From positions 1 to 64,000 of the forward strand of contig JAAELK010000242.1 of NCBI GenBank assembly GCA_024226935.1: DNA of 64,000 nucleotides, in the 5' to 3' direction. The notes below the pieces were generated by a model. The model did not search any database. It saw only the letters and a program-made list of their open reading frames with translations, and had not been told where the DNA came from. Positions 1 through 64,000 of this stretch are shown in pieces (the first letter of the stretch is position 1; every line of letters begins with the position of its first letter). This DNA comes from Desulfobacteraceae bacterium. GTDB taxonomy: Bacteria; Desulfobacterota; Desulfobacteria; Desulfobacterales; Desulfobacteraceae. The position numbers were made by a program, and so were the translations under genes.

Positions 1-83
1 AGTGCTTGAAAAGCAACAAGAACAATAAGAAGTTTGTATGAAATAGGGGATGACCTGCTTGTCTTCTCAGGAGGCAAGCATAG

Positions 84-129
84 CCCCCTTATAGGGGGTA
101 AAAGGCAAAACCACCTTCTAAGAAGGTGG
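84..129. other. Two adjacent perfect hairpins at the left edge
   Basis: Two short inverted repeats lie close together. One has 6-bp arms at 84-89 and 93-98 (CCCCCT/AGGGGG). The other has 9-bp arms at 111-119 and 121-129 (CCACCTTCT/AGAAGGTGG) and is followed by a T-rich stretch. They could be a terminator for a gene off the left edge. They could also be the structured end of an IS200/IS605-type element, whose ends often carry such hairpins, but no transposase or TnpB coding is visible here. Confidence 0.45.
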
Positions 130-442
130 ATATTTATTATTATGTCGTGATATTTTTATATTCTCCCTAACTAATGTCCAAAAACAGATTGAATTTATAG
201 GGCTCTAAAGCCTTAAAAATCCTTTCAATTTGAGCCTACTTTTATCTGGAAGACCATGTTGTTTATAAACGGATGGAATCATGTGCTGTTTGAAATGTCT
301 ATACTTTTCTTATCTTTCAGCACAGCAGACAGGAGTTGTATTATTGCTTTGATGTTCTCTATATTTCTGGCGGATCAGGGGTAAAGCAGATCAATATGGA
401 CAATATAGGATAAAAGATAGGACTTGCCATGACAATTTGGGA
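130..442. other. Non-coding stretch, nothing recognised
   Basis: This AT-rich sequence lies between the left-edge hairpins and the 3' end of the FapA-like gene. I see no open frame with homology, no tRNA-like fold and no strong terminator. The only reading frame crossing it runs into the neighbouring gene out of frame and looks spurious. Confidence 0.5.
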
Positions 443-2998
443 CTATTCAAAATATCCTTCCACAAGAATTTTGGCCTGTTTTTTGGGTGTTTGAGCCTCT
501 TCTTTAAATGTGACCCCGTAAATGGCTTTATCAATAACGAGTTTTGCTTTTTCGCCCATGATAATGGTAGAAGGTTCAACCTGATTTTTTACTTTTATCA
601 CCGGATCTGAATAAGCGTGCGCCTTTTTTTGTTCCACAAGCAGCAGATCCTTTTTCTTTTTAAGCTTATCGATTTTTTGTTTTGCCTGATCAATTTTGGG
701 ACCTTCTATTTTAACTGCTTTTCCAATGCCTTTTAATACGATTTCATATTTTTTATTAAGTTTTTCTTTGGCCTTTTTAGCTGCGTTGTACATGCCCGAA
801 GTACTGTCTTGGAATTCCCGGATACATGATAGTTGTTCTTTTAACGCAAGGTTCTTGATCTTTCCCATCAGAAGGGCCATGAATTTATGAGCATTTGTGC
901 TCCCAGGAATATTTATCCCTGTATTTGTCTCCCCAGCTTCTTTGCTTTTTTCTTCAAAGGCGGCTATTTTCTGATCCACATCACTGATTTCTTCAAGATC
1001 CTTATCTGTTAAGACGCTACTCAGATACGAAAGCACATTTTGTTTTTCCTGGTATTTATTCTGCGCCTGGTCTTTTTTCATAAGGTCTTTGGTTAATTCT
1101 TTCAGTTCATCGTTTTGTAAAAGCGTATAAAGCTCTTCTGAAATTTCTTCAATGACTGCATCCAATTTTTCTATCTCGGCTTTCTCAAAGATATTTTCCC
1201 GTGTAATTCTTACCTTGGAAGGAGTTTGGGAACTTGAAAGAATATTATTAACTATAATATCCTGGCAGGATGAAATATTAGAGGCAATCAAATCTCCCTT
1301 GGGCGCTCTCAGGCCTCTGCCAGCAAGAATTTTTGCATTCATAATATTGCCGGTAACCCAGATACCCCCTTTTGCAGTGATATGAACAGGAACAGCATTT
1401 TTTTTGGTAGTGTTTGGCATTGAACCGATATTCCCCTTTACCTCTACTTCGCCTGAAACAGACAGGTTCCCAAAAATCTCTCCTTCAACAACCAGATCAT
1501 GGCATGACACCAGTATTCCGGGAGAAATATTTCCCGTCACCCTTAAATTACAGGAGGTATATTCATCATTGGTGTCTGATGTGATATCTCCTTTAATCTC
1601 TTTTGTGCTTAGGCCGTCTTTAGCCTTGGGAGTGACTTTTGCCTTGGGAGTGACTTTAGCCTTGGGAGTATCTTTAGTTTTGGGAGTGACTTTTGCCTGG
1701 AGAGCGTCTTTTGCCTGGGGGGTGACACTAAGGGTTCTGTTTTTATCCAGTCTCGGAATGCCTGCAACTGAAACAATAAACTGATCGCCTTTTCTGGTCA
1801 CACCCTCGCCACAGCTGAGAAGTGCAATGGGTGTCTGCGGTAAATGAACAGACCGGCCAAAAACGTCGGTTCCTGGTGTGGTTTTTTCATGGGGTGTTAC
1901 AATGGCAAGAATATCGTTTACAGCAACCTTTGGTGGTTCTGAACCCTTCCTGCCCGAGTCGTTCTTGTACTGGGTGTCAAATTTGAAATCAATCGTCTCT
2001 TCTTTAAACGGCTGAGCTGGAATGCCCTGGGCAATTTTAAACTCTTCTTCAAAATCTTTTCTGTCCAAAAAGGCCTGGATCTCTTTTGAACCAGAGCGGC
2101 CAAATTTAATTGCGCTTAGGGAAAACCAATTTAAAAAATCCGATAACTCAATTTTTTTATCAGGCTTTTTAATTTTCCGGACATAGGCAGTCAATTTATC
2201 TTTAGTCACATGATATTCGAAAAACGGCGCAAGTTTCTGCTGTTTTGATTCTTTTTGTACATAATCCCGGGTCAGTTTTTCTTCAAGTTTCATTCTTTTT
2301 GTTTCAAGTTTTCTTTGGGTCTTAAGGATACTGGTGATGTCTGCATCAGACAATTGGAACATCTCTTTTAAAATATCCCCTATATACCGCCTCTGTTTTT
2401 TTTCATTGAGTTGTTTTTTCTGGTGTTTTAATGCCGTATTTACTTGACCGGCGGTAATAAACTCTTTTTTAACAGCAATGGCTCCAAAGCGCTGATCAAT
2501 TTCCATCTGCTCAATTTCAGTCTTGGCAATGGTATATAACGCATCGGCCAGAAATTCATCCGGGATACGATCCTGGGTGAGCAGCAATGCTGTGTTGTCA
2601 GCAGGGGAAATATCCTGGCTTTGTAAAAGGATATCTCCAATTTTGATACTTTTTTTATTTTTTTGGAAAATTTTGACCTGGACATCAAGCGCTTTTTTCA
2701 GTTTATCCGGATTCACAAAATCATTAACCACCCCCAACTTCCCAAATTGTCGATCTGCCATAAGTATTTCAATATGGTTTTTAATGGAGAACAGCAATAG
2801 GATTTTTTCTTTTGAAAAAAACTTTTTTTTCAACAAAAATTGAGCAAGCGGTGTCGTGGGGTTCTTTTTCGAATGGGCCAGAACCTGGGGCAACATTTCT
2901 TGTTGTTTCTGGAGAGTGATAAATTTACATCGCACAGCCAGTTCTAAAAACCCCTGACCTTCATCACACTTTATAGTAATGACTGTTTTTGGGGGCAT
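443..2998 (-). CDS. FapA-family (DUF342) protein with internal repeat linker
   Basis: An 851-residue cytoplasmic protein of the FapA/DUF342 family. The N-terminal half (about 1-250) is predicted alpha-helical and charged and I cannot assign it. The DUF342 core starts near residue 330 and includes the family-like stretch TPGTDVFGR and a run of short beta repeats (residues about 470-580, VTGNISPGILV, VEGEIFGN, VKGNIGS) that should form a right-handed beta-helix. A coiled coil follows at about 620-790. Between FapA-N and the helix lies a low-complexity Lys/Thr/Pro linker made of six-residue repeats (xVTPKAK type). FapA proteins are linked to flagellar or cell-surface regulation in other bacteria, but the biochemical role is unknown and nothing nearby fixes it. 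The ATG is preceded by AAGAAGG. It may be transcribed with the kinase gene upstream. Confidence 0.8.
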   Translation of the reverse strand: MPPKTVITIKCDEGQGFLELAVRCKFITLQKQQEMLPQVLAHSKKNPTTPLAQFLLKKKFFSKEKILLLFSIKNHIEILMADRQFGKLGVVNDFVNPDKLKKALDVQVKIFQKNKKSIKIGDILLQSQDISPADNTALLLTQDRIPDEFLADALYTIAKTEIEQMEIDQRFGAIAVKKEFITAGQVNTALKHQKKQLNEKKQRRYIGDILKEMFQLSDADITSILKTQRKLETKRMKLEEKLTRDYVQKESKQQKLAPFFEYHVTKDKLTAYVRKIKKPDKKIELSDFLNWFSLSAIKFGRSGSKEIQAFLDRKDFEEEFKIAQGIPAQPFKEETIDFKFDTQYKNDSGRKGSEPPKVAVNDILAIVTPHEKTTPGTDVFGRSVHLPQTPIALLSCGEGVTRKGDQFIVSVAGIPRLDKNRTLSVTPQAKDALQAKVTPKTKDTPKAKVTPKAKVTPKAKDGLSTKEIKGDITSDTNDEYTSCNLRVTGNISPGILVSCHDLVVEGEIFGNLSVSGEVEVKGNIGSMPNTTKKNAVPVHITAKGGIWVTGNIMNAKILAGRGLRAPKGDLIASNISSCQDIIVNNILSSSQTPSKVRITRENIFEKAEIEKLDAVIEEISEELYTLLQNDELKELTKDLMKKDQAQNKYQEKQNVLSYLSSVLTDKDLEEISDVDQKIAAFEEKSKEAGETNTGINIPGSTNAHKFMALLMGKIKNLALKEQLSCIREFQDSTSGMYNAAKKAKEKLNKKYEIVLKGIGKAVKIEGPKIDQAKQKIDKLKKKKDLLLVEQKKAHAYSDPVIKVKNQVEPSTIIMGEKAKLVIDKAIYGVTFKEEAQTPKKQAKILVEGYFE
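1623..1730 (-). repeat. 18-bp tandem repeat tract inside the FapA-like gene
   Basis: Six in-frame 18-bp units, consensus GCCTTGGGAGTGACTTTT on the plus strand, with a weaker partial copy at 1605-1622. The first three units are nearly identical and the last two are diverged. They encode a six-residue Lys/Thr/Pro repeat. Because the unit is a multiple of three, copy-number change would alter linker length without a frameshift. Confidence 0.9.
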
Positions 2999-3119
2999 AT
3001 AGCCTTCTTTTAATGGAAATAATTAATTATTCATTACACACCAGGGGAATAATATTATTGCTGGATCTTTTCAACTTTTCATAAGTCAATTCTCCTAGCA
3101 AAAATCTGCTCCGCAAGAA

Positions 3120-5129
3120 TTAACCTTTTTTATCGAAAATTTTATTCAAAACTTCAGCTAATTGATTTTTTGTATAGGGCTTAGGCACAACACTACAAAA
3201 CCCATAATCTTCATAATTTGACATGATGGGATCATTGGAATAACCACTGGAAACAACGGCTTTAACTTTGGGATCAATTTTAAGCAACTCAGGGATCGTT
3301 TTTGCCCCTCCCATTCCACCAGGCACTGTTAAATCTAAAATGACAGCATTAAACGGTTTTTCTGACTTGTATGCTTCACGATATAACTTGATCGCCTGGG
3401 CGCCATCGGTGGCAAAAACTGTCTCGTAGCCCATAAGATTCAACATTCTGCCCGATATCTTCAAAATGGACTCCTGGTCATCCATGATAAGAATCCTGCC
3501 TTCGCCTTTATAGGAAACATATTCTGTTTTTTCGACCTGTTCAACGGGTTCGGTAGTTGCTGGTAAATAAAGATGAAAGGTGGTTCCCTTATCTAATTGG
3601 GATTCAGCAAAAATATAGCCGTTATGTTTTTTAATGATTGAATGTGTGGTTGCAAGCCCTAACCCCTTGCCCGATTGTTTTGTGGAAAAATATGGATCGA
3701 ATATCTTTAGGAAATGCTTTTCAGAGATGCCAACACCCTGATCTGTAACCATGATTTTGACGTACTGGCCAGGCTCTAAGAGCATGATGTTTTCAGAATC
3801 AATTTTAGCGTTCTCTGCTTGAATATGAATAGTGCCACCATCTGGCATTGCTTGATTCGCGTTTAATATCAGGTTTGTAAAGACTTGATTAATTTGTCCT
3901 AAATCGACTTCAACGGGCCATAAATCATTTGGAAAAATAAAGTCACATTGAGCCTTTGTTCCTCTGAGCACAAACTTTGTGGACTCCTCAATAACTTTTT
4001 TTATATTGACCATTTTCTTTATGGGGGCGCCACCTTTAGCAAAAGTAATAAGCTGGTGAGTCAGCTTTTGAGCCTGTTTTACGCCTTCTTGGGCATCTGC
4101 TAATGCTTCATAAATCTCTTCATTTTTTTCGATATCTGAGAGTGCATATGAAATATTGCCTGTTATAACACCAAGCATATTATTAAAATCATGGGCAATA
4201 CCACCAGCTAAAGTACCGATAGCATTCATTTTTTGGGATTGCTGTAGTTGTTCTTCTAATTTGGCATGCTTTTGTTCTGCCAATATACGATCGGTGATAT
4301 CTTGCAGCAAGGCTACAAAATATTTTACACTGCCATCATGATTGCGAACACACCCGACGGATAAGGAACAAAAGACGATATCTTTGTTTTTACGAATAAA
4401 ACGTTTATCTAAAGAATAGGTTTCAATTTGCCCGGCTAAAACACGATTGAATTGTTTTATATCGGCAGATAAGTCATCGGGGTGCGTTAATTCTGACCAC
4501 GTTTTGCTTTCAAATTCTTCATTTGTATAACCTAACATCTCGCACAAACGCTGATTGACTTTAACCCAGCCTTTTTCCGGGGATGTAATGGCTATGCCAA
4601 TCAACGGTAGTTCAAAATAGCTGCGAAAAAGAGATTCACTGTCTTTTAGTGCATCTCTAAGTTGGTTATGCTCGGTAATGTCGGTGGAGATTCCGCATAA
4701 ACCAATAATTTTTTCTTTAGTTCCAGTTTCATAAAGAGGAGCTTTAACTTCTATGTAATCTGTACGTCCTCCATTTTCATGCACAATATTGATCTCTTCT
4801 TGTGTACATTCTCCTTTGAATACACGCTTATCTACTTCATGTAGTTTTTTAATAGCATCGGGAGGGAAAAATTTTTCATCTCCCTTTCCGACTAACTCTT
4901 GAGCATTACATCCAAATAATTTTAGAGTCAAATTATTAGCATAAAAATAGCGATGCTGTGTGTCTTTCATATAAACGTGGGCTGATACATTATCCAATGC
5001 TTCCCGAAATTGATTGACTTGATGTAGGGCCTTGCGAAGATCAGATTCGGTTTTTTCTTTCTCTGATAACGCTTTTTGAAGCTTATTAACACGTTCTTCT
5101 AATTCTTTATAAGTAAGCTTTTCACTCAT
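3120..5129 (-). CDS. PAS-PAS hybrid histidine kinase with receiver
   Basis: A 669-residue soluble hybrid sensor kinase with no membrane segment. A short coiled coil (1-40) leads into two PAS domains (about 42-155 and 165-285). The HisKA box follows with phospho-accepting H313 (GGIAHDFNN). The HATPase domain has the N-box NLILNANQA and glycine boxes DQGVGI and GKGLGL. A C-terminal receiver carries acceptor D599 (VILDLTVPGGMGG). The HDFNN-type kinase plus receiver layout is common in Desulfobacteraceae. No DNA-binding or enzymatic output domain is present, so the receiver probably works by phosphorelay or as a phosphate sink. Input and target are not evident from context. The start ATG follows AGGT. 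Confidence 0.9.
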   Translation of the reverse strand: MSEKLTYKELEERVNKLQKALSEKEKTESDLRKALHQVNQFREALDNVSAHVYMKDTQHRYFYANNLTLKLFGCNAQELVGKGDEKFFPPDAIKKLHEVDKRVFKGECTQEEINIVHENGGRTDYIEVKAPLYETGTKEKIIGLCGISTDITEHNQLRDALKDSESLFRSYFELPLIGIAITSPEKGWVKVNQRLCEMLGYTNEEFESKTWSELTHPDDLSADIKQFNRVLAGQIETYSLDKRFIRKNKDIVFCSLSVGCVRNHDGSVKYFVALLQDITDRILAEQKHAKLEEQLQQSQKMNAIGTLAGGIAHDFNNMLGVITGNISYALSDIEKNEEIYEALADAQEGVKQAQKLTHQLITFAKGGAPIKKMVNIKKVIEESTKFVLRGTKAQCDFIFPNDLWPVEVDLGQINQVFTNLILNANQAMPDGGTIHIQAENAKIDSENIMLLEPGQYVKIMVTDQGVGISEKHFLKIFDPYFSTKQSGKGLGLATTHSIIKKHNGYIFAESQLDKGTTFHLYLPATTEPVEQVEKTEYVSYKGEGRILIMDDQESILKISGRMLNLMGYETVFATDGAQAIKLYREAYKSEKPFNAVILDLTVPGGMGGAKTIPELLKIDPKVKAVVSSGYSNDPIMSNYEDYGFCSVVPKPYTKNQLAEVLNKIFDKKG

Positions 5130-5472
5130 GGAAGTTACCTATGAACTCAATTATTGATATATTTTGCATTATTCGAAAATATAGGTCGGATCACGGATTT
5201 ATAATGTTCAAGCTATCCAAAAAGTTACACATGCTTGTCATAAGTATTGACTCCCATACAAGTGAAAACTTTTAACATCATTATTCACTTATAGCTTCCT
5301 GATATGCCTTACAGCTTATACACTTTTATTTATCTAAGAATACAAACATTGAGCTTAAAACTCAATCAATATTTTCCCAATATTTTATAATGTGGCCACA
5401 TAACTAAAAGCGTTTTATCAGTAGTTTCGTAGGCGGTCAATTGACCTTATCTTATGATTTTGATGAAATCAT
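5130..5472. other. Non-coding stretch with a 12-bp palindrome
   Basis: An AT-rich gap between two minus-strand genes. It should hold the promoter of the hybrid kinase. A perfect 12-bp palindrome GGTCAATTGACC sits at 5435-5446. A weak 7-bp hairpin (5454-5460 with 5466-5472) directly follows the stop of the small upstream gene and may be its terminator. I see no gene here. Confidence 0.5.
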
Positions 5473-5790
5473 TTATTTTGCGTTAAGATCACAGTAGCCA
5501 ACAGATAACCCTTCTTTAGTTTCCATACCAATTCCTTTCCCGCTAATAACTCCATTATTGATCCAAGATACTTGATAAAAGTCACCATTTTTTTGAATTT
5601 GCAGTTCTCGTTCGGCTTGAAACTCCCCCGTGTTGTCAAAATAGCGAATGATATAATGACCTTCGAAACCTTTTACTGGCTTGCCAGTGGCAATACCTGT
5701 TCCATTGCCATAATCTGAATGACACCATTTAGCAGTCAATATTCCAGGTTCATTACTTTGTTTGTACACAACAACTCCAACACTGGACAT
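5473..5790 (-). CDS. Small protein of unknown function
   Basis: A 105-residue soluble protein that I do not recognise. The sequence alternates short beta-like stretches and glycine turns (YGNGTGIATGKP, EGHYIIRYFDNTGE, NGDFYQVSWINNG, GMETKEGLSVGYCD), which suggests a small beta-barrel or sandwich. There is no signal peptide and no obvious catalytic motif. The ATG is preceded by AAGGAAT at good spacing, which supports real translation. It lies 33 bp downstream of epmA on the same strand and is probably the last gene of that transcript. Whether it works with its neighbours is unknown. Confidence 0.6.
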   Translation of the reverse strand: MSSVGVVVYKQSNEPGILTAKWCHSDYGNGTGIATGKPVKGFEGHYIIRYFDNTGEFQAERELQIQKNGDFYQVSWINNGVISGKGIGMETKEGLSVGYCDLNAK

Positions 5791-5823
5791 ATGTATTCCT
5801 TATATTGAAATTTCCTGGTTGAT

Positions 5824-6732
5824 TTAAAGGGCTTCGGGGGTAAAAGCCACCACTTCATCAATTGTGGCAGCATTGCAAAAGAGCATGGCAAGCCGGTCAA
5901 CTCCCAGGGCAATACCGGCAGCTTCCGGCATGGTTTTAAGATCGGCAAGAAATTTTTCAGGCATGGGAAGAGCTGGTTGGTCGCGATGGGTCCTGATCTT
6001 ATTTTCTAATTTAAAGCGTTGTCTTTGCAGAACCGGATCAGTAAGTTCTGTGAACCCGTTGGCAAGTTCTATTCCGGCCACATAGAGTTCAAATCGCTGG
6101 GCAAGTTTTTGATTTTCCGGTTTGAGTTTGGCCAGAGAAGCAAGCTTTGCCGGGTAATCATATAGGATGCAGGGCCTTTTTTTTCCAAGGTGTGGTTCTA
6201 TTTCAAATCCCATGATCTCATCAAAACTGCCGTCTTCAAGAGCCTGTTCAGCAGACTTGGATCCATGGATGTGAAATGCCTCCCCAACACTTAACCTGTC
6301 AAAGGGAGATTTAAGGTCGATGGTGAAATCTTGGTAGGTAAGGGTGGTTCCCATATCTAATCTTGCTGCAATGTGTCTCAAAAGGCCCTGACAATGGTCC
6401 ATCAAGTCAAGATAGGTGGCGTCGGTTGCATACCATTCAAGCAGGGTGAGTTCAGGCAGGTGGCGGGGGCCTCGTTCCTCTTTCCTGAAACATTTGCAGA
6501 TTTGAAAAATATTTTTAAAGTTCCGGGATAAAAGGCGTTTCATGCACAGTTCCGGAGAAGCCTGGAGATACTGGGATTCTGATAGTAAAGGATCAATATG
6601 GGCTTCCGGGATAATGCCTGGGCAGCGGATGGGGGTTTCCACCTCGAGAAAATCCCGGCCCATGAAAAAATCTCTCATGAAATGGATCATGAGAGATCTT
6701 GTCCTTAAATTGCTGAAATGTTTAGAATGCAT
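5824..6732 (-). CDS. epmA: EF-P lysine ligase EpmA (PoxA/GenX/YjeA)
   Basis: A 302-residue class II aminoacyl-tRNA-synthetase-like catalytic domain without the anticodon-binding domain, close to the usual length of EpmA (about 325). EpmA attaches (R)-beta-lysine to a conserved lysine of elongation factor P, which relieves ribosome stalling at polyproline. Class II motif 2 is clear (FRKEERGPRHLPEL) and so is motif 3 (GIALGVDRLAML). The EpmA-like segment IELANGFTELTDP precedes motif 3. The partner lysine 2,3-aminomutase (epmB) and efp are not in this window. It lies 23 bp downstream of the HDAC-family gene on the same strand. The SD is weak, so translation may depend on coupling. A lysyl-tRNA synthetase fragment is the alternative, but the complete core makes EpmA far more likely. 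Confidence 0.9.
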   Translation of the reverse strand: MHSKHFSNLRTRSLMIHFMRDFFMGRDFLEVETPIRCPGIIPEAHIDPLLSESQYLQASPELCMKRLLSRNFKNIFQICKCFRKEERGPRHLPELTLLEWYATDATYLDLMDHCQGLLRHIAARLDMGTTLTYQDFTIDLKSPFDRLSVGEAFHIHGSKSAEQALEDGSFDEIMGFEIEPHLGKKRPCILYDYPAKLASLAKLKPENQKLAQRFELYVAGIELANGFTELTDPVLQRQRFKLENKIRTHRDQPALPMPEKFLADLKTMPEAAGIALGVDRLAMLFCNAATIDEVVAFTPEAL

Positions 6733-6755
6733 GGTGGCAATTTTCTTGGTAAATT

Positions 6756-8066
6756 TTATTTAATCTCATAGTGATTTTTTGGTCTGTCCTGTAAATAGAT
6801 GCGCTCATACTTGGTCTTGTCTGCTTCTTCAAAAAAATCATATCCCTTTTCCCTGCAGTTTTTGCAGGCGTTGATGGGAATATGGACTCCGAGGATATGG
6901 TGTCCAGGTGTGGCTTTTGAGTCAATTTCAAAGCTGCCGCCACAGTCCCGGCATATTCTGATTGTTTCTTTTTGTCGTTCAAATATATTGTCCGTGTCAT
7001 AGAAAACTTCTTTGTGACGAATAACCAGCTCACCGGGCTTACCGGATTTTTCCCTGAACCCATTGCGTTGTTGCCAATAGTCATTGATCTGGTCGGTGGT
7101 TTTCTTGATTTTGTCGGTAATACTTACCGATTGCTTGAGTTTTTCCGGGTTGTAATCAGGTTCCACAACACCGGAATAGTCAATTCCCGCCATGGCAAGA
7201 ATAATCCCTAGATTGACGTAGGGCAGGGCCCCTTCAATTGCATATCCTCCTTCAAGAACGGCAATATCCGGTTTTAGCAAGTCGGTGAGTTTTGCATATC
7301 CCTGGGCGGAAAAATTCATATTTGTTAATGGGTCTGTGTAATGGTTGTCTTGTCCTGCGGAATTGACTATGATATCCGGTTTGAATTCTGCTAATATCGG
7401 CAGTATGCAATTGCGGATTACGTAGAGGTAGCCTTCCGTGGAAGTGCCGGGCGGCAGGGGGATATTCAGGTTGGACCCCTTGGAGTTGGGTCCACCAAGT
7501 TCATCGGGAAAGCCTGTGCCCGGATACATGGTTCTGCCATCCTGGTGAAGGGAAATGAACAATACATCCGGATCATGCCAGAAAATATCACTGGTACCGT
7601 CTCCGTGGTGGCAGTCTGTATCGATAATGGCTATTTTTTTTACACCAAATTGAGATCTGATGTACTCCACCATGATCGCTTCAATGTTGATATGGCAAAA
7701 TCCTCTTCCGCCATGGGTCACACGCATGGAATGGTGGCCCGGGGGCCTGACAAGGGCAAATCCATTTTTGACCTCCTTGTTCATAACGGCATTGGCAATG
7801 GCAATAGCCCCACCGGCACTGATGAAATGGGACTCAGTGGTCATGGATTTTTCATCCGGTACACAAAAATGGGTTCTTTGGATATCCCGGGCTGTGACAA
7901 GTTCTGGTTTGTATTCAATAATACCTTGAATATCAAAAATACCTTCTTCAACTACCTGGTCCTGGGTATAAAGCAGCCGTTCTTCCCTTTCCGGGTGAGT
8001 GGGGTCAATGGCCCAGTCAAATGCAGGGAAAAATACCAGTCCTGTTTTATTCGATGCTTTTAACAT
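6756..8066 (-). CDS. Histone-deacetylase-family amidohydrolase with C-terminal zinc ribbon
   Basis: A 436-residue arginase/deacetylase-fold protein of the HDAC class II/AcuC/acetylpolyamine-hydrolase group. Catalytic features are intact: the RPPGHH box (H111, H112), zinc ligands D151 and H153 in DTDCHHGDG, D240 in SAGQD, and the transition-state tyrosine Y275 in LEGGY. Such enzymes remove acyl groups from lysine side chains or polyamines. An unusual extra C-terminal segment (about 330-436) carries two CxxC pairs, C372/C375 and C401/C404, predicted to bind a second, structural zinc. It starts 15 bp after the hydantoinase-like gene with SD GAGGG, so the two are probably cotranscribed, with epmA following. 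The substrate cannot be told from sequence. Confidence 0.88.
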   Translation of the reverse strand: MLKASNKTGLVFFPAFDWAIDPTHPEREERLLYTQDQVVEEGIFDIQGIIEYKPELVTARDIQRTHFCVPDEKSMTTESHFISAGGAIAIANAVMNKEVKNGFALVRPPGHHSMRVTHGGRGFCHINIEAIMVEYIRSQFGVKKIAIIDTDCHHGDGTSDIFWHDPDVLFISLHQDGRTMYPGTGFPDELGGPNSKGSNLNIPLPPGTSTEGYLYVIRNCILPILAEFKPDIIVNSAGQDNHYTDPLTNMNFSAQGYAKLTDLLKPDIAVLEGGYAIEGALPYVNLGIILAMAGIDYSGVVEPDYNPEKLKQSVSITDKIKKTTDQINDYWQQRNGFREKSGKPGELVIRHKEVFYDTDNIFERQKETIRICRDCGGSFEIDSKATPGHHILGVHIPINACKNCREKGYDFFEEADKTKYERIYLQDRPKNHYEIK

Positions 8067-8081
8067 GTTTCCCTCGTGATT

Positions 8082-9755
8082 TTAGTGCAAAACCGTTTCA
8101 AAGCCTTTTATCAGGCCCGGTTTGAGCTGTATTTTTGTCCTGTATATTTTTCCTCTGGGTGAAAAATTTCGGACAATATTGAATTTTTGGAATTCAATCA
8201 CCTCTACTTCATCCAGATTTTCCGTGTCTGCACCTGAATTCAGGGCTTTTTCCCTTAGCAGGGAATAGGCTGTTTCAATCAGGTCATCTTCCGAATAGGT
8301 TTTAGAAATGGGTTCGGCAAAACCTTCTTCGTGGGCCGTCATGATCCCTTGCTCGGTATCGGCATTCAACGAGACTTCGCAGGTAGTTCTGGCAAGGGCG
8401 GCCCCAATGGCATTGGCAACAGATGATTCCGGGACTGCCATGGTTTCGATCTGGTACAACTCTTCTATTTTTTTTGCAAAGAATTTTGCCGGTCCCCCCA
8501 GTACGAGAATTTTTTGGGGGCTGAGTTTATACCCTTCTAAAAAATCGTGTACGGTATATACGGGCTGGGAATTGAGCTGGTCCACCATTTCAAAGGTTTT
8601 TTTCAGAATAACAGAGCAGCATTTTTTAAAAATTTGCTCTGCGGCATCTGTATCGGAAAGGGCCAATTGTTTTGCTATTTCATGAATTCCTGACCGGGCC
8701 TTGTCCTTGTCTCCTTCATCCATCACCCCCAATACCACCAGGGCATCTGTAGGAGTAGGGGCAGGGCCGCCAAATGCCATGGCAGGTCCCTGTCTGTCCG
8801 GACCAATGAACAGTTCTCCTTGATTCACCCTCAGGGTGCTGTCTCCTCCTATCCCCTTGGAATCGGTTCGAAGGGATCGGATCAGGCTTTTATACCGTCC
8901 TCTCTTGATTCCCACAGGTTCAAGTAAGGGGGCTTTATCAACCAAAAATGCAATATCCGTGGTGGTGCCACCAATATCTAAAACAATGACATCCTGGTTG
9001 GCAGGGGCATGGGGAATGGCCCCCATGATACTGGCTGCAGGGCCTGATAAAACAGTTTGACCCGGAAAATCCATGGAAGATTCAAGGGTCATTGTACCAC
9101 CGTCCGCTTTTAGGATTTGGATGGGAATTGTCAGTCCTTTTTCGATAAGAGATTTTTTAACTGCTTGGAAAAAGGCTTTGTGCAGGTCAAATACGGCAGC
9201 ATTTAAATGGGTGGTGGCAATTCTCCGGGGAAAATTCAAGTTTCCGGATACATGATGTCCCAGGAAAATTTTTTTAAAATGTTTATTGAGTATTCGTTTG
9301 ATCAAGATTTCGTGGGAGGGATTTCTGACACAAAATTTGCTGACCACCCCTATATATTTAACTCCGGCTTTTTTCAGCTTTTTGGCAATGTCTTCAATTT
9401 CCATTTTATTTATCGGAGCTTTTTCCCTTCCCCGGTGGTTGATGGATCCTGCCACGCTGTAATAATGGTCGCAGGTTTTAAAAAAATCAGGATTGATACC
9501 GGGGCCTGCCGAAACAATCATGCCGATGGGTCCCATATCCTGGTGGACGAGGGCATTGGTTGTCAGAGTCGTTGAAATTACTACCCTTTTGATCATTCCT
9601 GGATCTATGGTCGCAAGAAGTTCAGTAAAACCTGAGAGTACACTATTGAAAAGGTTGGAAGGGTCAGTAGGTACTTTAACTTTTTTTTCAATGCCTTTGC
9701 TGCTTAAGAGAACAGCATCTGTATGTGTACCGCCAACATCTAATCCTATTATCAT
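8082..9755 (-). CDS. Hydantoinase/oxoprolinase-family ATPase
   Basis: A member of the hydantoinase A/oxoprolinase family with the two phosphate-binding loops of the ASKHA fold: DVGGTHTDAV at the N-terminus and DIGGTTTDIA in the middle. Family members hydrolyse cyclic amides or carboxylate ketones using ATP, often with a separate HyuB subunit. No HyuB is present here, and at about 557 residues it belongs to the short stand-alone group. I chose the ATG at 9755 because AGGA lies at suitable spacing and the ATPase loop starts four residues later. An upstream ATG at 9845 would add 30 residues of unrelated sequence and has no SD. It heads the run that continues into the HDAC and epmA genes. The substrate is unknown. 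Confidence 0.82.
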   Translation of the reverse strand: MIIGLDVGGTHTDAVLLSSKGIEKKVKVPTDPSNLFNSVLSGFTELLATIDPGMIKRVVISTTLTTNALVHQDMGPIGMIVSAGPGINPDFFKTCDHYYSVAGSINHRGREKAPINKMEIEDIAKKLKKAGVKYIGVVSKFCVRNPSHEILIKRILNKHFKKIFLGHHVSGNLNFPRRIATTHLNAAVFDLHKAFFQAVKKSLIEKGLTIPIQILKADGGTMTLESSMDFPGQTVLSGPAASIMGAIPHAPANQDVIVLDIGGTTTDIAFLVDKAPLLEPVGIKRGRYKSLIRSLRTDSKGIGGDSTLRVNQGELFIGPDRQGPAMAFGGPAPTPTDALVVLGVMDEGDKDKARSGIHEIAKQLALSDTDAAEQIFKKCCSVILKKTFEMVDQLNSQPVYTVHDFLEGYKLSPQKILVLGGPAKFFAKKIEELYQIETMAVPESSVANAIGAALARTTCEVSLNADTEQGIMTAHEEGFAEPISKTYSEDDLIETAYSLLREKALNSGADTENLDEVEVIEFQKFNIVRNFSPRGKIYRTKIQLKPGLIKGFETVLH

Positions 9756-10040
9756 GGCCGGGTCCTGTTCATATGGATTGAAATCATTGTATACTTTAGT
9801 ATCAGCAATACAGCGAAGCTTGTCAGAAAAAACCAGGGTTGTCAATGAAGTTTTGGTGTTTCAAACTTGAAAATCACCCAAATTTTATTTAGCATTTGAT
9901 AACATAGTTTTTGTGAATAAAATGGTGTTATTCTTGGGTTTTCCATGGCAAAGCAGCCGCAAGATTTTTTAGTGTAAGCTTTGAAGGGGAGTGTAAGATG
10001 TGCCGGGGAAAAAGGAAGAATAAAAGAGGAACGTGGATTA

Positions 10041-10073
10041 AAGGGGGTATCCAATTTTTGACGATACCCCCTT
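10041..10073 (-). terminator. Terminator hairpin after glpQ
   Basis: A perfect 11-bp inverted repeat (AAGGGGGTATC with GATACCCCCTT) around an 11-nt loop lies 15 nt past the glpQ stop. The U-tract on the minus strand is short, so it may need help from Rho or act mainly in RNA stability. Confidence 0.6.
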
Positions 10074-10087
10074 AATAATGATATTAT

Positions 10088-11338
10088 TTACCAGTGATAG
10101 GTTTTGAGAATTTCTTCTTTAGTGGAGTAAAGTTTTTTTCCATAGAAATTCAGGGCCGCATCTGTTTTATTAGTAAAAACGCCATCAACCCCATTATTGG
10201 TAACCGCCTTGAAGTCAGTTGCTTCATCAATTGTATATGCATGGACAGACATTCCAAGATCGTGGGTCATTTTGTTCATCCAGGGTTTTACTGTATCCAT
10301 ATAGCTCTGGGCTCCCTTAACAGGGTCGTTAAAGTCGGCAAGCCTGGCGCCGGGGCCGGTATAGTCCGCACCATTGTTTTTTGCCCATTGAAGCCACATC
10401 TTAAAGTTTTCCCGGGAGGCAACTTCCCATTTTGCGGCAAATTGACCACGGGTTTCATCTTCGGCCTGTTTTGCAGGAGTATCCTTTCGCAGTGGACCAT
10501 AGGTCTTGCTCAGGTCTGCACCTGGTTTATTCTGGTCAATTTTCTCAATTCCCCATTTTTTGGCCTCTTTCTCAGTATAGAGCCATATTAAAAAGCATTT
10601 GGGAGTATCAGGCATATATTTATTGAGAAGGGGCAGACTTGTCGGTTCAAATGTCTGCAGTATTGTCCGGGCTTTTGTGTATTGTACACCCACATTTTTT
10701 TTTGTATCAAAACCTGTTGGGGCATCTTTTTTTGAAGACCCAAGCCATCCTCTGGTTTTCAGCTTTTCGTAGATGTCTTTTTCCATTCCGGGAAAGAGGT
10801 TGGCTACCTTTGTCTCAATGTAGATCCCCGGTCTGTTCCCATTATCATTTAAGTCAGGATCTCCATTGGCAAGTTTTCCTTCTGCAATGTTTATCATTTC
10901 ATCCAGTGTACAGATTTTAGCACCCTTGTATGAATCCCGGGCTCTGTTGGGAAATTTTTTATTAAACCATGAACCTGCATCCAGAGTTTTCAGTTCAGCC
11001 AGGGTGAATTTGCTGATGGGATCATCGGCTCTTTTTGGAAATTTTTTTTCCACATCGGAGGTTCGTTTAAGATTGTTGTCGTGGAGGGCTATAAGAACCC
11101 CATCTTTAGTTCTCTGGAGATCACATTCAAGGTAGTCTGCTCCCATTTGCCTAGCCATGATATAGGCTGCACCTGTTTCTTCTGGTACATATTGGGATGC
11201 TCCTCTGTGTGCCACTACGGCGTTATGCGGCACTTGAATTGAACTGATCATCTGTTCCTTATTTTCTTTCTTTTCAGAAGCGATGGAATAGGAACTGACA
11301 AGGAGGACGGAAAATAATACCAATAATACTTTTTTCAT
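10088..11338 (-). CDS. glpQ: Periplasmic glycerophosphodiester phosphodiesterase
   Basis: A 416-residue exported GDPD-family enzyme that hydrolyses glycerophosphodiesters to glycerol-3-phosphate and an alcohol. A signal peptide occupies residues 1-20 (KK, then a hydrophobic core, cut probably after SIA). The TIM-barrel catalytic motifs are visible: HRGAS (H44, R45), the PEET acid pair at 52-55, ECDLQ (E71, D73) and LHD (H86). A long insertion between strands, with SWFNKKFP, is typical of the GlpQ rather than the UgpQ type, which is cytoplasmic. It stands alone on the minus strand with its own terminator hairpin and no transporter for the product nearby. The role is inferred as scavenging of phospholipid headgroups. 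Confidence 0.92.
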   Translation of the reverse strand: MKKVLLVLFSVLLVSSYSIASEKKENKEQMISSIQVPHNAVVAHRGASQYVPEETGAAYIMARQMGADYLECDLQRTKDGVLIALHDNNLKRTSDVEKKFPKRADDPISKFTLAELKTLDAGSWFNKKFPNRARDSYKGAKICTLDEMINIAEGKLANGDPDLNDNGNRPGIYIETKVANLFPGMEKDIYEKLKTRGWLGSSKKDAPTGFDTKKNVGVQYTKARTILQTFEPTSLPLLNKYMPDTPKCFLIWLYTEKEAKKWGIEKIDQNKPGADLSKTYGPLRKDTPAKQAEDETRGQFAAKWEVASRENFKMWLQWAKNNGADYTGPGARLADFNDPVKGAQSYMDTVKPWMNKMTHDLGMSVHAYTIDEATDFKAVTNNGVDGVFTNKTDAALNFYGKKLYSTKEEILKTYHW

Positions 11339-11494
11339 GAATAATTCCTTTTTAATTACTTCATAGCGGAAAATCTAAAAAATCCCGGGATAAACTAAAA
11401 CAACAATAATTTTTTAACTATAAAATCGAGAAAAAATTTATAGGACAGGAAGATCCTTTTTGTCAAGAAAACTATTAGACAATTGAAATGTATT

Positions 11495-11540
11495 ACCAGC
11501 CGGATACCAGGGCAATATGCCGTGCCGATGTCCGGCTGGT
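11495..11540 (-). terminator. Hairpin downstream of the nucleoside operon
   Basis: A 10-bp perfect inverted repeat (ACCAGCCGGA at 11495-11504, TCCGGCTGGT at 11531-11540) with a 26-nt loop lies 18 nt after the MFS gene stop on the minus strand. There is no strong U-tract, so this is a candidate terminator or 3'-end stabiliser. Confidence 0.45.
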
Positions 11541-11558
11541 TTGAAAACTATCTTGGGT

Positions 11559-12818
11559 TTAACAATTATTGAGTGCTTCAGTCCCTTGAACAGGTATTTT
11601 ATTTTTAATGAAAATTGCCAGAAAGAGAGTAATAAAAGCACATACCGGCAACATGGTGTAAGCTCCTTGATAACCATAATGATTTATTAAAAATCCAAAT
11701 ACATTTTGGGCAACAGCGCCTCCACCCATGATAAGGATGGATCCAAGGCTCATTGCTGTAGCTACCAGTGCCGGGTCATTGGATTCTCCGATAACAGGAT
11801 AACCTAAGTTTTGAGCGCTGGTGATAAGTCCCATGACAAAGAATATGATTATAAGTGCAGTGCCATTCAAACCTGTATAGTACATGGGCAGCATTATGAA
11901 AAAAGTCAGTATTGAACATAACATCATTAACGGCTTGCGGGACCCCATGCTGTCGGTTATCTTACCAAGTAAGGGACCTCCTATCATGGTTCCAACCAAT
12001 AGTGCCGACATGATTGAGGGTGCAGTTGATTTGAGATTTTCTCCAAAAACATGGATTATATAGGCAGGGCCAGCACTAAAAACCAGAACCATGATGGGAA
12101 AGTTTAAAAGGGAAGTATATAAGCCTGCAAACCAGTTCTGTGGATTGGCTAACACTTTCATAAAAGAGCTGCCCATGGGAAGATTGGCGGTTTCTTCATC
12201 ACTGATATTTACCGAGGCACCTTCTGGTTTATCCTTTACAAATAAAATGATGCTGATTAGAATGATAATGCCCAGGATAAGATTGGATACCTGGACGGTA
12301 TGTCCCGATGAATTATTTAAGATGATGCTGCCTATACTACTTCCGAAGGTTCCTCCCAGCATACCCAGGGTGATTGCCATGGCAATGGGAAATCCGGATT
12401 TTTCCATCACAAACCAATTTGCAACTATTCTCATAATTGCGATCAGGGCAAAGGCACCTCCAAATCCCACTACGAGCATAAAAATAATGGCAGGGGTCAG
12501 GGAGTTTACCAGAATCAAACCAAGAACACCGATTAACATTGTCAGGGTGCTGAGTATCAGCACAATTTTAGTTGAAAATTTATCTAAAATTAATCCGGCA
12601 GGTATAAACATTATTACATTCCCAATAAGATACATTGAAGTGAATGTAGAATAATTTATAGCGCCGGCTATATGGTATTTTAAAATATAATACTCTGCCA
12701 GTGTTCCATTTAAAGCATTTTGATTTAACCAATAAAAGAAAAACATGGCAGATGTTATAACCGACAGCCAACCTCTGAATGAGGATTGATTGTCAAGGGC
12801 TGCTTTTTCGGAAGTCAT
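11559..12818 (-). CDS. MFS transporter, last gene of the nucleoside operon
   Basis: A 419-residue integral membrane protein with about 12 hydrophobic segments and a central cytoplasmic loop (about 210-225, DKPEGASVNISDEE), fitting the major facilitator superfamily. The loop after helix 2 (AGLILDKFSTK) resembles the family GxxxDxxGRR signature in a degenerate form. The ATG follows AAGGAAT. It is the last gene of a minus-strand set encoding two nucleoside phosphorylases, DeoB and DeoC, starting 35 bp after deoC. From that context it may import nucleosides or export a product of their breakdown, but it does not resemble the usual NupG or NupC carriers closely enough to name a substrate. Confidence 0.85.
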   Translation of the reverse strand: MTSEKAALDNQSSFRGWLSVITSAMFFFYWLNQNALNGTLAEYYILKYHIAGAINYSTFTSMYLIGNVIMFIPAGLILDKFSTKIVLILSTLTMLIGVLGLILVNSLTPAIIFMLVVGFGGAFALIAIMRIVANWFVMEKSGFPIAMAITLGMLGGTFGSSIGSIILNNSSGHTVQVSNLILGIIILISIILFVKDKPEGASVNISDEETANLPMGSSFMKVLANPQNWFAGLYTSLLNFPIMVLVFSAGPAYIIHVFGENLKSTAPSIMSALLVGTMIGGPLLGKITDSMGSRKPLMMLCSILTFFIMLPMYYTGLNGTALIIIFFVMGLITSAQNLGYPVIGESNDPALVATAMSLGSILIMGGGAVAQNVFGFLINHYGYQGAYTMLPVCAFITLFLAIFIKNKIPVQGTEALNNC

Positions 12819-12853
12819 ATGGTATATTCCTTGTTAGTTTTTTATCTATGTTA

Positions 12854-13594
12854 TTAGTAATTTTCAGAAGTTTTATTTTTGTTGCCTAATAAATCATCCA
12901 ATAAGCTACTGGCACCAAAACGAAAATAGTTGTTGGAAATAAAATCTGAACCACAAATTTTAGTTGCAAGATCAAGGTATTGGCAGGATTGTTCATAGTT
13001 TTTTACTCCGCCGGATGCTTTAAAGCCTACCTTGCGCCCTTCAATACCAGCAACAGCTTTTAACATAATACCAGCCGCATCTAAAGTTGCTCCAACTTCC
13101 ACCTTGCCGGTTGAGGTTTTTATGAAATCAGCCCCGGCCAAAATTGCATCTTCGGCCGCTTTTTCAATAAGATCAGCAGCTTTTAATGAACCGGATTCTA
13201 TGATTACTTTTAAGGTTTTATTTTTGCAAAGTTTTTTTGCTGCCCTGACTATTTCTATTGATTTAGTTGATGTTCCATCAGCTATATAGTCTTTGTAAGG
13301 GATGACAACATCAATTTCATCGGCACCATCCAGAAGGGATTGTTTTATTTGTGATAAAATATTGGTTATCTCACCATCTCCACTGGGAAAATTTGCAACG
13401 GTAGCTACCTTTATTCCGGTGTCTTGAAGTAATTTTTTTGCCTGGGCTATAAATTGCGGGTAGATACACACAGCTGCCACATTGCCTGAAGCAGTAGTTG
13501 CTTTGTTACATAGTTTTTCAATGGCTTCCGGAGTATCGTTATCATTTAAGGAAGTCAGATCAATTAATGATATGATTTGCTGTCTGCTAAACAT
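12854..13594 (-). CDS. deoC: Deoxyribose-phosphate aldolase DeoC
   Basis: Cleaves 2-deoxyribose-5-phosphate to acetaldehyde and glyceraldehyde-3-phosphate. A class I TIM-barrel aldolase of 246 residues with the Schiff-base lysine in KTSTGK (K159) and the second lysine in KASGG (K192). The ATG at 13594 was chosen because it overlaps the last codons of deoB by 8 nt, as expected for coupled translation, with AGAGAG upstream. An upstream in-frame ATG at 13636 would overlap deoB by 50 nt and adds an unconserved tail. It takes the product that DeoB makes. Confidence 0.93.
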   Translation of the reverse strand: MFSRQQIISLIDLTSLNDNDTPEAIEKLCNKATTASGNVAAVCIYPQFIAQAKKLLQDTGIKVATVANFPSGDGEITNILSQIKQSLLDGADEIDVVIPYKDYIADGTSTKSIEIVRAAKKLCKNKTLKVIIESGSLKAADLIEKAAEDAILAGADFIKTSTGKVEVGATLDAAGIMLKAVAGIEGRKVGFKASGGVKNYEQSCQYLDLATKICGSDFISNNYFRFGASSLLDDLLGNKNKTSENY

Positions 13595-14876
13595 TAGTTT
13601 TCTCTCTTGTGATTTTATCGTTTTCGAATCTTTCATTTAAAGATGATTCGCCATATTTTAGGGGCTTAATCTCCAAAAAATCGGCAATGGTTTGACCAAT
13701 GTCAGCAAAGGTTTTTCTTGCCCCGATATAGCCAGGTTTAATCTGTTTACCCCAATATAAAAAAGGAATATGCTCTCTTGTGTGGTCACTACCCTGCCAG
13801 GTTGGATCACATCCGTGATCGGCAGTAATAATGATCATATCATTATCTTTAATGATGTGATCAAGTTCTGGTAGTCTATTGTCAAAGTATTCTAAAGCAT
13901 TGGCATAACCAGCTGTATCCCGGCGATGTCCATATTCAGAATCAAAATCTACAAAGTTGGTAAATACTAGACTGCCGGCGGGAGCTTTTGAAAATTCATT
14001 TAAGGATGTTTCAAAAAGTTCAGCGATACCGGTGGCTTTTACCTGTTTGGTTATACCTTGATTGGCATATATATCGGCAATTTTACCAATGGAGATCACC
14101 TCACCGTTTTCTTCTTTTATATGATCTAAAAGTGTTTTTGTGGGAGGTGAAACAGAATAGTCATGCCGGTTGCCTGTCCTTGTATAATTACCATTTTTGT
14201 TTCCGATAAAAGGCCGGGCGATCACTCTGCCTATATTAAGCTTCATATCATCCAATAATGTTCTTGCAACTTTGCAAATTTCATATAGCCGTTCCAATCC
14301 AAAACTTTCTTCATGGGCGGCTATTTGCAAAACACTATCGGCTGAAGTGTAGATTATTGGTTTTAAGGTTTGCCTGTGTTCATCACCAAGGCGGTTAATT
14401 ACTTCAGTTCCCGATGCGTGTCCGGCATCAAAGAGCCCTTGTGTGAGCCCGGTTTTCTCAATAAAAGCATTTATAAAATCCCCGGGGAAACATGAATTTG
14501 TATCTTTTGGGGTGAAATAATGCCAATCAAAAAGTACCGGAGACCCTGTAATTTCCCAATGCCCACTGGGCGTATCTTTACCTTTGCTTTGCTCTATGGC
14601 GTATCCATAGGCAGCATCTATGCCGGTGGTTTTTGGGCTATAATCTGTGATAGATTTACCGCGGCTTGCCAGGGCTGCCTGATATAAACCTTTTTTTGCT
14701 AAATTGGGGAGTTTTAGGATTCCATTACGTTTATCATTATCAGCTGTCTTTTTGCCACATCGATCAACGATGTGGGCAAAAGTATCAGCGCCAACATCTC
14801 CAAACTTGTCGGCATCTTTGGCATAACCTATGCCAAGAGAATCTATTAATAAGATTAGAACTCTATTATTGTTCAT
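13587..14876 (-). CDS. deoB: Phosphopentomutase DeoB
   Basis: A 429-residue alkaline-phosphatase-superfamily metalloenzyme that interconverts (deoxy)ribose-1-phosphate and the 5-phosphate (E. coli DeoB has 407 residues). The metal-binding N-terminus LLIDSLGIG and the Thr nucleophile region KDTPSGHWEITG are present, as are C-terminal metal motifs DFDSEYGHRRD, ITADHGCDPT and SDHTREHIP. It links the phosphorylases upstream to DeoC downstream. No clear SD precedes the ATG. The 69-bp gap to the upstream phosphorylase gene may carry an internal signal. Confidence 0.94.
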   Translation of the reverse strand: MNNNRVLILLIDSLGIGYAKDADKFGDVGADTFAHIVDRCGKKTADNDKRNGILKLPNLAKKGLYQAALASRGKSITDYSPKTTGIDAAYGYAIEQSKGKDTPSGHWEITGSPVLFDWHYFTPKDTNSCFPGDFINAFIEKTGLTQGLFDAGHASGTEVINRLGDEHRQTLKPIIYTSADSVLQIAAHEESFGLERLYEICKVARTLLDDMKLNIGRVIARPFIGNKNGNYTRTGNRHDYSVSPPTKTLLDHIKEENGEVISIGKIADIYANQGITKQVKATGIAELFETSLNEFSKAPAGSLVFTNFVDFDSEYGHRRDTAGYANALEYFDNRLPELDHIIKDNDMIIITADHGCDPTWQGSDHTREHIPFLYWGKQIKPGYIGARKTFADIGQTIADFLEIKPLKYGESSLNERFENDKITREKTNV

Positions 14877-14945
14877 TATATTTTTTGCATTTCATGTTAA
14901 TCATTGTCGTAAAAGATAAAATAATATTTAAACTGAAAATGTCAA

Positions 14946-15785
14946 TTAAAATCCCATTTGCTTAAGTTCAAAAAATGACTGGATACCCATCTCTACCATT
15001 TCATTGATCATCTTTTCGACCATATCAGCTTCACCAAAATCATCTTCTTCACCAAGTACGCTACAGATAGCACCTGCTAATATACGATCATTTGAGAATA
15101 AAGAGCGGTCTTTTCTCAGGGAATCTGCCATGTTGCATAAAGTAAAGACCATTGAGGCTTCCATTTCAGAAGCAATGGCCCCGGCACGTTTTAATGTATC
15201 CATGTAATCTGCGTTTTCCTGGGCCATGGCTCCTTGTTTAAATTCCCGGGCGTACAGGGAATCTTTGCTGTGGAATACGCCCAGGTGAACATTTCCGCTA
15301 TGTTCCACTTTTTGGCTTGCTTTGGTGGCGGCTTGGATCAATTCAATGGAAGCAACAGCAGGAAATTCAACAGGCATATAACACCTGGTGGCATAATCAT
15401 CACGTATGGCGGCAGTTGGTATGGCATGATCCCCTCCCTTCATGAAAGATGACTGCAATAAACCACATGTGCCCAACCGAAGAAATTTTTTGCCCCCAAG
15501 CTTTAGGAGTTCATTTAGAATAATATCAACACTGGGTGCTCCCATTCCGGTTGACATTACACCTAAGTCAATGGTTGTATCATCTCTTGAGATTGTTCCA
15601 ATATAAAGATTGTGTCCCCTTGAGCTTGTTCTAATTGCGGTTACATTATCAAAACATTCAGATATTTTTTTTGCCCGGCCATCGGATCCGGGCAAAAATA
15701 GATAACGACCCTTACCATCATTTCCAAGCATATCTTCATGTGTTGCAGTTATATGTAGCGGTTCAAAATCAGGATCATAAAACAT
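14946..15785 (-). CDS. Uridine-phosphorylase-like nucleoside phosphorylase
   Basis: A 279-residue member of the purine/uridine phosphorylase (PNP_UDP_1) superfamily, which splits nucleosides with phosphate to base and (deoxy)ribose-1-phosphate. Family motifs are visible: LPGSDGRAKKI near the N-terminus (phosphate loop), STGMGAPSVDI, LRLGTCG and the ribose-binding EMEAS. It differs from the upstream Udp: the phosphate loop reads GSDGR instead of GDPGR, and the specificity region around YMPVEFPAV is changed. The substrate is therefore likely different, perhaps a purine or another pyrimidine nucleoside, but this is not provable from sequence. A strong AAGGAGG precedes the ATG. Confidence 0.85.
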   Translation of the reverse strand: MFYDPDFEPLHITATHEDMLGNDGKGRYLFLPGSDGRAKKISECFDNVTAIRTSSRGHNLYIGTISRDDTTIDLGVMSTGMGAPSVDIILNELLKLGGKKFLRLGTCGLLQSSFMKGGDHAIPTAAIRDDYATRCYMPVEFPAVASIELIQAATKASQKVEHSGNVHLGVFHSKDSLYAREFKQGAMAQENADYMDTLKRAGAIASEMEASMVFTLCNMADSLRKDRSLFSNDRILAGAICSVLGEEDDFGEADMVEKMINEMVEMGIQSFFELKQMGF

Positions 15786-15876
15786 TGTTAACCTCCTTGG
15801 GTTATTGGATTTTTCTTTAAAACAGGTGGCCCCGGGCCTTAGCTATTTCAAACAAAATTGTGTTGGAACAGCATGG

Positions 15877-15903
15877 ACCAAAGTGCCGGGTGGGCACTTT
15901 GGT
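15877..15903. terminator. Perfect hairpin between the two phosphorylase genes
   Basis: A perfect 11-bp stem (ACCAAAGTGCC at 15877-15887 with GGCACTTTGGT at 15893-15903) and a 5-nt loop. The T-run lies on the plus-strand side (TTCTTTTTATT), so as an intrinsic terminator it faces antisense transcription. For the operon itself, transcribed on the minus strand, it would be an intercistronic stem 9 nt after udp. Confidence 0.6.
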
Positions 15904-15912
15904 TTCTTTTTA

Positions 15913-16713
15913 TTATTGTGCTGTTTCTTTTGCTATAATGTCAGATTTAATTGCTTCTCCAATTGCTGTGATACAGTTTCGCATGGATTCATCATATTTG
16001 CTTTTATCAGGAATCTCAGATTTGTTTCTATTAACAATTGCTGCACAAATACAAGCGGCATTGAGTTTAAATACACTGCAAATGGTGAAAAGTGTGGCGG
16101 CTTCCATCTCAAAATTTAAAACATTTAATTTTTGCCATTCATCCATGCTTCCTTGAAAATGTCTTCTTACATATCCAGAATGACTGTCATATCTTTCCTG
16201 GCCTGGAAAAAATGTGTCCGACGAGGCTGTGACACCAATATGATAATCGGAAGTTAAGTCCTGGGTGGCAGTAACTAATTTTTGGGTCAGAGAAAAATTG
16301 GAAACTGCCGGGTATTCCAGGGGAGCATAATGGGTGGATGTGCCTTCAAGTCGCACTGCAGCACTGGTAATAATAATATCACCAACATCGATATTTTCTT
16401 GAATTGCACCACATGTTCCAAGCCTGATAAAATTTTTAATACCCAGCATGGCAAACTCTTCAACGCCAATTCCCACCGATGGTCCGCCCATTCCTGTTGA
16501 ACATATTAACACGGGGGTTTTTCCAAGGAAAGCCAGATAGGAGGTATATTCTCTGTTTGTTGCCAGGTGAACAGCATTTTCATCCATTTGTTTTGCTATG
16601 GTTTCGACTCTGCCGGGATCTCCCGGTAAAACAACATATTCGGTGTCCTTTATCATTTCCCTTGATAGACCAATATGGTATAAAACCTCATCTCTTGAAA
16701 CAATCTTCGCCAT
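15913..16713 (-). CDS. udp: Uridine phosphorylase Udp
   Basis: A 266-residue enzyme closely matching E. coli Udp in length and motifs. It converts uridine (and deoxyuridine or thymidine) plus phosphate to the base and (deoxy)ribose-1-phosphate. The phosphate loop VLPGDPGRVE, CSTGMGGPS, IRLGTCGAIQ, the base-recognition stretch VTASSDTFFPGQERYD and HFQGSMDEWQ, and the ribose-binding NFEMEAATL are all present. SD GGGAG. It is the first gene of the minus-strand operon udp, phosphorylase 2, deoB, deoC, MFS, and is divergent from the cytosine deaminase gene. Confidence 0.95.
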   Translation of the reverse strand: MAKIVSRDEVLYHIGLSREMIKDTEYVVLPGDPGRVETIAKQMDENAVHLATNREYTSYLAFLGKTPVLICSTGMGGPSVGIGVEEFAMLGIKNFIRLGTCGAIQENIDVGDIIITSAAVRLEGTSTHYAPLEYPAVSNFSLTQKLVTATQDLTSDYHIGVTASSDTFFPGQERYDSHSGYVRRHFQGSMDEWQKLNVLNFEMEAATLFTICSVFKLNAACICAAIVNRNKSEIPDKSKYDESMRNCITAIGEAIKSDIIAKETAQ

Positions 16714-17119
16714 GATTTTCTCCCGATTCTTTTATAATTCCATTATGTTGAGTTTTTTCTAAAAAAACACTACGCCATAAAATTTTGATGTGGTCAAGTA
16801 AAAATGGCCACTTCGATAAAATTTTTCTATTTTCCACAATTTTTCATGCTGTTTTGGACTGATATTGTCTTAAATGTCAATGATTATTTCGAATTAAGTA
16901 ATTTAAAGTTGTATGGATTGTGCGGGATCAATTTTTTTTCCCCATTAAATATATTGCTTGTATCTTGTCAAACTTGCCAAATGATAAATTAAGTTTTTGC
17001 CCATTTGGTTTTGGTTGAATTTTGATATATACCATGCTAAATCCATTGATAAATTCATCTTGGTGGATGGTAATCATTTATTAAGGTGATTTTTTTTAAA
17101 AAAAGGAGAACATATAATT
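16714..17119. other. Divergent promoter region and structured leader before the deaminase gene
   Basis: A 406-bp AT-rich gap between udp (minus) and the cytosine deaminase gene (plus). On the plus side an imperfect stem pairs TACCAT (17030-17035) with ATGGTA (17067-17072), with an inner TCCA/TGGA pair. A weak AATCA/TGATT pair (17072-17076 with 17087-17091) follows and runs into eight T residues just before the ribosome-binding site AAGGAG. This could be a leader attenuator. No known riboswitch class is recognisable. No gene is seen. Confidence 0.45.
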
Positions 17120-18391
17120 ATGTTTGATATATTAATTGTAAATGCAAAGATCCATGGTAAAAAAGAGCTGGTGCAAATTGGTTGCAAGGATGGCAAAATC
17201 CTTGAGATTGCGCCTAAAATTGAGTCCAAGGCCAAAGAGATCATCGATGCGGCAGGGTATTTTGTAACTCCTCCTTTTATTGACAGCCATATTCATCTGG
17301 ATGCCACTCTCTCCATGGGCATGCCCCGTTTTAACCAAAGCGGTACCTTGCTTGAGGGAATTAAGATATGGGGGGAACTCAAGCCAAGTCTCACCCATGA
17401 AGCAATTAAAGCCAGGGCAAAACAATTGCTATTATGGTCCATTGCAAAGGGCAATCTTGTAATTAGAAGCCATGTGGATACTACTGATCCCAGCCTTCTG
17501 GCCGTTGATGTTCTTCTTGAGCTTCGCCGGGAGATGAAAGAATTTGTAGATTTGCAGCTGGTTGCCTTTCCCCAGGATGGGGTTTTGCGATCAAAAAATG
17601 CCATGGAACTTTTAATTCGTGCTCTGGATAAAGGGGTGGATGTGATTGGCGGTATCCCCCATTTTGAACGAACCATGGCAGAGGGTGCAGAATCTGTTCG
17701 TCTCTTGTGTGAGTTGGCGGAACAAAGGGGGCTTATGGTGGATATGCATTGCGATGAATCCGATGATCCCCATTCTCGCTACATTGAAAATCTTGTTCTT
17801 GAGACCCAGCGCCTTGGACTTCATGGAAGGGTGGCAGGTTCCCATCTTACCAGCATGCATTCCATGGACAACTATTATGTGTCAAAGCTCTTTGCTCTGA
17901 TGTCGGAAGCCAGGATAAATTGTATATGTAATCCTCTGGTGAATATGAATCTCCAGGGACGCCATGATACCTATCCGAAAAGAAGAGGGCTTATGCGGGT
18001 TTCAGAACTTCTGGATGCGGGAATAAATGTCAGTTTCGGCCATGATGATGTTATGGACCCATGGTATCCCATGGGAACCCACGATATGCTTGAAGTGGTC
18101 CATATGGGCGCCCATGCCCTGCATATGACCGGAGTGGATCAGCAGGCATCATTATTTGATGGAGTTACCATTAATGCTGCAAAAACATTGAATCTTGAAA
18201 ACTATGGTTTAGCGCCTGGGTGTAATGCAGATATGGTGATTCTCCAGGCATCTTCCAAGCAGGAATGTATCCGCCTTCGTCCGGCAAGGCTCTTTGTCAT
18301 TCGTAGAGGAAAGGTGATCAGCCATATGCCCAAAACCCGGGCAAGCGTGAATATCGGATCAGGGGACGTGGACGTGGATTTTTGTCGTTGA
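17120..18391 (+). CDS. codA: Cytosine deaminase (CodA-type amidohydrolase)
   Basis: A 423-residue amidohydrolase nearly the length of E. coli CodA (427) and similar along its whole length. It deaminates cytosine to uracil. Metal and active-site motifs are intact: HIHLD near the N-terminus, RSHVD, HCDESDD, SHLTSMH and GHDDVMDPWYPMGT. Conserved CodA stretches such as NQSGTL.EGI and NPLVNMNLQGRHDTYPKRRG are also present. No codB-type permease is adjacent. It is divergent from udp, so the two genes together handle pyrimidine bases and nucleosides. The ATG follows AAGGAG. A related creatinine or isocytosine deaminase activity is possible but less likely given the match. Confidence 0.9.
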   Translation: MFDILIVNAKIHGKKELVQIGCKDGKILEIAPKIESKAKEIIDAAGYFVTPPFIDSHIHLDATLSMGMPRFNQSGTLLEGIKIWGELKPSLTHEAIKARAKQLLLWSIAKGNLVIRSHVDTTDPSLLAVDVLLELRREMKEFVDLQLVAFPQDGVLRSKNAMELLIRALDKGVDVIGGIPHFERTMAEGAESVRLLCELAEQRGLMVDMHCDESDDPHSRYIENLVLETQRLGLHGRVAGSHLTSMHSMDNYYVSKLFALMSEARINCICNPLVNMNLQGRHDTYPKRRGLMRVSELLDAGINVSFGHDDVMDPWYPMGTHDMLEVVHMGAHALHMTGVDQQASLFDGVTINAAKTLNLENYGLAPGCNADMVILQASSKQECIRLRPARLFVIRRGKVISHMPKTRASVNIGSGDVDVDFCR

Positions 18392-18476
18392 TTGAATCGA
18401 TCAGGATTACCTGGGGATTGGCAAGATTCGGATATCAGCCACCAGTATCCGGACAGATATTGATGGTATAAACTTA

Positions 18477-18521
18477 TTGCCGTTGTATTTGCGTATCATA
18501 TACTATATTACCGTATATAGT
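18477..18521 (+). promoter_or_regulatory. Candidate promoter and operator of the IclR gene
   Basis: TTGCCG (18477-18482) and TATACT (18499-18504) are spaced by 16 bp, giving a plausible sigma-70 promoter. Overlapping the -10 is an inverted repeat ACTATA (18502-18507) / TATAGT (18516-18521) with ACCGTAT in its centre. This resembles sequence ahead of the downstream operon and is a candidate autoregulatory site. Confidence 0.45.
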
Positions 18522-18550
18522 TTCCAATATATACAGTAAAGGATAAATTT

Positions 18551-19324
18551 ATGGTCCGGAATAGACGTCTTATACAATCCATTAAAAGAGCTTCCGACAT
18601 TTTAGATGTTTTTGTCCAAGAGAAGAAAGCCCATGGAATAACCGATTTCTCAAAAAAACTTCAATTACCTAAAACTACCATCCAGGGTATTGTGCAAACC
18701 CTGGAAGCACTATCCTACCTTGAAAAAGACTCGAACACACCCAAATATCGTCTTGGTCCCAAGGTTTTCCAGTTGGGCATGTTATATGCCACTAATATGG
18801 ATATAGTGACAATGGGTAAGGTCTGGATGGAGCGCTTAAGTTTCCAGATCCGGGAGCCTGTCAATCTTGGTATGCTGGTGGGGAATAAGGTTGTTGTGGT
18901 TCTTCGCGTTGATTCTGAAAATTCTGCTATGCTTTATCCCCAGGCAGGTTCTATTATCCCCCTTCATGCTACATGTATAGGCAAGATATTGCTATCGCAT
19001 CTTGATCAATCCCAACGGATGTCTATTTTAAGTGATCATAATTTTGAAAAATTTACCCCAAACACCATTCCTACCCTTGAAAAGTTCTTAAAAGAGATTG
19101 AAAGAATTCCAAAACAACGGGTTAGTTTTGAAAATCAGGAATCTGTTATTGGGATGGCAGGTATTGGTGCTCCTATTTTTAACCATACCAATAAAGTTAT
19201 CGCCGCCTTTGCTGTAACGGGAGAATCGGAAAATATTCTTAAAAATAAAAATAAAATTGTTGAAGCTGTAGAGTATACTTCTATTCAAGTGTCAAAGCAG
19301 CTTGGTTGTAGTGGGAGTCTCTGA
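18551..19324 (+). CDS. IclR-family transcriptional regulator
   Basis: A 257-residue regulator. An N-terminal winged helix-turn-helix (about 10-70; recognition helix region LPKTTIQGIVQTLEAL) is followed by an IclR effector-binding domain (about 85-255) with the family stretch PLHATCIGKILLSHL and a G.AGIGAPIF motif. IclR proteins sense small organic acids or aromatics and repress or activate neighbouring catabolic genes. It lies between the deaminase gene and the acetoacetate-decarboxylase-like operon. Similar inverted repeats ahead of both it and that operon suggest it controls them. The ATG follows AAAGGA. Confidence 0.92.
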   Translation: MVRNRRLIQSIKRASDILDVFVQEKKAHGITDFSKKLQLPKTTIQGIVQTLEALSYLEKDSNTPKYRLGPKVFQLGMLYATNMDIVTMGKVWMERLSFQIREPVNLGMLVGNKVVVVLRVDSENSAMLYPQAGSIIPLHATCIGKILLSHLDQSQRMSILSDHNFEKFTPNTIPTLEKFLKEIERIPKQRVSFENQESVIGMAGIGAPIFNHTNKVIAAFAVTGESENILKNKNKIVEAVEYTSIQVSKQLGCSGSL

Positions 19325-19338
19325 AACAAGATTTTTTA

Positions 19339-19407
19339 TTGACTTTTTAATCCTTCCAATACACAATATCGTATTGTAGTTAACTGTACGACATTATCGT
19401 ATTTTTT
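19339..19407 (+). promoter_or_regulatory. Candidate promoter with TATCGTATT repeats
   Basis: TTGACT (19339-19344) is followed at about 17 bp by an AT-rich -10 region. An inverted repeat CAATAC/GTATTG spans 19357-19376. TATCGTATT occurs at 19367-19375 and recurs about 30 bp later near 19396-19404, roughly three helical turns apart. The motif resembles the ACCGTAT core upstream of the IclR gene, so these are candidate IclR operators. Confidence 0.4.
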
Positions 19408-19419
19408 AATGGAGGAAAG

Positions 19420-20310
19420 ATGAAAGCAACATACACAATCAAAGATGAAATGCTTGATAATGAAAATCAGTTTCAAGATGCTTTTTTTGAACGCTTTACC
19501 CTGGGGCACGCCCCACAACCCCTGCAATTGACTGAAAAAATATCAAAAAACTATCTTTTTCCAACCTTTTACGGCAATGTGACCTGTGCCATCGGTATTT
19601 TTTTATGCTCCTATCCAAAAGCCCTTGAGGTGGTACAAAAAGAACTTGGTTCCGGCGTGAAACCGGTGAAGATGACCAGGGGAAGATCATTGGTTGCATT
19701 TTCATGTTATGAATATAAAAATGTTTATGGGGTTTTGCCCTATAATGAAATTGCAATGACCATCCCTGTGATGGCTAATTCATTGGTGAATGTTCCTGTT
19801 TTGCCAATGGTGTTGGATAAGTTTTTTTCAAAATTTGGTTATTATATCTTTGGAATGCCGGTTACATCGAAGGAAAACCAGATCCGGGGCAATGAAATAT
19901 GGAATTTGCCTAAAACCACCAACGAAATTGATATTTATAAAGAAAATGGAGATTGCATTACCATTTGCAGCGAAGAATCCGGGAAACCCTATTTTGAACT
20001 CCATGTGCCCATGGATGGTACCCCCACCGATTTTGATGTTACTTCCAATCTATATACTAAAAAAGGGAGTAGTCTGTTAAAAAGCGAAACAAATTTTAAA
20101 GCCAGATTTAATATAAATAAATATATGGATCTATTATTTAAAAAAGGTGCAACACCTGATCGTACCTACCTTAAAATAGGAGATTCCCCTTCGGCCCAGG
20201 TATTGAATGATCTTGAAATAGAAAAACATCCTTTCCAGTTCAGGTTTGCCGAAGGCATGAATTCTTGTTTTGATCTTCCAGATCCTGATTTCAAAGAATT
20301 TGTCAAGTGA
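19420..20310 (+). CDS. Acetoacetate-decarboxylase-fold protein
   Basis: A 296-residue member of the acetoacetate decarboxylase (ADC) superfamily. The region GNEIWNLPKTTNEI aligns with the ADC active-site segment, placing K165 at the Schiff-base lysine. In true ADC a second lysine follows directly (PKK) and tunes the pKa. Here the residue is T166, so genuine acetoacetate decarboxylase activity is doubtful. Other superfamily members act as aldolase/dehydratases. The strong SD GGAGG and the short distance to the ketopantoate-reductase-like gene (58 bp) point to an operon, probably under the upstream IclR regulator. The substrate is unknown, probably a keto acid. Confidence 0.75.
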   Translation: MKATYTIKDEMLDNENQFQDAFFERFTLGHAPQPLQLTEKISKNYLFPTFYGNVTCAIGIFLCSYPKALEVVQKELGSGVKPVKMTRGRSLVAFSCYEYKNVYGVLPYNEIAMTIPVMANSLVNVPVLPMVLDKFFSKFGYYIFGMPVTSKENQIRGNEIWNLPKTTNEIDIYKENGDCITICSEESGKPYFELHVPMDGTPTDFDVTSNLYTKKGSSLLKSETNFKARFNINKYMDLLFKKGATPDRTYLKIGDSPSAQVLNDLEIEKHPFQFRFAEGMNSCFDLPDPDFKEFVK

Positions 20311-20368
20311 TACCAAAACCTTATTTATAATATGGTTAATTTAACAATTAGCAGGGGGGCCGCTATAA

Positions 20369-21397
20369 ATGAAAAAAAAACTTAATATAATAATTTTTGG
20401 TGCGGGTGCCGTGGGCGCATCTGTCGGAGGGTGGATCGCTTCTGAATATAATAATATTTTTTTTTACGATAAGGGTGATGTAGCCGACATCCTGAGAACA
20501 AAAGGGATTACCCACTACCTTGGAGAAGAACAAAATAAAGCTCAAAGGGTTAAGGTAAATGTTATTAATGATCTCAGGGATGTTCCTTCTCCCGATATCA
20601 TTGTGGTTGCAGTTAAAAACTACAGCCTTGATGCAGTTTCAAAATTTATTAAGGATACCCTTGGAGATACCCCCATTATTGTGGCACTCCAGAATGGGGT
20701 GGAAAATCAGACTATTCTTCCAAACTATTTTTCCAGGGTAATCTATGGGGTGGTCTGTTATAATGCCTGGCTGGATTCTCCGGGGGTTGTGGGATACCAG
20801 AAAAGGGGCCCCATCGTTCTTGGCACCATCAACAATCAGTATCAATCGGAAATGAAGGCGGTGGCGCAAATATTTAATAAAGGGGTGGAAACCATGATTA
20901 CCCCCCATCTCCATGATGCTTCCCATTCAAAAATGATAGTTAATCTCACCAATTCTTTAACAACACTTATTGGCCATACCTATAAAGAAATTTCAGATCC
21001 CGGTATATTTCAAAAGCTGTTGACAAATCTTACCTACGAAGGTTCTAAAATAGTTAAAGCTGCAGGGTATAAAGAATGCAAACTGGGGGGAATGCCCTCC
21101 TGGTTTTTAATGAAAACAGCCGCCACATTGCCCCAATTTATTACCAGGAGACTCTTTGAAAAAAATGTTAAAAAAATGGTAATCAGCAGCATGGCCCAGG
21201 ATATTATCCAGAGGGGAGGAACAGAATCTGAATTGGAATCCATAAATGGTTATTTTTTAAAGATGGCTGATTCCAATGGGGTTAAAGCACCTTACAATAG
21301 AACTATTTACCAGATGTGTGTAAATGAATTTAATAAGCCGAGTTTTAAGCCCCTTGATGTAAAAGATGTCTGGAAGGAAGTTGAAAAGGTTCTTTAG
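20369..21397 (+). CDS. Ketopantoate-reductase-family oxidoreductase
   Basis: A 342-residue NAD(P)H-dependent enzyme of the ApbA/PanE family. The Rossmann loop IFGAGAVGASVGG is at residues 8-20 and ALQNGVEN lies in the expected position after the nucleotide-binding domain. The catalytic lysine region is HSKMIVNLTNSL, and a C-terminal helical domain follows. The known reaction of the family is reduction of 2-dehydropantoate to pantoate. Its position between an ADC-like gene and an M20 peptidase, under an apparent catabolic regulator, makes another 2-keto acid a reasonable substrate, so I do not name it panE. GGGGGG precedes the ATG. Confidence 0.8.
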   Translation: MKKKLNIIIFGAGAVGASVGGWIASEYNNIFFYDKGDVADILRTKGITHYLGEEQNKAQRVKVNVINDLRDVPSPDIIVVAVKNYSLDAVSKFIKDTLGDTPIIVALQNGVENQTILPNYFSRVIYGVVCYNAWLDSPGVVGYQKRGPIVLGTINNQYQSEMKAVAQIFNKGVETMITPHLHDASHSKMIVNLTNSLTTLIGHTYKEISDPGIFQKLLTNLTYEGSKIVKAAGYKECKLGGMPSWFLMKTAATLPQFITRRLFEKNVKKMVISSMAQDIIQRGGTESELESINGYFLKMADSNGVKAPYNRTIYQMCVNEFNKPSFKPLDVKDVWKEVEKVL

Positions 21398-21558
21398 CCT
21401 GGAGTTTGAGTATACAAATCCGGTAATGAGTTTTATCTATTTATAATATGTACTTGCCACGATATCAGAGGGCTGATAGTATCCACGAACTGAAATGCAC
21501 CGGGCAAAATTGAATGAAAATAAAAGAGCATCAGGTTCAATCTTTAAAAGGAATTAAA

Positions 21559-22965
21559 ATGGATACAAATGCAATCAAGGACTTTGTAGAAAAAACATGG
21601 GACGAATCAGTAATACCACAACTTATGGAATATATTCGTATTCCGGCACTTTCTCCTGGATTTGATAAAAATTGGGAAGAGGCAGGACTTCTTTTAAAGG
21701 CAGCCAAGCTCATTGAAAAATGGTGCCACAGTATGGAGCTTAAAAATTGTCATATTCGGACCATATCACCTGAAAATCGGACTCCCCTGGTGCTAGTTGA
21801 AGTAGATGCTTTCCTGGCTGAAATGTCCGATAGTATTCTTTTTTATGGCCACATTGACAAACAGCCGGAATTTACCGGATGGGACGAAGGCAAGGGTCCT
21901 TGGAAGCCTGTTCTTGAAGACGATAAACTTTATGGCAGGGGCGGAGCCGATGATGCTTATTCTGTTTTTACCGCTATCACAGCCATTAAAGCACTTCAAG
22001 AGCAAAATATTCCCCATGGAAGATGTGTTCTTTTGATTGAAAGCTGTGAAGAATCAGGCAGTGTTGATCTGGATTTTTATCTTGAAGAATATAAAGCTGT
22101 TATAGGTTCTCCTGATTTGATTATCTGCCTTGATTCTGGGTGCGGTGATTATCAGCGAATGTGGCTTACAACTTCCTTGAGGGGAGGAATCGGCGGAAGG
22201 TTGAGTGTTGATATCCTTTCAGAGGGTATTCATTCTGGTAACTCAGGGGCCGTTGCATCAAGCTTCAGGATTATAAGACAGCTTCTGGACAGGATAGAGG
22301 ATGCCGGGACGGGAGATATTCTGGTGGATGAACTCAAAGTTGATGTCCCTCAAAATAGACTGGATCAGATCCGTGAGGCTGCCGGGATCCTAGGGGAAGA
22401 TCTTCTTGGTGCATATCCATTGGTTGATGGTGCTATGCCTGCCGTCGATGATGTGGTTCAATTAATGATAAAAAAGACCTGGGGGGCCACTCTCTCATAC
22501 ACCGGAGTGGACGGTATGCCGTCCATAGATAAAGCTGGTAACGTACTCAGGCCTAATACCACATTGGCTCTTGCTTTCAGGACTCCTCCCACGGCAGATC
22601 CTTTCTCGGCCGGAGAAAAAATCAAGCAAATCCTTGAGCAGGATCCACCCTATGGAGCAAAAGTCAGTTTTGATATCAGTAAATCCGGTAACGGTTGGGA
22701 AATGCCCAGGGTATCACCTGAATTTGAAGATATTCTGGAACAAGTTTGTCTTGATTGTTTTGGGAATGCTTTGGGGTATACCGGCGAAGGCGGCGGTATT
22801 CCTTTGATGAATTTGCTTGCCCAAAAATTTCCCCGGGCCGAGTTTCTGGTTACAGGTGTTTTAGGTCCCCATGCCAATGCCCACGGACCCAATGAATCTT
22901 TGGACATTCCCTTTGTTAAAAAATTAACCAGCGCCATTGCCTGTATTCTGGCCCAACGGTGTTAG
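21559..22965 (+). CDS. M20-family metallopeptidase/amidohydrolase
   Basis: A 468-residue M20 dinuclear-zinc hydrolase. Metal-ligand motifs are present: YGHID, the bridging aspartate in GRGGADDAY, the catalytic Glu pair ESCEES, LDSG and the C-terminal GPHANAHGPNE. The lid/dimerisation domain lies in the middle (about 205-350, starting SLRGGIGGRL). Family members cleave dipeptides or N-acyl/N-carbamoyl amino acids. I chose the ATG at 21559 because AAAAGGA sits just upstream. An in-frame ATG 45 bp earlier has no SD. It is probably the last gene of the IclR-linked set, ending against the convergent LysR gene. Confidence 0.88.
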   Translation: MDTNAIKDFVEKTWDESVIPQLMEYIRIPALSPGFDKNWEEAGLLLKAAKLIEKWCHSMELKNCHIRTISPENRTPLVLVEVDAFLAEMSDSILFYGHIDKQPEFTGWDEGKGPWKPVLEDDKLYGRGGADDAYSVFTAITAIKALQEQNIPHGRCVLLIESCEESGSVDLDFYLEEYKAVIGSPDLIICLDSGCGDYQRMWLTTSLRGGIGGRLSVDILSEGIHSGNSGAVASSFRIIRQLLDRIEDAGTGDILVDELKVDVPQNRLDQIREAAGILGEDLLGAYPLVDGAMPAVDDVVQLMIKKTWGATLSYTGVDGMPSIDKAGNVLRPNTTLALAFRTPPTADPFSAGEKIKQILEQDPPYGAKVSFDISKSGNGWEMPRVSPEFEDILEQVCLDCFGNALGYTGEGGGIPLMNLLAQKFPRAEFLVTGVLGPHANAHGPNESLDIPFVKKLTSAIACILAQRC

Positions 22966-23017
22966 AAAATATTTATAGGGCGGTTTTTTAAATTTATAGA
23001 TGAGTTTGTGAAATTTT

Positions 23018-23058
23018 AAAGATTCATAGATTTTGTCTGATAAAATCTATGAATCTTT
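23018..23058. terminator. Bidirectional terminator overlapping the LysR 3' end
   Basis: A perfect 17-bp stem (23018-23034 with 23042-23058) and 7-nt loop between convergent genes. One arm and the loop lie inside the last codons of the LysR gene. AT-rich flanks provide short U-tracts on both strands. Confidence 0.8.
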
Positions 23059-23914
23059 GACAGATAGGGGACTGGGTTCTTTTTTTGGCCAGGGTCAGGT
23101 AAAAATACCGGTCAAGATCCAGTCCTTTAACGCGAAGGGCATGGACCCGGCCGGTTTCAATTTCATTGGCCACGGCAATGGTGGAAAGAATGGAGATGCC
23201 TACCTTGTTCAGTATTCCTTGGATTACCGATACTGAATTTCCCATGGTGATGCGGGTATTAAGATTCTGGAAATTAAAACCGGCTTTATCCATGCTTTTA
23301 AGGATGGATTGCCAGGTTCCTGATCCTTTTTCCCTGGTAATAAAGGGTTCAAGAAATATTTTTGAACAATCGATGGATTTGCGGCCTGCCCACTTGTGTC
23401 CGGCCGGGACAATAAGTTTCATTTCATCGGCCATGAGTTTTTCCTGGTAGATGGCGGGGTCGTTTTTTAAAGCTCCCACCACACCCATTTCGATTTTTCC
23501 TTTTTTAATGGCATCAATAATTTGAATGGTATCTCCGGCAGTCAGAGATAGGATGACATCGGGAAATTTTTTACTGAACACACCGATAAGTTTTGGGATG
23601 AGATAACCGGCTGGAATGGTGCTGCCCCCGATATTAAGTGTCCCCTTTGTATGGCCTAAAAAATCAAGCATGGCAGATTCGGTAAGGTTTCTGAACTCTA
23701 AAAGTTTTTTGGCGTGATCATAGAGAATTTTGCCGGCTCTAGTGGGTTCTGTGGTTTTACCAAGCCGGTCCAGAAGCCGGCATTGAAAGTGTTCTTCAAG
23801 TTCTTTGATATGGGTGGATACGGTTGGTTGAGAAAGATTAATTACTTGTGATGCCTTGGAAAAACTTTTCTTTTCAACTACTGTTACAAAGATGTGAAGC
23901 TGCCATAGATCCAT
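23024..23914 (-). CDS. LysR-family transcriptional regulator
   Basis: A 296-residue LysR regulator of the CysB-like type. The N-terminal winged helix-turn-helix covers about 1-60 (FSKASQVINLSQPTVSTHIKEL). The periplasmic-binding-like effector domain runs from about 90 to 290 (LNIGGSTIPAGYLIPKLIG). Its 3' end is built into a bidirectional terminator. It is convergent with the M20 gene and starts only 33 bp after coaD on the same strand, so there is no divergent target gene as is usual for LysR proteins. It may be read from the coaD transcript and act elsewhere. Confidence 0.92.
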   Translation of the reverse strand: MDLWQLHIFVTVVEKKSFSKASQVINLSQPTVSTHIKELEEHFQCRLLDRLGKTTEPTRAGKILYDHAKKLLEFRNLTESAMLDFLGHTKGTLNIGGSTIPAGYLIPKLIGVFSKKFPDVILSLTAGDTIQIIDAIKKGKIEMGVVGALKNDPAIYQEKLMADEMKLIVPAGHKWAGRKSIDCSKIFLEPFITREKGSGTWQSILKSMDKAGFNFQNLNTRITMGNSVSVIQGILNKVGISILSTIAVANEIETGRVHALRVKGLDLDRYFYLTLAKKRTQSPICQRFIDFIRQNL

Positions 23915-23947
23915 TTTTTTATCTCTTTATCATCAATATTCTTAGGA

Positions 23948-24448
23948 TTAGTCGTTCAGCTTGGGAAATTTTTCCATCAGCTTGATCTTGACGGGTTCCG
24001 GTACCATATCTGAAATATCGCCACCAAATTGTGCAGCTTCTTTTATTATGGAGGAACTGGTGAATATCCACCGCAGACCAGTCATGAGGAAGACCGATTG
24101 AACATCCTTGTTTAGTTTGCGGTTCATCAAGGCCATCTGGAATTCGTTTTCAAAATCAGAGATGGCCCGCATTCCCCGGATTATAGCCACGGCATTTTTT
24201 ATCCGGGCATACTCTATCAGCAAACCGTCAAAGGTGTCCACCTGCACGGTTTTGAGCCCGTTCATGCTTTCTTTGATCATTTCAACTCGTTCTGTTGATG
24301 AAAATAATGCTTTTTTTGACGGGTTGTTTAAAACGGCCACAATCACTTCATCAAATATTTCAAGTGCTCTTTCTATTACATCCACATGGCCGTTGGTCAG
24401 GGGATCAAAAGAGCCCGGGTAAATCGCTATTTTTTTTATATCACTCAT
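23948..24448 (-). CDS. coaD: Phosphopantetheine adenylyltransferase CoaD
   Basis: Transfers AMP to 4'-phosphopantetheine, the fourth step of CoA synthesis. A 166-residue nucleotidyltransferase with YPGSFDPLTNGH at the N-terminus, RGMRAISDFENEFQMALMN and the C-terminal FTSSSIIKEAAQFGGDI, all typical of bacterial CoaD. I chose the ATG at 24448, which has AAGGAT upstream and gives the family's usual length. A TTG 21 bp earlier is in frame but poorer. The SD lies at the end of rsmD, a very common gene pair. Confidence 0.96.
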   Translation of the reverse strand: MSDIKKIAIYPGSFDPLTNGHVDVIERALEIFDEVIVAVLNNPSKKALFSSTERVEMIKESMNGLKTVQVDTFDGLLIEYARIKNAVAIIRGMRAISDFENEFQMALMNRKLNKDVQSVFLMTGLRWIFTSSSIIKEAAQFGGDISDMVPEPVKIKLMEKFPKLND

Positions 24449-24465
24449 TGTTGTCAGATCCTTTG

Positions 24466-25026
24466 TCAATTACTTGGGGTTTTCCTTAAAAAGGAAATAA
24501 AAGTCGTTGAATATTTTTTTTGACGGTAAATGTCAAGACCATTAAATGTATTGCCAAGGGATTCCTTAAAAGATTGTTCTGTAATAATAATACCATCCGG
24601 TGCTAAAAGATCCATAAAACCAGCCTTATTAAGGGTGGTTTCGATATGACCTTTTTCGTAGGGCGGGTCCATGAAAATCAGATCAAAGGGTTTGGTATTC
24701 AGGGTTTGGGGAAGTGGAAGGGCAATAATATCATGGTGAATGATTGAGGTGTTGTGGAGCATTTTGCACAGGTTAATATTTTTTTGGATAATGGTGCAGG
24801 ACTCAATGGCTGCATCTAAAAAAACTGCATTTTTTGCCCCCCGGCTAAGGGATTCAAGTCCAAGTGCACCGGTGCCTGCAAACATATCCAGCACGTTGGC
24901 ATCCTGTACTTTGGGTCCCAGTATGTTAAAGACAGCTTCCCTGACCCGATCAGAAGTTGGCCTGATATCATTGCCCTGAAGTTGGATCAGTTTTCTTCCT
25001 CGTAAATTTCCGCTGATAATTCTCAT
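24466..25026 (-). CDS. rsmD: 16S rRNA (guanine966-N2)-methyltransferase RsmD
   Basis: A 186-residue SAM-dependent methyltransferase that modifies G966 of 16S rRNA. The N-terminus MRIISGNLRGRKL is characteristic. Motif I (VLDMFAGTGALGLESLSRGA) binds SAM and the catalytic DPPY lies in LIFMDPPYEKG. Full length. It lies 14 bp after the response-regulator gene and just ahead of coaD, forming the end of the lpxC-to-coaD minus-strand run. SD AGGAT. Confidence 0.96.
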   Translation of the reverse strand: MRIISGNLRGRKLIQLQGNDIRPTSDRVREAVFNILGPKVQDANVLDMFAGTGALGLESLSRGAKNAVFLDAAIESCTIIQKNINLCKMLHNTSIIHHDIIALPLPQTLNTKPFDLIFMDPPYEKGHIETTLNKAGFMDLLAPDGIIITEQSFKESLGNTFNGLDIYRQKKYSTTFISFLRKTPSN

Positions 25027-25040
25027 GGATAATCCTAAAG

Positions 25041-26387
25041 CTATGACATCTTTTTTTTAATATAATGGACGCTGGTCCCGATTTTTTTGGCCGTTGCCCG
25101 AAGGTCGCCCTCGGCCTGGTCCACCTTACGACGAATATATTCTTGTTCAAAGGTATTTCTGGCCATTTCCAGATTATTCATATTAAATATTTCCCGGCGT
25201 TCGTTGGCTTTTTCCGATGTGGATTCAGAGTTATAGGGCTGGGGGATATCCTCCATACCAATTATTTCATCTTTCACCATGATGGACAGGCGTTCCACCA
25301 GGTTTTTTAATTCTCGAACATTTCCCTGCCATGGGTATTGATCCAGTAAACCAAGAGCTCCGGGGGAAAGGGTCTTCTTGGGGTCGGAAGATTGCATGGC
25401 TATCTTTTCAAAAAAAGTATCCACCAGCAGGGGAATATCTTTGTTTCTATCCCGCAGGGGAGGGACATGGATGGGGATTACATTGAGACGGAAAAAAAGA
25501 TCCTGTCTGAAATTGCCCTTTTCAATCTCTTGTTCAAGGTCCTTGTTCGTAGCGGCAATGATCCGGACGTCCATGTGAAGAGTTCTTCCACCGCCGATAC
25601 GTTGGAAAGTTTTGGATTCAAGGGCTCTCAATATTTTGGCCTGGGTGTTGATATTCATATCTCCGATTTCATCCAGAAAAAGGGTGCCTCCCGAGGCCAT
25701 TTCAAATTTACCTTTGTTTTTAGAGGTAGCTTTATCGAAGGCGCCTTTTTCATGGCCAAACAGTTCACTATCGATATTTTGTTCAGGAATCGCGGCACAA
25801 TTGATAATAATAAAGGGTTCTTCCGGTCGGGTGCTGAACTGGTGGATGGTCCTGGCTACCATCTCCTTGCCGGTTCCGTTTTCTCCGGTTATCAGAATGG
25901 TTGAATCCGAGGGAGAGGCTGTCATTATTTCTCCGTAAAGCTTTTGAACTGCCGGACTGGTACCGGTAATGGAGTTTTTTTCTATGGCTTTTTTACGCAG
26001 ATACCTGTTTTCTTCTTCCAGTTTTCTAAAATTTAATGCATTGGAGATAGTTACCATGACCTTATCGATGGATAAGGGTTTTTCTAAAAAATCAAAGGCT
26101 CCTGATTTAGTGGCTTCCACAGCCGATTCAATGGAACCGTGTCCTGTGATCATGACCACCGGGAGGTTGGGAGACATTTTTTTAATTTCTTTTAAGGTGT
26201 CAATACCGTCCATTCCTGGCATCCAGATGTCCAGCAATACAATATCTGGAGATTCGGCCTCAATTTTTTTCAGGGCCTCATACCCATTATAGGCATGTAT
26301 CACCTCAAAGCCGTCATCTGAAAGGATTCCCGCAAGGGAGTCTATGATGGTTGATTCATCATCAACAATTAAAACTGCCGGATACAT
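25041..26387 (-). CDS. NtrX-like response regulator with degenerate GAFTGA loop
   Basis: A 448-residue regulator with receiver (1-120, acceptor D53 in [11 protein letters not shown]), AAA+ domain (about 140-365) and a short C-terminal Fis-like region. Walker A is GENGTGK (168-174) and Walker B is TLFLDE. The loop that contacts sigma-54, GAFTGA in true activators, reads GAFDKA (215-220). Several NtrX proteins also lack an intact loop, so sigma-54 activation is doubtful and it may act as a repressor or on sigma-70 promoters. The C-terminal helix-turn-helix is brief ([20 protein letters not shown]). It follows the NtrY-like kinase gene by 74 bp, clearly its partner. SD AAAGGA. Confidence 0.9.
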
Positions 26388-26461
26388 AAGATGATTTCCT
26401 TTCTTTGTAAATTAAGTATTATTCCGTGTCATGGGCTCTTTTTTGGGTATGCAAAAAGAGA

Positions 26462-28675
26462 TTATGCCGGAAGTTCAATGATAAATTTTGCGCCCTTTGG
26501 CAGGTTGTCCTGAACCCGGATCACACCCTTGTGATTCGAAATAATTGAATTCACAATGGCAAGGCCCAGTCCCATACCAGATTTTTTTGTTGAAAAATAG
26601 GGTTCAAATAATTTAGTTTTTTCTTTGTCGGAGATTCCTTTGCCGTTATCTGCTATTTCAATCCTGACAATTTTCAGGATTTTGTCATAGGAGACGTCAA
26701 TGGAAATGATCCCTTCTTTATTAACGGCGTATACTGCATTGTCAAACAGGTTGATAAAGGCTTGTTTCATCTGCTGATGATCCAGCTTTAAGAAGGGGAT
26801 ATCCTCGCCGAAATTTGATTGAATATCCACTTGTTCAAGTCCTTCCCTATACAATACAATGGTTTCTAAAATGATATTTTCGATCCTGTCTTTGGAAAAA
26901 TTGGTGTCCGGGAACCTGGCAAAAGTGGAGAATTGGTTCACAATGTTACGGATCAGATCCACATGCTCTACGATGGTATCGGCACAACCTGTAAAGATAT
27001 CATCATTGATTTGTTTTCCATATTTGCGCTTAAGCCGTTGGGCTGACAACTTTATGGGAGTCAGCGGATTTTTTACCTCGTGGGCAATCCGTCTTGCCAC
27101 TTCCCGCCATGCCACCATGCGCTGGGCCTTTTCAAGCTCCGTGACATCATCAAAGACCAGTACTGCCCCAATATTCTGGTTTCTGTCATCTTTTAAGGTG
27201 CTGCAATGTAGTGAAAAATGTTTGGGTGTTCCGGAAATGCTTGCGGAAACCGGGATCTTCATATTCTTCAGACCTTGGCCAGCTTGGTCATAGATCTTGT
27301 TGGCAGTTTGAAGGTAATTACCTTTTAGTACCTGTCTGAAGTTTTTATTTAAGATATTCAGGCTATTAATGTTCAGCATGGATTCTGCTGATTTGTTAAT
27401 GGTGGTGATGGTTCCGGCATTATTAACGGTAATTACGCCGGCGGAAATATATTTTAGTACTATCTCAATATATTGTCGACTTTTTTCCAGCTCAGCATTT
27501 TGCTGTTTGAGCATCTCTCCTGACAGAGCAATCTGTTCCCGGCCTGTTGCCAGCTGGCGGGTCATGGAATTAAAGGATTTGATCAGGGTGCCCAGTTCAT
27601 CATCGGTTTGAAAATCGATCTGGTAACTTAGGTCTCCGTCTGCGATTCGCTGGGTTCCTTCTGCAAACTTCATGATGGGAATGGTAATGGATTTGGCCAT
27701 TTGGAATCCGAACCAGATAGCGCAGAAGATCACCAGAAGCGCCACAATGGACAGGGCAATATAATAGGAAATCTGGGCCGGTTTTTTAGTCAGTTTGAGT
27801 TGCTGGTATTCATCAACCCCTTTTGAAATTGCTTTAAGATTTTCCGATAGGTCGGAAGATATCAGGGTGGTGATAACGATAAACCCTTGGGCTTTTGATG
27901 GTTTAATACCAAAGGGAATAGTGGTGATGGTTCGTAAAAATTCTCCCTCTTTAATGGTCTGGTAAATGGTATTGCTGACCTTTGTCGGGGGGATTTGCGT
28001 CAGATCGGATGTGGTCAATAACCCAAAGTAAAGGGGTTCCAACTCATTGGCTAAAGAAAGACAGACCCGTTTGGCATCCGGAGTATAGATTTCAACTCCC
28101 TGGCGGTTGAACGCCCGTTGAACCACCTGGGTGTAGCGGGTGAGTTTTTTTCTGTTTTTTGCTAGCAGCAACTTTCTTGAATCAATTTGATAGGCCGCTC
28201 TTTTGGCAAAAAACTCATTTGTTCCTTCAATATATTTATATAATTTTTGTCCCACAGCCAGGGAACTGTCCAAGGTTTGTTCCACCGGGGCATTAAACCA
28301 GAAGGCAATGGATGTGGAGATAAATTGTATTGAAAAAAAGAAAAGTACTGTGGTCGGTAGCAGGGCCAGAATGATAAAGGCTGTGACCAACTTTGTTTTT
28401 AATTTGGAACCCAGAATATTGTTTTTTTTTTCGTAATATAGCTTTGCCAGGTTCCGGAAGACCAACAAAAACAGGCTTAACAGCAGTAACAGGTTGATAT
28501 TGATCAGAATAAACATCAAAACCGTGCTGGATAGGGAAAAATCTTTTCCAAAGGGGGTGATCCTCGTTTCGATAACGGTAAGACCCCCCACAATTATGAG
28601 AATTACCAGAATAAGAAGACCTTCCCTTTTTCTTCTGGCTCGTGTCAGTATTGGATTTTCTTTTTTTTCGGTCAT
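26462..28675 (-). CDS. NtrY-like membrane sensor histidine kinase
   Basis: A 737-residue integral membrane kinase. Membrane segments lie at about 19-38, 50-73, 97-121 and 303-325, with an extracytoplasmic sensor region between the last two (about 125-300). A HAMP domain (327-380), a PAS domain (about 395-515), HisKA with H532 (RRIAHEVKNPLTP) and HATPase (NLFDNAVYAV, DNGKGI, GMGLGLAI) follow. This order matches NtrY, partner of NtrX. NtrYX pairs have been tied to nitrogen, redox and envelope control. Here the placement between lpxC/DUF4390 and the regulator suggests envelope sensing, as an inference. Confidence 0.92.
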   Translation of the reverse strand: MTEKKENPILTRARRKREGLLILVILIIVGGLTVIETRITPFGKDFSLSSTVLMFILININLLLLLSLFLLVFRNLAKLYYEKKNNILGSKLKTKLVTAFIILALLPTTVLFFFSIQFISTSIAFWFNAPVEQTLDSSLAVGQKLYKYIEGTNEFFAKRAAYQIDSRKLLLAKNRKKLTRYTQVVQRAFNRQGVEIYTPDAKRVCLSLANELEPLYFGLLTTSDLTQIPPTKVSNTIYQTIKEGEFLRTITTIPFGIKPSKAQGFIVITTLISSDLSENLKAISKGVDEYQQLKLTKKPAQISYYIALSIVALLVIFCAIWFGFQMAKSITIPIMKFAEGTQRIADGDLSYQIDFQTDDELGTLIKSFNSMTRQLATGREQIALSGEMLKQQNAELEKSRQYIEIVLKYISAGVITVNNAGTITTINKSAESMLNINSLNILNKNFRQVLKGNYLQTANKIYDQAGQGLKNMKIPVSASISGTPKHFSLHCSTLKDDRNQNIGAVLVFDDVTELEKAQRMVAWREVARRIAHEVKNPLTPIKLSAQRLKRKYGKQINDDIFTGCADTIVEHVDLIRNIVNQFSTFARFPDTNFSKDRIENIILETIVLYREGLEQVDIQSNFGEDIPFLKLDHQQMKQAFINLFDNAVYAVNKEGIISIDVSYDKILKIVRIEIADNGKGISDKEKTKLFEPYFSTKKSGMGLGLAIVNSIISNHKGVIRVQDNLPKGAKFIIELPA

Positions 28676-28712
28676 AAACTTGGTGGTTCACCGGGGTGTG
28701 ACAAGGTTATTG

Positions 28713-29297
28713 TTAATATGTAAAGTTTATCAAGTACCAATCTGTTGTAAAATCCCAGAAAGATACAAAAAAGAAAATATAGTGAAGGGATAAGGGCATT
28801 GTGACTTTGTCCAGCTCTGCTTTAATCCGGATTTGGTACTTATCTCCCTTGACCAGTTTTTTTAGCGGAATAACCTTAAGGTTGTCCACTTCGGTCATCC
28901 AGGATTTGGCTTCTTCAAAGGATTTGGTTACAGCAGGTTTGCCTTCTTTCCAGGGCCGGGAAATAGAGAACTCTTTTTTCAGGGAATTGTATTTAATGGT
29001 GGATTTTATCTGGATGTCGGCAATTGTTTTGTCAAAGAAGGAGTTGCCGGTTTTATAAAGGGAAACATAAAAAGAAAAAGTTGTGGGAATACCGTTTTGA
29101 ACTGCCTGGGTTATTTTATCGGTAAATGCATTTTTTACTTCAAAATAAGTCAAAAGGTCATCTCTTGTGTTGGCAAGTTTGATATTGGCAAGGATGGCAT
29201 TGGTGTCTGCAAAAATATTAGTCGGGATAGCCAGGGTGATCCAAATGATGAAAATAAGGGAGTAGAGATATTGTTTTGAATGTATAAACAATTTCAT
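28713..29297 (-). CDS. DUF4390 exported protein
   Basis: A 194-residue protein with an N-terminal signal or anchor segment (about 8-30, YLYSLIFIIWITLAIPTNIFA) and a beta-rich domain typical of DUF4390: LLTYFEVKNAFT near the start, GIPTTFSFYVSLYK in the middle and the C-terminal pattern PLSLHYIFFF..WDFTTDWY. Function unknown. DUF4390 genes typically sit beside ntrY, which suggests a link to that sensor. The ATG at 29297 has AAGGAT upstream. A TTG two codons earlier is in frame but less likely. It begins 12 bp after lpxC. Confidence 0.8.
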   Translation of the reverse strand: MKLFIHSKQYLYSLIFIIWITLAIPTNIFADTNAILANIKLANTRDDLLTYFEVKNAFTDKITQAVQNGIPTTFSFYVSLYKTGNSFFDKTIADIQIKSTIKYNSLKKEFSISRPWKEGKPAVTKSFEEAKSWMTEVDNLKVIPLKKLVKGDKYQIRIKAELDKVTMPLSLHYIFFFVSFWDFTTDWYLINFTY

Positions 29298-29309
29298 GGT
29301 CAAGTATCC

Positions 29310-30182
29310 TTATTCCATCCTTGCGGGGCCGGTTTCCCAAGAATCTTTTTTTTCAAGAAAATTTTTAATGAACAAATGGTTCAGGGTGTGTCCGGACTTG
29401 TTGGTAATAATATGTCCCTGAATGGGCATACCCAGAAGGGAAAAATCCCCCAGGCTGTCCAGCAGTTTGTGGCGGACAAATTCATCGGGATAGCGCAACC
29501 CTCCTTCATTTAATATCCTATCTTTATCAATAACGATGGCATTGTCAAGGCTTGCTCCTTTGCCAAGGTTAAATTTTTTTAATAGTTCATGGTCCTGGAT
29601 AAAGCCGAAAGTCCTTGCTTGACTGACTTCTTGCTCAAAATTATTTTTTGCCCGGTCATAGGTGATTTCTTGTTTTCCAATCAATGGATGGGAAAAATCA
29701 ATGGAACAGGTGATTTTAAAACAAGGTTCAGGCAGAACCATCACTGATTTGTCCTGGTCCTGAACCAGAATGGGTTTTTTGACTATGATAAAATGTTTTG
29801 GTGCATCCTGTTTTATTGTTCCGGCGGCTGTTAAGGCTCTTGTGAAATCCCTGGCGCTACCATCCATAATTGGCATTTCATAATCATCCACCTCCACCAG
29901 GGCATTATCGATGCCAAGGCCGACAAAGCTGGCCATGAGGTGTTCGATGGTGGAGACAATGGCCCCGTTGGTTCCCAGGACAGTTGCAAGACTTGTATCC
30001 ACTACCAGTTTAAAAAGGGCCTGAATATCCTGGGTGCCTGGCAGATCTATCCTCCGGAATTTGATACCATGGTTTTCTCTGGCAGGTTTGATTGTAATAT
30101 TGGTTTTTTTGCCGGAATGAACCCCTATGCCTGACAGAGCTACATTTTGGGCCAGGGTCTTTTGTTTGTAATATTTATTCAT
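29310..30182 (-). CDS. lpxC: UDP-3-O-acyl-N-acetylglucosamine deacetylase LpxC
   Basis: The committed step of lipid A synthesis: zinc-dependent deacetylation of UDP-3-O-acyl-GlcNAc. A 290-residue protein with the full set of catalytic motifs: TIEHLMA (zinc ligand H81), RHKLLDSLGD (H238, D242) and the general-acid histidine H265 in SGHTLNH. ARTFGF and the GxGVHSG N-terminus are typical. Length is near the usual 300. It shows the organism makes lipid A, so it is Gram-negative. It is the first gene of a minus-strand run with DUF4390, ntrY, ntrX, rsmD and coaD, divergent from comM. Confidence 0.97.
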   Translation of the reverse strand: MNKYYKQKTLAQNVALSGIGVHSGKKTNITIKPARENHGIKFRRIDLPGTQDIQALFKLVVDTSLATVLGTNGAIVSTIEHLMASFVGLGIDNALVEVDDYEMPIMDGSARDFTRALTAAGTIKQDAPKHFIIVKKPILVQDQDKSVMVLPEPCFKITCSIDFSHPLIGKQEITYDRAKNNFEQEVSQARTFGFIQDHELLKKFNLGKGASLDNAIVIDKDRILNEGGLRYPDEFVRHKLLDSLGDFSLLGMPIQGHIITNKSGHTLNHLFIKNFLEKKDSWETGPARME

Positions 30183-30367
30183 TTTATTTATTTGTTTTAC
30201 ATTTTCCTTTTAAAATTTGTGGTATATATAGCTGTTTTTAATACACAAAGCAAAGTAAATGAGAAAATTCTTTGGTTAATTTTCAAATTTTGATAAATAA
30301 AAGTAATTATTATGATTGCAAATTTGTGTATCCGGGTTTTGAATCCGGCTTTTTTTGGGGGGGTGCC

Positions 30368-31909
30368 GTGATTGCAAAAGTTAATTCATGTGCAGTGTGT
30401 GGTATAGATGCGATGGTTGTGGAAGTGGAGGTGGATATTTCCTTTGGCTTGCCGGTATTTAATATGGTTGGTCTGGCTGAAATAGCTGTCCGGGAAAGCA
30501 AGGAACGGGTGCGGACTGCCATCAATAATGCCGGGTACACCTTTCCCATGGACCGGGTGGTGATTAATCTGGCGCCGGCGGATGTCAAAAAGGAAGGTAC
30601 TGGATTGGATCTTCCTGTTGCTCTGGGTATTTTGGCGGCATCCGGTTTGATTCCCAGGGAGACTTTCTTGCCTTGGCTGATTGCAGGAGAACTCTCTTTA
30701 GATGGGCGAATTAAGCCGATAAAAGCGGTTTTGCCCTACGCTCTGGCAGCCAGGGACAATGGGTTTAAAGGTATCATCGTGCCCAGGGAAAATGCCGATG
30801 AAGCTGCCATGGTGACAGATATTGAAGTCTTGCCGGTCAGTCATCTTTCCCAGGTAGTTGATTATTTTTCAGGATTTATACAAATTGCTCCCCATCGAGT
30901 GGATCCCAAGAAGCTTGGGTCCAGGTCTGATTTTGTAATTTCCGGAGATTTTGCCGATGTCAGGGGGCAGGCCCATGTCAAAAGAGCCTTGGAAATTGCC
31001 GCAGCCGGTTCCCATCATGTCTTGATGACAGGGCCTCCAGGATCGGGGAAAAGTATGCTGGCCCAGAGGTTGGCAGGTATTTTACCATTGCCGGCCTTTG
31101 GGGAATCCATGGAGATTGCCAGAATATATTCCATAATGGGACTTGTGGGGAAAAATTTTGATCTTCTTGGGGTCCGTCCTTTTAGATCACCCCACCATAC
31201 TATCTCCGATGCAGGGATGGTGGGGGGCGGCTCCAAGCCTGTTCCGGGAGAAATTAGTCTGGCCCACCACGGCGTTCTTTTTTTAGATGAATTGCCGGAA
31301 TTTAAGAAAAATGTATTGGAGGTATTGCGTCAACCCATGGAGGATGGGCAGGTAACCATTGCAAGGGCCGGGGTAAACGCTACATATCCCTGTTCGTTCA
31401 TGTTGGTGGGGGCCATGAATCCTTGTCCCTGTGGTAACTTTGGAAACCCTTTGCAGGAATGTTCCTGTGCCCGGCCCCAGATCCAGCGGTATAGATCAAA
31501 AATTTCCGGTCCCTTGCTGGATCGCATTGATATTCAAATTGAGGTTCCCCAGGTCTCCTTTGGTGAGATGGCAGGTGATAATCCATCTGAATCCTCGGTT
31601 GCTATCCGTGAAAGGGTCAATAATGCCCGGAAAATTCAGATTCGAAGGTTTAAAAAACAGGGGCTTTTGTGCAATGCCAGGATGGGATCGGCTTACTTAA
31701 AAAAAGTATGCCTTCTTGAAGCAGATGCCAAGGTTGTTCTTCACCAGGCCATGGACCGCCTTGGATTTTCGGCCAGAAGTTTTAATAGTATTTTAAAGGT
31801 TGCCCGGACCATTGCGGATCTTGCCTGCGAAAAAAAAATTTGCCGGCAGCATGTTCTGGAGGCGGTTCAATATAAAAATTACGGCAGAAATAATGTTTCG
31901 GCATTTTAA
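30368..31909 (+). CDS. comM: YifB/ComM-family Mg-chelatase-like AAA+ ATPase
   Basis: A 513-residue AAA+ protein of the ComM/YifB family. The N-terminal S5-like/Lon-type domain has FNMVGLAEIAVRESKERVR. The chelatase domain has Walker A GPPGSGKS, Walker B LFLDELPEF, and the cysteine-rich stretch NPCPCGNFG..CSC typical of the family. ComM is a helicase that extends branch migration during natural transformation. GTG at 30368 was chosen because GGGGGGG lies just upstream and the family N-terminus (IAKVNSCAVCGIDA) begins there. An earlier TTG adds 32 unconserved residues. Confidence 0.92.
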   Translation: MIAKVNSCAVCGIDAMVVEVEVDISFGLPVFNMVGLAEIAVRESKERVRTAINNAGYTFPMDRVVINLAPADVKKEGTGLDLPVALGILAASGLIPRETFLPWLIAGELSLDGRIKPIKAVLPYALAARDNGFKGIIVPRENADEAAMVTDIEVLPVSHLSQVVDYFSGFIQIAPHRVDPKKLGSRSDFVISGDFADVRGQAHVKRALEIAAAGSHHVLMTGPPGSGKSMLAQRLAGILPLPAFGESMEIARIYSIMGLVGKNFDLLGVRPFRSPHHTISDAGMVGGGSKPVPGEISLAHHGVLFLDELPEFKKNVLEVLRQPMEDGQVTIARAGVNATYPCSFMLVGAMNPCPCGNFGNPLQECSCARPQIQRYRSKISGPLLDRIDIQIEVPQVSFGEMAGDNPSESSVAIRERVNNARKIQIRRFKKQGLLCNARMGSAYLKKVCLLEADAKVVLHQAMDRLGFSARSFNSILKVARTIADLACEKKICRQHVLEAVQYKNYGRNNVSAF

Positions 31910-32098
31910 TATTTGTCAGGTTTTGTTTTAGTTTTATCCAGGGATTTGCCATTGTCATCATGTTGATGGATAAAAGAACCCATATCGATGGTTTACAATT
32001 TGTTACAAGCACTTATAGTATTTGTTATTATTTGAGATATTGTGTAATAGGCGGGACAAAACCCATTATGTTGATAAGAAATATTGAGATGAAGATTT

Positions 32099-33016
32099 AT
32101 GATTAAAAAAGATATTTTTAATAAGGATGTAAAAGAACAATTTAAAGCGGCTGCCAAAGATCGCCTGTATCGGTTTGTCATGGCCGATGGTATGATAAAA
32201 GGAGCTGTGGTCCACACCACCCGTATGGTTAATGAAATGCGGGCTAATCATGGGCTTGGACCTTTGGAAACCCTGGTGCTGGGCCAGGCTTACATTGCCG
32301 CAACTCTCATGTGTGCCGGTCTCAAGGGCAAGGACAGGATCAGCTTTAATATCCGGTGTTCAGGACCAATTCAGGGTCTTGATGTGGAAGCCAATACTTT
32401 TGGTGAGGTCAGGGGTTCTTTGAAAAATAATAATATCCAGGTGGAAGACCCCAAGCAGATGAAATATTTATCCAACTTGTTTGGTGCCGGGTTTTTAACT
32501 GTAACCAAATACCTTGAAGATGCGAAAAAACCTTATTCAGGGCAGATTGCCCTGGAGCACGGTAGTATTGCAGAAGACCTGGCGGCCTATTTTTTAAGAT
32601 CTGAGCAGATTCCTACTGGATTCAAGCTGAGTCTCTTTTTTAACGATAAGGAAGAGGTGGAAGGTGCCGGTGGCATTTTTCTCCAGGCCATGCCTGGTGT
32701 ATCACCTGAACAGGTCATTGAAGCTGAAAATAAGATTCAGCAGATTCATTCCCTGGGGCAAGCTTTTGCCAAGGGGGATTCTCCCGAAAAATTGATTGAA
32801 AAAGAGTTTTCTTCTCTGTCACCCCGGTTTCTTGACAGTTCCCGGGTGGAATTTTTTTGCCGGTGTAACAGGAAAAGAATGGAAGATTATCTTAAAAATC
32901 TGTCCACCCATGATATGGGTGAGATCATGGAAAATGGGCCTTTTCCCCTTGAAGTCAGATGTCATCATTGTAATTCGGTATACCAATTTTCCAGAGATGA
33001 TCTGGCAGGTTTTTAA
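32099..33016 (+). CDS. hslO: Redox-regulated chaperone Hsp33
   Basis: A 305-residue Hsp33, a holdase activated by oxidation that protects unfolded proteins in the cytoplasm. The C-terminal redox switch CxC (C254, C256) and CxxC (C288, C291) with 31 residues between them is intact and should bind zinc when reduced. The N-terminal substrate-binding core is complete (GLGPLETLVLGQAYIAATLM, LFGAGFLTVTK). It lies 189 bp after comM, the gap containing a 9-bp hairpin (31932-31940 with 31967-31975). The start follows GAGATG. Confidence 0.95.
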   Translation: MIKKDIFNKDVKEQFKAAAKDRLYRFVMADGMIKGAVVHTTRMVNEMRANHGLGPLETLVLGQAYIAATLMCAGLKGKDRISFNIRCSGPIQGLDVEANTFGEVRGSLKNNNIQVEDPKQMKYLSNLFGAGFLTVTKYLEDAKKPYSGQIALEHGSIAEDLAAYFLRSEQIPTGFKLSLFFNDKEEVEGAGGIFLQAMPGVSPEQVIEAENKIQQIHSLGQAFAKGDSPEKLIEKEFSSLSPRFLDSSRVEFFCRCNRKRMEDYLKNLSTHDMGEIMENGPFPLEVRCHHCNSVYQFSRDDLAGF

Positions 33017-33087
33017 TTGTGAGCTTTTTGTGTTGTAAAAAAAATGAAAAGTATTGGCATTTTTATTCAGTATGCTATTTTGCCCGC

Positions 33088-33135
33088 AAAGGCTAACGCC
33101 TGATGCTAACTATAAAATAAAATAAAGGCTAACGC
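33088..33135 (+). repeat. 12-bp direct repeat ahead of the Cys/His-rich small gene
   Basis: AAAGGCTAACGC occurs at 33088-33099 and 33124-33135, 36 bp apart, with a partial GCTAAC between them. The second copy supplies the AAGG that acts as the ribosome-binding site of the next gene, so the repeat may be a duplicated start region or a regulatory site. Confidence 0.6.
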
Positions 33136-33137
33136 TT

Positions 33138-33437
33138 ATGTGTAATAATTGTAATGAACATTCCCATCATCACCACCCGGAAATTATTCAACTTATGCCC
33201 GTTCAAAATAATTTGTATGCGGTTTATAAGACAAAAACTCCTCCTGCCTTTGCGGTTGAAATAGGGAAAGACGATATCAGTCTTGTCTCTGTACTGTTCA
33301 TGGGGTTGATACGCCATGGAGAAAAAACCATGGTGGAAGGATTTTTTGCTTCAAGTTCCATTAATTCCTGTGAAGATGTGGATGGGTTTAAAGGGTATGC
33401 ATCCTCCCTCAAAGATGCGCAAAAATTATACGCTTAA
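33138..33437 (+). CDS. Small Cys/His-rich protein of unknown function
   Basis: A 99-residue protein that I do not recognise. The N-terminus MCNNCNEHSHHHHPEI has a CxxC pair and a run of histidines, a plausible metal site. The rest is a mixed alpha/beta domain (AVEIGKDDISLVSVLFMGLI) without known motifs and without a signal peptide. AAGG precedes the ATG at about 10 bp. It ends 34 bp before iorA on the same strand, so it may be cotranscribed with iorAB. A role in metal handling is only a guess from the N-terminus. Confidence 0.65.
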   Translation: MCNNCNEHSHHHHPEIIQLMPVQNNLYAVYKTKTPPAFAVEIGKDDISLVSVLFMGLIRHGEKTMVEGFFASSSINSCEDVDGFKGYASSLKDAQKLYA

Positions 33438-33471
33438 TTTATTTTAAATTGCATTAAATCAAGGAGGATAA

Positions 33472-35328
33472 ATGCATAAACTTTTAAATGACAGTCCAGG
33501 GGATAAAATAATGCTCCTGGGAAATGAAGCTATTGCAAGGGGTGCAGTTGAAGCAGGCGTGGCATTTGCCACTACCTATCCTGGGACTCCCTCTTCTGAA
33601 ATATCTTTAAATCTCTTCCAGATGTCTCAAGAATCTGATCTCTATTTTGAGTACAGCACCAATGAAAAGGTTGCCCTGGAAGTTGCGGCGGCAGCAGCAA
33701 ATTCTGGTCTTAGGACCTTTTGTATGATGAAGCATGTGGGTTTGAATGTGGCGGCAGATCCCCTGATGACCCTGGCCTATGTGGGTGTTACCGCCGGAAT
33801 GGTGATTTTAACTGCAGATGATCCGGCCATGTTTTCCAGCCAGAATGAACAGGATAATAGATATTATGCCAAGTTTGGCGGTTTTCCCATGCTGGAGCCT
33901 TCTTCGGTTGCAGAAGTAAAAGAGATGATGAAAGATGCCTTTGAGTTGTCAGAATCTCTTGGGCAGCCCGTATTGCTGAGAACAACTACACGAATCAATC
34001 ATTCCAATGCCTTCGTAACTTTTGGTGACATCAAAAAACCTGATATCCAGGGGCGCTTTATTCGGGACCCCCATCGGTGTGTCACGGTTCCGACAGTTTC
34101 AAGGGGACTTCATGTCAAGCTTTTGGAAAAGTTGGAAAAAGCTGGTCAATTGGCTGAATCTTCCGGGTTTAATTTTGTCCAGGGCAGTGGAAAATTTGGT
34201 ATTATCACCAATGGGGTGAGTTTTCACTATGTGGAGGATGGGATAAAGGATCTGGGTATTGAAGATAAAACCAGTGTTCTTAGAATGGGTTTTTCCAATC
34301 CTTTGCCTGGAAAAATGATTAAAGCTTTTTTAAAGGGTTGCGATAAGGTATTGGTCATTGAAGAGGGTGAACCTTTCATGGAAGAAGCTGTCAAGGCCTT
34401 TGCCCAGGAAGAAGGGATCGTGATTCCCATCAATGGTAAATCCAAGGAGCTTTTTTCACGTCTTTTTGAGTATGATCCAGCCATGGTTCGTGAAAAGATA
34501 GCCAATTATTTTGATATAGAATATACCCCGGCTCCTAAAATGGATATTACTGATATTCCAGAAATACCTATCCGGCCTCCAAATCTTTGTTCGGGCTGTT
34601 CCCATAGAGCCACTTTTTACGAAGTAAAGAAGGCTGCCAAAGAGATGGACATGGATATTATTTGTCCAACTGATATCGGTTGTTATACCCTGGGTTTTTT
34701 GCCCCCCTTGAGCATGGGTGATTTTGTCATATGCATGGGATCTTCGGTCAGCAGTTCCTGTGGGTTCAGTAAGGCAACAGATCAGAAAGTGGTCTCGTTT
34801 ATCGGGGACTCCACTTTTTTCCATTCCGGTATTACGGGTCTTGTAAATGCGGTTTTCAATAACCATAATTTTACTTTGGTCATTCTTGAAAATGATATTA
34901 CGGCCATGACCGGCCACCAGCCGCATCCCGGTGTGGATATGATGCGCCATGGTTTTGACACCCATGGCCGGATTAATATTGAAAAGATAGTCCGGGCTCT
35001 GGGGGTGGAACATGTATCTGTCGTCAAACCCTTTAAGGTGAAAAAGAGTATCGATATTATTAAACAGGCCCTGGAATTTAAAGGGGTGTCCGTGGTTATT
35101 TCCCAGGAGCCTTGTGCCCTCTATGCCAAGGGTTTGAAGTTGCTTAAGCCAAAGGCTTTTATGGTATCGGATCAATGTACAGATCATAAAGATTGTATTA
35201 ATACCATCGCTTGTCCTTCCTTTTATGTTGAAGACGGCCGGGTGAATATTGATGCCGATACCTGTGTGGGATGTGCTGTATGCGCCCAGATTTGTCCTGA
35301 AAATGCCATCAGGCCTTTGAAAAAATAA
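33472..35328 (+). CDS. iorA: Indolepyruvate:ferredoxin oxidoreductase, alpha subunit
   Basis: A 618-residue thiamin-diphosphate enzyme subunit that, with IorB, oxidatively decarboxylates aryl pyruvates (from aromatic amino acids) to acyl-CoA with ferredoxin as acceptor, or works in reverse. The N-terminal pyruvate-oxidoreductase domain has ATTYPGTPSSEIS. The ThDP site is GDSTFFHSGITGLVNAVFN with N.DITAMTGHQPHPG. Cysteines CSGCSHRA precede it, and the C-terminus is ferredoxin-like with CVGCAVCAQICP plus an upstream CINTIACP. Full length. Very strong SD AAGGAGG. Confidence 0.96.
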   Translation: MHKLLNDSPGDKIMLLGNEAIARGAVEAGVAFATTYPGTPSSEISLNLFQMSQESDLYFEYSTNEKVALEVAAAAANSGLRTFCMMKHVGLNVAADPLMTLAYVGVTAGMVILTADDPAMFSSQNEQDNRYYAKFGGFPMLEPSSVAEVKEMMKDAFELSESLGQPVLLRTTTRINHSNAFVTFGDIKKPDIQGRFIRDPHRCVTVPTVSRGLHVKLLEKLEKAGQLAESSGFNFVQGSGKFGIITNGVSFHYVEDGIKDLGIEDKTSVLRMGFSNPLPGKMIKAFLKGCDKVLVIEEGEPFMEEAVKAFAQEEGIVIPINGKSKELFSRLFEYDPAMVREKIANYFDIEYTPAPKMDITDIPEIPIRPPNLCSGCSHRATFYEVKKAAKEMDMDIICPTDIGCYTLGFLPPLSMGDFVICMGSSVSSSCGFSKATDQKVVSFIGDSTFFHSGITGLVNAVFNNHNFTLVILENDITAMTGHQPHPGVDMMRHGFDTHGRINIEKIVRALGVEHVSVVKPFKVKKSIDIIKQALEFKGVSVVISQEPCALYAKGLKLLKPKAFMVSDQCTDHKDCINTIACPSFYVEDGRVNIDADTCVGCAVCAQICPENAIRPLKK

Positions 35329-35354
35329 TTCTAAGACAAGGATATCAAAAAGAT

Positions 35355-35948
35355 ATGGAAACAATCAGGCTTATAATTGTAGCCGTTGGCGGACAAGGCA
35401 ATCTTCTAGCCTCCAAGGTGTTGGGAGAGGCTGCTTTGATTTCAGGGGTGCCTGTACGAATGAGTGAGATCCATGGTATGGCCCAGCGGGGTGGAGTGGT
35501 GGAATCTGCCATTGTATTTGGTGATGCTAAAAGCTCTATAATTTCCGATGGGGAAGCTGATATTTTATTGGGCTTTGAACCCGCCGAGACATTGAGAGCC
35601 ATTAATCGGTGTAACAAAAAAACCATGGTGATTACCAACACCGCAACCTTGATGCCTTTTACTGTTGCCATCGGACGCGGCATCTACCCGGATGTGGAGA
35701 ATGTCAAGGAGCTGCTTAGGGCAAAAACCGCAGGTCTTGTGTCCCTTGATGCCATGAAACTTGCCAAGGAAGCCGGCAGCCCCATGAGTGTTAATATCGT
35801 TCTGCTGGGTGCCTTGATACAGACCGGAGTTCTGGGATTCAGTAAGGAAAATGTGATTGAGGCCATACGTAGAAGGACCAAACCGGCCTTTCTTGAAAAG
35901 AACCTCCATGCCTTCGAATTGGGTATGAAGGCGGCTCAATTAAGTTAA
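35355..35948 (+). CDS. iorB: Indolepyruvate:ferredoxin oxidoreductase, beta subunit
   Basis: A 197-residue gamma-type 2-oxoacid oxidoreductase subunit, 26 bp after iorA. VAVGGQGNLLASKVLGEAA at the N-terminus, SEIHGMAQRGGVVES and LLGFEPAETLRA are typical of IorB. It completes the heterodimer encoded with iorA. A hairpin with a 15-bp stem follows 12 bp after the stop, marking the end of the operon. Confidence 0.95.
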   Translation: METIRLIIVAVGGQGNLLASKVLGEAALISGVPVRMSEIHGMAQRGGVVESAIVFGDAKSSIISDGEADILLGFEPAETLRAINRCNKKTMVITNTATLMPFTVAIGRGIYPDVENVKELLRAKTAGLVSLDAMKLAKEAGSPMSVNIVLLGALIQTGVLGFSKENVIEAIRRRTKPAFLEKNLHAFELGMKAAQLS

Positions 35949-35960
35949 TTTCCAAAAAAG

Positions 35961-36005
35961 TATCAACGGGAAAAATATTGAAACTTATGGTTTTTCCCGT
36001 TGATA
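35961..36005 (+). terminator. Hairpin after iorAB
   Basis: A perfect 15-bp stem (35961-35975 with 35991-36005, TATCAACGGGAAAAA and its complement) around a 15-nt loop. There is no clear T-run after the stem, but the arms contain A5/T5 blocks, so a partial U-tract exists within the right arm. Likely terminator for iorAB. Confidence 0.6.
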
Positions 36006-36081
36006 ACCGGAATGTTAGTAACTATTTTATCCAGGACAAAAAACCGGATACCAAGATAAAAACCATGGGGTGGAGGCTGAA

Positions 36082-36114
36082 ATGAAAAATGTAAAGCCAT
36101 GGGATGGGTATTGA
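36082..36114 (+). CDS. Mini-ORF 1 upstream of aroQ
   Basis: Ten codons encoding MKNVKPWDGY, with GGAGG five bases before the ATG. Its TGA is one base before the ATG of mini-ORF 2 (TGAAATG). The first six residues are identical to the AroQ N-terminus (MKNVKP). It was created by the 34-bp repeat. Translation is inferred, not shown. Confidence 0.35.
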   Translation: MKNVKPWDGY

Positions 36115-36115
36115 A

Positions 36116-36148
36116 ATGAAAAAGATAAAGCCAAGGGGTGGGTGTTGA
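36116..36148 (+). CDS. Mini-ORF 2 upstream of aroQ
   Basis: Ten codons encoding MKKIKPRGGC, ending in TGA one base before the aroQ ATG. The SD is weaker than that of mini-ORF 1. The arrangement would allow a ribosome to stop and restart twice before reading aroQ. Confidence 0.35.
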   Translation: MKKIKPRGGC

Positions 36149-36149
36149 A

Positions 36150-36605
36150 ATGAAAAATGTAAAACCAAGGGTCCATGTGATAAATGGTCCAAATTTGAAT
36201 ATGTTGGGTAAACGAGAACCCGGGGTATATGGAATTGCCAGTCTGGATGAGATCAATCAGCAACTTGATGTTGCAGCAAAGGGTTGTGGTCTGGAGTTGA
36301 GTTTTTTCCAGTCCAATCACGAAGGGATAATTCTTGATAAACTCCATGAAATTTTTGAAGAAAATCCTGCCGGTATTATTATTAATCCCGGGGCCTTGAC
36401 TCATACTTCTGTTGCTCTGCGGGATGGATTGCTTTTATTTTCCTGTCCCATTGTGGAAGTTCATTTGTCCAATATCCACAAGCGGGAGCCTTTCCGTCAT
36501 AAATCAATGCTGGCTGATATTGTCATGGGCCAGATTTTAGGATTTGGCCCCCAGGGATACCATATGGCTCTTAATGCTATTCATCAATTGCTTCAAGCTG
36601 TATAG
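36150..36605 (+). CDS. aroQ: 3-dehydroquinate dehydratase, type II
   Basis: Converts 3-dehydroquinate to 3-dehydroshikimate in aromatic amino acid synthesis. About 151 residues, the normal size of type II enzymes. VINGPNLNMLGKREPGVYG carries the catalytic loop with Arg and Tyr. INPGALTHTSVALRD and the substrate-binding VHLSNIHKREPFRHKS are present. I chose the ATG at 36150, inside the third repeat unit. A GTG 12 bp earlier lies inside the mini-ORF region. mqnB follows after 3 bp. Confidence 0.93.
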   Translation: MKNVKPRVHVINGPNLNMLGKREPGVYGIASLDEINQQLDVAAKGCGLELSFFQSNHEGIILDKLHEIFEENPAGIIINPGALTHTSVALRDGLLLFSCPIVEVHLSNIHKREPFRHKSMLADIVMGQILGFGPQGYHMALNAIHQLLQAV

Positions 36606-36608
36606 ACC

Positions 36609-37388
36609 ATGTCAAAGGGGTTAATTCTTTGTGCTACCCAATTTGAGATGGCCGGTTTTTTGGATCGATGTACCGGCCTGGTCAAGCGAAAAACCCCGTC
36701 GGGGTTAACTTTGTATTCGGGAATCTTAAATCATACCCCCTTTGATTGTATGATTTCAGGTCCCGGGGTTTTTAATACCGCCCATGGGTTGACCGTCTAT
36801 CTGGAGCATGTACGTCCAAAGCTTATTTTAAACACCGGAATTGCTGGGTCTTTTGGATCTGGTGCCGGTTACATCGGGGGAGGGGTCGGTATTGGTGATA
36901 TTGGCATTGCTGACCAGGAGCAGTATATCCATACCGGTGTGGGCTGCGATACCCACCTTGATTCCTGTCTACCATTTGATCTCATTGAAAATCACCCCTT
37001 AACCCGCCGGGGGATCTATCCCGCTGATCCGCAACTTTTAGATATTTACCATGGAGTTCTCATTCGGGAGTTTTCCGATTCAGTTGCCCGGGGTAATTTT
37101 ATTACTGTATCCTCCATCACCGCCTCCTGGGATCATGCCCAAAAAATTTATAAACGTTTTTCTTCTGTCATGGAAGCCATGGAAGGAGCCGCAGCCTTTC
37201 ATGTGGCAGCTTTATATCAGGTGCCCATAATTGAAATTCGGGCAGCTTCCAATTTTGTAGGAGAGCGTGATAAGGCCCGATGGGATTTTTCCCTGGCCTG
37301 TGACCGGGTCAGGCAAATTTGTGAGATCGTCGTTGGTAATGGGTTTAGAACAACGGGATTTAAAACTAAGAAGATTTCTTTGAGATAA
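36609..37388 (+). CDS. mqnB: Futalosine hydrolase MqnB
   Basis: A 259-residue nucleoside-phosphorylase-fold hydrolase that removes hypoxanthine (or adenine from aminodeoxyfutalosine) in the futalosine route to menaquinone. LILNTGIAGSFG, VGIGDIGIAD and the ribose-binding VMEAMEGAAAFHVA with IEIRAASNFVGERDKARWD match MqnB rather than other phosphorylases. It starts 3 bp after aroQ with no SD of its own, so it is probably translationally coupled. This implies menaquinone respiration, in line with ubiE later in the window. The 3' end overlaps the convergent cyclase gene by 23 bp. Confidence 0.9.
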   Translation: MSKGLILCATQFEMAGFLDRCTGLVKRKTPSGLTLYSGILNHTPFDCMISGPGVFNTAHGLTVYLEHVRPKLILNTGIAGSFGSGAGYIGGGVGIGDIGIADQEQYIHTGVGCDTHLDSCLPFDLIENHPLTRRGIYPADPQLLDIYHGVLIREFSDSVARGNFITVSSITASWDHAQKIYKRFSSVMEAMEGAAAFHVAALYQVPIIEIRAASNFVGERDKARWDFSLACDRVRQICEIVVGNGFRTTGFKTKKISLR

Positions 37389-38793
37389 TATATTTAATTT
37401 GGACTGTATTTTTTGTTTGCAGTTTAAGTGATGCGGGCTTTAGAATCAAAACAACGTCGATAGTTCCCGATTTTGTGATTTTGTCTAAAGATATTGGTTT
37501 GGTAAAAATGGTGGAAATATCTTTTAGTGACAGGCTCCCGCCGGTGACTTGGACGGTTGCCGGGATTGATATGGCCTTTTTCATAATTAGATCTTTTGGT
37601 AAATTTCCTATCCAATTGGGTTGGATGGGAAGTTTTTTTTCAATTAAGGCATCCATGGATATTTCAATTTCGGCCGGCTGGATTTTTTTGAGTCGGATTC
37701 CCGGGGGAAGTAGTATATTGTTCCTGGTGATATAAAATTTATTAATACCGACCACAGAATGTGACAGGTCTAATTTTATATTGAGCTGTTCCGGTTTGAT
37801 GGCATTGATCAGCGGTTTTGCTCCGCTGACCAGCAGGTTTACATTGTAAGCGGAAGAGGATGTGATTTCCATGTTTTGATCCGGGTTGATAAACTCCACT
37901 GGAACTTCTTGTGTTGCCAGGGTTTCTAATCCATTTGAAAACCTGAGCCATATCCCTGTGAAACATAGCAGACAGATCAATCCAATTGCAAATAGTTCTA
38001 TTTTCTGGCGCCGAACTCCTTTTGGGGTTGAATCATCCCCTGTATGTTCCTGGAGTAATTTTCCAAGGGCCAATCGATTATGGATGGTATGGGTTTGATT
38101 GCCTTGAAACAAAGAGATTTCTCCCCGTTCTTCTGAAACAACAATCACCATGGCATCTGTGAGTTCTGCTAATCCTGATGCCGCCCTGTGGCGAGTTCCA
38201 AAAAAAGAGGGCAGATCCTCTCTTTTAGACAGGGGGAGTATTACGCCTGCTTTGGTGATTCTTTCTCCCTGTATGATCGTGGCGCCGTCGTGTAAGGGAT
38301 TTCCGGGCCAGAAAATGCTTACAAGCATTTCTTGTGACAGCTTGCCTCGTATGGGGATTCCTCCCTGGGCAACGCTGTCCAGGCCCTGTTTTAAGGGTAG
38401 AACAATTAAAGCTCCGATTTTTTTTCTAGCCAGTTCAAAAACACTTTCAATAATTATATTCAAGGGTGTGTTAAACTGGTGCCTGGGTATTTTCCATAAA
38501 AATGATTTCAGGGTTTTTGTCTGGAGAACGGTGGAAATTTCATTTCTAAAAACAATAATTACAATCAGAGCGGCAACTGTAATCACACCCTGCATTGCCC
38601 AGTTTGTTATGATAAGACCCATGGAGACCGCAGCCTGTTGAATTGCCCATAGGCCACAAATGACCAATAACGCCCGGATGACATTGGTGCCTCTGAAAAG
38701 TACATAAAGCCGAAACAAAATATAACTATTTAACAAGATATCCAATGCATCTTGCCAGCGAAATCCGGAGAATAAGTATAAAAAATTTTCCAC
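37366..38793 (-). CDS. Diadenylate cyclase CdaA fused to a YbbR/CdaR-like region
   Basis: A 475-residue membrane protein that should make cyclic di-AMP from two ATP. N-terminal membrane helices (about 18-34, 38-57, 66-83) lead into a DAC domain (about 100-250) with intact catalytic motifs DGA (169-171, NPLHDGATII) and RHR (201-203, GTRHRAA). A fourth hydrophobic segment (266-284) then leads to an extracytoplasmic beta-rich region (about 290-475) resembling YbbR repeats, the domain of CdaR. In Firmicutes CdaA and CdaR are separate partners, so this looks like a fusion of enzyme and regulator. It has a GTG start 2 bp after the DUF2914 stop, which implies coupling. Confidence 0.88.
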   Translation of the reverse strand: MENFLYLFSGFRWQDALDILLNSYILFRLYVLFRGTNVIRALLVICGLWAIQQAAVSMGLIITNWAMQGVITVAALIVIIVFRNEISTVLQTKTLKSFLWKIPRHQFNTPLNIIIESVFELARKKIGALIVLPLKQGLDSVAQGGIPIRGKLSQEMLVSIFWPGNPLHDGATIIQGERITKAGVILPLSKREDLPSFFGTRHRAASGLAELTDAMVIVVSEERGEISLFQGNQTHTIHNRLALGKLLQEHTGDDSTPKGVRRQKIELFAIGLICLLCFTGIWLRFSNGLETLATQEVPVEFINPDQNMEITSSSAYNVNLLVSGAKPLINAIKPEQLNIKLDLSHSVVGINKFYITRNNILLPPGIRLKKIQPAEIEISMDALIEKKLPIQPNWIGNLPKDLIMKKAISIPATVQVTGGSLSLKDISTIFTKPISLDKITKSGTIDVVLILKPASLKLQTKNTVQIKYIISKKSS

Positions 38794-38795
38794 AG

Positions 38796-39227
38796 TTAAT
38801 CAACCATACTGAATCTTAAGGTTTTTAATAGGGTATTGTCGGCTTTGCGTATTTCGACCCGCCAGGGTCCCTTGTCTGCATCCCGGAATTGTATTCTGCT
38901 GAAAGTTGACCATTTCGGAGGGTACAACGGCAGTTGTATGGTGAAAATCAATTTATCTTTTTTATACCATTTGTGGGAAATATAGCTTGTTTTAATAACC
39001 GGATCAAAATTTGAAAAACAATAAATCTCTCCCAGGGAAATTGAAAAGACCACCGCCGGATTAATGGGACGATGATTTTTAATGGATTCACACATGACCG
39101 CCTGAATTATATGGGTATTGGAAAGTTCAGAGGAGACATCTGTTGTGAAAAACAGCCCAAGGGCAATAAAAATCAGCAGCCCCCTTAACAGGGGATTGTT
39201 TGATTTGCTGATTAAGATCATTTTCAT
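38796..39227 (-). CDS. DUF2914 exported protein
   Basis: A 143-residue protein with an N-terminal hydrophobic segment (about 13-31) acting as signal or anchor, and a DUF2914 domain: EIYCFSNFDP, the central SHKWYKKDKLIFTIQLPL and the closing GPWRVEIRKADNTLLKTLRFSV-like pattern. The function of DUF2914 is unknown. It probably lies in the periplasm. It sits 2 bp upstream of the cyclase-YbbR gene on the same strand, so the two are expressed together and may share a job at the envelope. Confidence 0.78.
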   Translation of the reverse strand: MKMILISKSNNPLLRGLLIFIALGLFFTTDVSSELSNTHIIQAVMCESIKNHRPINPAVVFSISLGEIYCFSNFDPVIKTSYISHKWYKKDKLIFTIQLPLYPPKWSTFSRIQFRDADKGPWRVEIRKADNTLLKTLRFSMVD

Positions 39228-39537
39228 ATCTTTTACTATAGCGAACCCTCCATTTTTTACAAGACAAAAATGAGTAAGACTTTTCCATAATGTTTTTAAT
39301 TTAAGATGATTCAGTGGAGTGATGCCATGGATAATTTTCCGGCGGAGGACAAATCCTAGGTTTAAAATTTGTGATGCCGGTCTGGGTTTTTTTGTACTTT
39401 TTTTGGGGATTTAGTTGTAAATAGTTAATTCTTTTGATATCGTGAATGATCAAATCTTTTTTAACTTCTTTTTGATGACGTATGGTTGGCGTGAAGAATC
39501 AAATCTTTTTTTAAATTCTTTTTATGGAGGTCCTATC
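39228..39537. other. Divergent intergenic region with a direct repeat
   Basis: AT-rich gap between DUF2914 (minus) and the solute-binding protein gene (plus). It contains a long direct repeat near the downstream gene (listed separately). Reading frames here extend the binding-protein gene upstream but lack conservation. No RNA gene is seen. Confidence 0.5.
39442..39526 (+). repeat. Imperfect 35-bp direct repeat before the binding-protein gene
   Basis: GTGAA.. ATCAAATCTTTTTTTAA.. TTCTTTTT.ATG occurs from 39442 and again from 39491, a spacing of 49 bp. The second copy ends at the SD of the downstream gene. The T-rich blocks may be protein-binding or RNA-level sites, or simply a duplication. 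Confidence 0.65.
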
Positions 39538-40287
39538 ATGAGATTAAAGAGTCTGTTGGTAATCTTTATTGTGTTAATTTCTTCGAGTGTTGTATTCGCG
39601 ACTGGTTTTCCTAAACTTTTAATTGCAACTGAAGAATATGCTCCATATAATTTTAAAAAAGATGGCAAGGTACAGGGAATTGCTGTCGATATGATGGTTG
39701 AACTGCTTAAAAAAGTCGGTTCAAGTCAATCTTTGAAAGATATTAAACTGGGTTCCTGGGCCAGGGGATATAAAAATGTTCTGGAAAAGCCCAATGCTGT
39801 TCTTTTTTCAACCACCAGAACCAAGGAAAGGGAAGGGCTTTTCAAGTGGGTATGTCCCATAAATACCCTTATAACAGAAGCGATTGCCTTGAAATCCAGA
39901 AATATTAAGATCACTTCCAATAAGGAGTTATTAAATTATAAAATTGGTACTGTTCGCGATGATGTAGGCGATCAGCTTGTTATTACTGCCGGGGTACCCA
40001 AGGATAAACTGGATCGAGTATCGAGTTATGAAGTTAATATAAAAAAATTAAATGGTGGAAGAATAGATCTATATATATCCAGTATGAGTAATGTAACCGT
40101 GTATGCTAATAAAATGGGTATTGATCCGGATAGATTTGAAAGTGTTTATGTCTTGGATGAATCCCATCTGTGTTATGCCTTTAATAAAGGTGTATCGGAC
40201 GATGTCATTAATAAGTTGCAGACGGCGTACAATGAACTGATCGCCGATGGAACTTTTGATAAAATTTCTAAAAAATACAAAAAATAG
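39538..40287 (+). CDS. Periplasmic amino-acid-type solute-binding protein
   Basis: A 249-residue exported protein of the bacterial extracellular solute-binding family 3. Signal peptide at 1-21 (MRLKSLLVIFIVLISSSVVFA), then ATEEYAPYNFKKDGKVQGIAVDMMVELLKK, the typical first lobe, and a second lobe with FSTTRTKEREGLFKWV. No permease or ATPase gene is adjacent, so it may serve a distant ABC transporter or act as a ligand sensor. The ATG at 39538 has GGAGG at good spacing. A start 96 bp upstream would precede the signal peptide with unrelated sequence. A strong terminator follows, so it is monocistronic. Confidence 0.9.
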   Translation: MRLKSLLVIFIVLISSSVVFATGFPKLLIATEEYAPYNFKKDGKVQGIAVDMMVELLKKVGSSQSLKDIKLGSWARGYKNVLEKPNAVLFSTTRTKEREGLFKWVCPINTLITEAIALKSRNIKITSNKELLNYKIGTVRDDVGDQLVITAGVPKDKLDRVSSYEVNIKKLNGGRIDLYISSMSNVTVYANKMGIDPDRFESVYVLDESHLCYAFNKGVSDDVINKLQTAYNELIADGTFDKISKKYKK

Positions 40288-40321
40288 AAATTATTTTAGT
40301 ATAGATACATCTGGTCTATTG

Positions 40322-40362
40322 CGTAAATCTTCCGGCGTTGCCGGAAGATTTACGTTTTTTTT
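40322..40362 (+). terminator. Strong Rho-independent terminator
   Basis: A perfect 15-bp stem (CGTAAATCTTCCGGC at 40322-40336 with its complement at 40340-40354), a 3-nt loop and an eight-T run at 40355-40362. It ends the binding-protein gene and separates it from the convergent LacI gene. Confidence 0.95.
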
Positions 40363-40382
40363 GTGCCTTAAATTGCTATTTG

Positions 40383-41381
40383 CTAGGTTATACAGCCGCA
40401 GGATTGACGCACCACCAATTTGCTCTTTAAGGTGATTTGCTGAAAGGGACAAGTTGGATCTTGAATCCGCTTGACAAGTAATTGGACAGCTTTTTTTCCG
40501 ATATCATAGGTGGGTTGTGCAATCACTGTAAGGGGTGGATTAACCAAGGTTGACCAAGGAGTTTCATCAAAGGTGATTAAGGCAATTTCTTCGGGTATTT
40601 TTATTGAGCTCTGTCCCAGGGCCTCGAAAGCACCGGCAGACAGCAGTCCGTTGCTGGTGAATATGGCATCCGGCGGTTTGGGTAAATTTAATAGTTTTTT
40701 TACGGCCTTATAACCCTCAGCTTTTTTTGCTTCGACAAATTTTACGAGCTCAGTTTTTGGTTGAAGATCATGTTCTTCAAGGGCTTTAATATAGCCTTCA
40801 TGTCTGTCTTTTCCCGTGGTACTGCCGGTACCGAATAAGGCTGCTATGCGTTTGCAGCCATGATTGATCAAATGTTTTACGGCCATTTTAGCAGCTTTAA
40901 TATTATCAACTTGAATACTGTCTATTTCCACTGCCTTGACCCTGCGATCTATGATGACCATGGGCAGCCCATAGTTTTTAATATCAATAAAATTATTGCT
41001 CAATTTTTGTGTCGGGGAAAAAATAATGCCGGAGACCCGTTCATCGCGCATTACTTTTAAGTATCTATCTTCTTTCTCTGGATCTTCATCGGTGTTACAA
41101 AGAAAGATGCTCATGCCTTTTTGACTTGCTGTATCTTCAACTGCACGGCTGACCTGGGAAAAGAAAGGGTTTTGAATATCGGAGACTATCAAGCCCAGGA
41201 TATTTGCTTTTTGGGTGCGCAGACTTCGTGCAAGGTGATTAGGCCGGTAGCCCATTTCTTTGATGACGCAAAGTACATGGTTGCGTACTTGCTCTCGTAC
41301 GTGGGGTTTGTTACTTAACACCCGGGAGACCGTTGCAGTTGATACACCGGCAACCCTGGCAACATCTTTGATACTCACCAT
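40383..41381 (-). CDS. LacI-family repressor of the fructose PTS operon
   Basis: A 332-residue LacI/GalR regulator. The N-terminal helix-turn-helix and hinge (SIKDVARVAGVSTATVSRVLSNKPHV) is followed by a periplasmic-binding-like effector domain from about 60 (NILGLIVSDIQNPFFSQVSRAVED). It is divergent from the fru operon and separated by a region holding LacI-type palindromes on both sides, so it very likely represses that operon and itself. By analogy with FruR/Cra the inducer may be a fructose phosphate (inference). AAAGGAATT precedes the ATG. Confidence 0.92.
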   Translation of the reverse strand: MVSIKDVARVAGVSTATVSRVLSNKPHVREQVRNHVLCVIKEMGYRPNHLARSLRTQKANILGLIVSDIQNPFFSQVSRAVEDTASQKGMSIFLCNTDEDPEKEDRYLKVMRDERVSGIIFSPTQKLSNNFIDIKNYGLPMVIIDRRVKAVEIDSIQVDNIKAAKMAVKHLINHGCKRIAALFGTGSTTGKDRHEGYIKALEEHDLQPKTELVKFVEAKKAEGYKAVKKLLNLPKPPDAIFTSNGLLSAGAFEALGQSSIKIPEEIALITFDETPWSTLVNPPLTVIAQPTYDIGKKAVQLLVKRIQDPTCPFQQITLKSKLVVRQSCGCIT

Positions 41382-41438
41382 TTTTTTTTGTAATTCCTTT
41401 TAACAATCAGGTATTAAAAACATAATAATAGACAATAT

Positions 41439-41452
41439 TGTAAACGTTACCA
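41439..41452. promoter_or_regulatory. Candidate LacI-family operator near the repressor gene
   Basis: TGTAAACGTTACCA, an imperfect palindrome with central CG, lies about 58 bp upstream of the lacI-type start codon. It matches the half-sites seen before the fru operon and suggests autoregulation. Confidence 0.55.
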
Positions 41453-41675
41453 TAAAACGTGTCAAGGATAGTGATTTTCCTTAAAATCCATCGCCGGGCA
41501 GTATTTTTACACCCATGGGATGGAAGGTGAAAATATTTTTTTTAATCCGGGATGGATAAATTTGTATCCAAATAGTGTATTCTGATGTTTAAAGCTAAAA
41601 AATATTATAAAATCTCTTATTGTAAAAGGATATTTTAATTGCTGGTTGGAGTTAAAACCATCCATTCTTTTTTTG

Positions 41676-41726
41676 TTGACATGGTTTTTGTAATCGTTTA
41701 CAAATGTATGTAAACGATTACAAAAA
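41676..41726 (+). promoter_or_regulatory. Fructose operon promoter with paired LacI-type operators
   Basis: TTGACA (41676-41681) is followed at 17 bp by TACAAA (41699-41704), a weak -10. Overlapping and following it are two operators, TGTAATCGTTTACA (41689-41702) and its exact inverse TGTAAACGATTACA (41709-41722). They lie within an 18-bp-arm palindrome at 41685-41726, with centres 20 bp apart (about two helical turns), so binding would block the promoter. Confidence 0.75.
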
Positions 41727-41776
41727 TTATTGGCACCGATGGTTTTTTGCAAAAATCGGAAAGGAGACCAATTAAG

Positions 41777-44248
41777 ATGAAACTGGAAGCTGGTCATGTT
41801 AAACTGAATGTTCGGGTGGACAGCAAGATTGAGGCTGTGCGCAAGGCGGGTGAAGCCCTGGTAAATTGCGGCAATATAAAGCCTGCTTATATCGAAAGCA
41901 TGCTTAATAGGGAAAAGCAGGCAAATACATTTTTAGGTAATGGCATTGCCATACCCCATGGGTTGTCAAAAGATCGAAAGTTTATTCTGGATACCGGCAT
42001 TACAATAATGCAAATTCCTTCGGGTGTGGAATGGAATCCTGGAGAAATGGTTTATCTGGTAGTCGGGATTGCGGCCCGTTCCGATGAACATATCGAGATA
42101 TTGAAAAATCTTACCCATATACTCGACGATAAAAAACTTGTTCAACAACTTTCAACCACACAAAATATTGAAGATATTATTTCGTGTTTAACCGGGCAGA
42201 AAAATAGTTCTCAGGCGGTTGTCAGGGATAGGGTTTTAGAGGATTATGAAAAATTTGTTGATGTTAAAGTGGATGGAGCACACGGTTTGCATGCTCGTCC
42301 CGCCACGGTATTTGTGGAGCTGGCTAAACAGTTCAAAGCTTTTATTCATGTTCGTTGTGGAAATAAGGTTGCCGACGGCAAGAGCCTTATTTCACTGTTA
42401 AAACTTGGTGCCGGTGAAAATGCCGATCTGCGTATTATGGCCCGGGGAGAAGATGAGGATAAGGCATTAACTATTCTTGAAGCCGCGATTTTATCCGGTC
42501 TTGAGGAAAAAACCGGGGAAGCAGAAGAAAATATTTCGGAAGAAATAGTTCATGGCTGGACACCGTCAGAACCTGTTTATACCATTCAGGGGTTGAGTGC
42601 CTCATCGGGTCTGGCCCTGGGTCTATTGTATCATTTTAAACAAAGCAAAATTCTATTGGAATCCACGGCAAAGGACCCAGTTGTGGAAGAAAAACGTCTG
42701 CATCAAGCCATCGTTACTGCTCAAAGTGAGCTTGAACAGATATACCAGGAGGTAAAAGTCCGGTCTGGAGTGGCTAATGCTGCTATTTTCAAGGCACATA
42801 TTGAGTTTCTTAACGACGCCCAGATGATTGATGACACAATTTATCACATACAAAAGGGGCATAGTGCCGGCTGGTCTTGGCAGAGAGTAATCAAAGAGCG
42901 GGTCCGGGAGATGGCCGGATTGAATAATTCGGTTTTGGCTGCGCGAGCGGTAGATTTAGAGGATGTAGGCAACAGGGTGTTGCGTCATTTGGCCCAGGTG
43001 GTTGATGATGATCCTTTCATGCCTCAACAACCGGTAATTTTAGTGGCTGAAGATTTGACTCCATCGGATACTGCCAGTTTAGATCCGGGTAAAATTCTGG
43101 GTTTTTGCACTGCCGCGGGGGGACCAACTTCACACACAGCAATTATTGCCCGTTCCCTGGGAATTCCGGCCATCGTGGGAGCAGGTCCTGCAGTTCTTAA
43201 TTGCCAAGACGGTGCACAGGTTATTTTGGATGGTACAAACGCAAATCTTTATATCAACCCCCACAAAACAGATATTAAGGCCGCTCAAAATATTCAAATC
43301 ATTCTGAATGATCAGCGCAATAGTGAAAATAAAACTCGTTTCGAGCCGGCAATAACAACAGATAATCATCGTGTGGAGATAGCGGCCAATATCGCAAGTG
43401 CTGCAGAAGCTGAACAGGCAGTCAATGGAGGAGCAGAGGGGGTAGGGCTTGTGCGAACGGAATTTCTTTTTCTGGATCGGCCAGAACCTCCAACACAAGA
43501 GGAACAATACCAGGCCTATAGTCAAATGATAAAAGCCTTGGGAGGGTTGCCCCTTATTATTCGTACCCTGGATATCGGAGGAGATAAAAACCTTCCCTAT
43601 TTAAATTTACCACCGGAAGATACTTCCTTTATGGGAATGCGTGGTATTCGTATGTGTTTGGCAAAAACTGAACTTTTCCTGCCCCAGCTCAGGGCCATTT
43701 ATCGTGCGGCTCAACATGGGCCTGTGGAAATCATGTTTCCCATGATTTCCACCCTGGAAGATCTTAGTGCAGCCAAGGATATAGCTGATCAGGTACGCCG
43801 GAAATTAGGGGCTCCAAAGATACCCTTCGGTGTTATGATTGAGGTCCCTTCGGCTGTTGTCCTGGCAGAGGAGTTGGCAAAAGAGGTGGATTTCTTTTCC
43901 ATCGGTACCAATGATTTAACCCAATACACCCTTGCCATGGATAGATTGCATCCTTTGTTGGCTAAACAGGCTGATGCATTGCATCCTGCGGTTCTTCGCA
44001 TGATTGATCGTACCGTTTTGGCGGCGAAATCAGCTGGAATCCGCGTAAGTGTGTGTGGTGGAGTGGCTGCTGATCCAAAAGGAGCTAGGATTTTAATTGG
44101 TTTGGGAGTCAAAAAGTTGAGTGTGAGTATACCCAGTGTTGCAGCCATTAAGGCCCAGTTACGCATTTTGTCATTGTCCGATGCAAAAAACTTGGCCCGG
44201 CGGGCATTGGCATGTCGTAACGCCGCTGAAGTCAGGCGTCTTACTTGA
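41777..44248 (+). CDS. fruB: PTS multiphosphoryl transfer protein (EIIA-HPr-EI)
   Basis: An 823-residue fusion carrying the whole soluble phosphate chain of the fructose PTS. EIIA-Fru (about 1-145) has H61 (GIAIPHG). HPr (about 160-245) has H172 (GLHARPATVF) and the Ser site region GKSLISLL. Enzyme I (about 265-820) has H453 (GGPTSHTAIIARSLGIP) and the PEP-binding motifs LVRTEFLF, IRTLDIGGDKN, FSIGTNDLTQY and VCGGVAAD. PEP phosphate would pass EI, HPr, EIIA and then FruA. AAGGAGA precedes the ATG at 41777. An ATG 30 bp earlier is in frame but has no SD. Regulated by the paired operators upstream. Confidence 0.95.
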   Translation: MKLEAGHVKLNVRVDSKIEAVRKAGEALVNCGNIKPAYIESMLNREKQANTFLGNGIAIPHGLSKDRKFILDTGITIMQIPSGVEWNPGEMVYLVVGIAARSDEHIEILKNLTHILDDKKLVQQLSTTQNIEDIISCLTGQKNSSQAVVRDRVLEDYEKFVDVKVDGAHGLHARPATVFVELAKQFKAFIHVRCGNKVADGKSLISLLKLGAGENADLRIMARGEDEDKALTILEAAILSGLEEKTGEAEENISEEIVHGWTPSEPVYTIQGLSASSGLALGLLYHFKQSKILLESTAKDPVVEEKRLHQAIVTAQSELEQIYQEVKVRSGVANAAIFKAHIEFLNDAQMIDDTIYHIQKGHSAGWSWQRVIKERVREMAGLNNSVLAARAVDLEDVGNRVLRHLAQVVDDDPFMPQQPVILVAEDLTPSDTASLDPGKILGFCTAAGGPTSHTAIIARSLGIPAIVGAGPAVLNCQDGAQVILDGTNANLYINPHKTDIKAAQNIQIILNDQRNSENKTRFEPAITTDNHRVEIAANIASAAEAEQAVNGGAEGVGLVRTEFLFLDRPEPPTQEEQYQAYSQMIKALGGLPLIIRTLDIGGDKNLPYLNLPPEDTSFMGMRGIRMCLAKTELFLPQLRAIYRAAQHGPVEIMFPMISTLEDLSAAKDIADQVRRKLGAPKIPFGVMIEVPSAVVLAEELAKEVDFFSIGTNDLTQYTLAMDRLHPLLAKQADALHPAVLRMIDRTVLAAKSAGIRVSVCGGVAADPKGARILIGLGVKKLSVSIPSVAAIKAQLRILSLSDAKNLARRALACRNAAEVRRLT

Positions 44249-44268
44249 ATTTAGCTGGAGGGTTATAA

Positions 44269-45219
44269 ATGTTATCAGATACTAAAATCGTTACTATTAC
44301 TCTTAATCCTGCCATCGATCAGACCATAGCCATAGATAATTTTACGGCTGGAATGGTTAATCGGGTACAGACGGTACGCAATGATGCAGGGGGCAAGGGG
44401 GTCAATGTAGCCGCCTGTCTTTCCGATTATGGTTTCCAAGTGACTGTGACCGGATTTATAGGGGAAAAAAATTCTGATCTGTTTGAGCATCTGTTTGAGC
44501 TAAAAAGGATTCAGGATCGATTCCTTCGCATCGACGGTGATACTCGTACCGGCATTAAAATCATCGATAAAATCCAACAGGAAACTACTGATATTAATTT
44601 TCCCGGGCAGGTACCGGGTCCTAGGCATGTACAAGAGTTGTTCAGGGTGATAGACGGTTTGAATTCAAAGCATGTTTGGTTTGTAATAGCCGGCAGCATC
44701 CCTTCCGGCACCTCGGTTAAAATTTATCGGGAGTTGATCTGTAAAATCAAGGAGAAAGGAGGGCAAGTTGCCCTGGATAGTACCGGTGAAGGATTTCGAC
44801 AGGCCATAAATGCCATTCCTTCAATGGTCAAACCCAATATTGAGGAGTTGCAGGAGTTTTGCGGTCATACTCTAAATAGCCGGGAAGAAGCTATCGGGGC
44901 AGCCAGGCAGTTGCTGAACCGGGGCATTCAAACCGTGGTTGTTTCCATGGGAAAAGAGGGAGCTCTTTTTCTTGAAAATGATGTTGTCATCCATGCAAAA
45001 CCTCCTGAAGTTGTGGTTGAAAGTACTGTGGGAGCAGGGGATGCCATGCTCAGTGGTATGGTCGCAGGTAAAATTGAACATAAATCTCTCGGGGAATGTG
45101 CCCGGCTGGCCACGGCCTTTTCTGTGGTTGCTGTTTCAAATATCGGTGCGGGGATACCGTCCCGGACAGATTTGGATTCGATCAGGCTTAAAGTAGAACT
45201 CGATGTAATAAGAGGGTAA
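44269..45219 (+). CDS. fruK: 1-phosphofructokinase
   Basis: A 316-residue PfkB-family sugar kinase that phosphorylates fructose-1-phosphate, the FruA product, to fructose-1,6-bisphosphate. ITLNPAIDQTI at the N-terminus, NDAGGKGVNVAACL (PfkB signature 1 region), VKPNIEEL and STVGAGDAMLSGMVAG (signature 2, catalytic Asp) are all present. SD GGAGG. It lies 20 bp after fruB and 15 bp before fruA in one operon. Confidence 0.95.
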   Translation: MLSDTKIVTITLNPAIDQTIAIDNFTAGMVNRVQTVRNDAGGKGVNVAACLSDYGFQVTVTGFIGEKNSDLFEHLFELKRIQDRFLRIDGDTRTGIKIIDKIQQETTDINFPGQVPGPRHVQELFRVIDGLNSKHVWFVIAGSIPSGTSVKIYRELICKIKEKGGQVALDSTGEGFRQAINAIPSMVKPNIEELQEFCGHTLNSREEAIGAARQLLNRGIQTVVVSMGKEGALFLENDVVIHAKPPEVVVESTVGAGDAMLSGMVAGKIEHKSLGECARLATAFSVVAVSNIGAGIPSRTDLDSIRLKVELDVIRG

Positions 45220-45234
45220 ATAAAGGAGGATAGA

Positions 45235-47019
45235 ATGGCGAATATTATTGCAGTTACCGGGTGTCCTACCGGGATAGCTCATACGATCATGGCAACCGAG
45301 GCCTTGAAAAAAACGGCTTTGGTTATGGGGCATGAAATTAAAATTGAAACCCAGGGGGCTGAAGGGGTACAAAACCCATTGACCGATGCGGATATCGCTG
45401 CAGCAGACACGGTTATCATAAGTTCAGATATCTTTGTAAATGTGAAACGTTTTGCAGGAAAACCCATGGTTGCAGTTTCCACCAGTGCTGCAATTGGTAA
45501 AACCCAATCCATTATTGAAGAGGCATTGGCCGAGATGGAAAAGACCTCCCCCAACACAGAAGAACAGACAGCACCTGTACAAACCCTGCCTCCAGTTGTC
45601 AAACGGCTGGTGGGGGTAACTTCTTGTCCCACCGGAATCGCACATACTTTTATGGCAGCTGAGGCTTTGCGAAAGGCTGCTAAAACACTTGGGTATGAAA
45701 TCAAGGTTGAAACCCAAGGGTCGGTAGGGGCAAAAAATATTCTTACTTGTGAAGAAATAGAGGACGCTGATGCAGTTATCATTGCTGCCGATGCCCATGT
45801 GGATACTCGCCGCTTTGCAGGTAAGCGTGTTTATGAAACTTCAACCAAAGAAGCGCTTCACAACGCAGTTACTCTTATCCAGGCTGCTCTGGCTCAATCA
45901 TCTCCCCGGAAGATCGATTATAAGGGCAAAATAAAGCAATTTAAAAAAGAGCATTCAACAACACGTACAGGTCCATACAAGCACCTTATGACCGGTGTTT
46001 CGTATATGCTGCCCATGGTTATCGCCGGGGGGATATTAATTGCCCTTGCATTTGCTTTTGGAGGAATTTACGCCGGAGATGCAAAAGGTAGTTTGGGATG
46101 GGCTTTGATGCAGATTGGCGGAGCAACGGCATTCACCTTGTATGTTCCGGTGTTAGCAGGCTTTATTGCTTACTCCATTGCCGACCGGCCCGGTATTACC
46201 CCGGGGCTTGTCGGCGGGATGCTGGCCATGACTGTTGGATCTGGGTTTTTAGGGGGTATTCTGGCAGGTTTTATTGCAGGCTATCTGACCCGGTTTCTTA
46301 ACAATAAAATTAATTTACCGGATAACCTCCAAGGTTTAAAGCCTGTATTAATCTTACCGGTCCTTTCAACTCTGGTTGTTGGTCTGCTCATGATTTATAT
46401 TGTCGGTCCTCCTGTGAAAATAGCTCTGAACAGTCTTGAAACCTGGCTGATTGGACTACAGCAGGGCAGTGCATTGATATTGGGGCTTATTCTGGGTGCC
46501 ATGATGGCTTTTGATATGGGTGGGCCTGTAAATAAGGCTGCATATACTTTTTCCGTTGGTTTGCTGGCCAGTAAAATCTATATGCCAATGGCGGCGGTTA
46601 TGGCTGCCGGAATGGTTCCTCCCCTGGGTTTGGCCCTGGCTGCAACACTTTTTAAAAGTCGTTTTACGATTGATGAACGTGAGGCCGGTAAGGCAGCTTA
46701 TGTATTAGGAATATCTTTTATCACCGAGGGAGCTATTCCCTATGCTGCCCGTGATCCTTTTAGGGTGATTCCCTGTATTATGGTTGGATCTGCCGTTACA
46801 GGAGCATTATCAATGGTATTTGATGTAAATCTGCTTGTACCCCACGGAGGGGTCTTTGTTTTATTCATTCCAAATGCTGTCACCCATTTGTTGAATTATA
46901 TTTTTGCCATAGCAGCTGGTACTTTAATCAGTGCCGGGTTGTTGTTCATTGTTAAAAAACCTTTGGCAAAAGCGGATGGACCCCTGGCGGATGACAGGTC
47001 AGAACAAGTTCCGGTGTGA
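45235..47019 (+). CDS. fruA: PTS fructose-specific EIIBBC component
   Basis: A 594-residue membrane permease that imports fructose and phosphorylates it to fructose-1-phosphate. Two tandem EIIB domains have cysteines C10 ([11 protein letters not shown]) and C131 ([11 protein letters not shown]). In E. coli FruA the first copy (EIIB') lacks full function, but here both keep the Cys motif. The EIIC domain (about 245-575) has eight or more hydrophobic segments and the signatures [14 protein letters not shown] and [13 protein letters not shown]. Very strong SD AAAGGAGG. Last gene of the fru operon. Confidence 0.95.
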
Positions 47020-47094
47020 TTATTTTGTATATGGGCATCTGAAAGGTCAGTAAAAACGAGTGGTGCGTAAAATTGTGTCCTGTGATGTTGTTAT

Positions 47095-49095
47095 TTAATC
47101 CATTACTTTTCTTATGGTTTCGGCAAGTTTTTGTTTTAATATCGGTTTGTGTAAAAATGCCTTAAAGCCCATATTTCTTGCTTTCTCTTTATTCATATTA
47201 TCACTGAATCCGGTGCAGATAATGATTGGTATATCAGCTCTTATCAACAAAAGTTTTTGTGCAAGTTCTTCGCCTGTCATATTCGGCATTGCCATATCAG
47301 TGATAATAAGGTCGAATCGATTTGGATCGGTCCTGAAAAGTTCCAGGGCTTCGATGCTGCTGACTCTTGTTTCAATCTTATATCCCAGGGGTTCAAGTAT
47401 GCGTTTATTCATTCTTACAAGATCCGGGTCATCATCAATAAGAAGAATACGTTCGGTACCAACCGGAGTGGATGATTTAATTTCAACTTCCCCTGATTTT
47501 TGCTTTTTAATGATGGGAAGATATATATTAAAGGTTGATCCTTTTTTCAGCTGGCTTTCAACCTTTATTGCTCCCTGGTGATTTTTTATAATACCGTGAA
47601 CAACCGACATCCCAAGGCCGGTTCCTTCTTCCTTTTTTTTGGTTGTAAAAAATGGATCATAGAGTTTTGCCAGGGTTTCAGGAGGCATACCATGTCCCTG
47701 GTCGCTGATTGTCAGGTTCAAATACTGCCCCGGTTTAAGATTTATAAATAAACTTTGTGCAGTATCAAAATGAACATCATTGAGTTCCACCTTTAATATG
47801 CCGCCCTTTTTTTGCATTGCATGTTCTGCATTTGTGCACAGGTTCATCAGTATCTGGTGAATCTGGCTTGGATCACCAGATATAAGGGAATTGCTCCTGA
47901 TATCGGTCTTGATTTCAATTTTACCAGGGAGGGAGGATTTTAAAAAATTGATAACTTCTTCAATTATTATCTTTACCTTGACGGGTTTAAATTTTTTATC
48001 GGTCTGCCGACTGAATGTAAGTATCTGTTGTACAAGATCTTTTCCTCGTCCCCCAGCAGTTAAAACTTCCCGGAGGTCCTCTTTCAGGGAGTCGCTGGTT
48101 TTGGTGTCGTTGATGGCAAGCTCAGTAAAACCTATTATTATGGAGAGTATATTGTTAAAATCATGGGCTATTCCGCCTGCAATAGCTCCTATTGTCTCCA
48201 ATCTTTGGGTTTGATGGAGTTGGGATTCCAATCTTTTTTTTTCTGATATATCGCGCCAGCTTGAAATGATAAATGATATATTACCCTTTTCGTCATGCAC
48301 AGCTCTTGCGTTCATGGATACGTCTATGGTAGTTCCATTTTTGTGCTGTACCTCTAATTCTTCTCCATTTATTATTCCATTTTTTATAGTCATGAGAGAT
48401 ATTTTCTTTCTCGCAGATTCGGTACTTTTCGGAGTTAAAAAATCAAAGATAGTCCTGCCGATGAGCTCTTCTTCTTTATAGCCAAGGTTTAAGATTGTTC
48501 TCTGGTTACACTTAATAATTTTTCCGGTTTTAGTTTCGACGGAGATATACATATCTGGAGCATTGTTATATAGATCTTGATATTTTGCTTCCGATGTTTG
48601 AGCCGTTTTTTCAGCCTGTTCATAGTCATGAATTTTTTGTTTTAGCTTTTTATTTGTTGCAGTCAATTCAATGGTCCGGAGCTTTACCAACTCTTCAAGC
48701 TTATCCTGATAGCGCTTTAATTTTAAATGAGTGTCTATTCTTGCCTTAACAATAGACAGGGAAAATGGTTTTATGATGTAGTCAACCGCCCCGAGTCCAA
48801 GTCCTTTTGTTTCACTTTCCACCTCGTCCATTACAGTGATGAAAACCACTGGAATATCCTTGGTTTGTTTGTTCTTTTTGAGTCGTCTCAATACTTCATA
48901 TCCATTTATGCCGGGCATCATTATATCCAGAAGGATAAGATCCGGTAGTGTCTCTTGTTTCACACACTCCAAGGCTTCTATTCCATCTGTGGCAATGCTG
49001 AGACTGTAGTCGTCTCTTAGGGTGTCAACAAGTTCCGATATGGCAATTGGTGTGTCATCGACAACAAGGATATTTTGGGTAGCAAGATTATTCAT
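47095..49095 (-). CDS. Receiver-PAS-kinase-receiver hybrid protein
   Basis: A 666-residue soluble phosphorelay protein. The N-terminal receiver (1-125) has acceptor D57 (LLDIMMPGINGYE). A coiled coil (125-170), PAS domain (about 170-290), HisKA with H311 (GGIAHDFNN), HATPase (NLCTNAEHAM, DQGHGM, GTGLGMSV) and a C-terminal receiver with D600 (IITDMAMPNMTGEE) follow. With two receivers it can take phosphate from the preceding membrane kinase and pass it on. There is no output domain. The start overlaps the upstream kinase stop (TAATG), with SD AAGGAGGG, so translation is coupled. Last gene of the four-gene signalling operon. Confidence 0.92.
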   Translation of the reverse strand: MNNLATQNILVVDDTPIAISELVDTLRDDYSLSIATDGIEALECVKQETLPDLILLDIMMPGINGYEVLRRLKKNKQTKDIPVVFITVMDEVESETKGLGLGAVDYIIKPFSLSIVKARIDTHLKLKRYQDKLEELVKLRTIELTATNKKLKQKIHDYEQAEKTAQTSEAKYQDLYNNAPDMYISVETKTGKIIKCNQRTILNLGYKEEELIGRTIFDFLTPKSTESARKKISLMTIKNGIINGEELEVQHKNGTTIDVSMNARAVHDEKGNISFIISSWRDISEKKRLESQLHQTQRLETIGAIAGGIAHDFNNILSIIIGFTELAINDTKTSDSLKEDLREVLTAGGRGKDLVQQILTFSRQTDKKFKPVKVKIIIEEVINFLKSSLPGKIEIKTDIRSNSLISGDPSQIHQILMNLCTNAEHAMQKKGGILKVELNDVHFDTAQSLFINLKPGQYLNLTISDQGHGMPPETLAKLYDPFFTTKKKEEGTGLGMSVVHGIIKNHQGAIKVESQLKKGSTFNIYLPIIKKQKSGEVEIKSSTPVGTERILLIDDDPDLVRMNKRILEPLGYKIETRVSSIEALELFRTDPNRFDLIITDMAMPNMTGEELAQKLLLIRADIPIIICTGFSDNMNKEKARNMGFKAFLHKPILKQKLAETIRKVMD

Positions 49096-52000
49096 TATAT
49101 GTCCCTCCTTTCCAAGGAAATATTTAACTGTCGGGCAATCTTTTCCATGACAGTTCTTGTTTCCTTAAAATTAAACTGACTTAAGGAAATATCAAGTTTC
49201 CGGGCATCCGCTTCAAAACCTGAATTGGTTAAAAACTCTTTCAGGCTGCCCAGGTATTTATCTGCATCAATTCTATTTTGTCCCAGTAATTGATACATCT
49301 CTATGATCCCGGGAGTGATTTTTTTTATATCAAGGGATGAATTTCCCATATGATATTCTTTTTGTGGCTTTTGTAGGGGTTGAGGCAGTGAGTTTATCGA
49401 GTCGGCAATCCTGGTAACTATTTTTTGTGCATCATCAAGAAAAGAGGTTTTTAATGTCTTGTTCTGCTTTATCATTTCTTCCAGATTTTGTGTAATCTGA
49501 GCTAAATGATCTGCTGCAATACTTTTGACCACACCCTTGAAGGTATGAAGCTGTCTTTGTGCAAGTTCAATATCTTTTTTTTCAACCGCTTGTTTGATCT
49601 TTTTAATATCATCTGCATGATTTTGGACAAATTCATGCAGAAGTTTTAAATATAGTTTTTTGTTTCCTTGAAGCCTTTTGAGCCCCTTTGAAAAATTTAT
49701 TTCCGGCAAAGCTTTGGCCTCTAAACAATCGGACTGACAAGGATCGTTTTCATTTTCTTTTGTTTTTTCAATGGACCCATCTTCTTTTTTTGCTGCATGG
49801 GGTCTATCTGCTCCCAAGGGGATCCATTTTTTTAATATTTTAAAAAGCCGGTCCTGGTCGATTGGTTTTGCTATATAATCATCCATTCCTGAGCTGATAC
49901 ATTTTTCCCGGTCCCCTATCATTGCATGGGCTGTCATGGTGATGATGGGGATTCTGGTTTTTTTATTTGATTTTTGATTTTTTAAATTTTTTAATTCAAT
50001 TTGCCTTATTTGTCTTGTTGCTTCAAACCCGTTCATTCCAGGCATTTGCACATCCATGATTACGGCATCAAACTTTAATAGATCATTATTCCCCCTGGAT
50101 GAAAATATATTGATTGCTTCCATGCCATTTTCGGCGTTGGTTACAATTATTCCCCGGCTCTCAAGAATTTCCACTGCAACCTGTCTGTTGATCGAATTAT
50201 CTTCAACAAGAAGGATTCTAATTCCTTTGAAATCTCCCATATTAATAATTTTGTTGTGATTTTTTTTAGATCTAATAAATTCCGGTTCCTGCCCTTCGGG
50301 CTGGAGACCAAAGTTTGTAGTAAAGTTAAAGCAACTTCCATGGCCTCGCTTGCTTTTTGCCCAGATTTTACCATCCATCATATTTATCAATTGTTTGCAG
50401 ATACTCAAGCCAAGGCCTGTGCCGCTGTATTTCCGGGTAATAAAGGGCTCAACCTGGGTAAAGGGTGCAAATATTGTTGTAAGCTTTTCCTGGTCTATGC
50501 CTATACCTGTGTCTTTTACTGAGAACTGCAGTATGACACGGTCATGGGTTTTTTCCACCAGGCTTACCCGAACAATGATCTTTCCTTTTTGGGTGAACTT
50601 GAGGGCATTGCCTATTAAATTGATGAGAATTTGCTTAACCCTGAGTGGATCTCCTATCAGGGCAGGGGGGATATTCTCTTCAATGGCAAAGAGCAGTTTC
50701 AAACCCTTTATTTTACTTTTTTCGGTAAAAAGATCAGACAAGTTTTCCCAAATATCATCCAACAGAAAATCAACATGATCTATATTTAGTTCGCCTGCCT
50801 CTATTTTGGAAAAATCGAGTATATCGTTGATGATTCCAAGGAGATCATGGGCGGACATTCCTATTTTTTCTATATAATCTTGCTGTTGAGTTGTTAAATT
50901 CGTTTTTAAGGCCAGATCACTCAGCCCTAGGATGGCGTTCATCGGAGTACGAATCTCATGGCTCATGCTGGCCAGAAAAACATTTTTGGCCCGGGTGGAT
51001 GCTTCAGCAGCTTCTTTGGCAATTTTTAGTTCTTCGGCCTTTCTTTTCTGTGTAATATTTTCCAGTACTCCTTCGTAGTATAATAGTTTTTGATTGTCAT
51101 CAAAAACGGAATGGGCTGTAATGGAAACAGAGATGATACTTTTATCCTTTCGATAAACCCTGGTTTTAAAATTTTGTATCCGTCCCTTGGTATCGATGAT
51201 CCTTAAAAAATCATCTCTTTTTGAAGGTTTAACATAGAGGTCATCGACTACATTGGAAATGGATTTCAAAATATCTTGGGCAGAGTTATAACCAAGTATT
51301 GTTGCCAGGGCAGGGTTTGCCGTTATTAAACGCCCGTCCAATGTAGTTTGAAAAATGCCCTCTACAGCGTTATTAAATATTTCGCGATATTTTTTTTCAG
51401 CTTCTTTCAAGGCTGTTTGAGATTTTTTAAGGTCAAGGTACCTGTTCTTGAGCTGGCCGATCATATCCTGGATGGAATTTTTCAAATTCTTAAGCTCTTT
51501 GGCAAACCCCTTTCCTTGGATTTGGCTCTCTTCCATTCCGGAAGAAGCACACATTTTGATTGCGTAATTTTCTATGATTTTCAGGGGGGTAAAAACTGTT
51601 TTCATAAGGACGAAGAATGTGATGGATATAAGAGAGAGATTAAGAATAAAAACACTTGTCAGGAGATAGAGAAGGGATCTTTTCAGTTCTTGTTTCATGA
51701 ATACCGTTGTCAGGCATACACCTAAAACTCCGATTTTTTCCCCGTTGAAAATGATATCAGTTTCTGAAAAAAAAAGCTCCTTGGAAGATATTTTGCTGTG
51801 CAGGGGGGAAGTATCTCCGTTTTCATTTTGAATGCGGCCGATAAATCGTTTTTCATCTTCCGTGAAAACAAAATAAACTTCTTTGTCTTTCATAAAACTT
51901 TCTATGATTTTTGAAATATCCGGAATGTTGAAAGTCCACATTGGATTTACTAAAGCAATGGATAATTGAGCTGTGATACTGTTAAGCTTGGTGTGAAGTT

Positions 52001-52124
52001 TATCAAGCCGAGCATTATACTCACGATAGTAATCAATCACTCCAAAGACGGTCATTACCAAGGTGGTAACCCCCACCAGGGTGATGATCAATATTTGGGT
52101 TATGGTCTTGTCGTTTTTAAGCAT
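49095..52124 (-). CDS. Membrane hybrid histidine kinase with receiver and Hpt
   Basis: A 1009-residue sensor. Two membrane segments (about 8-30 and 150-174) bracket a periplasmic region of about 120 residues, followed by a HAMP-like linker, a coiled coil, a PAS domain (about 245-360), HisKA with H389 (ASMSHEIRTPMN), HATPase (LIGNALKFT, DTGIGID, GTGLGLSI), a receiver with D691 (VIMDVQMPGMNG) and an Hpt domain with H860 (QLHTFKG). All four steps of a BarA/EvgS-type relay are in one protein. It starts 15 bp after a periplasmic binding protein gene, its likely ligand-sensing partner. The final 85 residues (about 925-1009) are an unassigned helical tail. Confidence 0.93.
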   Translation of the reverse strand: MLKNDKTITQILIITLVGVTTLVMTVFGVIDYYREYNARLDKLHTKLNSITAQLSIALVNPMWTFNIPDISKIIESFMKDKEVYFVFTEDEKRFIGRIQNENGDTSPLHSKISSKELFFSETDIIFNGEKIGVLGVCLTTVFMKQELKRSLLYLLTSVFILNLSLISITFFVLMKTVFTPLKIIENYAIKMCASSGMEESQIQGKGFAKELKNLKNSIQDMIGQLKNRYLDLKKSQTALKEAEKKYREIFNNAVEGIFQTTLDGRLITANPALATILGYNSAQDILKSISNVVDDLYVKPSKRDDFLRIIDTKGRIQNFKTRVYRKDKSIISVSITAHSVFDDNQKLLYYEGVLENITQKRKAEELKIAKEAAEASTRAKNVFLASMSHEIRTPMNAILGLSDLALKTNLTTQQQDYIEKIGMSAHDLLGIINDILDFSKIEAGELNIDHVDFLLDDIWENLSDLFTEKSKIKGLKLLFAIEENIPPALIGDPLRVKQILINLIGNALKFTQKGKIIVRVSLVEKTHDRVILQFSVKDTGIGIDQEKLTTIFAPFTQVEPFITRKYSGTGLGLSICKQLINMMDGKIWAKSKRGHGSCFNFTTNFGLQPEGQEPEFIRSKKNHNKIINMGDFKGIRILLVEDNSINRQVAVEILESRGIIVTNAENGMEAINIFSSRGNNDLLKFDAVIMDVQMPGMNGFEATRQIRQIELKNLKNQKSNKKTRIPIITMTAHAMIGDREKCISSGMDDYIAKPIDQDRLFKILKKWIPLGADRPHAAKKEDGSIEKTKENENDPCQSDCLEAKALPEINFSKGLKRLQGNKKLYLKLLHEFVQNHADDIKKIKQAVEKKDIELAQRQLHTFKGVVKSIAADHLAQITQNLEEMIKQNKTLKTSFLDDAQKIVTRIADSINSLPQPLQKPQKEYHMGNSSLDIKKITPGIIEMYQLLGQNRIDADKYLGSLKEFLTNSGFEADARKLDISLSQFNFKETRTVMEKIARQLNISLERRDI

Positions 52125-52139
52125 CTTTTTTTTTGTAAA

Positions 52140-52880
52140 TTAATCATATTGTTGTAGTTTGCCTTCCCTTATCAGCTCTTCATAACTATCCTCGAGCTTT
52201 TTTAATATTTTTTTTGCATTTGGGGTGTTTTTGTTAATATTAAAATAACAATTCCAACGAAATAAGGGTTTGATAATTAAACCGGGTATTTGGATATCGT
52301 TTAATACTTTTTGATCAATATATTTATAATTTAATAAATACTCGGATCGTCCTCGTTGGAGCATTTCAAATGCAGATTCATGTGAGTTTGTTTCATAAAA
52401 ATTGATATTATTTTTCTTATTTCTGATCCATGCGCCCCAGTCTTTGTAAGTAAAGCCTCTGATTAGAATAACAGAATGGTTCACAAGTTCTTCTTTTGTT
52501 ACAATAGGTTTTTTATCACCGCGATGATAGATTCTCATCTCCAATGGGAACAGGGGTATCTTACTTGAAAAGCTGGATGCCTTTACTATTGGGATTGAAC
52601 TCAGGCCGTTAAAAACATGAACTTTCCCATTTGATAGATATTTGTACAATCTGGCAGCAGGATATTTATTAATAGTATATTTGATATCTGTATTTTCCAG
52701 GGTTTTTATTGTGATTTCATTCACAAAGCCTGCTGGATTTCCATTTTCATCGGTATGTGTAAGACCTGGAAAATCAAAATAGCCGACGTTTAGAACAAAA
52801 TTATCATCCTGGGCATGGCTTAAAATTACCGAAAAAAAGATTAAGAAGATCAAAAAAAGTGTTGTCAGGCTAATTTTCAT
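52140..52880 (-). CDS. Periplasmic binding-protein-like sensor subunit
   Basis: A 246-residue exported protein with a signal peptide at 1-22 (cut probably after SHA) and a family-3 solute-binding-like fold. LNVGYFDFPGLTHTDENGNPAGFVNEI is the first-lobe pattern and the closing ...KKLEDSYEELIREGKLQQYD resembles the family's final helix. The ligand residues are not conserved enough to name a substrate. No ABC permease or ATPase lies nearby, and the next gene is the large hybrid kinase, so it probably presents a ligand to that kinase. SD AGAGGAT. Confidence 0.82.
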   Translation of the reverse strand: MKISLTTLFLIFLIFFSVILSHAQDDNFVLNVGYFDFPGLTHTDENGNPAGFVNEITIKTLENTDIKYTINKYPAARLYKYLSNGKVHVFNGLSSIPIVKASSFSSKIPLFPLEMRIYHRGDKKPIVTKEELVNHSVILIRGFTYKDWGAWIRNKKNNINFYETNSHESAFEMLQRGRSEYLLNYKYIDQKVLNDIQIPGLIIKPLFRWNCYFNINKNTPNAKKILKKLEDSYEELIREGKLQQYD

Positions 52881-52905
52881 ATAATCCTCTCTTGGAAAAA
52901 GGTTT

Positions 52906-54006
52906 TTATTTTTTTTTGTATTTATTTATTGATTTTAATGTACCCTCATAGCCGATTTTTATTCCTTCATCTAGATTGGAATGATTCCAATTATAATTGA
53001 CTTTTTTGTATTGCATCTCCATCTGGATCAGTTTTATCTTTTTTTTATTTTTTTGATTGAACTCCTTTAATCTGTAGGTAAAAAGTTTGATATCGTCATC
53101 GGCTATGGTGTCAAAGGGAAGCATTACACCGATCAATGCTGATTCTATAAGATTTTTAGGAGGGGTCACCTCATTGTAGTCGGTAATTTTTACAACCCAG
53201 ATTTCATCAAGATCCTGATGTTCATCCAAAAGTACATCAAGATTGACTGTATCAATTACAGCCCCCTCGCAATACTTATATTTTTCCCCGTCAATGGTTT
53301 TATTTTCCGTATAGTGTAATACGCTTGAACCCGCCATCAGGGCATCTGCATCAATATCATTAAATTTATGCTTATAGCGGTTTATGAATATCTTTAACTC
53401 TTTTTTCGAAAGATCGTATGCATTGAGATAAACAATCTTATCCGTTTTGAATAAATGCTTAAAATCGATGTATTTATCTATAAAACTATTGCTGCTGATC
53501 AGCCCTGCAATTCCGCTTTTTTTGACTTTATATTGCAGTTCAACCATGAATCTTGCTAAAGGATTCAGGGCCATTCCTTCGCCGATGCGATAGAAATATT
53601 CATCCATCCCCTTGGGAGGATTATTCATGAGATTCCATCCAAATTCATAGATTCGCTGGGGAAGAAAAAGGTATTTATAGGTATTGAAATCAAATAATTT
53701 TTCCACCAATTTATAATAGTCGTTTAGATAGTCTATTCGAAAGACTTTATAATCTATTGGAAAGCTCTCATAGATATCATCGGGGATGAATATTTGATCC
53801 CTGAAAAATTTATCCAGAGTCTTGATTTTGTCGTTATCCTTTGCCAGGCTATTGTACAGACAACCTACCCAGCTACCGACACAGGCACACGAATAGATAT
53901 CAAAATCAATTTTATTTTCTTCAAATGCCTTTAAGGCTCCTATTTCAATTCCTGCAACCGGTCCTCCTCCCGATAATGCGATCGCTCTTTTTTTCTTTTT
54001 AGCCAT
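52906..54006 (-). CDS. Patatin-fold protein with altered catalytic dyad
   Basis: A 366-residue patatin-like (PNPLA) protein. The oxyanion loop LSGGGPVAGIEIGALKAF (residues 11-28) is intact. The nucleophile elbow, GTSAGALVGALY in relatives, aligns with CACVGSWVGCLY (40-51), which puts C42 at the serine position. The dyad aspartate motif DGG/DGA aligns with EGA (247-249), giving E247. So the Ser/Asp dyad seems to be Cys/Glu, and the protein may be a non-lipolytic or thiol-based variant. S45 is a possible alternative nucleophile. No signal peptide. Strong SD GGGAGG. First gene of the operon with the binding protein and two kinases. Confidence 0.78.
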   Translation of the reverse strand: MAKKKKRAIALSGGGPVAGIEIGALKAFEENKIDFDIYSCACVGSWVGCLYNSLAKDNDKIKTLDKFFRDQIFIPDDIYESFPIDYKVFRIDYLNDYYKLVEKLFDFNTYKYLFLPQRIYEFGWNLMNNPPKGMDEYFYRIGEGMALNPLARFMVELQYKVKKSGIAGLISSNSFIDKYIDFKHLFKTDKIVYLNAYDLSKKELKIFINRYKHKFNDIDADALMAGSSVLHYTENKTIDGEKYKYCEGAVIDTVNLDVLLDEHQDLDEIWVVKITDYNEVTPPKNLIESALIGVMLPFDTIADDDIKLFTYRLKEFNQKNKKKIKLIQMEMQYKKVNYNWNHSNLDEGIKIGYEGTLKSINKYKKK

Positions 54007-54627
54007 AGTCGCCTCCCAGCAAGTAAATGTTTAAAGGTTATTGCTGTTTTCATGGTTCTATTCTTTTTGGATAAGCCAAATTGTGACCCCCTGTAAAATT
54101 TAAAGCGATACCATCAAACAGCCATGATTATCCGGTAACAGTGAGGACGAGGACAGGCAGAATCTGGGAGCAGCTACTGGTGGTATTTAATTTGATCATA
54201 AATACTCAAATATCCCATGTAATTTACTGCTCAAGTAAAGAAAAACCTTTTGATAATAGTCAAAATAGCTAATAGGCTAAGAAGGATCAAATTGTCAGAT
54301 CGTAAATGAATTTAATATATAAACTATATATGCCTGCCTTAAAGCTGTCAAGCCAGAATCCAGCACCTAAAACCCATGGACGATCTTTTTAGATATTTAT
54401 TTAAAATCAAGTCAAAAATTTTTCCTGGAAAATTGTTGGTTCTCTTGTTGGTATCAGCTTTTACAGGTCCAAATGCTTGCGAATGCTAATTTTTAGGTGT
54501 AATTATCTTGTAGTGATATGAAAAATTAGATAAATTGTCGTGATGATAGATATTTATCTTAAATTTTATGTTTGCCGGAATAAGACTTAGGTATGATTAA
54601 CGTTATCAAAACAGGAAGATAAGTACC
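54007..54627. other. Long non-coding region before the PurF-like gene
   Basis: A 621-bp AT-rich gap without a supported gene. Close to the PurF-like gene it holds two overlapping inverted repeats: CTAATTTTT (54486-54494) with AAAAATTAG (54521-54529), and AGATAAAT (54528-54535) with ATTTATCT (54552-54559). They could form alternative stems in a leader. No known riboswitch class is recognised. The part at about 54090-54190 is less AT-rich and may be a decayed gene, but I cannot identify it. Confidence 0.45.
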
Positions 54628-56031
54628 ATGGGTGGTTTTTTCGGATGCGCAGCAACCAAGACATGTAATAAGGAACTTTTTTATGGAACCGATTATTTGT
54701 CCCATTTGGGAACCAAGCGGGGTGGGCTTGCCACAGTGGGAAAAAATGGATTTCAGCGGTCGATTCATAGTCTGGAAAATGCCTATTTCAGGTCCAAATT
54801 TGAGGCTGATATTGATAATCTGACAGGTCATATGGGGATTGGTATTATCTCAGATATGGATTCCCAACCCATCATCATCCATAGCCATCTGGGAACATTT
54901 GCCCTGGTTACTGTGGGAAAGATCGTTAACCTGGCAGAACTTGCCAAAGAGGCTCTTGATCGGCATGTCCATTTTGCGGAAACAAGCCAGGGGGATATCA
55001 ATCCCACCGAGCTTGTGGCCACCTTGATCTGTGACGCGCCTTCCTTTGAAGAGGGAATTAAAAATGCCCAGGATAAAATCATGGGTTCTTGTTCCATGCT
55101 GGTATTGACAGTTTCTGGTATTTTTGCTGCCCGGGACCGGTTGGGGAGAACTCCCATTGTCATTGGAAAACGGGAGAATGCCTTTGCCGCCAGTTCTGAA
55201 TCCAGTGCCTTTTCCAACCTGGGTTTTGAGGTGGAATATTATCTGGGACCCGGTGAAATCATCTTGATGACTTCCGGGGGAATGGAGAAGGTACAGGCTC
55301 CAGGGGAAAAAATGCAGGTTTGTTCTTTTTTGTGGGTTTACTATGGATATCCTGTCTCTTCCTATGAAGGTATCAATACGGAACAGGTTCGGTATAATTG
55401 CGGGGCTGCTTTGGCCCGCAATGAGGTGGAAAATGCAGATCTTGTGGCAGGTATCCCAGATTCTGGTATCGGTCATGCCATTGGGTTTGCCAATGAAAGT
55501 AAGTTGCCGTATATGCGACCCTATGTGAAATATACTCCTACCTGGCCTCGAAGTTTCATGCCCCAGAACCAGGCCATGCGGGATCTTGTAGCCAGGATGA
55601 AGCTTATCCCCATCAGGGAAATTATCCAGGGTCGCAGGATAATTTTTTGTGATGATTCCGTAGTCCGGGGAACCCAGCTCCAGGACAATACCCAGATATT
55701 GTATGAATATGGGGCAAAAGAGGTTCACATGCGTATTGCCTGCCCCTGCCTGATTCATCCCTGTGAGTTTTTGAATTTTTCAACTTCCAGATCTACCCTG
55801 GACCTGGCTGGGCGTAAAGCCATTTATGAGATGGAGGGAACCGAAGATATTGATTTAAGTGAATATGCAGTTGATGGATCTCAAAAGCATCAAGATATGG
55901 TTGCCCACATTTGTGAAAGTTTGGGCCTGACCAGTCTTCGGTATCAAAAACTTGAGGATCTGGTGGCGGCCATTGGGCTTCCCAAAGAAAAATTGTGTAC
56001 CCATTGCTGGGATAATTCCAGTTATTTTTAA
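54628..56031 (+). CDS. PurF-like amidophosphoribosyltransferase lacking Cys1
   Basis: A 467-residue protein with the PurF layout: an Ntn glutaminase domain (about 1-235) and a phosphoribosyltransferase domain (about 240-450) with an intact PRPP loop IIFCDDSVVRGTQ (338-350). In true PurF the residue after Met or propeptide is the catalytic Cys (CGIxGI). Here the N-terminus is MGGFFGCAA, so Gly replaces it and glutamine hydrolysis is doubtful. A related MGGFFG-type group exists in other anaerobes. Cysteines C232, C379 (HPC), C457 and C460 (CTHC) sit where Bacillus-type PurF binds its 4Fe-4S cluster. The role may be ammonia-dependent transfer or a different PRPP reaction. SD AGGAAG. Confidence 0.82.
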   Translation: MGGFFGCAATKTCNKELFYGTDYLSHLGTKRGGLATVGKNGFQRSIHSLENAYFRSKFEADIDNLTGHMGIGIISDMDSQPIIIHSHLGTFALVTVGKIVNLAELAKEALDRHVHFAETSQGDINPTELVATLICDAPSFEEGIKNAQDKIMGSCSMLVLTVSGIFAARDRLGRTPIVIGKRENAFAASSESSAFSNLGFEVEYYLGPGEIILMTSGGMEKVQAPGEKMQVCSFLWVYYGYPVSSYEGINTEQVRYNCGAALARNEVENADLVAGIPDSGIGHAIGFANESKLPYMRPYVKYTPTWPRSFMPQNQAMRDLVARMKLIPIREIIQGRRIIFCDDSVVRGTQLQDNTQILYEYGAKEVHMRIACPCLIHPCEFLNFSTSRSTLDLAGRKAIYEMEGTEDIDLSEYAVDGSQKHQDMVAHICESLGLTSLRYQKLEDLVAAIGLPKEKLCTHCWDNSSYF

Positions 56032-56069
56032 GGGCAAATATGGGGCAGGAAAGATAAGGGAGGACCATT

Positions 56070-56849
56070 TTGTTTATTGATTCACATTGTCATCTCCATG
56101 ATGCCAGAATATATAAGGAGGTCCCGGAGATTGTGGCCAGGGCTAAAAAGGTAGGTGTTCAATATATGGTATCTTGTGCCACCATGGAAGAAAACTTTCA
56201 CCGGACTGCAGGGCTTGCTTCGGCCCATGCCGCTGTGATTCCCTGCTTTGGTATTCATCCCTGGTTTATTGATAATCTGTCTGAAAACTGGCAGCAGGAG
56301 CTTGAAACTTTCCTTATTGACCCCGGGGCTGGAATTGGTGAAACAGGGCTGGATTTTATGGATCAAAGTGCTGATCGGGATCTTCAGATCCAGGTTTTTT
56401 CCCATCACATAGGTCTTGCAAGAGAGCTTGAAAGGCCTATCAATATTCATATTCGAAAAGCCTGGGCTCCCTTTATTCATTTGTTGAAAAAAATTGGTCC
56501 TTTAAAAACCCCGGGTGTGATTCATTCCTATTCCGGGTCTGCAGATATGGTTCCCTTGTTTGAAAAATATAATTTATATATTTCTTTTTCGGGCGCTGTG
56601 ACCCGGCTCCATGCCAGAAAGGTGATTAAATCCATGGCGGCAGTGTCAAGGGACAGGCTTGTGCTTGAGACCGATGCCCCGGATATCTATCCAACTCTTT
56701 CAGATGCCGGGGAAAATAAGTTGAATGAACCAAAGAACTTGCCGGCCATTGCACAAATTGCTGCCGGAAGATTGCATATGGGGTTTGAAGAATTTGTGAA
56801 TCGTGCGTATAATAACGGGTTAATTTTATTTGAATCAATTTTGCCTTAG
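56070..56849 (+). CDS. tatD: TatD-family metal-dependent hydrolase
   Basis: A 259-residue TIM-barrel metallohydrolase of the TatD/YcfH group, which includes DNases and D-aminoacyl-tRNA deacylase-like activities. FIDSHCHLHD at the N-terminus, GIHPWFI, the Glu in IGETGLDF, INIHIRKA, IHSYSG and LETDAPD supply the metal ligands in the usual order. The start codon is TTG, chosen because GGGAGG lies at ideal spacing and the family N-terminus begins right after it. It follows the PurF-like gene by 38 bp and precedes tcdA by 29 bp. Confidence 0.88.
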   Translation: MFIDSHCHLHDARIYKEVPEIVARAKKVGVQYMVSCATMEENFHRTAGLASAHAAVIPCFGIHPWFIDNLSENWQQELETFLIDPGAGIGETGLDFMDQSADRDLQIQVFSHHIGLARELERPINIHIRKAWAPFIHLLKKIGPLKTPGVIHSYSGSADMVPLFEKYNLYISFSGAVTRLHARKVIKSMAAVSRDRLVLETDAPDIYPTLSDAGENKLNEPKNLPAIAQIAAGRLHMGFEEFVNRAYNNGLILFESILP

Positions 56850-56878
56850 AAGGTTTAAAGAAAATATAAAAGGATAGT

Positions 56879-57613
56879 ATGAATCAGTTTGCCCGCACAG
56901 AACAGTTATTGGGTCTTGAGGCCATGGAGAAAATTAAAAATGCCAGGGTAGCGGTATTTGGCCTGGGAGCGGTGGGCTCTTTTGCCACAGAAGCTCTGGC
57001 CCGGGCCGGGGTTGGATATCTGCGCCTGGTTGATTTTGATCGAGTGGATGCCTCTAATATCAACCGTCAGCTTTACGCTTTAAATTCCACTATTGGCCGG
57101 AAAAAAGCAAAGCTTGCCCGGGAGAGGGTGTGTGATATTAATCCCCTTTGTAAGGTGGATGTTCAAGATACTTTTGTTAATGCCGAAAGTTTAACCGATC
57201 TTTTGTCCCGGGATCTGGATGTGGTTGTGGATGCCATTGACGGACTTAATTCAAAGGTTAATCTGATTTTCAGTGCTGTAAGTATGGGATTGCCCGTGGT
57301 CTCCAGCATGGGGGCAGGGGGGAAAACCGATATTTCAATGATAAAAACGGGGGATATTTCCCAGACCTGTGTATGTCCCCTGGCCCGTGTGGTGCGCCAG
57401 CGTCTGCACCGCCGGGGAGTGTATGAAGGAATACGTTGTGTTTATTCCATTGAAAAAGCTTTGAACAAACAACCCTATAAACAAGCTGATGCGGTGGATG
57501 CCCTGTCCACCCATGGACGATCCCGGCCTCCCATTGGTACCATTGCCTGGGTACCGGGGGGCTTTGGACTCAACATGGCATCTGAGGTTGTCACTATTAT
57601 CACCCGGCCATGA
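56879..57613 (+). CDS. tcdA: tRNA threonylcarbamoyladenosine dehydratase TcdA
   Basis: A 244-residue E1-like ATP-dependent enzyme that cyclises t6A37 in tRNA to ct6A. The adenylate-binding Rossmann loop VFGLGAVGSFATEALARAGVG, VDFDRVDASNINRQ, the metal/ATP region DAIDGLNSKV and the closing PGGFGLNMASEV are characteristic of TcdA/YgdL rather than ThiF or MoeB. The substituent cysteine pairs of ThiF are absent. AAAGGA precedes the ATG. It is likely cotranscribed with tatD. Confidence 0.92.
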   Translation: MNQFARTEQLLGLEAMEKIKNARVAVFGLGAVGSFATEALARAGVGYLRLVDFDRVDASNINRQLYALNSTIGRKKAKLARERVCDINPLCKVDVQDTFVNAESLTDLLSRDLDVVVDAIDGLNSKVNLIFSAVSMGLPVVSSMGAGGKTDISMIKTGDISQTCVCPLARVVRQRLHRRGVYEGIRCVYSIEKALNKQPYKQADAVDALSTHGRSRPPIGTIAWVPGGFGLNMASEVVTIITRP

Positions 57614-57909
57614 TATCGGGGAATCAAGGTTTATCTGGGAATGGCCCTGGGTAATAAAATGAAATTTGGAGCTTTACCGGACCCTGGAAAGTGTTTTATA
57701 TTACTTTGTTTACGTTTTATTGGGTCAGTAAATTTTTATTTTTATATGGAATGGATCTTCTCAAATGCCCACAGAGCCGTGAGTCCGGGGCAATTTTATG
57801 ATTCCAGATAATTAGAAAACCTTTGAAAATGGATGTATTTGCGGTTGATATTGGGAAAATGCAGTGATAATGGATAGATCAAAGAAAAGATAACCATAAG
57901 GGAGAACCA
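57614..57909. other. Intergenic region between tcdA and the SH3 gene
   Basis: About 296 bp with no supported gene. A T-rich block around 57690-57745 may hold a promoter for the SH3-nadB pair. I see no clear hairpin terminator. Confidence 0.4.
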
Positions 57910-58530
57910 ATGAATATGAGAAAAATGATGAGATTTTTAGTTTTTATCTGCCTTTCAGGATGGGTATGTGCGGGGCCTCTGGTGGCCCAATCCATATATG
58001 TCAGCGGTATTACAAAAATCACCATGCGAACAGGTCCCGGGGTTGAACATAAGATTGTTGCCATGCTGACTTCCGGTTCCAAACTTGAGACCATAGAGTA
58101 CCAGCAAGCCTGGTCCCACGTAAGGACTCAAAATAATAAGACCGGGTGGGTGTTGTCACGGTTTTTGACCCAAAAAGTTCCCCAGACATTGTTGGTAAAG
58201 CAATTGCAAAAGGAAAATGAACGTCTGGTGGGCGTACTTGAACAAACCGAGGGAAAAAATTTGGCACTGGTAGAAAAAAATTCCTCTTTATTGGGTATTG
58301 AGGCAAAGTATAAAAAACTTGAGCAGGCATCAGCTGATTTTTTAAAATTGAATGAAAGTTATAAAGAGCTTACCAAGCAGTCCCAGGATCAGCAAAATCA
58401 TATTCTCACACTTGAAAAAAATCTGAATAATGAAGAAAAAATATGGTTCCTCAGTGGTGCTGGCGTTTTTATTGTCGGATTGATTATTGGATTGAGTACC
58501 CGTAAAAATAAAAGAAGTTCTTTGTTATGA
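57910..58530 (+). CDS. YgiM-like SH3 domain protein with C-terminal anchor
   Basis: A 206-residue envelope protein with the same layout and length as E. coli YgiM (TIGR04211). Signal peptide (about 1-26), one bacterial SH3 domain (about 28-90, ITMRTGPGVEHKIVAML), a coiled coil (about 95-175) and a C-terminal membrane anchor (about 178-198, FLSGAGVFIVGLIIGL) followed by a basic tail. It probably sits in the periplasm, held to the inner membrane. Function unknown; SH3b domains often bind peptidoglycan or proteins. Its stop overlaps the nadB start (ATGA), which suggests coupling. SD AAGGGAG. Confidence 0.88.
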   Translation: MNMRKMMRFLVFICLSGWVCAGPLVAQSIYVSGITKITMRTGPGVEHKIVAMLTSGSKLETIEYQQAWSHVRTQNNKTGWVLSRFLTQKVPQTLLVKQLQKENERLVGVLEQTEGKNLALVEKNSSLLGIEAKYKKLEQASADFLKLNESYKELTKQSQDQQNHILTLEKNLNNEEKIWFLSGAGVFIVGLIIGLSTRKNKRSSLL

Positions 58531-60146
58531 TGAAGAAAACGGATTTTTTAGTTATCGGCAGTGGTATTGCCGGCCTGAGCTACGCATTGAAGGTGGCAGA
58601 GTTTGGAAAGGTCACCATTGTGACTAAAAAAAAAATTCAAAAAACTAATACCGCCCTGGCCCAGGGCGGCGTGGCCGGGGTTTTTAGTGATCTTGATTCC
58701 TTTGATCTTCATATAAAAGATACCATGGATGCGGGGGCAGGTCTTTGTACTGAAGATGTGGTAAAAATGGTGGTGGAAAACGGACCCGGGCGTATCATGG
58801 AATTGGTTCGCCAGGGGGCCCGTTTTAATATGGATGGCCAGGGTGAGTACGATTTTGCTTTGGGTAAGGAAGGGGGGCATTCTGCCAACCGGATTGTGTT
58901 TGCCCAGGATCTTACCGGTAAGGAAATTGAAGATACCCTGGTGGCAAAGGTCGAAAATAATGAGAATATCACTATATTGGAAGATCACATCGCCGTTAAT
59001 CTGATTAGATCTTCCACCAGTCCCAGAAACGCTCTTGCGCTCCCCCAGAGTGAAAACATCTGTTGTGGTGCCTATGTCTTGAATAATAAAACCGGAAAAA
59101 TAGAGACCTTTTATTCGGGTATAACCCTGCTTGCTACAGGGGGCGCCAGCAAGGTATATCTTTACACTTCCAACCCGGATATAGCTACAGGAGATGGTAT
59201 TGCCATGGCGTACAGGGCAGGTGCATCCGTGGCAAATCTTGAGTTTGTTCAGTTTCATCCCACCTGTCTGTATCATCCCGAAGCTAAGAATTTTTTGATT
59301 TCAGAAGCTGTCAGGGGAGAGGGTGCTTTTTTAATCGATGAAAAGGGAGCCCGGTTCATGGATGAATATTCCCCGGACAAGGAACTTGCCTGTAGGGATG
59401 TTGTGGCAAGGGCCATTGATAATGAATTAAAAAAAACGGGGGCAGACTCCGTTTTTTTGGATATCTCCCATAAAGATCCAGATTTTATAAAAAAAAGATT
59501 TCCCAATATCTATGCCAAGTGTCTGGAATATGGCATTGATATGACAAAAGAGCCCATTCCAGTAGTTCCAGCTGCCCATTACATGTGTGGAGGGGTGGCC
59601 ACGGATTTGAATGGAAAAACCGATGTTCAACGGCTTTATGCGGTGGGGGAAACAGCCTGCACCGGTCTTCATGGAGCCAATCGTTTGGCATCCAATTCAT
59701 TGCTGGAAGCCTTGGTCTATTCTCATAATGCTTATAAATCTTCCCTTGGGGAGTTTAAAGCCCTTGATAAAAAAATCACCATGACCTTGGATCTTTGGGA
59801 TGAAACCAATACCAGTGATAGTGATGAAGCCATTGTGGTATCCCATAATTGGGATGAGATCAGGCGGCTCATGTGGAATTATGTGGGGATTGTCCGGTCC
59901 GATAAGCGGCTGGAAAGAGCTAAGCGAAGGATTGAAAACATCCAGCAGGAGATCAATGAGTATTATTGGGATTTTAAAGTGACCGCTGACCTGATTGAGC
60001 TTCGGAACCTGGCAACGGTGGCTGAATTAATTATTCAATCTGCTCTGGTTCGTAAAGAAAGCCGGGGACTTCATTATAATATCGAATACCCCGGCCGGGA
60101 TGATGGGAACTGGCTTTGCTCCACCATTCTCAAAAAACAGTTTTAA
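58527..60146 (+). CDS. nadB: L-aspartate oxidase NadB
   Basis: A 539-residue FAD enzyme that oxidises L-aspartate to iminoaspartate, the first step of NAD synthesis. The FAD-binding motif VIGSGIAGLSYAL is at the N-terminus. TALAQGGVAGV, FVQFHPTCL, the Arg-rich SEAVRGEGAFL, AAHYMCGGV and GANRLASNSLLEALVY are conserved family stretches. In an anaerobe fumarate is the likely electron acceptor. nadA and nadC are not adjacent. The ATG overlaps the stop of the SH3 gene. Confidence 0.96.
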   Translation: MMKKTDFLVIGSGIAGLSYALKVAEFGKVTIVTKKKIQKTNTALAQGGVAGVFSDLDSFDLHIKDTMDAGAGLCTEDVVKMVVENGPGRIMELVRQGARFNMDGQGEYDFALGKEGGHSANRIVFAQDLTGKEIEDTLVAKVENNENITILEDHIAVNLIRSSTSPRNALALPQSENICCGAYVLNNKTGKIETFYSGITLLATGGASKVYLYTSNPDIATGDGIAMAYRAGASVANLEFVQFHPTCLYHPEAKNFLISEAVRGEGAFLIDEKGARFMDEYSPDKELACRDVVARAIDNELKKTGADSVFLDISHKDPDFIKKRFPNIYAKCLEYGIDMTKEPIPVVPAAHYMCGGVATDLNGKTDVQRLYAVGETACTGLHGANRLASNSLLEALVYSHNAYKSSLGEFKALDKKITMTLDLWDETNTSDSDEAIVVSHNWDEIRRLMWNYVGIVRSDKRLERAKRRIENIQQEINEYYWDFKVTADLIELRNLATVAELIIQSALVRKESRGLHYNIEYPGRDDGNWLCSTILKKQF

Positions 60147-60175
60147 AGATTAAAAATCAGGTTTTAAGCTTTTGT

Positions 60176-60838
60176 CTATTTTCCGTCCGATTTTCTATAT
60201 TCAGTGATAAATTTTTTGATATGCTTTACATAGGGGATCATGACCATGAGTACAATGGCGCCGAAGACATATTGGATCATGTGGAAGCGTTGTTCCAGGA
60301 AGTCAAAGCCCAGGTCCCAGATAATATTGGCGGCCAGTGTTCCAAGAGCCGTGGCCGAAAAAGTTCTGATAAGACCAAGATTGAGCATATAACCGATAAT
60401 AGATCCTACAACAGGTCCTGTCATTGGCAGAGGGGCCATGACAAAAAGAAAAATACCGATCCACCCGTAGGCTTTGAGTTTTTCTTTTTTTTCCATGGCT
60501 TTTTCAGCCAATTTTTCCATTACTTTTTTGATCCATTCCACTTTCAGATAGTTGGTGGTACTCAGAACAAAACCTGAATAGGTAAAGCAAACGATCAAAA
60601 CTTCGAGGAAAAAATTATAGGTAATGGTTGTGAAATGGCCAAATCCGTTGAGGATGCACAGGCCGATACCACCGGCACGACTACCTACAAGATGGGCTAT
60701 GAATACAAAAAAAAGCGTTTTCGTTGTATCAAAGTCTAGGAATGCATAAATACTGAGAAAAATCAAAAGCACCACGGTCAGAATGATGCCGGTTAAAAGT
60801 AGTCTGCCCTCAAAGGTTCGAAATAAAGTTTTTTTCAT
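60176..60838 (-). CDS. Small multidrug-export family (COG2426) membrane protein
   Basis: A 220-residue membrane protein with about five hydrophobic segments (about 12-33, 39-60, 72-93, 124-147, 187-204) and a charged cytoplasmic stretch (VMEKLAEKAMEKKEKLKAYG) between the third and fourth. GIFLFVMAPLPMTGPVVGSIIGYML is the family signature region. The export label is inherited from the family and the real substrate is unknown. It is convergent with nadB and has no clear SD. Confidence 0.78.
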   Translation of the reverse strand: MKKTLFRTFEGRLLLTGIILTVVLLIFLSIYAFLDFDTTKTLFFVFIAHLVGSRAGGIGLCILNGFGHFTTITYNFFLEVLIVCFTYSGFVLSTTNYLKVEWIKKVMEKLAEKAMEKKEKLKAYGWIGIFLFVMAPLPMTGPVVGSIIGYMLNLGLIRTFSATALGTLAANIIWDLGFDFLEQRFHMIQYVFGAIVLMVMIPYVKHIKKFITEYRKSDGK

Positions 60839-60996
60839 TTGTGTTTGGCAACCATAATTAATAAGGGGAGAAAACCCCGATTATCTGTTAATAAGTTAAG
60901 AATCTTTATTTTATTTGAGCCAGAGGCTTTATAAAGTAAGCTATAAAGATTGTCAAGAAGATGGCATATATTTAAAATATCAGGAAATTTATTTAA

Positions 60997-61017
60997 AATC
61001 TACCCTTCGGGTCGATT
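60997..61017 (-). terminator. Candidate terminator after ubiE
   Basis: AATC.ACCC / GGGT.GATT form an interrupted stem around TTC. On the minus strand it is followed by TTTTAAATAAATTT. A second small palindrome GAGTCCTGACTC (61023-61034) lies between it and the ubiE stop. Confidence 0.45.
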
Positions 61018-61102
61018 CTTTGGAGTCCTGACTCTTAAAAATTTAATATAGGTATTACGTTTTTATTACAAATTCCGGTCATAAGGTTCGGTTTAAAAGG
61101 CA

Positions 61103-61813
61103 TTACTTTTTGATTCCCACGAACAAGGTTACAATACCGAAGGTCATCTGCTTGAATTTGATCTGTTTAAATCCAGACTCTTTCATTATTTTTGTAAAGC
61201 AAATAGGGTCAGGAAAATTTAATACAGATTCCGGCAGATAACTATAGGCTTGGGTGTGTTTTGAAAAAAAAGAGCCGATCATGGGAAGAATCTTTCTAAA
61301 ATATCCAAGGTAGAGTTTTCGGAACAACCCTTTTTCCGGGGTTGTTAATTCCAATACTACCAGTCGGCCATCTTTTTTCAGAACCTTGTAAAATTCATGG
61401 ATGGCCCGGTGTCGATCCATGATATTCCGGATGCCAAAGGCAATAAAGACTGCATCGAATTTGTTTTTTTTAAAGGGAAGATGCAGGGCGTCTGCGTTTA
61501 AAAGGTCAATAGTTGAATTTTTTTTTAGTAACAGCTTTCGATGGCCACGGGTGAGCATGCCAAGGGAAAAATCAATGCCAAAAATTTTTACCCGGCCTCG
61601 TAATTGGGCGTTAATCTCAAGGGCAACATCACCGGTGCCGCAGGCTACATCCATGACCTGGCTGTCTATTGTGAGTTTTGCCGCCCGGACCATTTGAGTG
61701 CGCCAAAAGGTGTCTTGTCGAAAACTGAGCAGTCGGTTTAAAAAATCATATTTAGGTGATATCTTGTCAAACATCTCTTTGACAAAATCAAGTTCGTTAT
61801 TCATCGTTGACAA
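61103..61813 (-). CDS. ubiE: Demethylmenaquinone methyltransferase UbiE/MenG
   Basis: A 236-residue SAM-dependent C-methyltransferase for the last step of menaquinone synthesis. FDKISPKYDFLNRLLSF at the start, motif I VMDVACGTGDVALEI, AFGIRNIMDR and the closing MTFGIVTLFVGIKK are diagnostic. Together with mqnB it indicates menaquinone as the respiratory quinone. AGGTTG precedes the ATG. Divergent from dnaJ. Confidence 0.95.
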   Translation of the reverse strand: MSTMNNELDFVKEMFDKISPKYDFLNRLLSFRQDTFWRTQMVRAAKLTIDSQVMDVACGTGDVALEINAQLRGRVKIFGIDFSLGMLTRGHRKLLLKKNSTIDLLNADALHLPFKKNKFDAVFIAFGIRNIMDRHRAIHEFYKVLKKDGRLVVLELTTPEKGLFRKLYLGYFRKILPMIGSFFSKHTQAYSYLPESVLNFPDPICFTKIMKESGFKQIKFKQMTFGIVTLFVGIKK

Positions 61814-61928
61814 CCTGAATTTCTGAGTTAGTTTAATGTATTTGCCATGGTAGATGGGAAAAATACCATAATAGAACTAATATTACAAATACAAATGAGC
61901 CATAATGCTTGGGACGATTGGGTAGGAT

Positions 61929-63032
61929 ATGACTGAAAAACGTGATTATTATGAAATTCTCGGGGTTGCCAGAGATGCGGGGAAGCCGGAGCTGAAAAAA
62001 GCTTACCGGAAGCAGGCTATTAAATATCATCCGGATAAAAATCCGGATAACAGGGAGGCTGAAGATAAATTTAAGGAAGCTTCCGAAGCCTATGAAGTTC
62101 TGACCAGTGATAGCAAACGACAGATTTATGATCAGTTCGGGCATCAGGGTCTGGAAGGCTCCGGTCATTCAGGGCCCAGTGGTTTTGAAGATATTTTTTC
62201 AAGTTTCGGTGATATCTTTGAGGACTTTTTTGGATTTGGCGGAGGCCAGGGTGGACGGGGGAACCGCGTCCAGAGGGGATCAGATCTTCGTTATAATATG
62301 TCCATTGATTTTATGGAAGCTGCCTTTGGTACTGAAAAAAACATCTCCATTCCCAAGATGGATAACTGTGGGGAGTGTAGCGGATCGGGATGTCAGCCTG
62401 GAACCCATCCTGAAACCTGTTCCCATTGCAATGGCACGGGTCAGTTCATCCAGAGTCAGGGTTTTTTCAAGGTAAAAACCTCTTGTCCTTATTGTCGAGG
62501 GCGTGGAACCATTATTTCCAATCCCTGTGCCAAATGTCGGGGTGCCGGGCAAATTGAGATTACCCGGAAGGTGCAGGTTAAAATTCCCGCCGGAGTTGAT
62601 GTGGGGTCCAAGTTGAGGCTCACGGGTGAGGGGGAAATCTCTCCTTCTCCTGAAGGTCCTCCGGGGGATTTGTATGTGGTGATCAATGTTAATCCTCATA
62701 AGTTCTTTCAGCGGGACAATACCGATATTATCTGTGCCATTGATATTTCTTTTGTCCAGGCAGCTTTAGGAGATGAGATTACCGTGCCCACCCTGGTGGG
62801 TGAGGAACAATTTAAGATTCCCAAGGGAACCCAGTACGGAGAAAGCTTCAGGTTGAGAGGAGAAGGAATTGCCTCCCTGCGGACTGGTCGGCGGGGGGAT
62901 CAGATTATAAAAGTTATAATTAAGACTCCTAAAAAATTGAATCAGAAACAAAAAGATATTTTAAAGGAGTTTGACAGGCTGGATTCAAATAAAATATCCA
63001 ATAAATTGAAAAATTTATTTAAAAATTTGTAA
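61929..63032 (+). CDS. dnaJ: Chaperone DnaJ
   Basis: A 367-residue type I Hsp40 that delivers clients to DnaK and stimulates its ATPase. The J-domain (1-70) has HPD in [10 protein letters not shown], followed by a Gly/Phe-rich region (about 75-115). Four CxxCxGxG zinc-finger repeats lie at about 140-210 ([32 protein letters not shown]). The C-terminal substrate domains are complete. SD TAGGAT. No dnaK or grpE is adjacent. queD follows by 22 bp. Confidence 0.96.
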
Positions 63033-63054
63033 TACCTTCAGTTAAGGCGGTAAT

Positions 63055-63435
63055 ATGTTTGAGTTAAAGGTGAAAACAAGATTTGCAGGAGCCCATCAAC
63101 TCGCCATGGTGGGGCATAAATGTGAAAATCTTCACGGACATAATTGGGCGGTGGAAGTTTGTGTTACTGGCAAAGAACTCAACTCAGCCGGTGTCTTGGC
63201 TGATTTTGGAGATATTAAACGGGCAGTACGCCAGGTGGTGGATAAGGAGCTGGATCATAAGTTTCTCAATGATCTTGCGGTCTTTGACGGGCAACAACCT
63301 ACTTCTGAGCGTATTGCCGTATACATTGCCAAAAGAGTCCAGGCTCTCCTTGGGGAGAGCCTGGACAAAAGTCTTACCGTGTCAAGGGTTATGGCCTGGG
63401 AATCCGAGGATGCCTGCGCCACTTATATCCCTTGA
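63055..63435 (+). CDS. queD: 6-carboxytetrahydropterin synthase QueD
   Basis: A 126-residue T-fold enzyme of queuosine synthesis that makes 6-carboxy-5,6,7,8-tetrahydropterin from dihydroneopterin triphosphate. Zinc ligands H14 (FAGAHQL), H27 and H29 (CENLHGHNW) and the catalytic C23 are intact, with LDHKFLND and the C-terminal WESEDACATY. Cys at 23 marks QueD rather than mammalian-type PTPS. AAGG precedes the ATG. Probably cotranscribed with dnaJ. Confidence 0.94.
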   Translation: MFELKVKTRFAGAHQLAMVGHKCENLHGHNWAVEVCVTGKELNSAGVLADFGDIKRAVRQVVDKELDHKFLNDLAVFDGQQPTSERIAVYIAKRVQALLGESLDKSLTVSRVMAWESEDACATYIP

Positions 63436-63448
63436 TCAGGGTGTTTTT

Positions 63449-64000
63449 TTATTGAAGTTCGATAATCCGTTTAGCCGGTATCAATCCTGTCGCTGCTGCT
63501 GATACAATGTTGCCGGCTACTCCGGGTCCATCCCCTGCCACATACATCCCTTTTATATTGGTCTCCAGATAATTGTTTGTTTCAATCTGGGTGGCAAAAA
63601 ATTTGATTTCCGGTGCATAGAGCAGGGTCTCGTCGTTGGAAACACCTGGGACCACGCAGTTTAAGGTTTCAAGGCCTTCAATGATGTTGGTGAGGATTCG
63701 CTCTGGAAGGGCCATGGCAATATCTCCGCATACCACGTTGGTCATGGTGGGTTCGATATAGCCCTTGTGGATCCGGTTCCAGGTGGATCTTCGTCCCCGC
63801 TTGAGATCGCCAAACCTTTGCAGGATTGGTTTTCCTCCGCCGATGATTGTGGCAAGTCGTCCGATGGATTCTCCATAGGCTTGGTTGTCTGTTACGGGTT
63901 CTGTGAGGATCACCTTTGAAAGAAATGCAAAATTGGTGTTTGTAGATTTTTTGCCGGAATAGGCATGGCCATTGACACAGACAAAATCTTTGTAGTTTTC
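63449..64000 (-). CDS. FAD-dependent dehydrogenase (COG2509-like), 3' part
   Basis: The C-terminal 183 residues of a protein whose start lies beyond the right edge. The frame is open to the last base (VCVNGHAYSGKKSTNTNFAF). The closing NIKGMYVAGDGPGVAGNIVSAAATGLIPAKRI is the FAD-binding C-terminal glycine-rich segment of NAD(FAD)-utilising dehydrogenases, and YGESIGRLATIIGGGKPILQRFGDLKRGRRS is typical of the COG2509 group. Function of the group is poorly defined. Convergent with queD. Confidence 0.8.
   Translation of the reverse strand, partial: ENYKDFVCVNGHAYSGKKSTNTNFAFLSKVILTEPVTDNQAYGESIGRLATIIGGGKPILQRFGDLKRGRRSTWNRIHKGYIEPTMTNVVCGDIAMALPERILTNIIEGLETLNCVVPGVSNDETLLYAPEIKFFATQIETNNYLETNIKGMYVAGDGPGVAGNIVSAAATGLIPAKRIIELQ

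Follow-up and report, generated by a model that had tools for sequence, protein, structure and literature searches.

The window analysed here, a 64,000-nt stretch of forward-strand DNA from a Desulfobacteraceae bacterium (GCA_024226935.1, contig JAAELK010000242.1), contains on its plus strand aroQ (36150..36605), encoding a type II 3-dehydroquinate dehydratase of 151 aa (TIGR01088, 194.2 bits, cut-off 169.85), and mqnB (36609..37388), encoding futalosine hydrolase (TIGR03664, 129.5 bits, cut-off 124.7). The aroQ stop codon TAG is followed after 3 nt by the ATG of mqnB (36603-36611), and mqnB has no Shine-Dalgarno (SD) sequence, the energy with the canonical anti-SD being 0.1 kcal/mol. Because of this 3-nt gap and the missing SD, translation of mqnB is probably coupled to that of aroQ, and therefore changes in aroQ translation probably reach mqnB as well. 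On the 5′ side of aroQ are iorA (TIGR03336, above the cut-off) and iorB, whose best models fall below their curated cut-offs. The genus comprises 6 genomes including this one, and aroQ was found in all 6; the five congeners are referred to as G001 to G005, G002 being Desulfobacula sp. S2_67.

Just 3′ of iorB, an uninterrupted 16-bp stem hairpin was found at 35961-36005 (-21.1 kcal/mol, z -4.6), with an arm pattern that has no second exact occurrence in the genome. It is unlike an ordinary intrinsic terminator because its G+C pairs are located towards the base and its A/U pairs towards the tip. Hairpins of 15 bp with partly different sequence are present at the iorB-end position in G005, G004 and G002, and none was seen there in G001 and G003. 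A promoter-like TTGATA-17-TATTTT at 36000-36028 overlaps the 3′ arm of the hairpin in this genome, and such a site is no better than chance, one being found versus 0.7 expected.

The region 36063-36164, which includes the start of aroQ, consists of three 34-bp direct repeat units with pairwise identities of 27-29/34 (79-85%), all on the plus strand. Unit 1 (36063..36096) carries GTG 36070, GGAGG at 36072-36076 and ATG 36082, with a gap of 5 nt between GGAGG and ATG. Unit 2 (36097..36130) carries a GGGATGGG block, ATG 36104 and ATG 36116, and is identical to unit 1 at 27/34 and to unit 3 at 28/34 positions. Unit 3 (36131..36164), identical to unit 1 at 29/34 positions, carries AAGGGG at 36133-36138, GTG 36138 and ATG 36150, the aroQ start. 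Each unit thus has, in frame and 12 nt 5′ of its ATG, a second start candidate (GTG 36070, ATG 36104 and GTG 36138). Tandem Repeats Finder (TRF) reported a period of 34 with 2.8 copies at 36078-36171, and its score of 146 exceeded all others in the window. Within the array, the best self-match over 68 nt was 55/68, compared with a maximum of 40 in 60 first-order Markov shuffles of the whole window (lags 20-60); a second array in the window, at 1616, attained 53. The unit identities, the TRF result and the shuffle test bear out the tandem triplication that the sequence-only reading had proposed, and its coordinates, unit length, encoded peptides, stop-start junctions and the GGAGG on unit 1 were all confirmed. 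The array has three units, and a clear fourth was seen on neither side, since the 34 bp 5′ of unit 1 match the units at just 10-11/34 positions and the 34 bp 3′ of unit 3 at 14-15/34; a decayed fourth unit upstream of the array was not supported by the former value.

The ATGs of the first two units open mini-ORFs of 10 codons each, MKNVKPWDGY at 36082..36114 and MKKIKPRGGC at 36116..36148 (plus strand), and the TGA of each is located one base 5′ of the ATG of the next unit, giving TGA-A-ATG junctions at 36112-36118 and 36146-36152. According to a review, translational coupling is efficient when the stop-start spacing is -4 to +3 nt (PMC12548453), and the +1-nt spacing of both junctions is within this best range. 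Nevertheless, the geometry follows from the way in which the units are built. The core TGAAATGA carries TGA in both other frames, and because of these stops a duplication that shifts the frame produces chained mini-ORFs by default. When duplications with periods of 30-39 were simulated, a stop came to lie at position -4 or +1 of the following ATG with all periods that are not multiples of 3. The mini-ORF chain requires no selection to arise. A function of the peptides was also rejected: the common MKNVKP/MKKIKP is the copied N-terminus of AroQ, the second halves of the peptides derive from the SD part of the unit, and the two changes in unit 2 alter peptide residues. Therefore, neither the mini-ORF geometry nor the similarity of the peptides to AroQ, which had been read as hints of function, is evidence for it, both being automatic when a gene start is duplicated out of frame. 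This means that a single short duplication of a gene start can suffice to generate a row of coupled leader ORFs in one step. Natural upstream ORFs would then evolve easily, and the result offers a clean null model under which such chains are not to be taken as functional from geometry alone.

SD energies were calculated with the canonical anti-SD, a standard sequence that may differ from the 16S 3′ end of this genome, and were -9.3 kcal/mol for ATG 36082, -6.9 for ATG 36116 and -7.7 for ATG 36150. The strongest SD is thus the GGAGG of unit 1, as had been noted from inspection of the letters, and the ATG of aroQ has its own SD, AAGGGG. GTG 36138 has no SD, its best value being only -0.9 kcal/mol. 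For this reason, ATG 36150 in the third unit is the most likely aroQ start here, as first assigned, the start having most likely shifted from an older GTG position. The corresponding GTG codons of four congeners show -5.3 to -10.2 kcal/mol, their SD spacing of 10-11 nt being rather long. A possible counterpart of the congeners' SD was found by eye at 36033..36041 on the plus strand (AGGACAAAA); AGGACAAAA stands 105 nt before GTG 36138, and in G005 the AGGAC begins 15 nt before the GTG. The match is uncertain, since automatic alignment placed the congeners' AGGAC against unit 2 and not against AGGACAAAA.

The local fold at ATG 36150 was -4.5 kcal/mol versus -11.8 at unit 1, so that among the three ATGs that of aroQ has the least structure around it, and unit 1 is located in the most structured part. 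The better SD of unit 1 is partly offset by this stronger local fold. Leaders with different unit numbers were also folded, and a clear structural switch was not found among them. Because the aroQ ATG has its own SD in weakly structured RNA, re-initiation is possible and not required; the idea that ribosomes need to pass along the chain to reach aroQ was not supported.

Unit 3 aligns without gaps to the aroQ start region of the five congeners, and in all five this region is single, as would be expected if a translation initiation region had been duplicated in tandem in this genome. Four of the five have a GTG that aligns with GTG 36138 and is their likely start; G003 has GTA at this position and ATG at the position of 36150. 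The comparison was extended to the family, where aroQ was matched in 75 of 86 genomes; 68 of the 75 were examined, 7 with incomplete aroQ being left out. Together with the best 80 of 584 confirmed named loci, this gave 150 aroQ loci, of which at least 6 duplicate another locus, so that at most 144 are distinct. When these were scanned for adjacent copies of period 18-99 spanning the aroQ start, a repeat of high identity was found at one of the 150, that of this genome (34 bp, 85%), and the next best were repeats of 22 bp (77%) and 32 bp (69%). Comparison of the unit number among relatives, the check proposed together with the original observation, therefore yielded one unit in each relative examined and no variable array.

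The age of the array was considered from the divergence of its units. Among the units, 9 of 34 columns vary, with pairwise differences of 15-21%, and codons 8-148 of aroQ are 77-82% identical to those of the congeners at the nucleotide level (57-66% at third positions). If the rates are comparable, unit identities of 79-85% versus these aroQ values indicate that the array, although not very recent, is younger than the splits between the species. The longest run that is invariant across the units is the 12-nt block TGAAATGAAAAA around the start (P = 0.094), and selection on the stop-start junction is thus not significant by this measure. In a neutral simulation, in which runs losing the ATG of aroQ were scored as failures, both mini-ORFs stayed intact in 25%, 21%, 18% and 13% of cases at 8, 9, 10 and 12 substitutions, respectively. 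The retention of the three ATGs, both junctions and the 34-bp phase is somewhat above the expectation from drift, which counts against a neutral reading without being significant, and the GGAGG, present on unit 1 alone, could have been selected. A significant sign of selection is absent, although selection that is weak might go unnoticed given the small number of sites.

A further point against neutrality came from a survey of 418,014 bases in 41 pieces including the window (about 7% of the genome, 330 ORFs of at least 90 aa). TRF gave 15 rows with a period of at least 15 and a score of at least 60, corresponding to 12 distinct arrays, and among these the aroQ array alone spans an ORF start. 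As to the other arrays, 18/36-bp repeats are present at 1618-1726 within the minus-strand ORF 443-2998, and a 66-bp repeat of 8.5 copies is located within another ORF of this genome (L190:711-1274).

Slipped-strand expansion, one of the origins suggested from the sequence, is plausible. In two of the five congeners (G005 and G001), two copies of GGGTG are spaced 33 nt apart, at -14 and +19 when counted from the codon that aligns with ATG 36150, and the downstream copy lies in the aroQ codons for Arg-Val. G003 has a near pair, GGGTA and GGGTG, at these positions; G004 has only the downstream GGGTG, and G002 has AGGTG and GGGTC. That the exact pair is present in just two of the five was counted against slippage. 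An ancestor with such a pair could have slipped during copying, and slippage of 33 nt between the GGGTG copies would give an in-frame 33-bp duplication encoding VGVEMKNVKPR per unit. Since the observed period is 34 and the lag of the GGGTG copies is 33, one extra base must be assumed. This base at the junction would have produced the period of 34, putting each unit one frame off the next, and would have led to separate mini-ORFs where an in-frame event would have extended the N-terminus. By way of the stops in TGAAATGA, each upstream copy would then have become a 10-codon ORF whose stop is one base 5′ of the following ATG. The new aroQ SD, AAGGGG, resembles the aroQ codons CCA-AGG-G downstream of the start and may have arisen through the duplication itself, the copy junction having placed these codons again 5′ of the following start; this SD would favour ATG 36150 over the GTG position used earlier. 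Some ribosomes probably bind efficiently at unit 1, translate the mini-ORFs and re-initiate in part, and others would load directly at unit 3 in parallel. For AroQ-MqnB, the overall effect is probably modest and would have come about without specific selection. Taken together, we consider it reasonably probable that the array is a lineage-specific slipped-strand duplication to three units, with a probably modest effect on AroQ-MqnB and no significant evidence of adaptation.

In engineered bicistronic designs, the second SD is placed inside the leader ORF, and the aroQ array is alike in this respect. It also shares with bicistronic design, and with upstream-ORF coupling as the review outlines it, a short leader ORF whose stop abuts the start of the gene (PMC12548453). 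The aroQ array differs in having two chained leaders, in being natural and in that its action is putative. Of the precedents found, the closest is a duplication of 38 bp upstream of argB reported from a laboratory evolution experiment with E. coli (PMC6941894). From the coordinates listed there, we infer that it spans the start codon, approximately from -13 to +25; like the aroQ array, it is therefore short, located over a start codon and of a length that is not a multiple of 3. Six upstream mutations returned to the parent raised the ArgB protein 2.6-8.2-fold, and the strain list suggests that the duplication was among the six (PMC6941894). It differs from the aroQ array in the strong laboratory selection and the single extra copy, and the effect is a range over six mutations, which is discussed there in terms of RNA folding and not of coupled mini-ORFs (PMC6941894).

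Two families of natural repeats are also comparable. Mycobacterial interspersed repetitive units (MIRUs), as summarized in the review, are short repeats that carry an ORF at gene starts, with a stop within a few bases of the next start and likely coupling (PMC12548453, citing Supply et al. 1997). They differ in being apparently mobile and coupled at -4 nt, the aroQ array being single and derived from the gene's own start (PMC12548453). MIRUs are dispersed at many genome sites, and the exact TGAAATG-27-TGAAATG pattern occurs twice in the 6.09-Mb assembly, both times in the aroQ array. The TAACTGA direct repeats of marine Beggiatoaceae are likewise located just 5′ of starts, with a suggested translational role; they differ in having a 7-bp unit, in forming 169 sets in one genome and in that, as they are described, no start codon is inside the unit (PMC4679880). 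No natural triplicated gene start was found in the literature searched, which was mostly open-access, and this does not prove its absence. The aroQ array is a variant of known things, a duplication of a start region that happens to form a short coupled chain.

Among the alternatives, the one that survives best is a maintained booster or tuner, in which unit 1 recruits ribosomes through its GGAGG, two re-initiations follow, and the unit number sets the level of AroQ and of the coupled MqnB; such an array would act in the manner of an engineered bicistronic design having two leader cistrons. The position of the best SD on unit 1, the +1-nt spacing inside the efficient coupling range (PMC12548453), the lack of an SD at an mqnB that begins 3 nt past aroQ, and the argB duplication, which the strain list suggests was among the mutations that raised ArgB (PMC6941894), are consistent with it. 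However, the ATG of aroQ already has a usable SD and little structure, unit 1 is the most structured, and some ribosomes would be expected to drop off over two rounds of re-initiation. With the array kept in no relative examined and the junctions under no significant constraint, we regard a maintained booster as unlikely, although it has a real chance. A somewhat smaller chance is given to its boldest form, a natural two-leader relay that passes ribosomes from a strong site to aroQ and then to mqnB, with the unit number as a heritable dial.

The opposite possibility, that the array is an inert repeat with untranslated mini-ORFs, would apply if transcription starts within the array or if initiation occurs essentially at unit 3 alone. 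ATG 36150, the least structured and with its own SD, would suit the latter, and the sole promoter-like site, at 36000-36028, being no better than chance leaves room for the former. Nevertheless, the strongest SD, with good spacing, is on unit 1, and either that promoter-like site or read-through from iorAB would put the whole array in the mRNA, so that an inert array appears improbable.

Tandem repeats can gain or lose units through slippage, and with a 34-bp period each such event would shift the frame. A contingency locus, in which slippage alters the unit number so frequently that AroQ differs among cells or strains, is nevertheless very improbable, since units of just 79-85% identity should slip at a lower rate and no genome examined, all from other species, had another unit number above one. 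Equally slight is the chance of an aromatic amino acid leader-peptide attenuator or a repeated DNA or RNA binding site: mini-ORF 1 (MKNVKPWDGY) has Trp and Tyr codons and the 34-bp spacing is regular, but mini-ORF 2 has neither Trp nor Tyr, a simple consensus scan of 35900-36260 gave no terminator-like site, the four Rfam matches were all below the gathering score, and the unit is the aroQ start itself, single in relatives.

Similar arrays were sought across the family. With E up to 1, many short matches were obtained, and among the matches listed there were 15 loci, 5 of which are aroQ loci (L032-L035 and L040). At 8 of the listed loci (L036-L039, L041, L042, L044 and L046) no array was seen around the match, L043 and L045 being left out. 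The pattern TGAAATGA-N16-44-TGAAATGA was matched in 28 of the 86 genomes, this one included. Judged from the matched letters alone, many of the other matches look like repeats within coding sequence. The match in G066 is an apparent chance pair at one start, and that in G080 is an intergenic purine-rich repeat without a gene start. The repeats of G080 (L220:614-661) are GTGAAATGAGG-like and are located away from gene starts.
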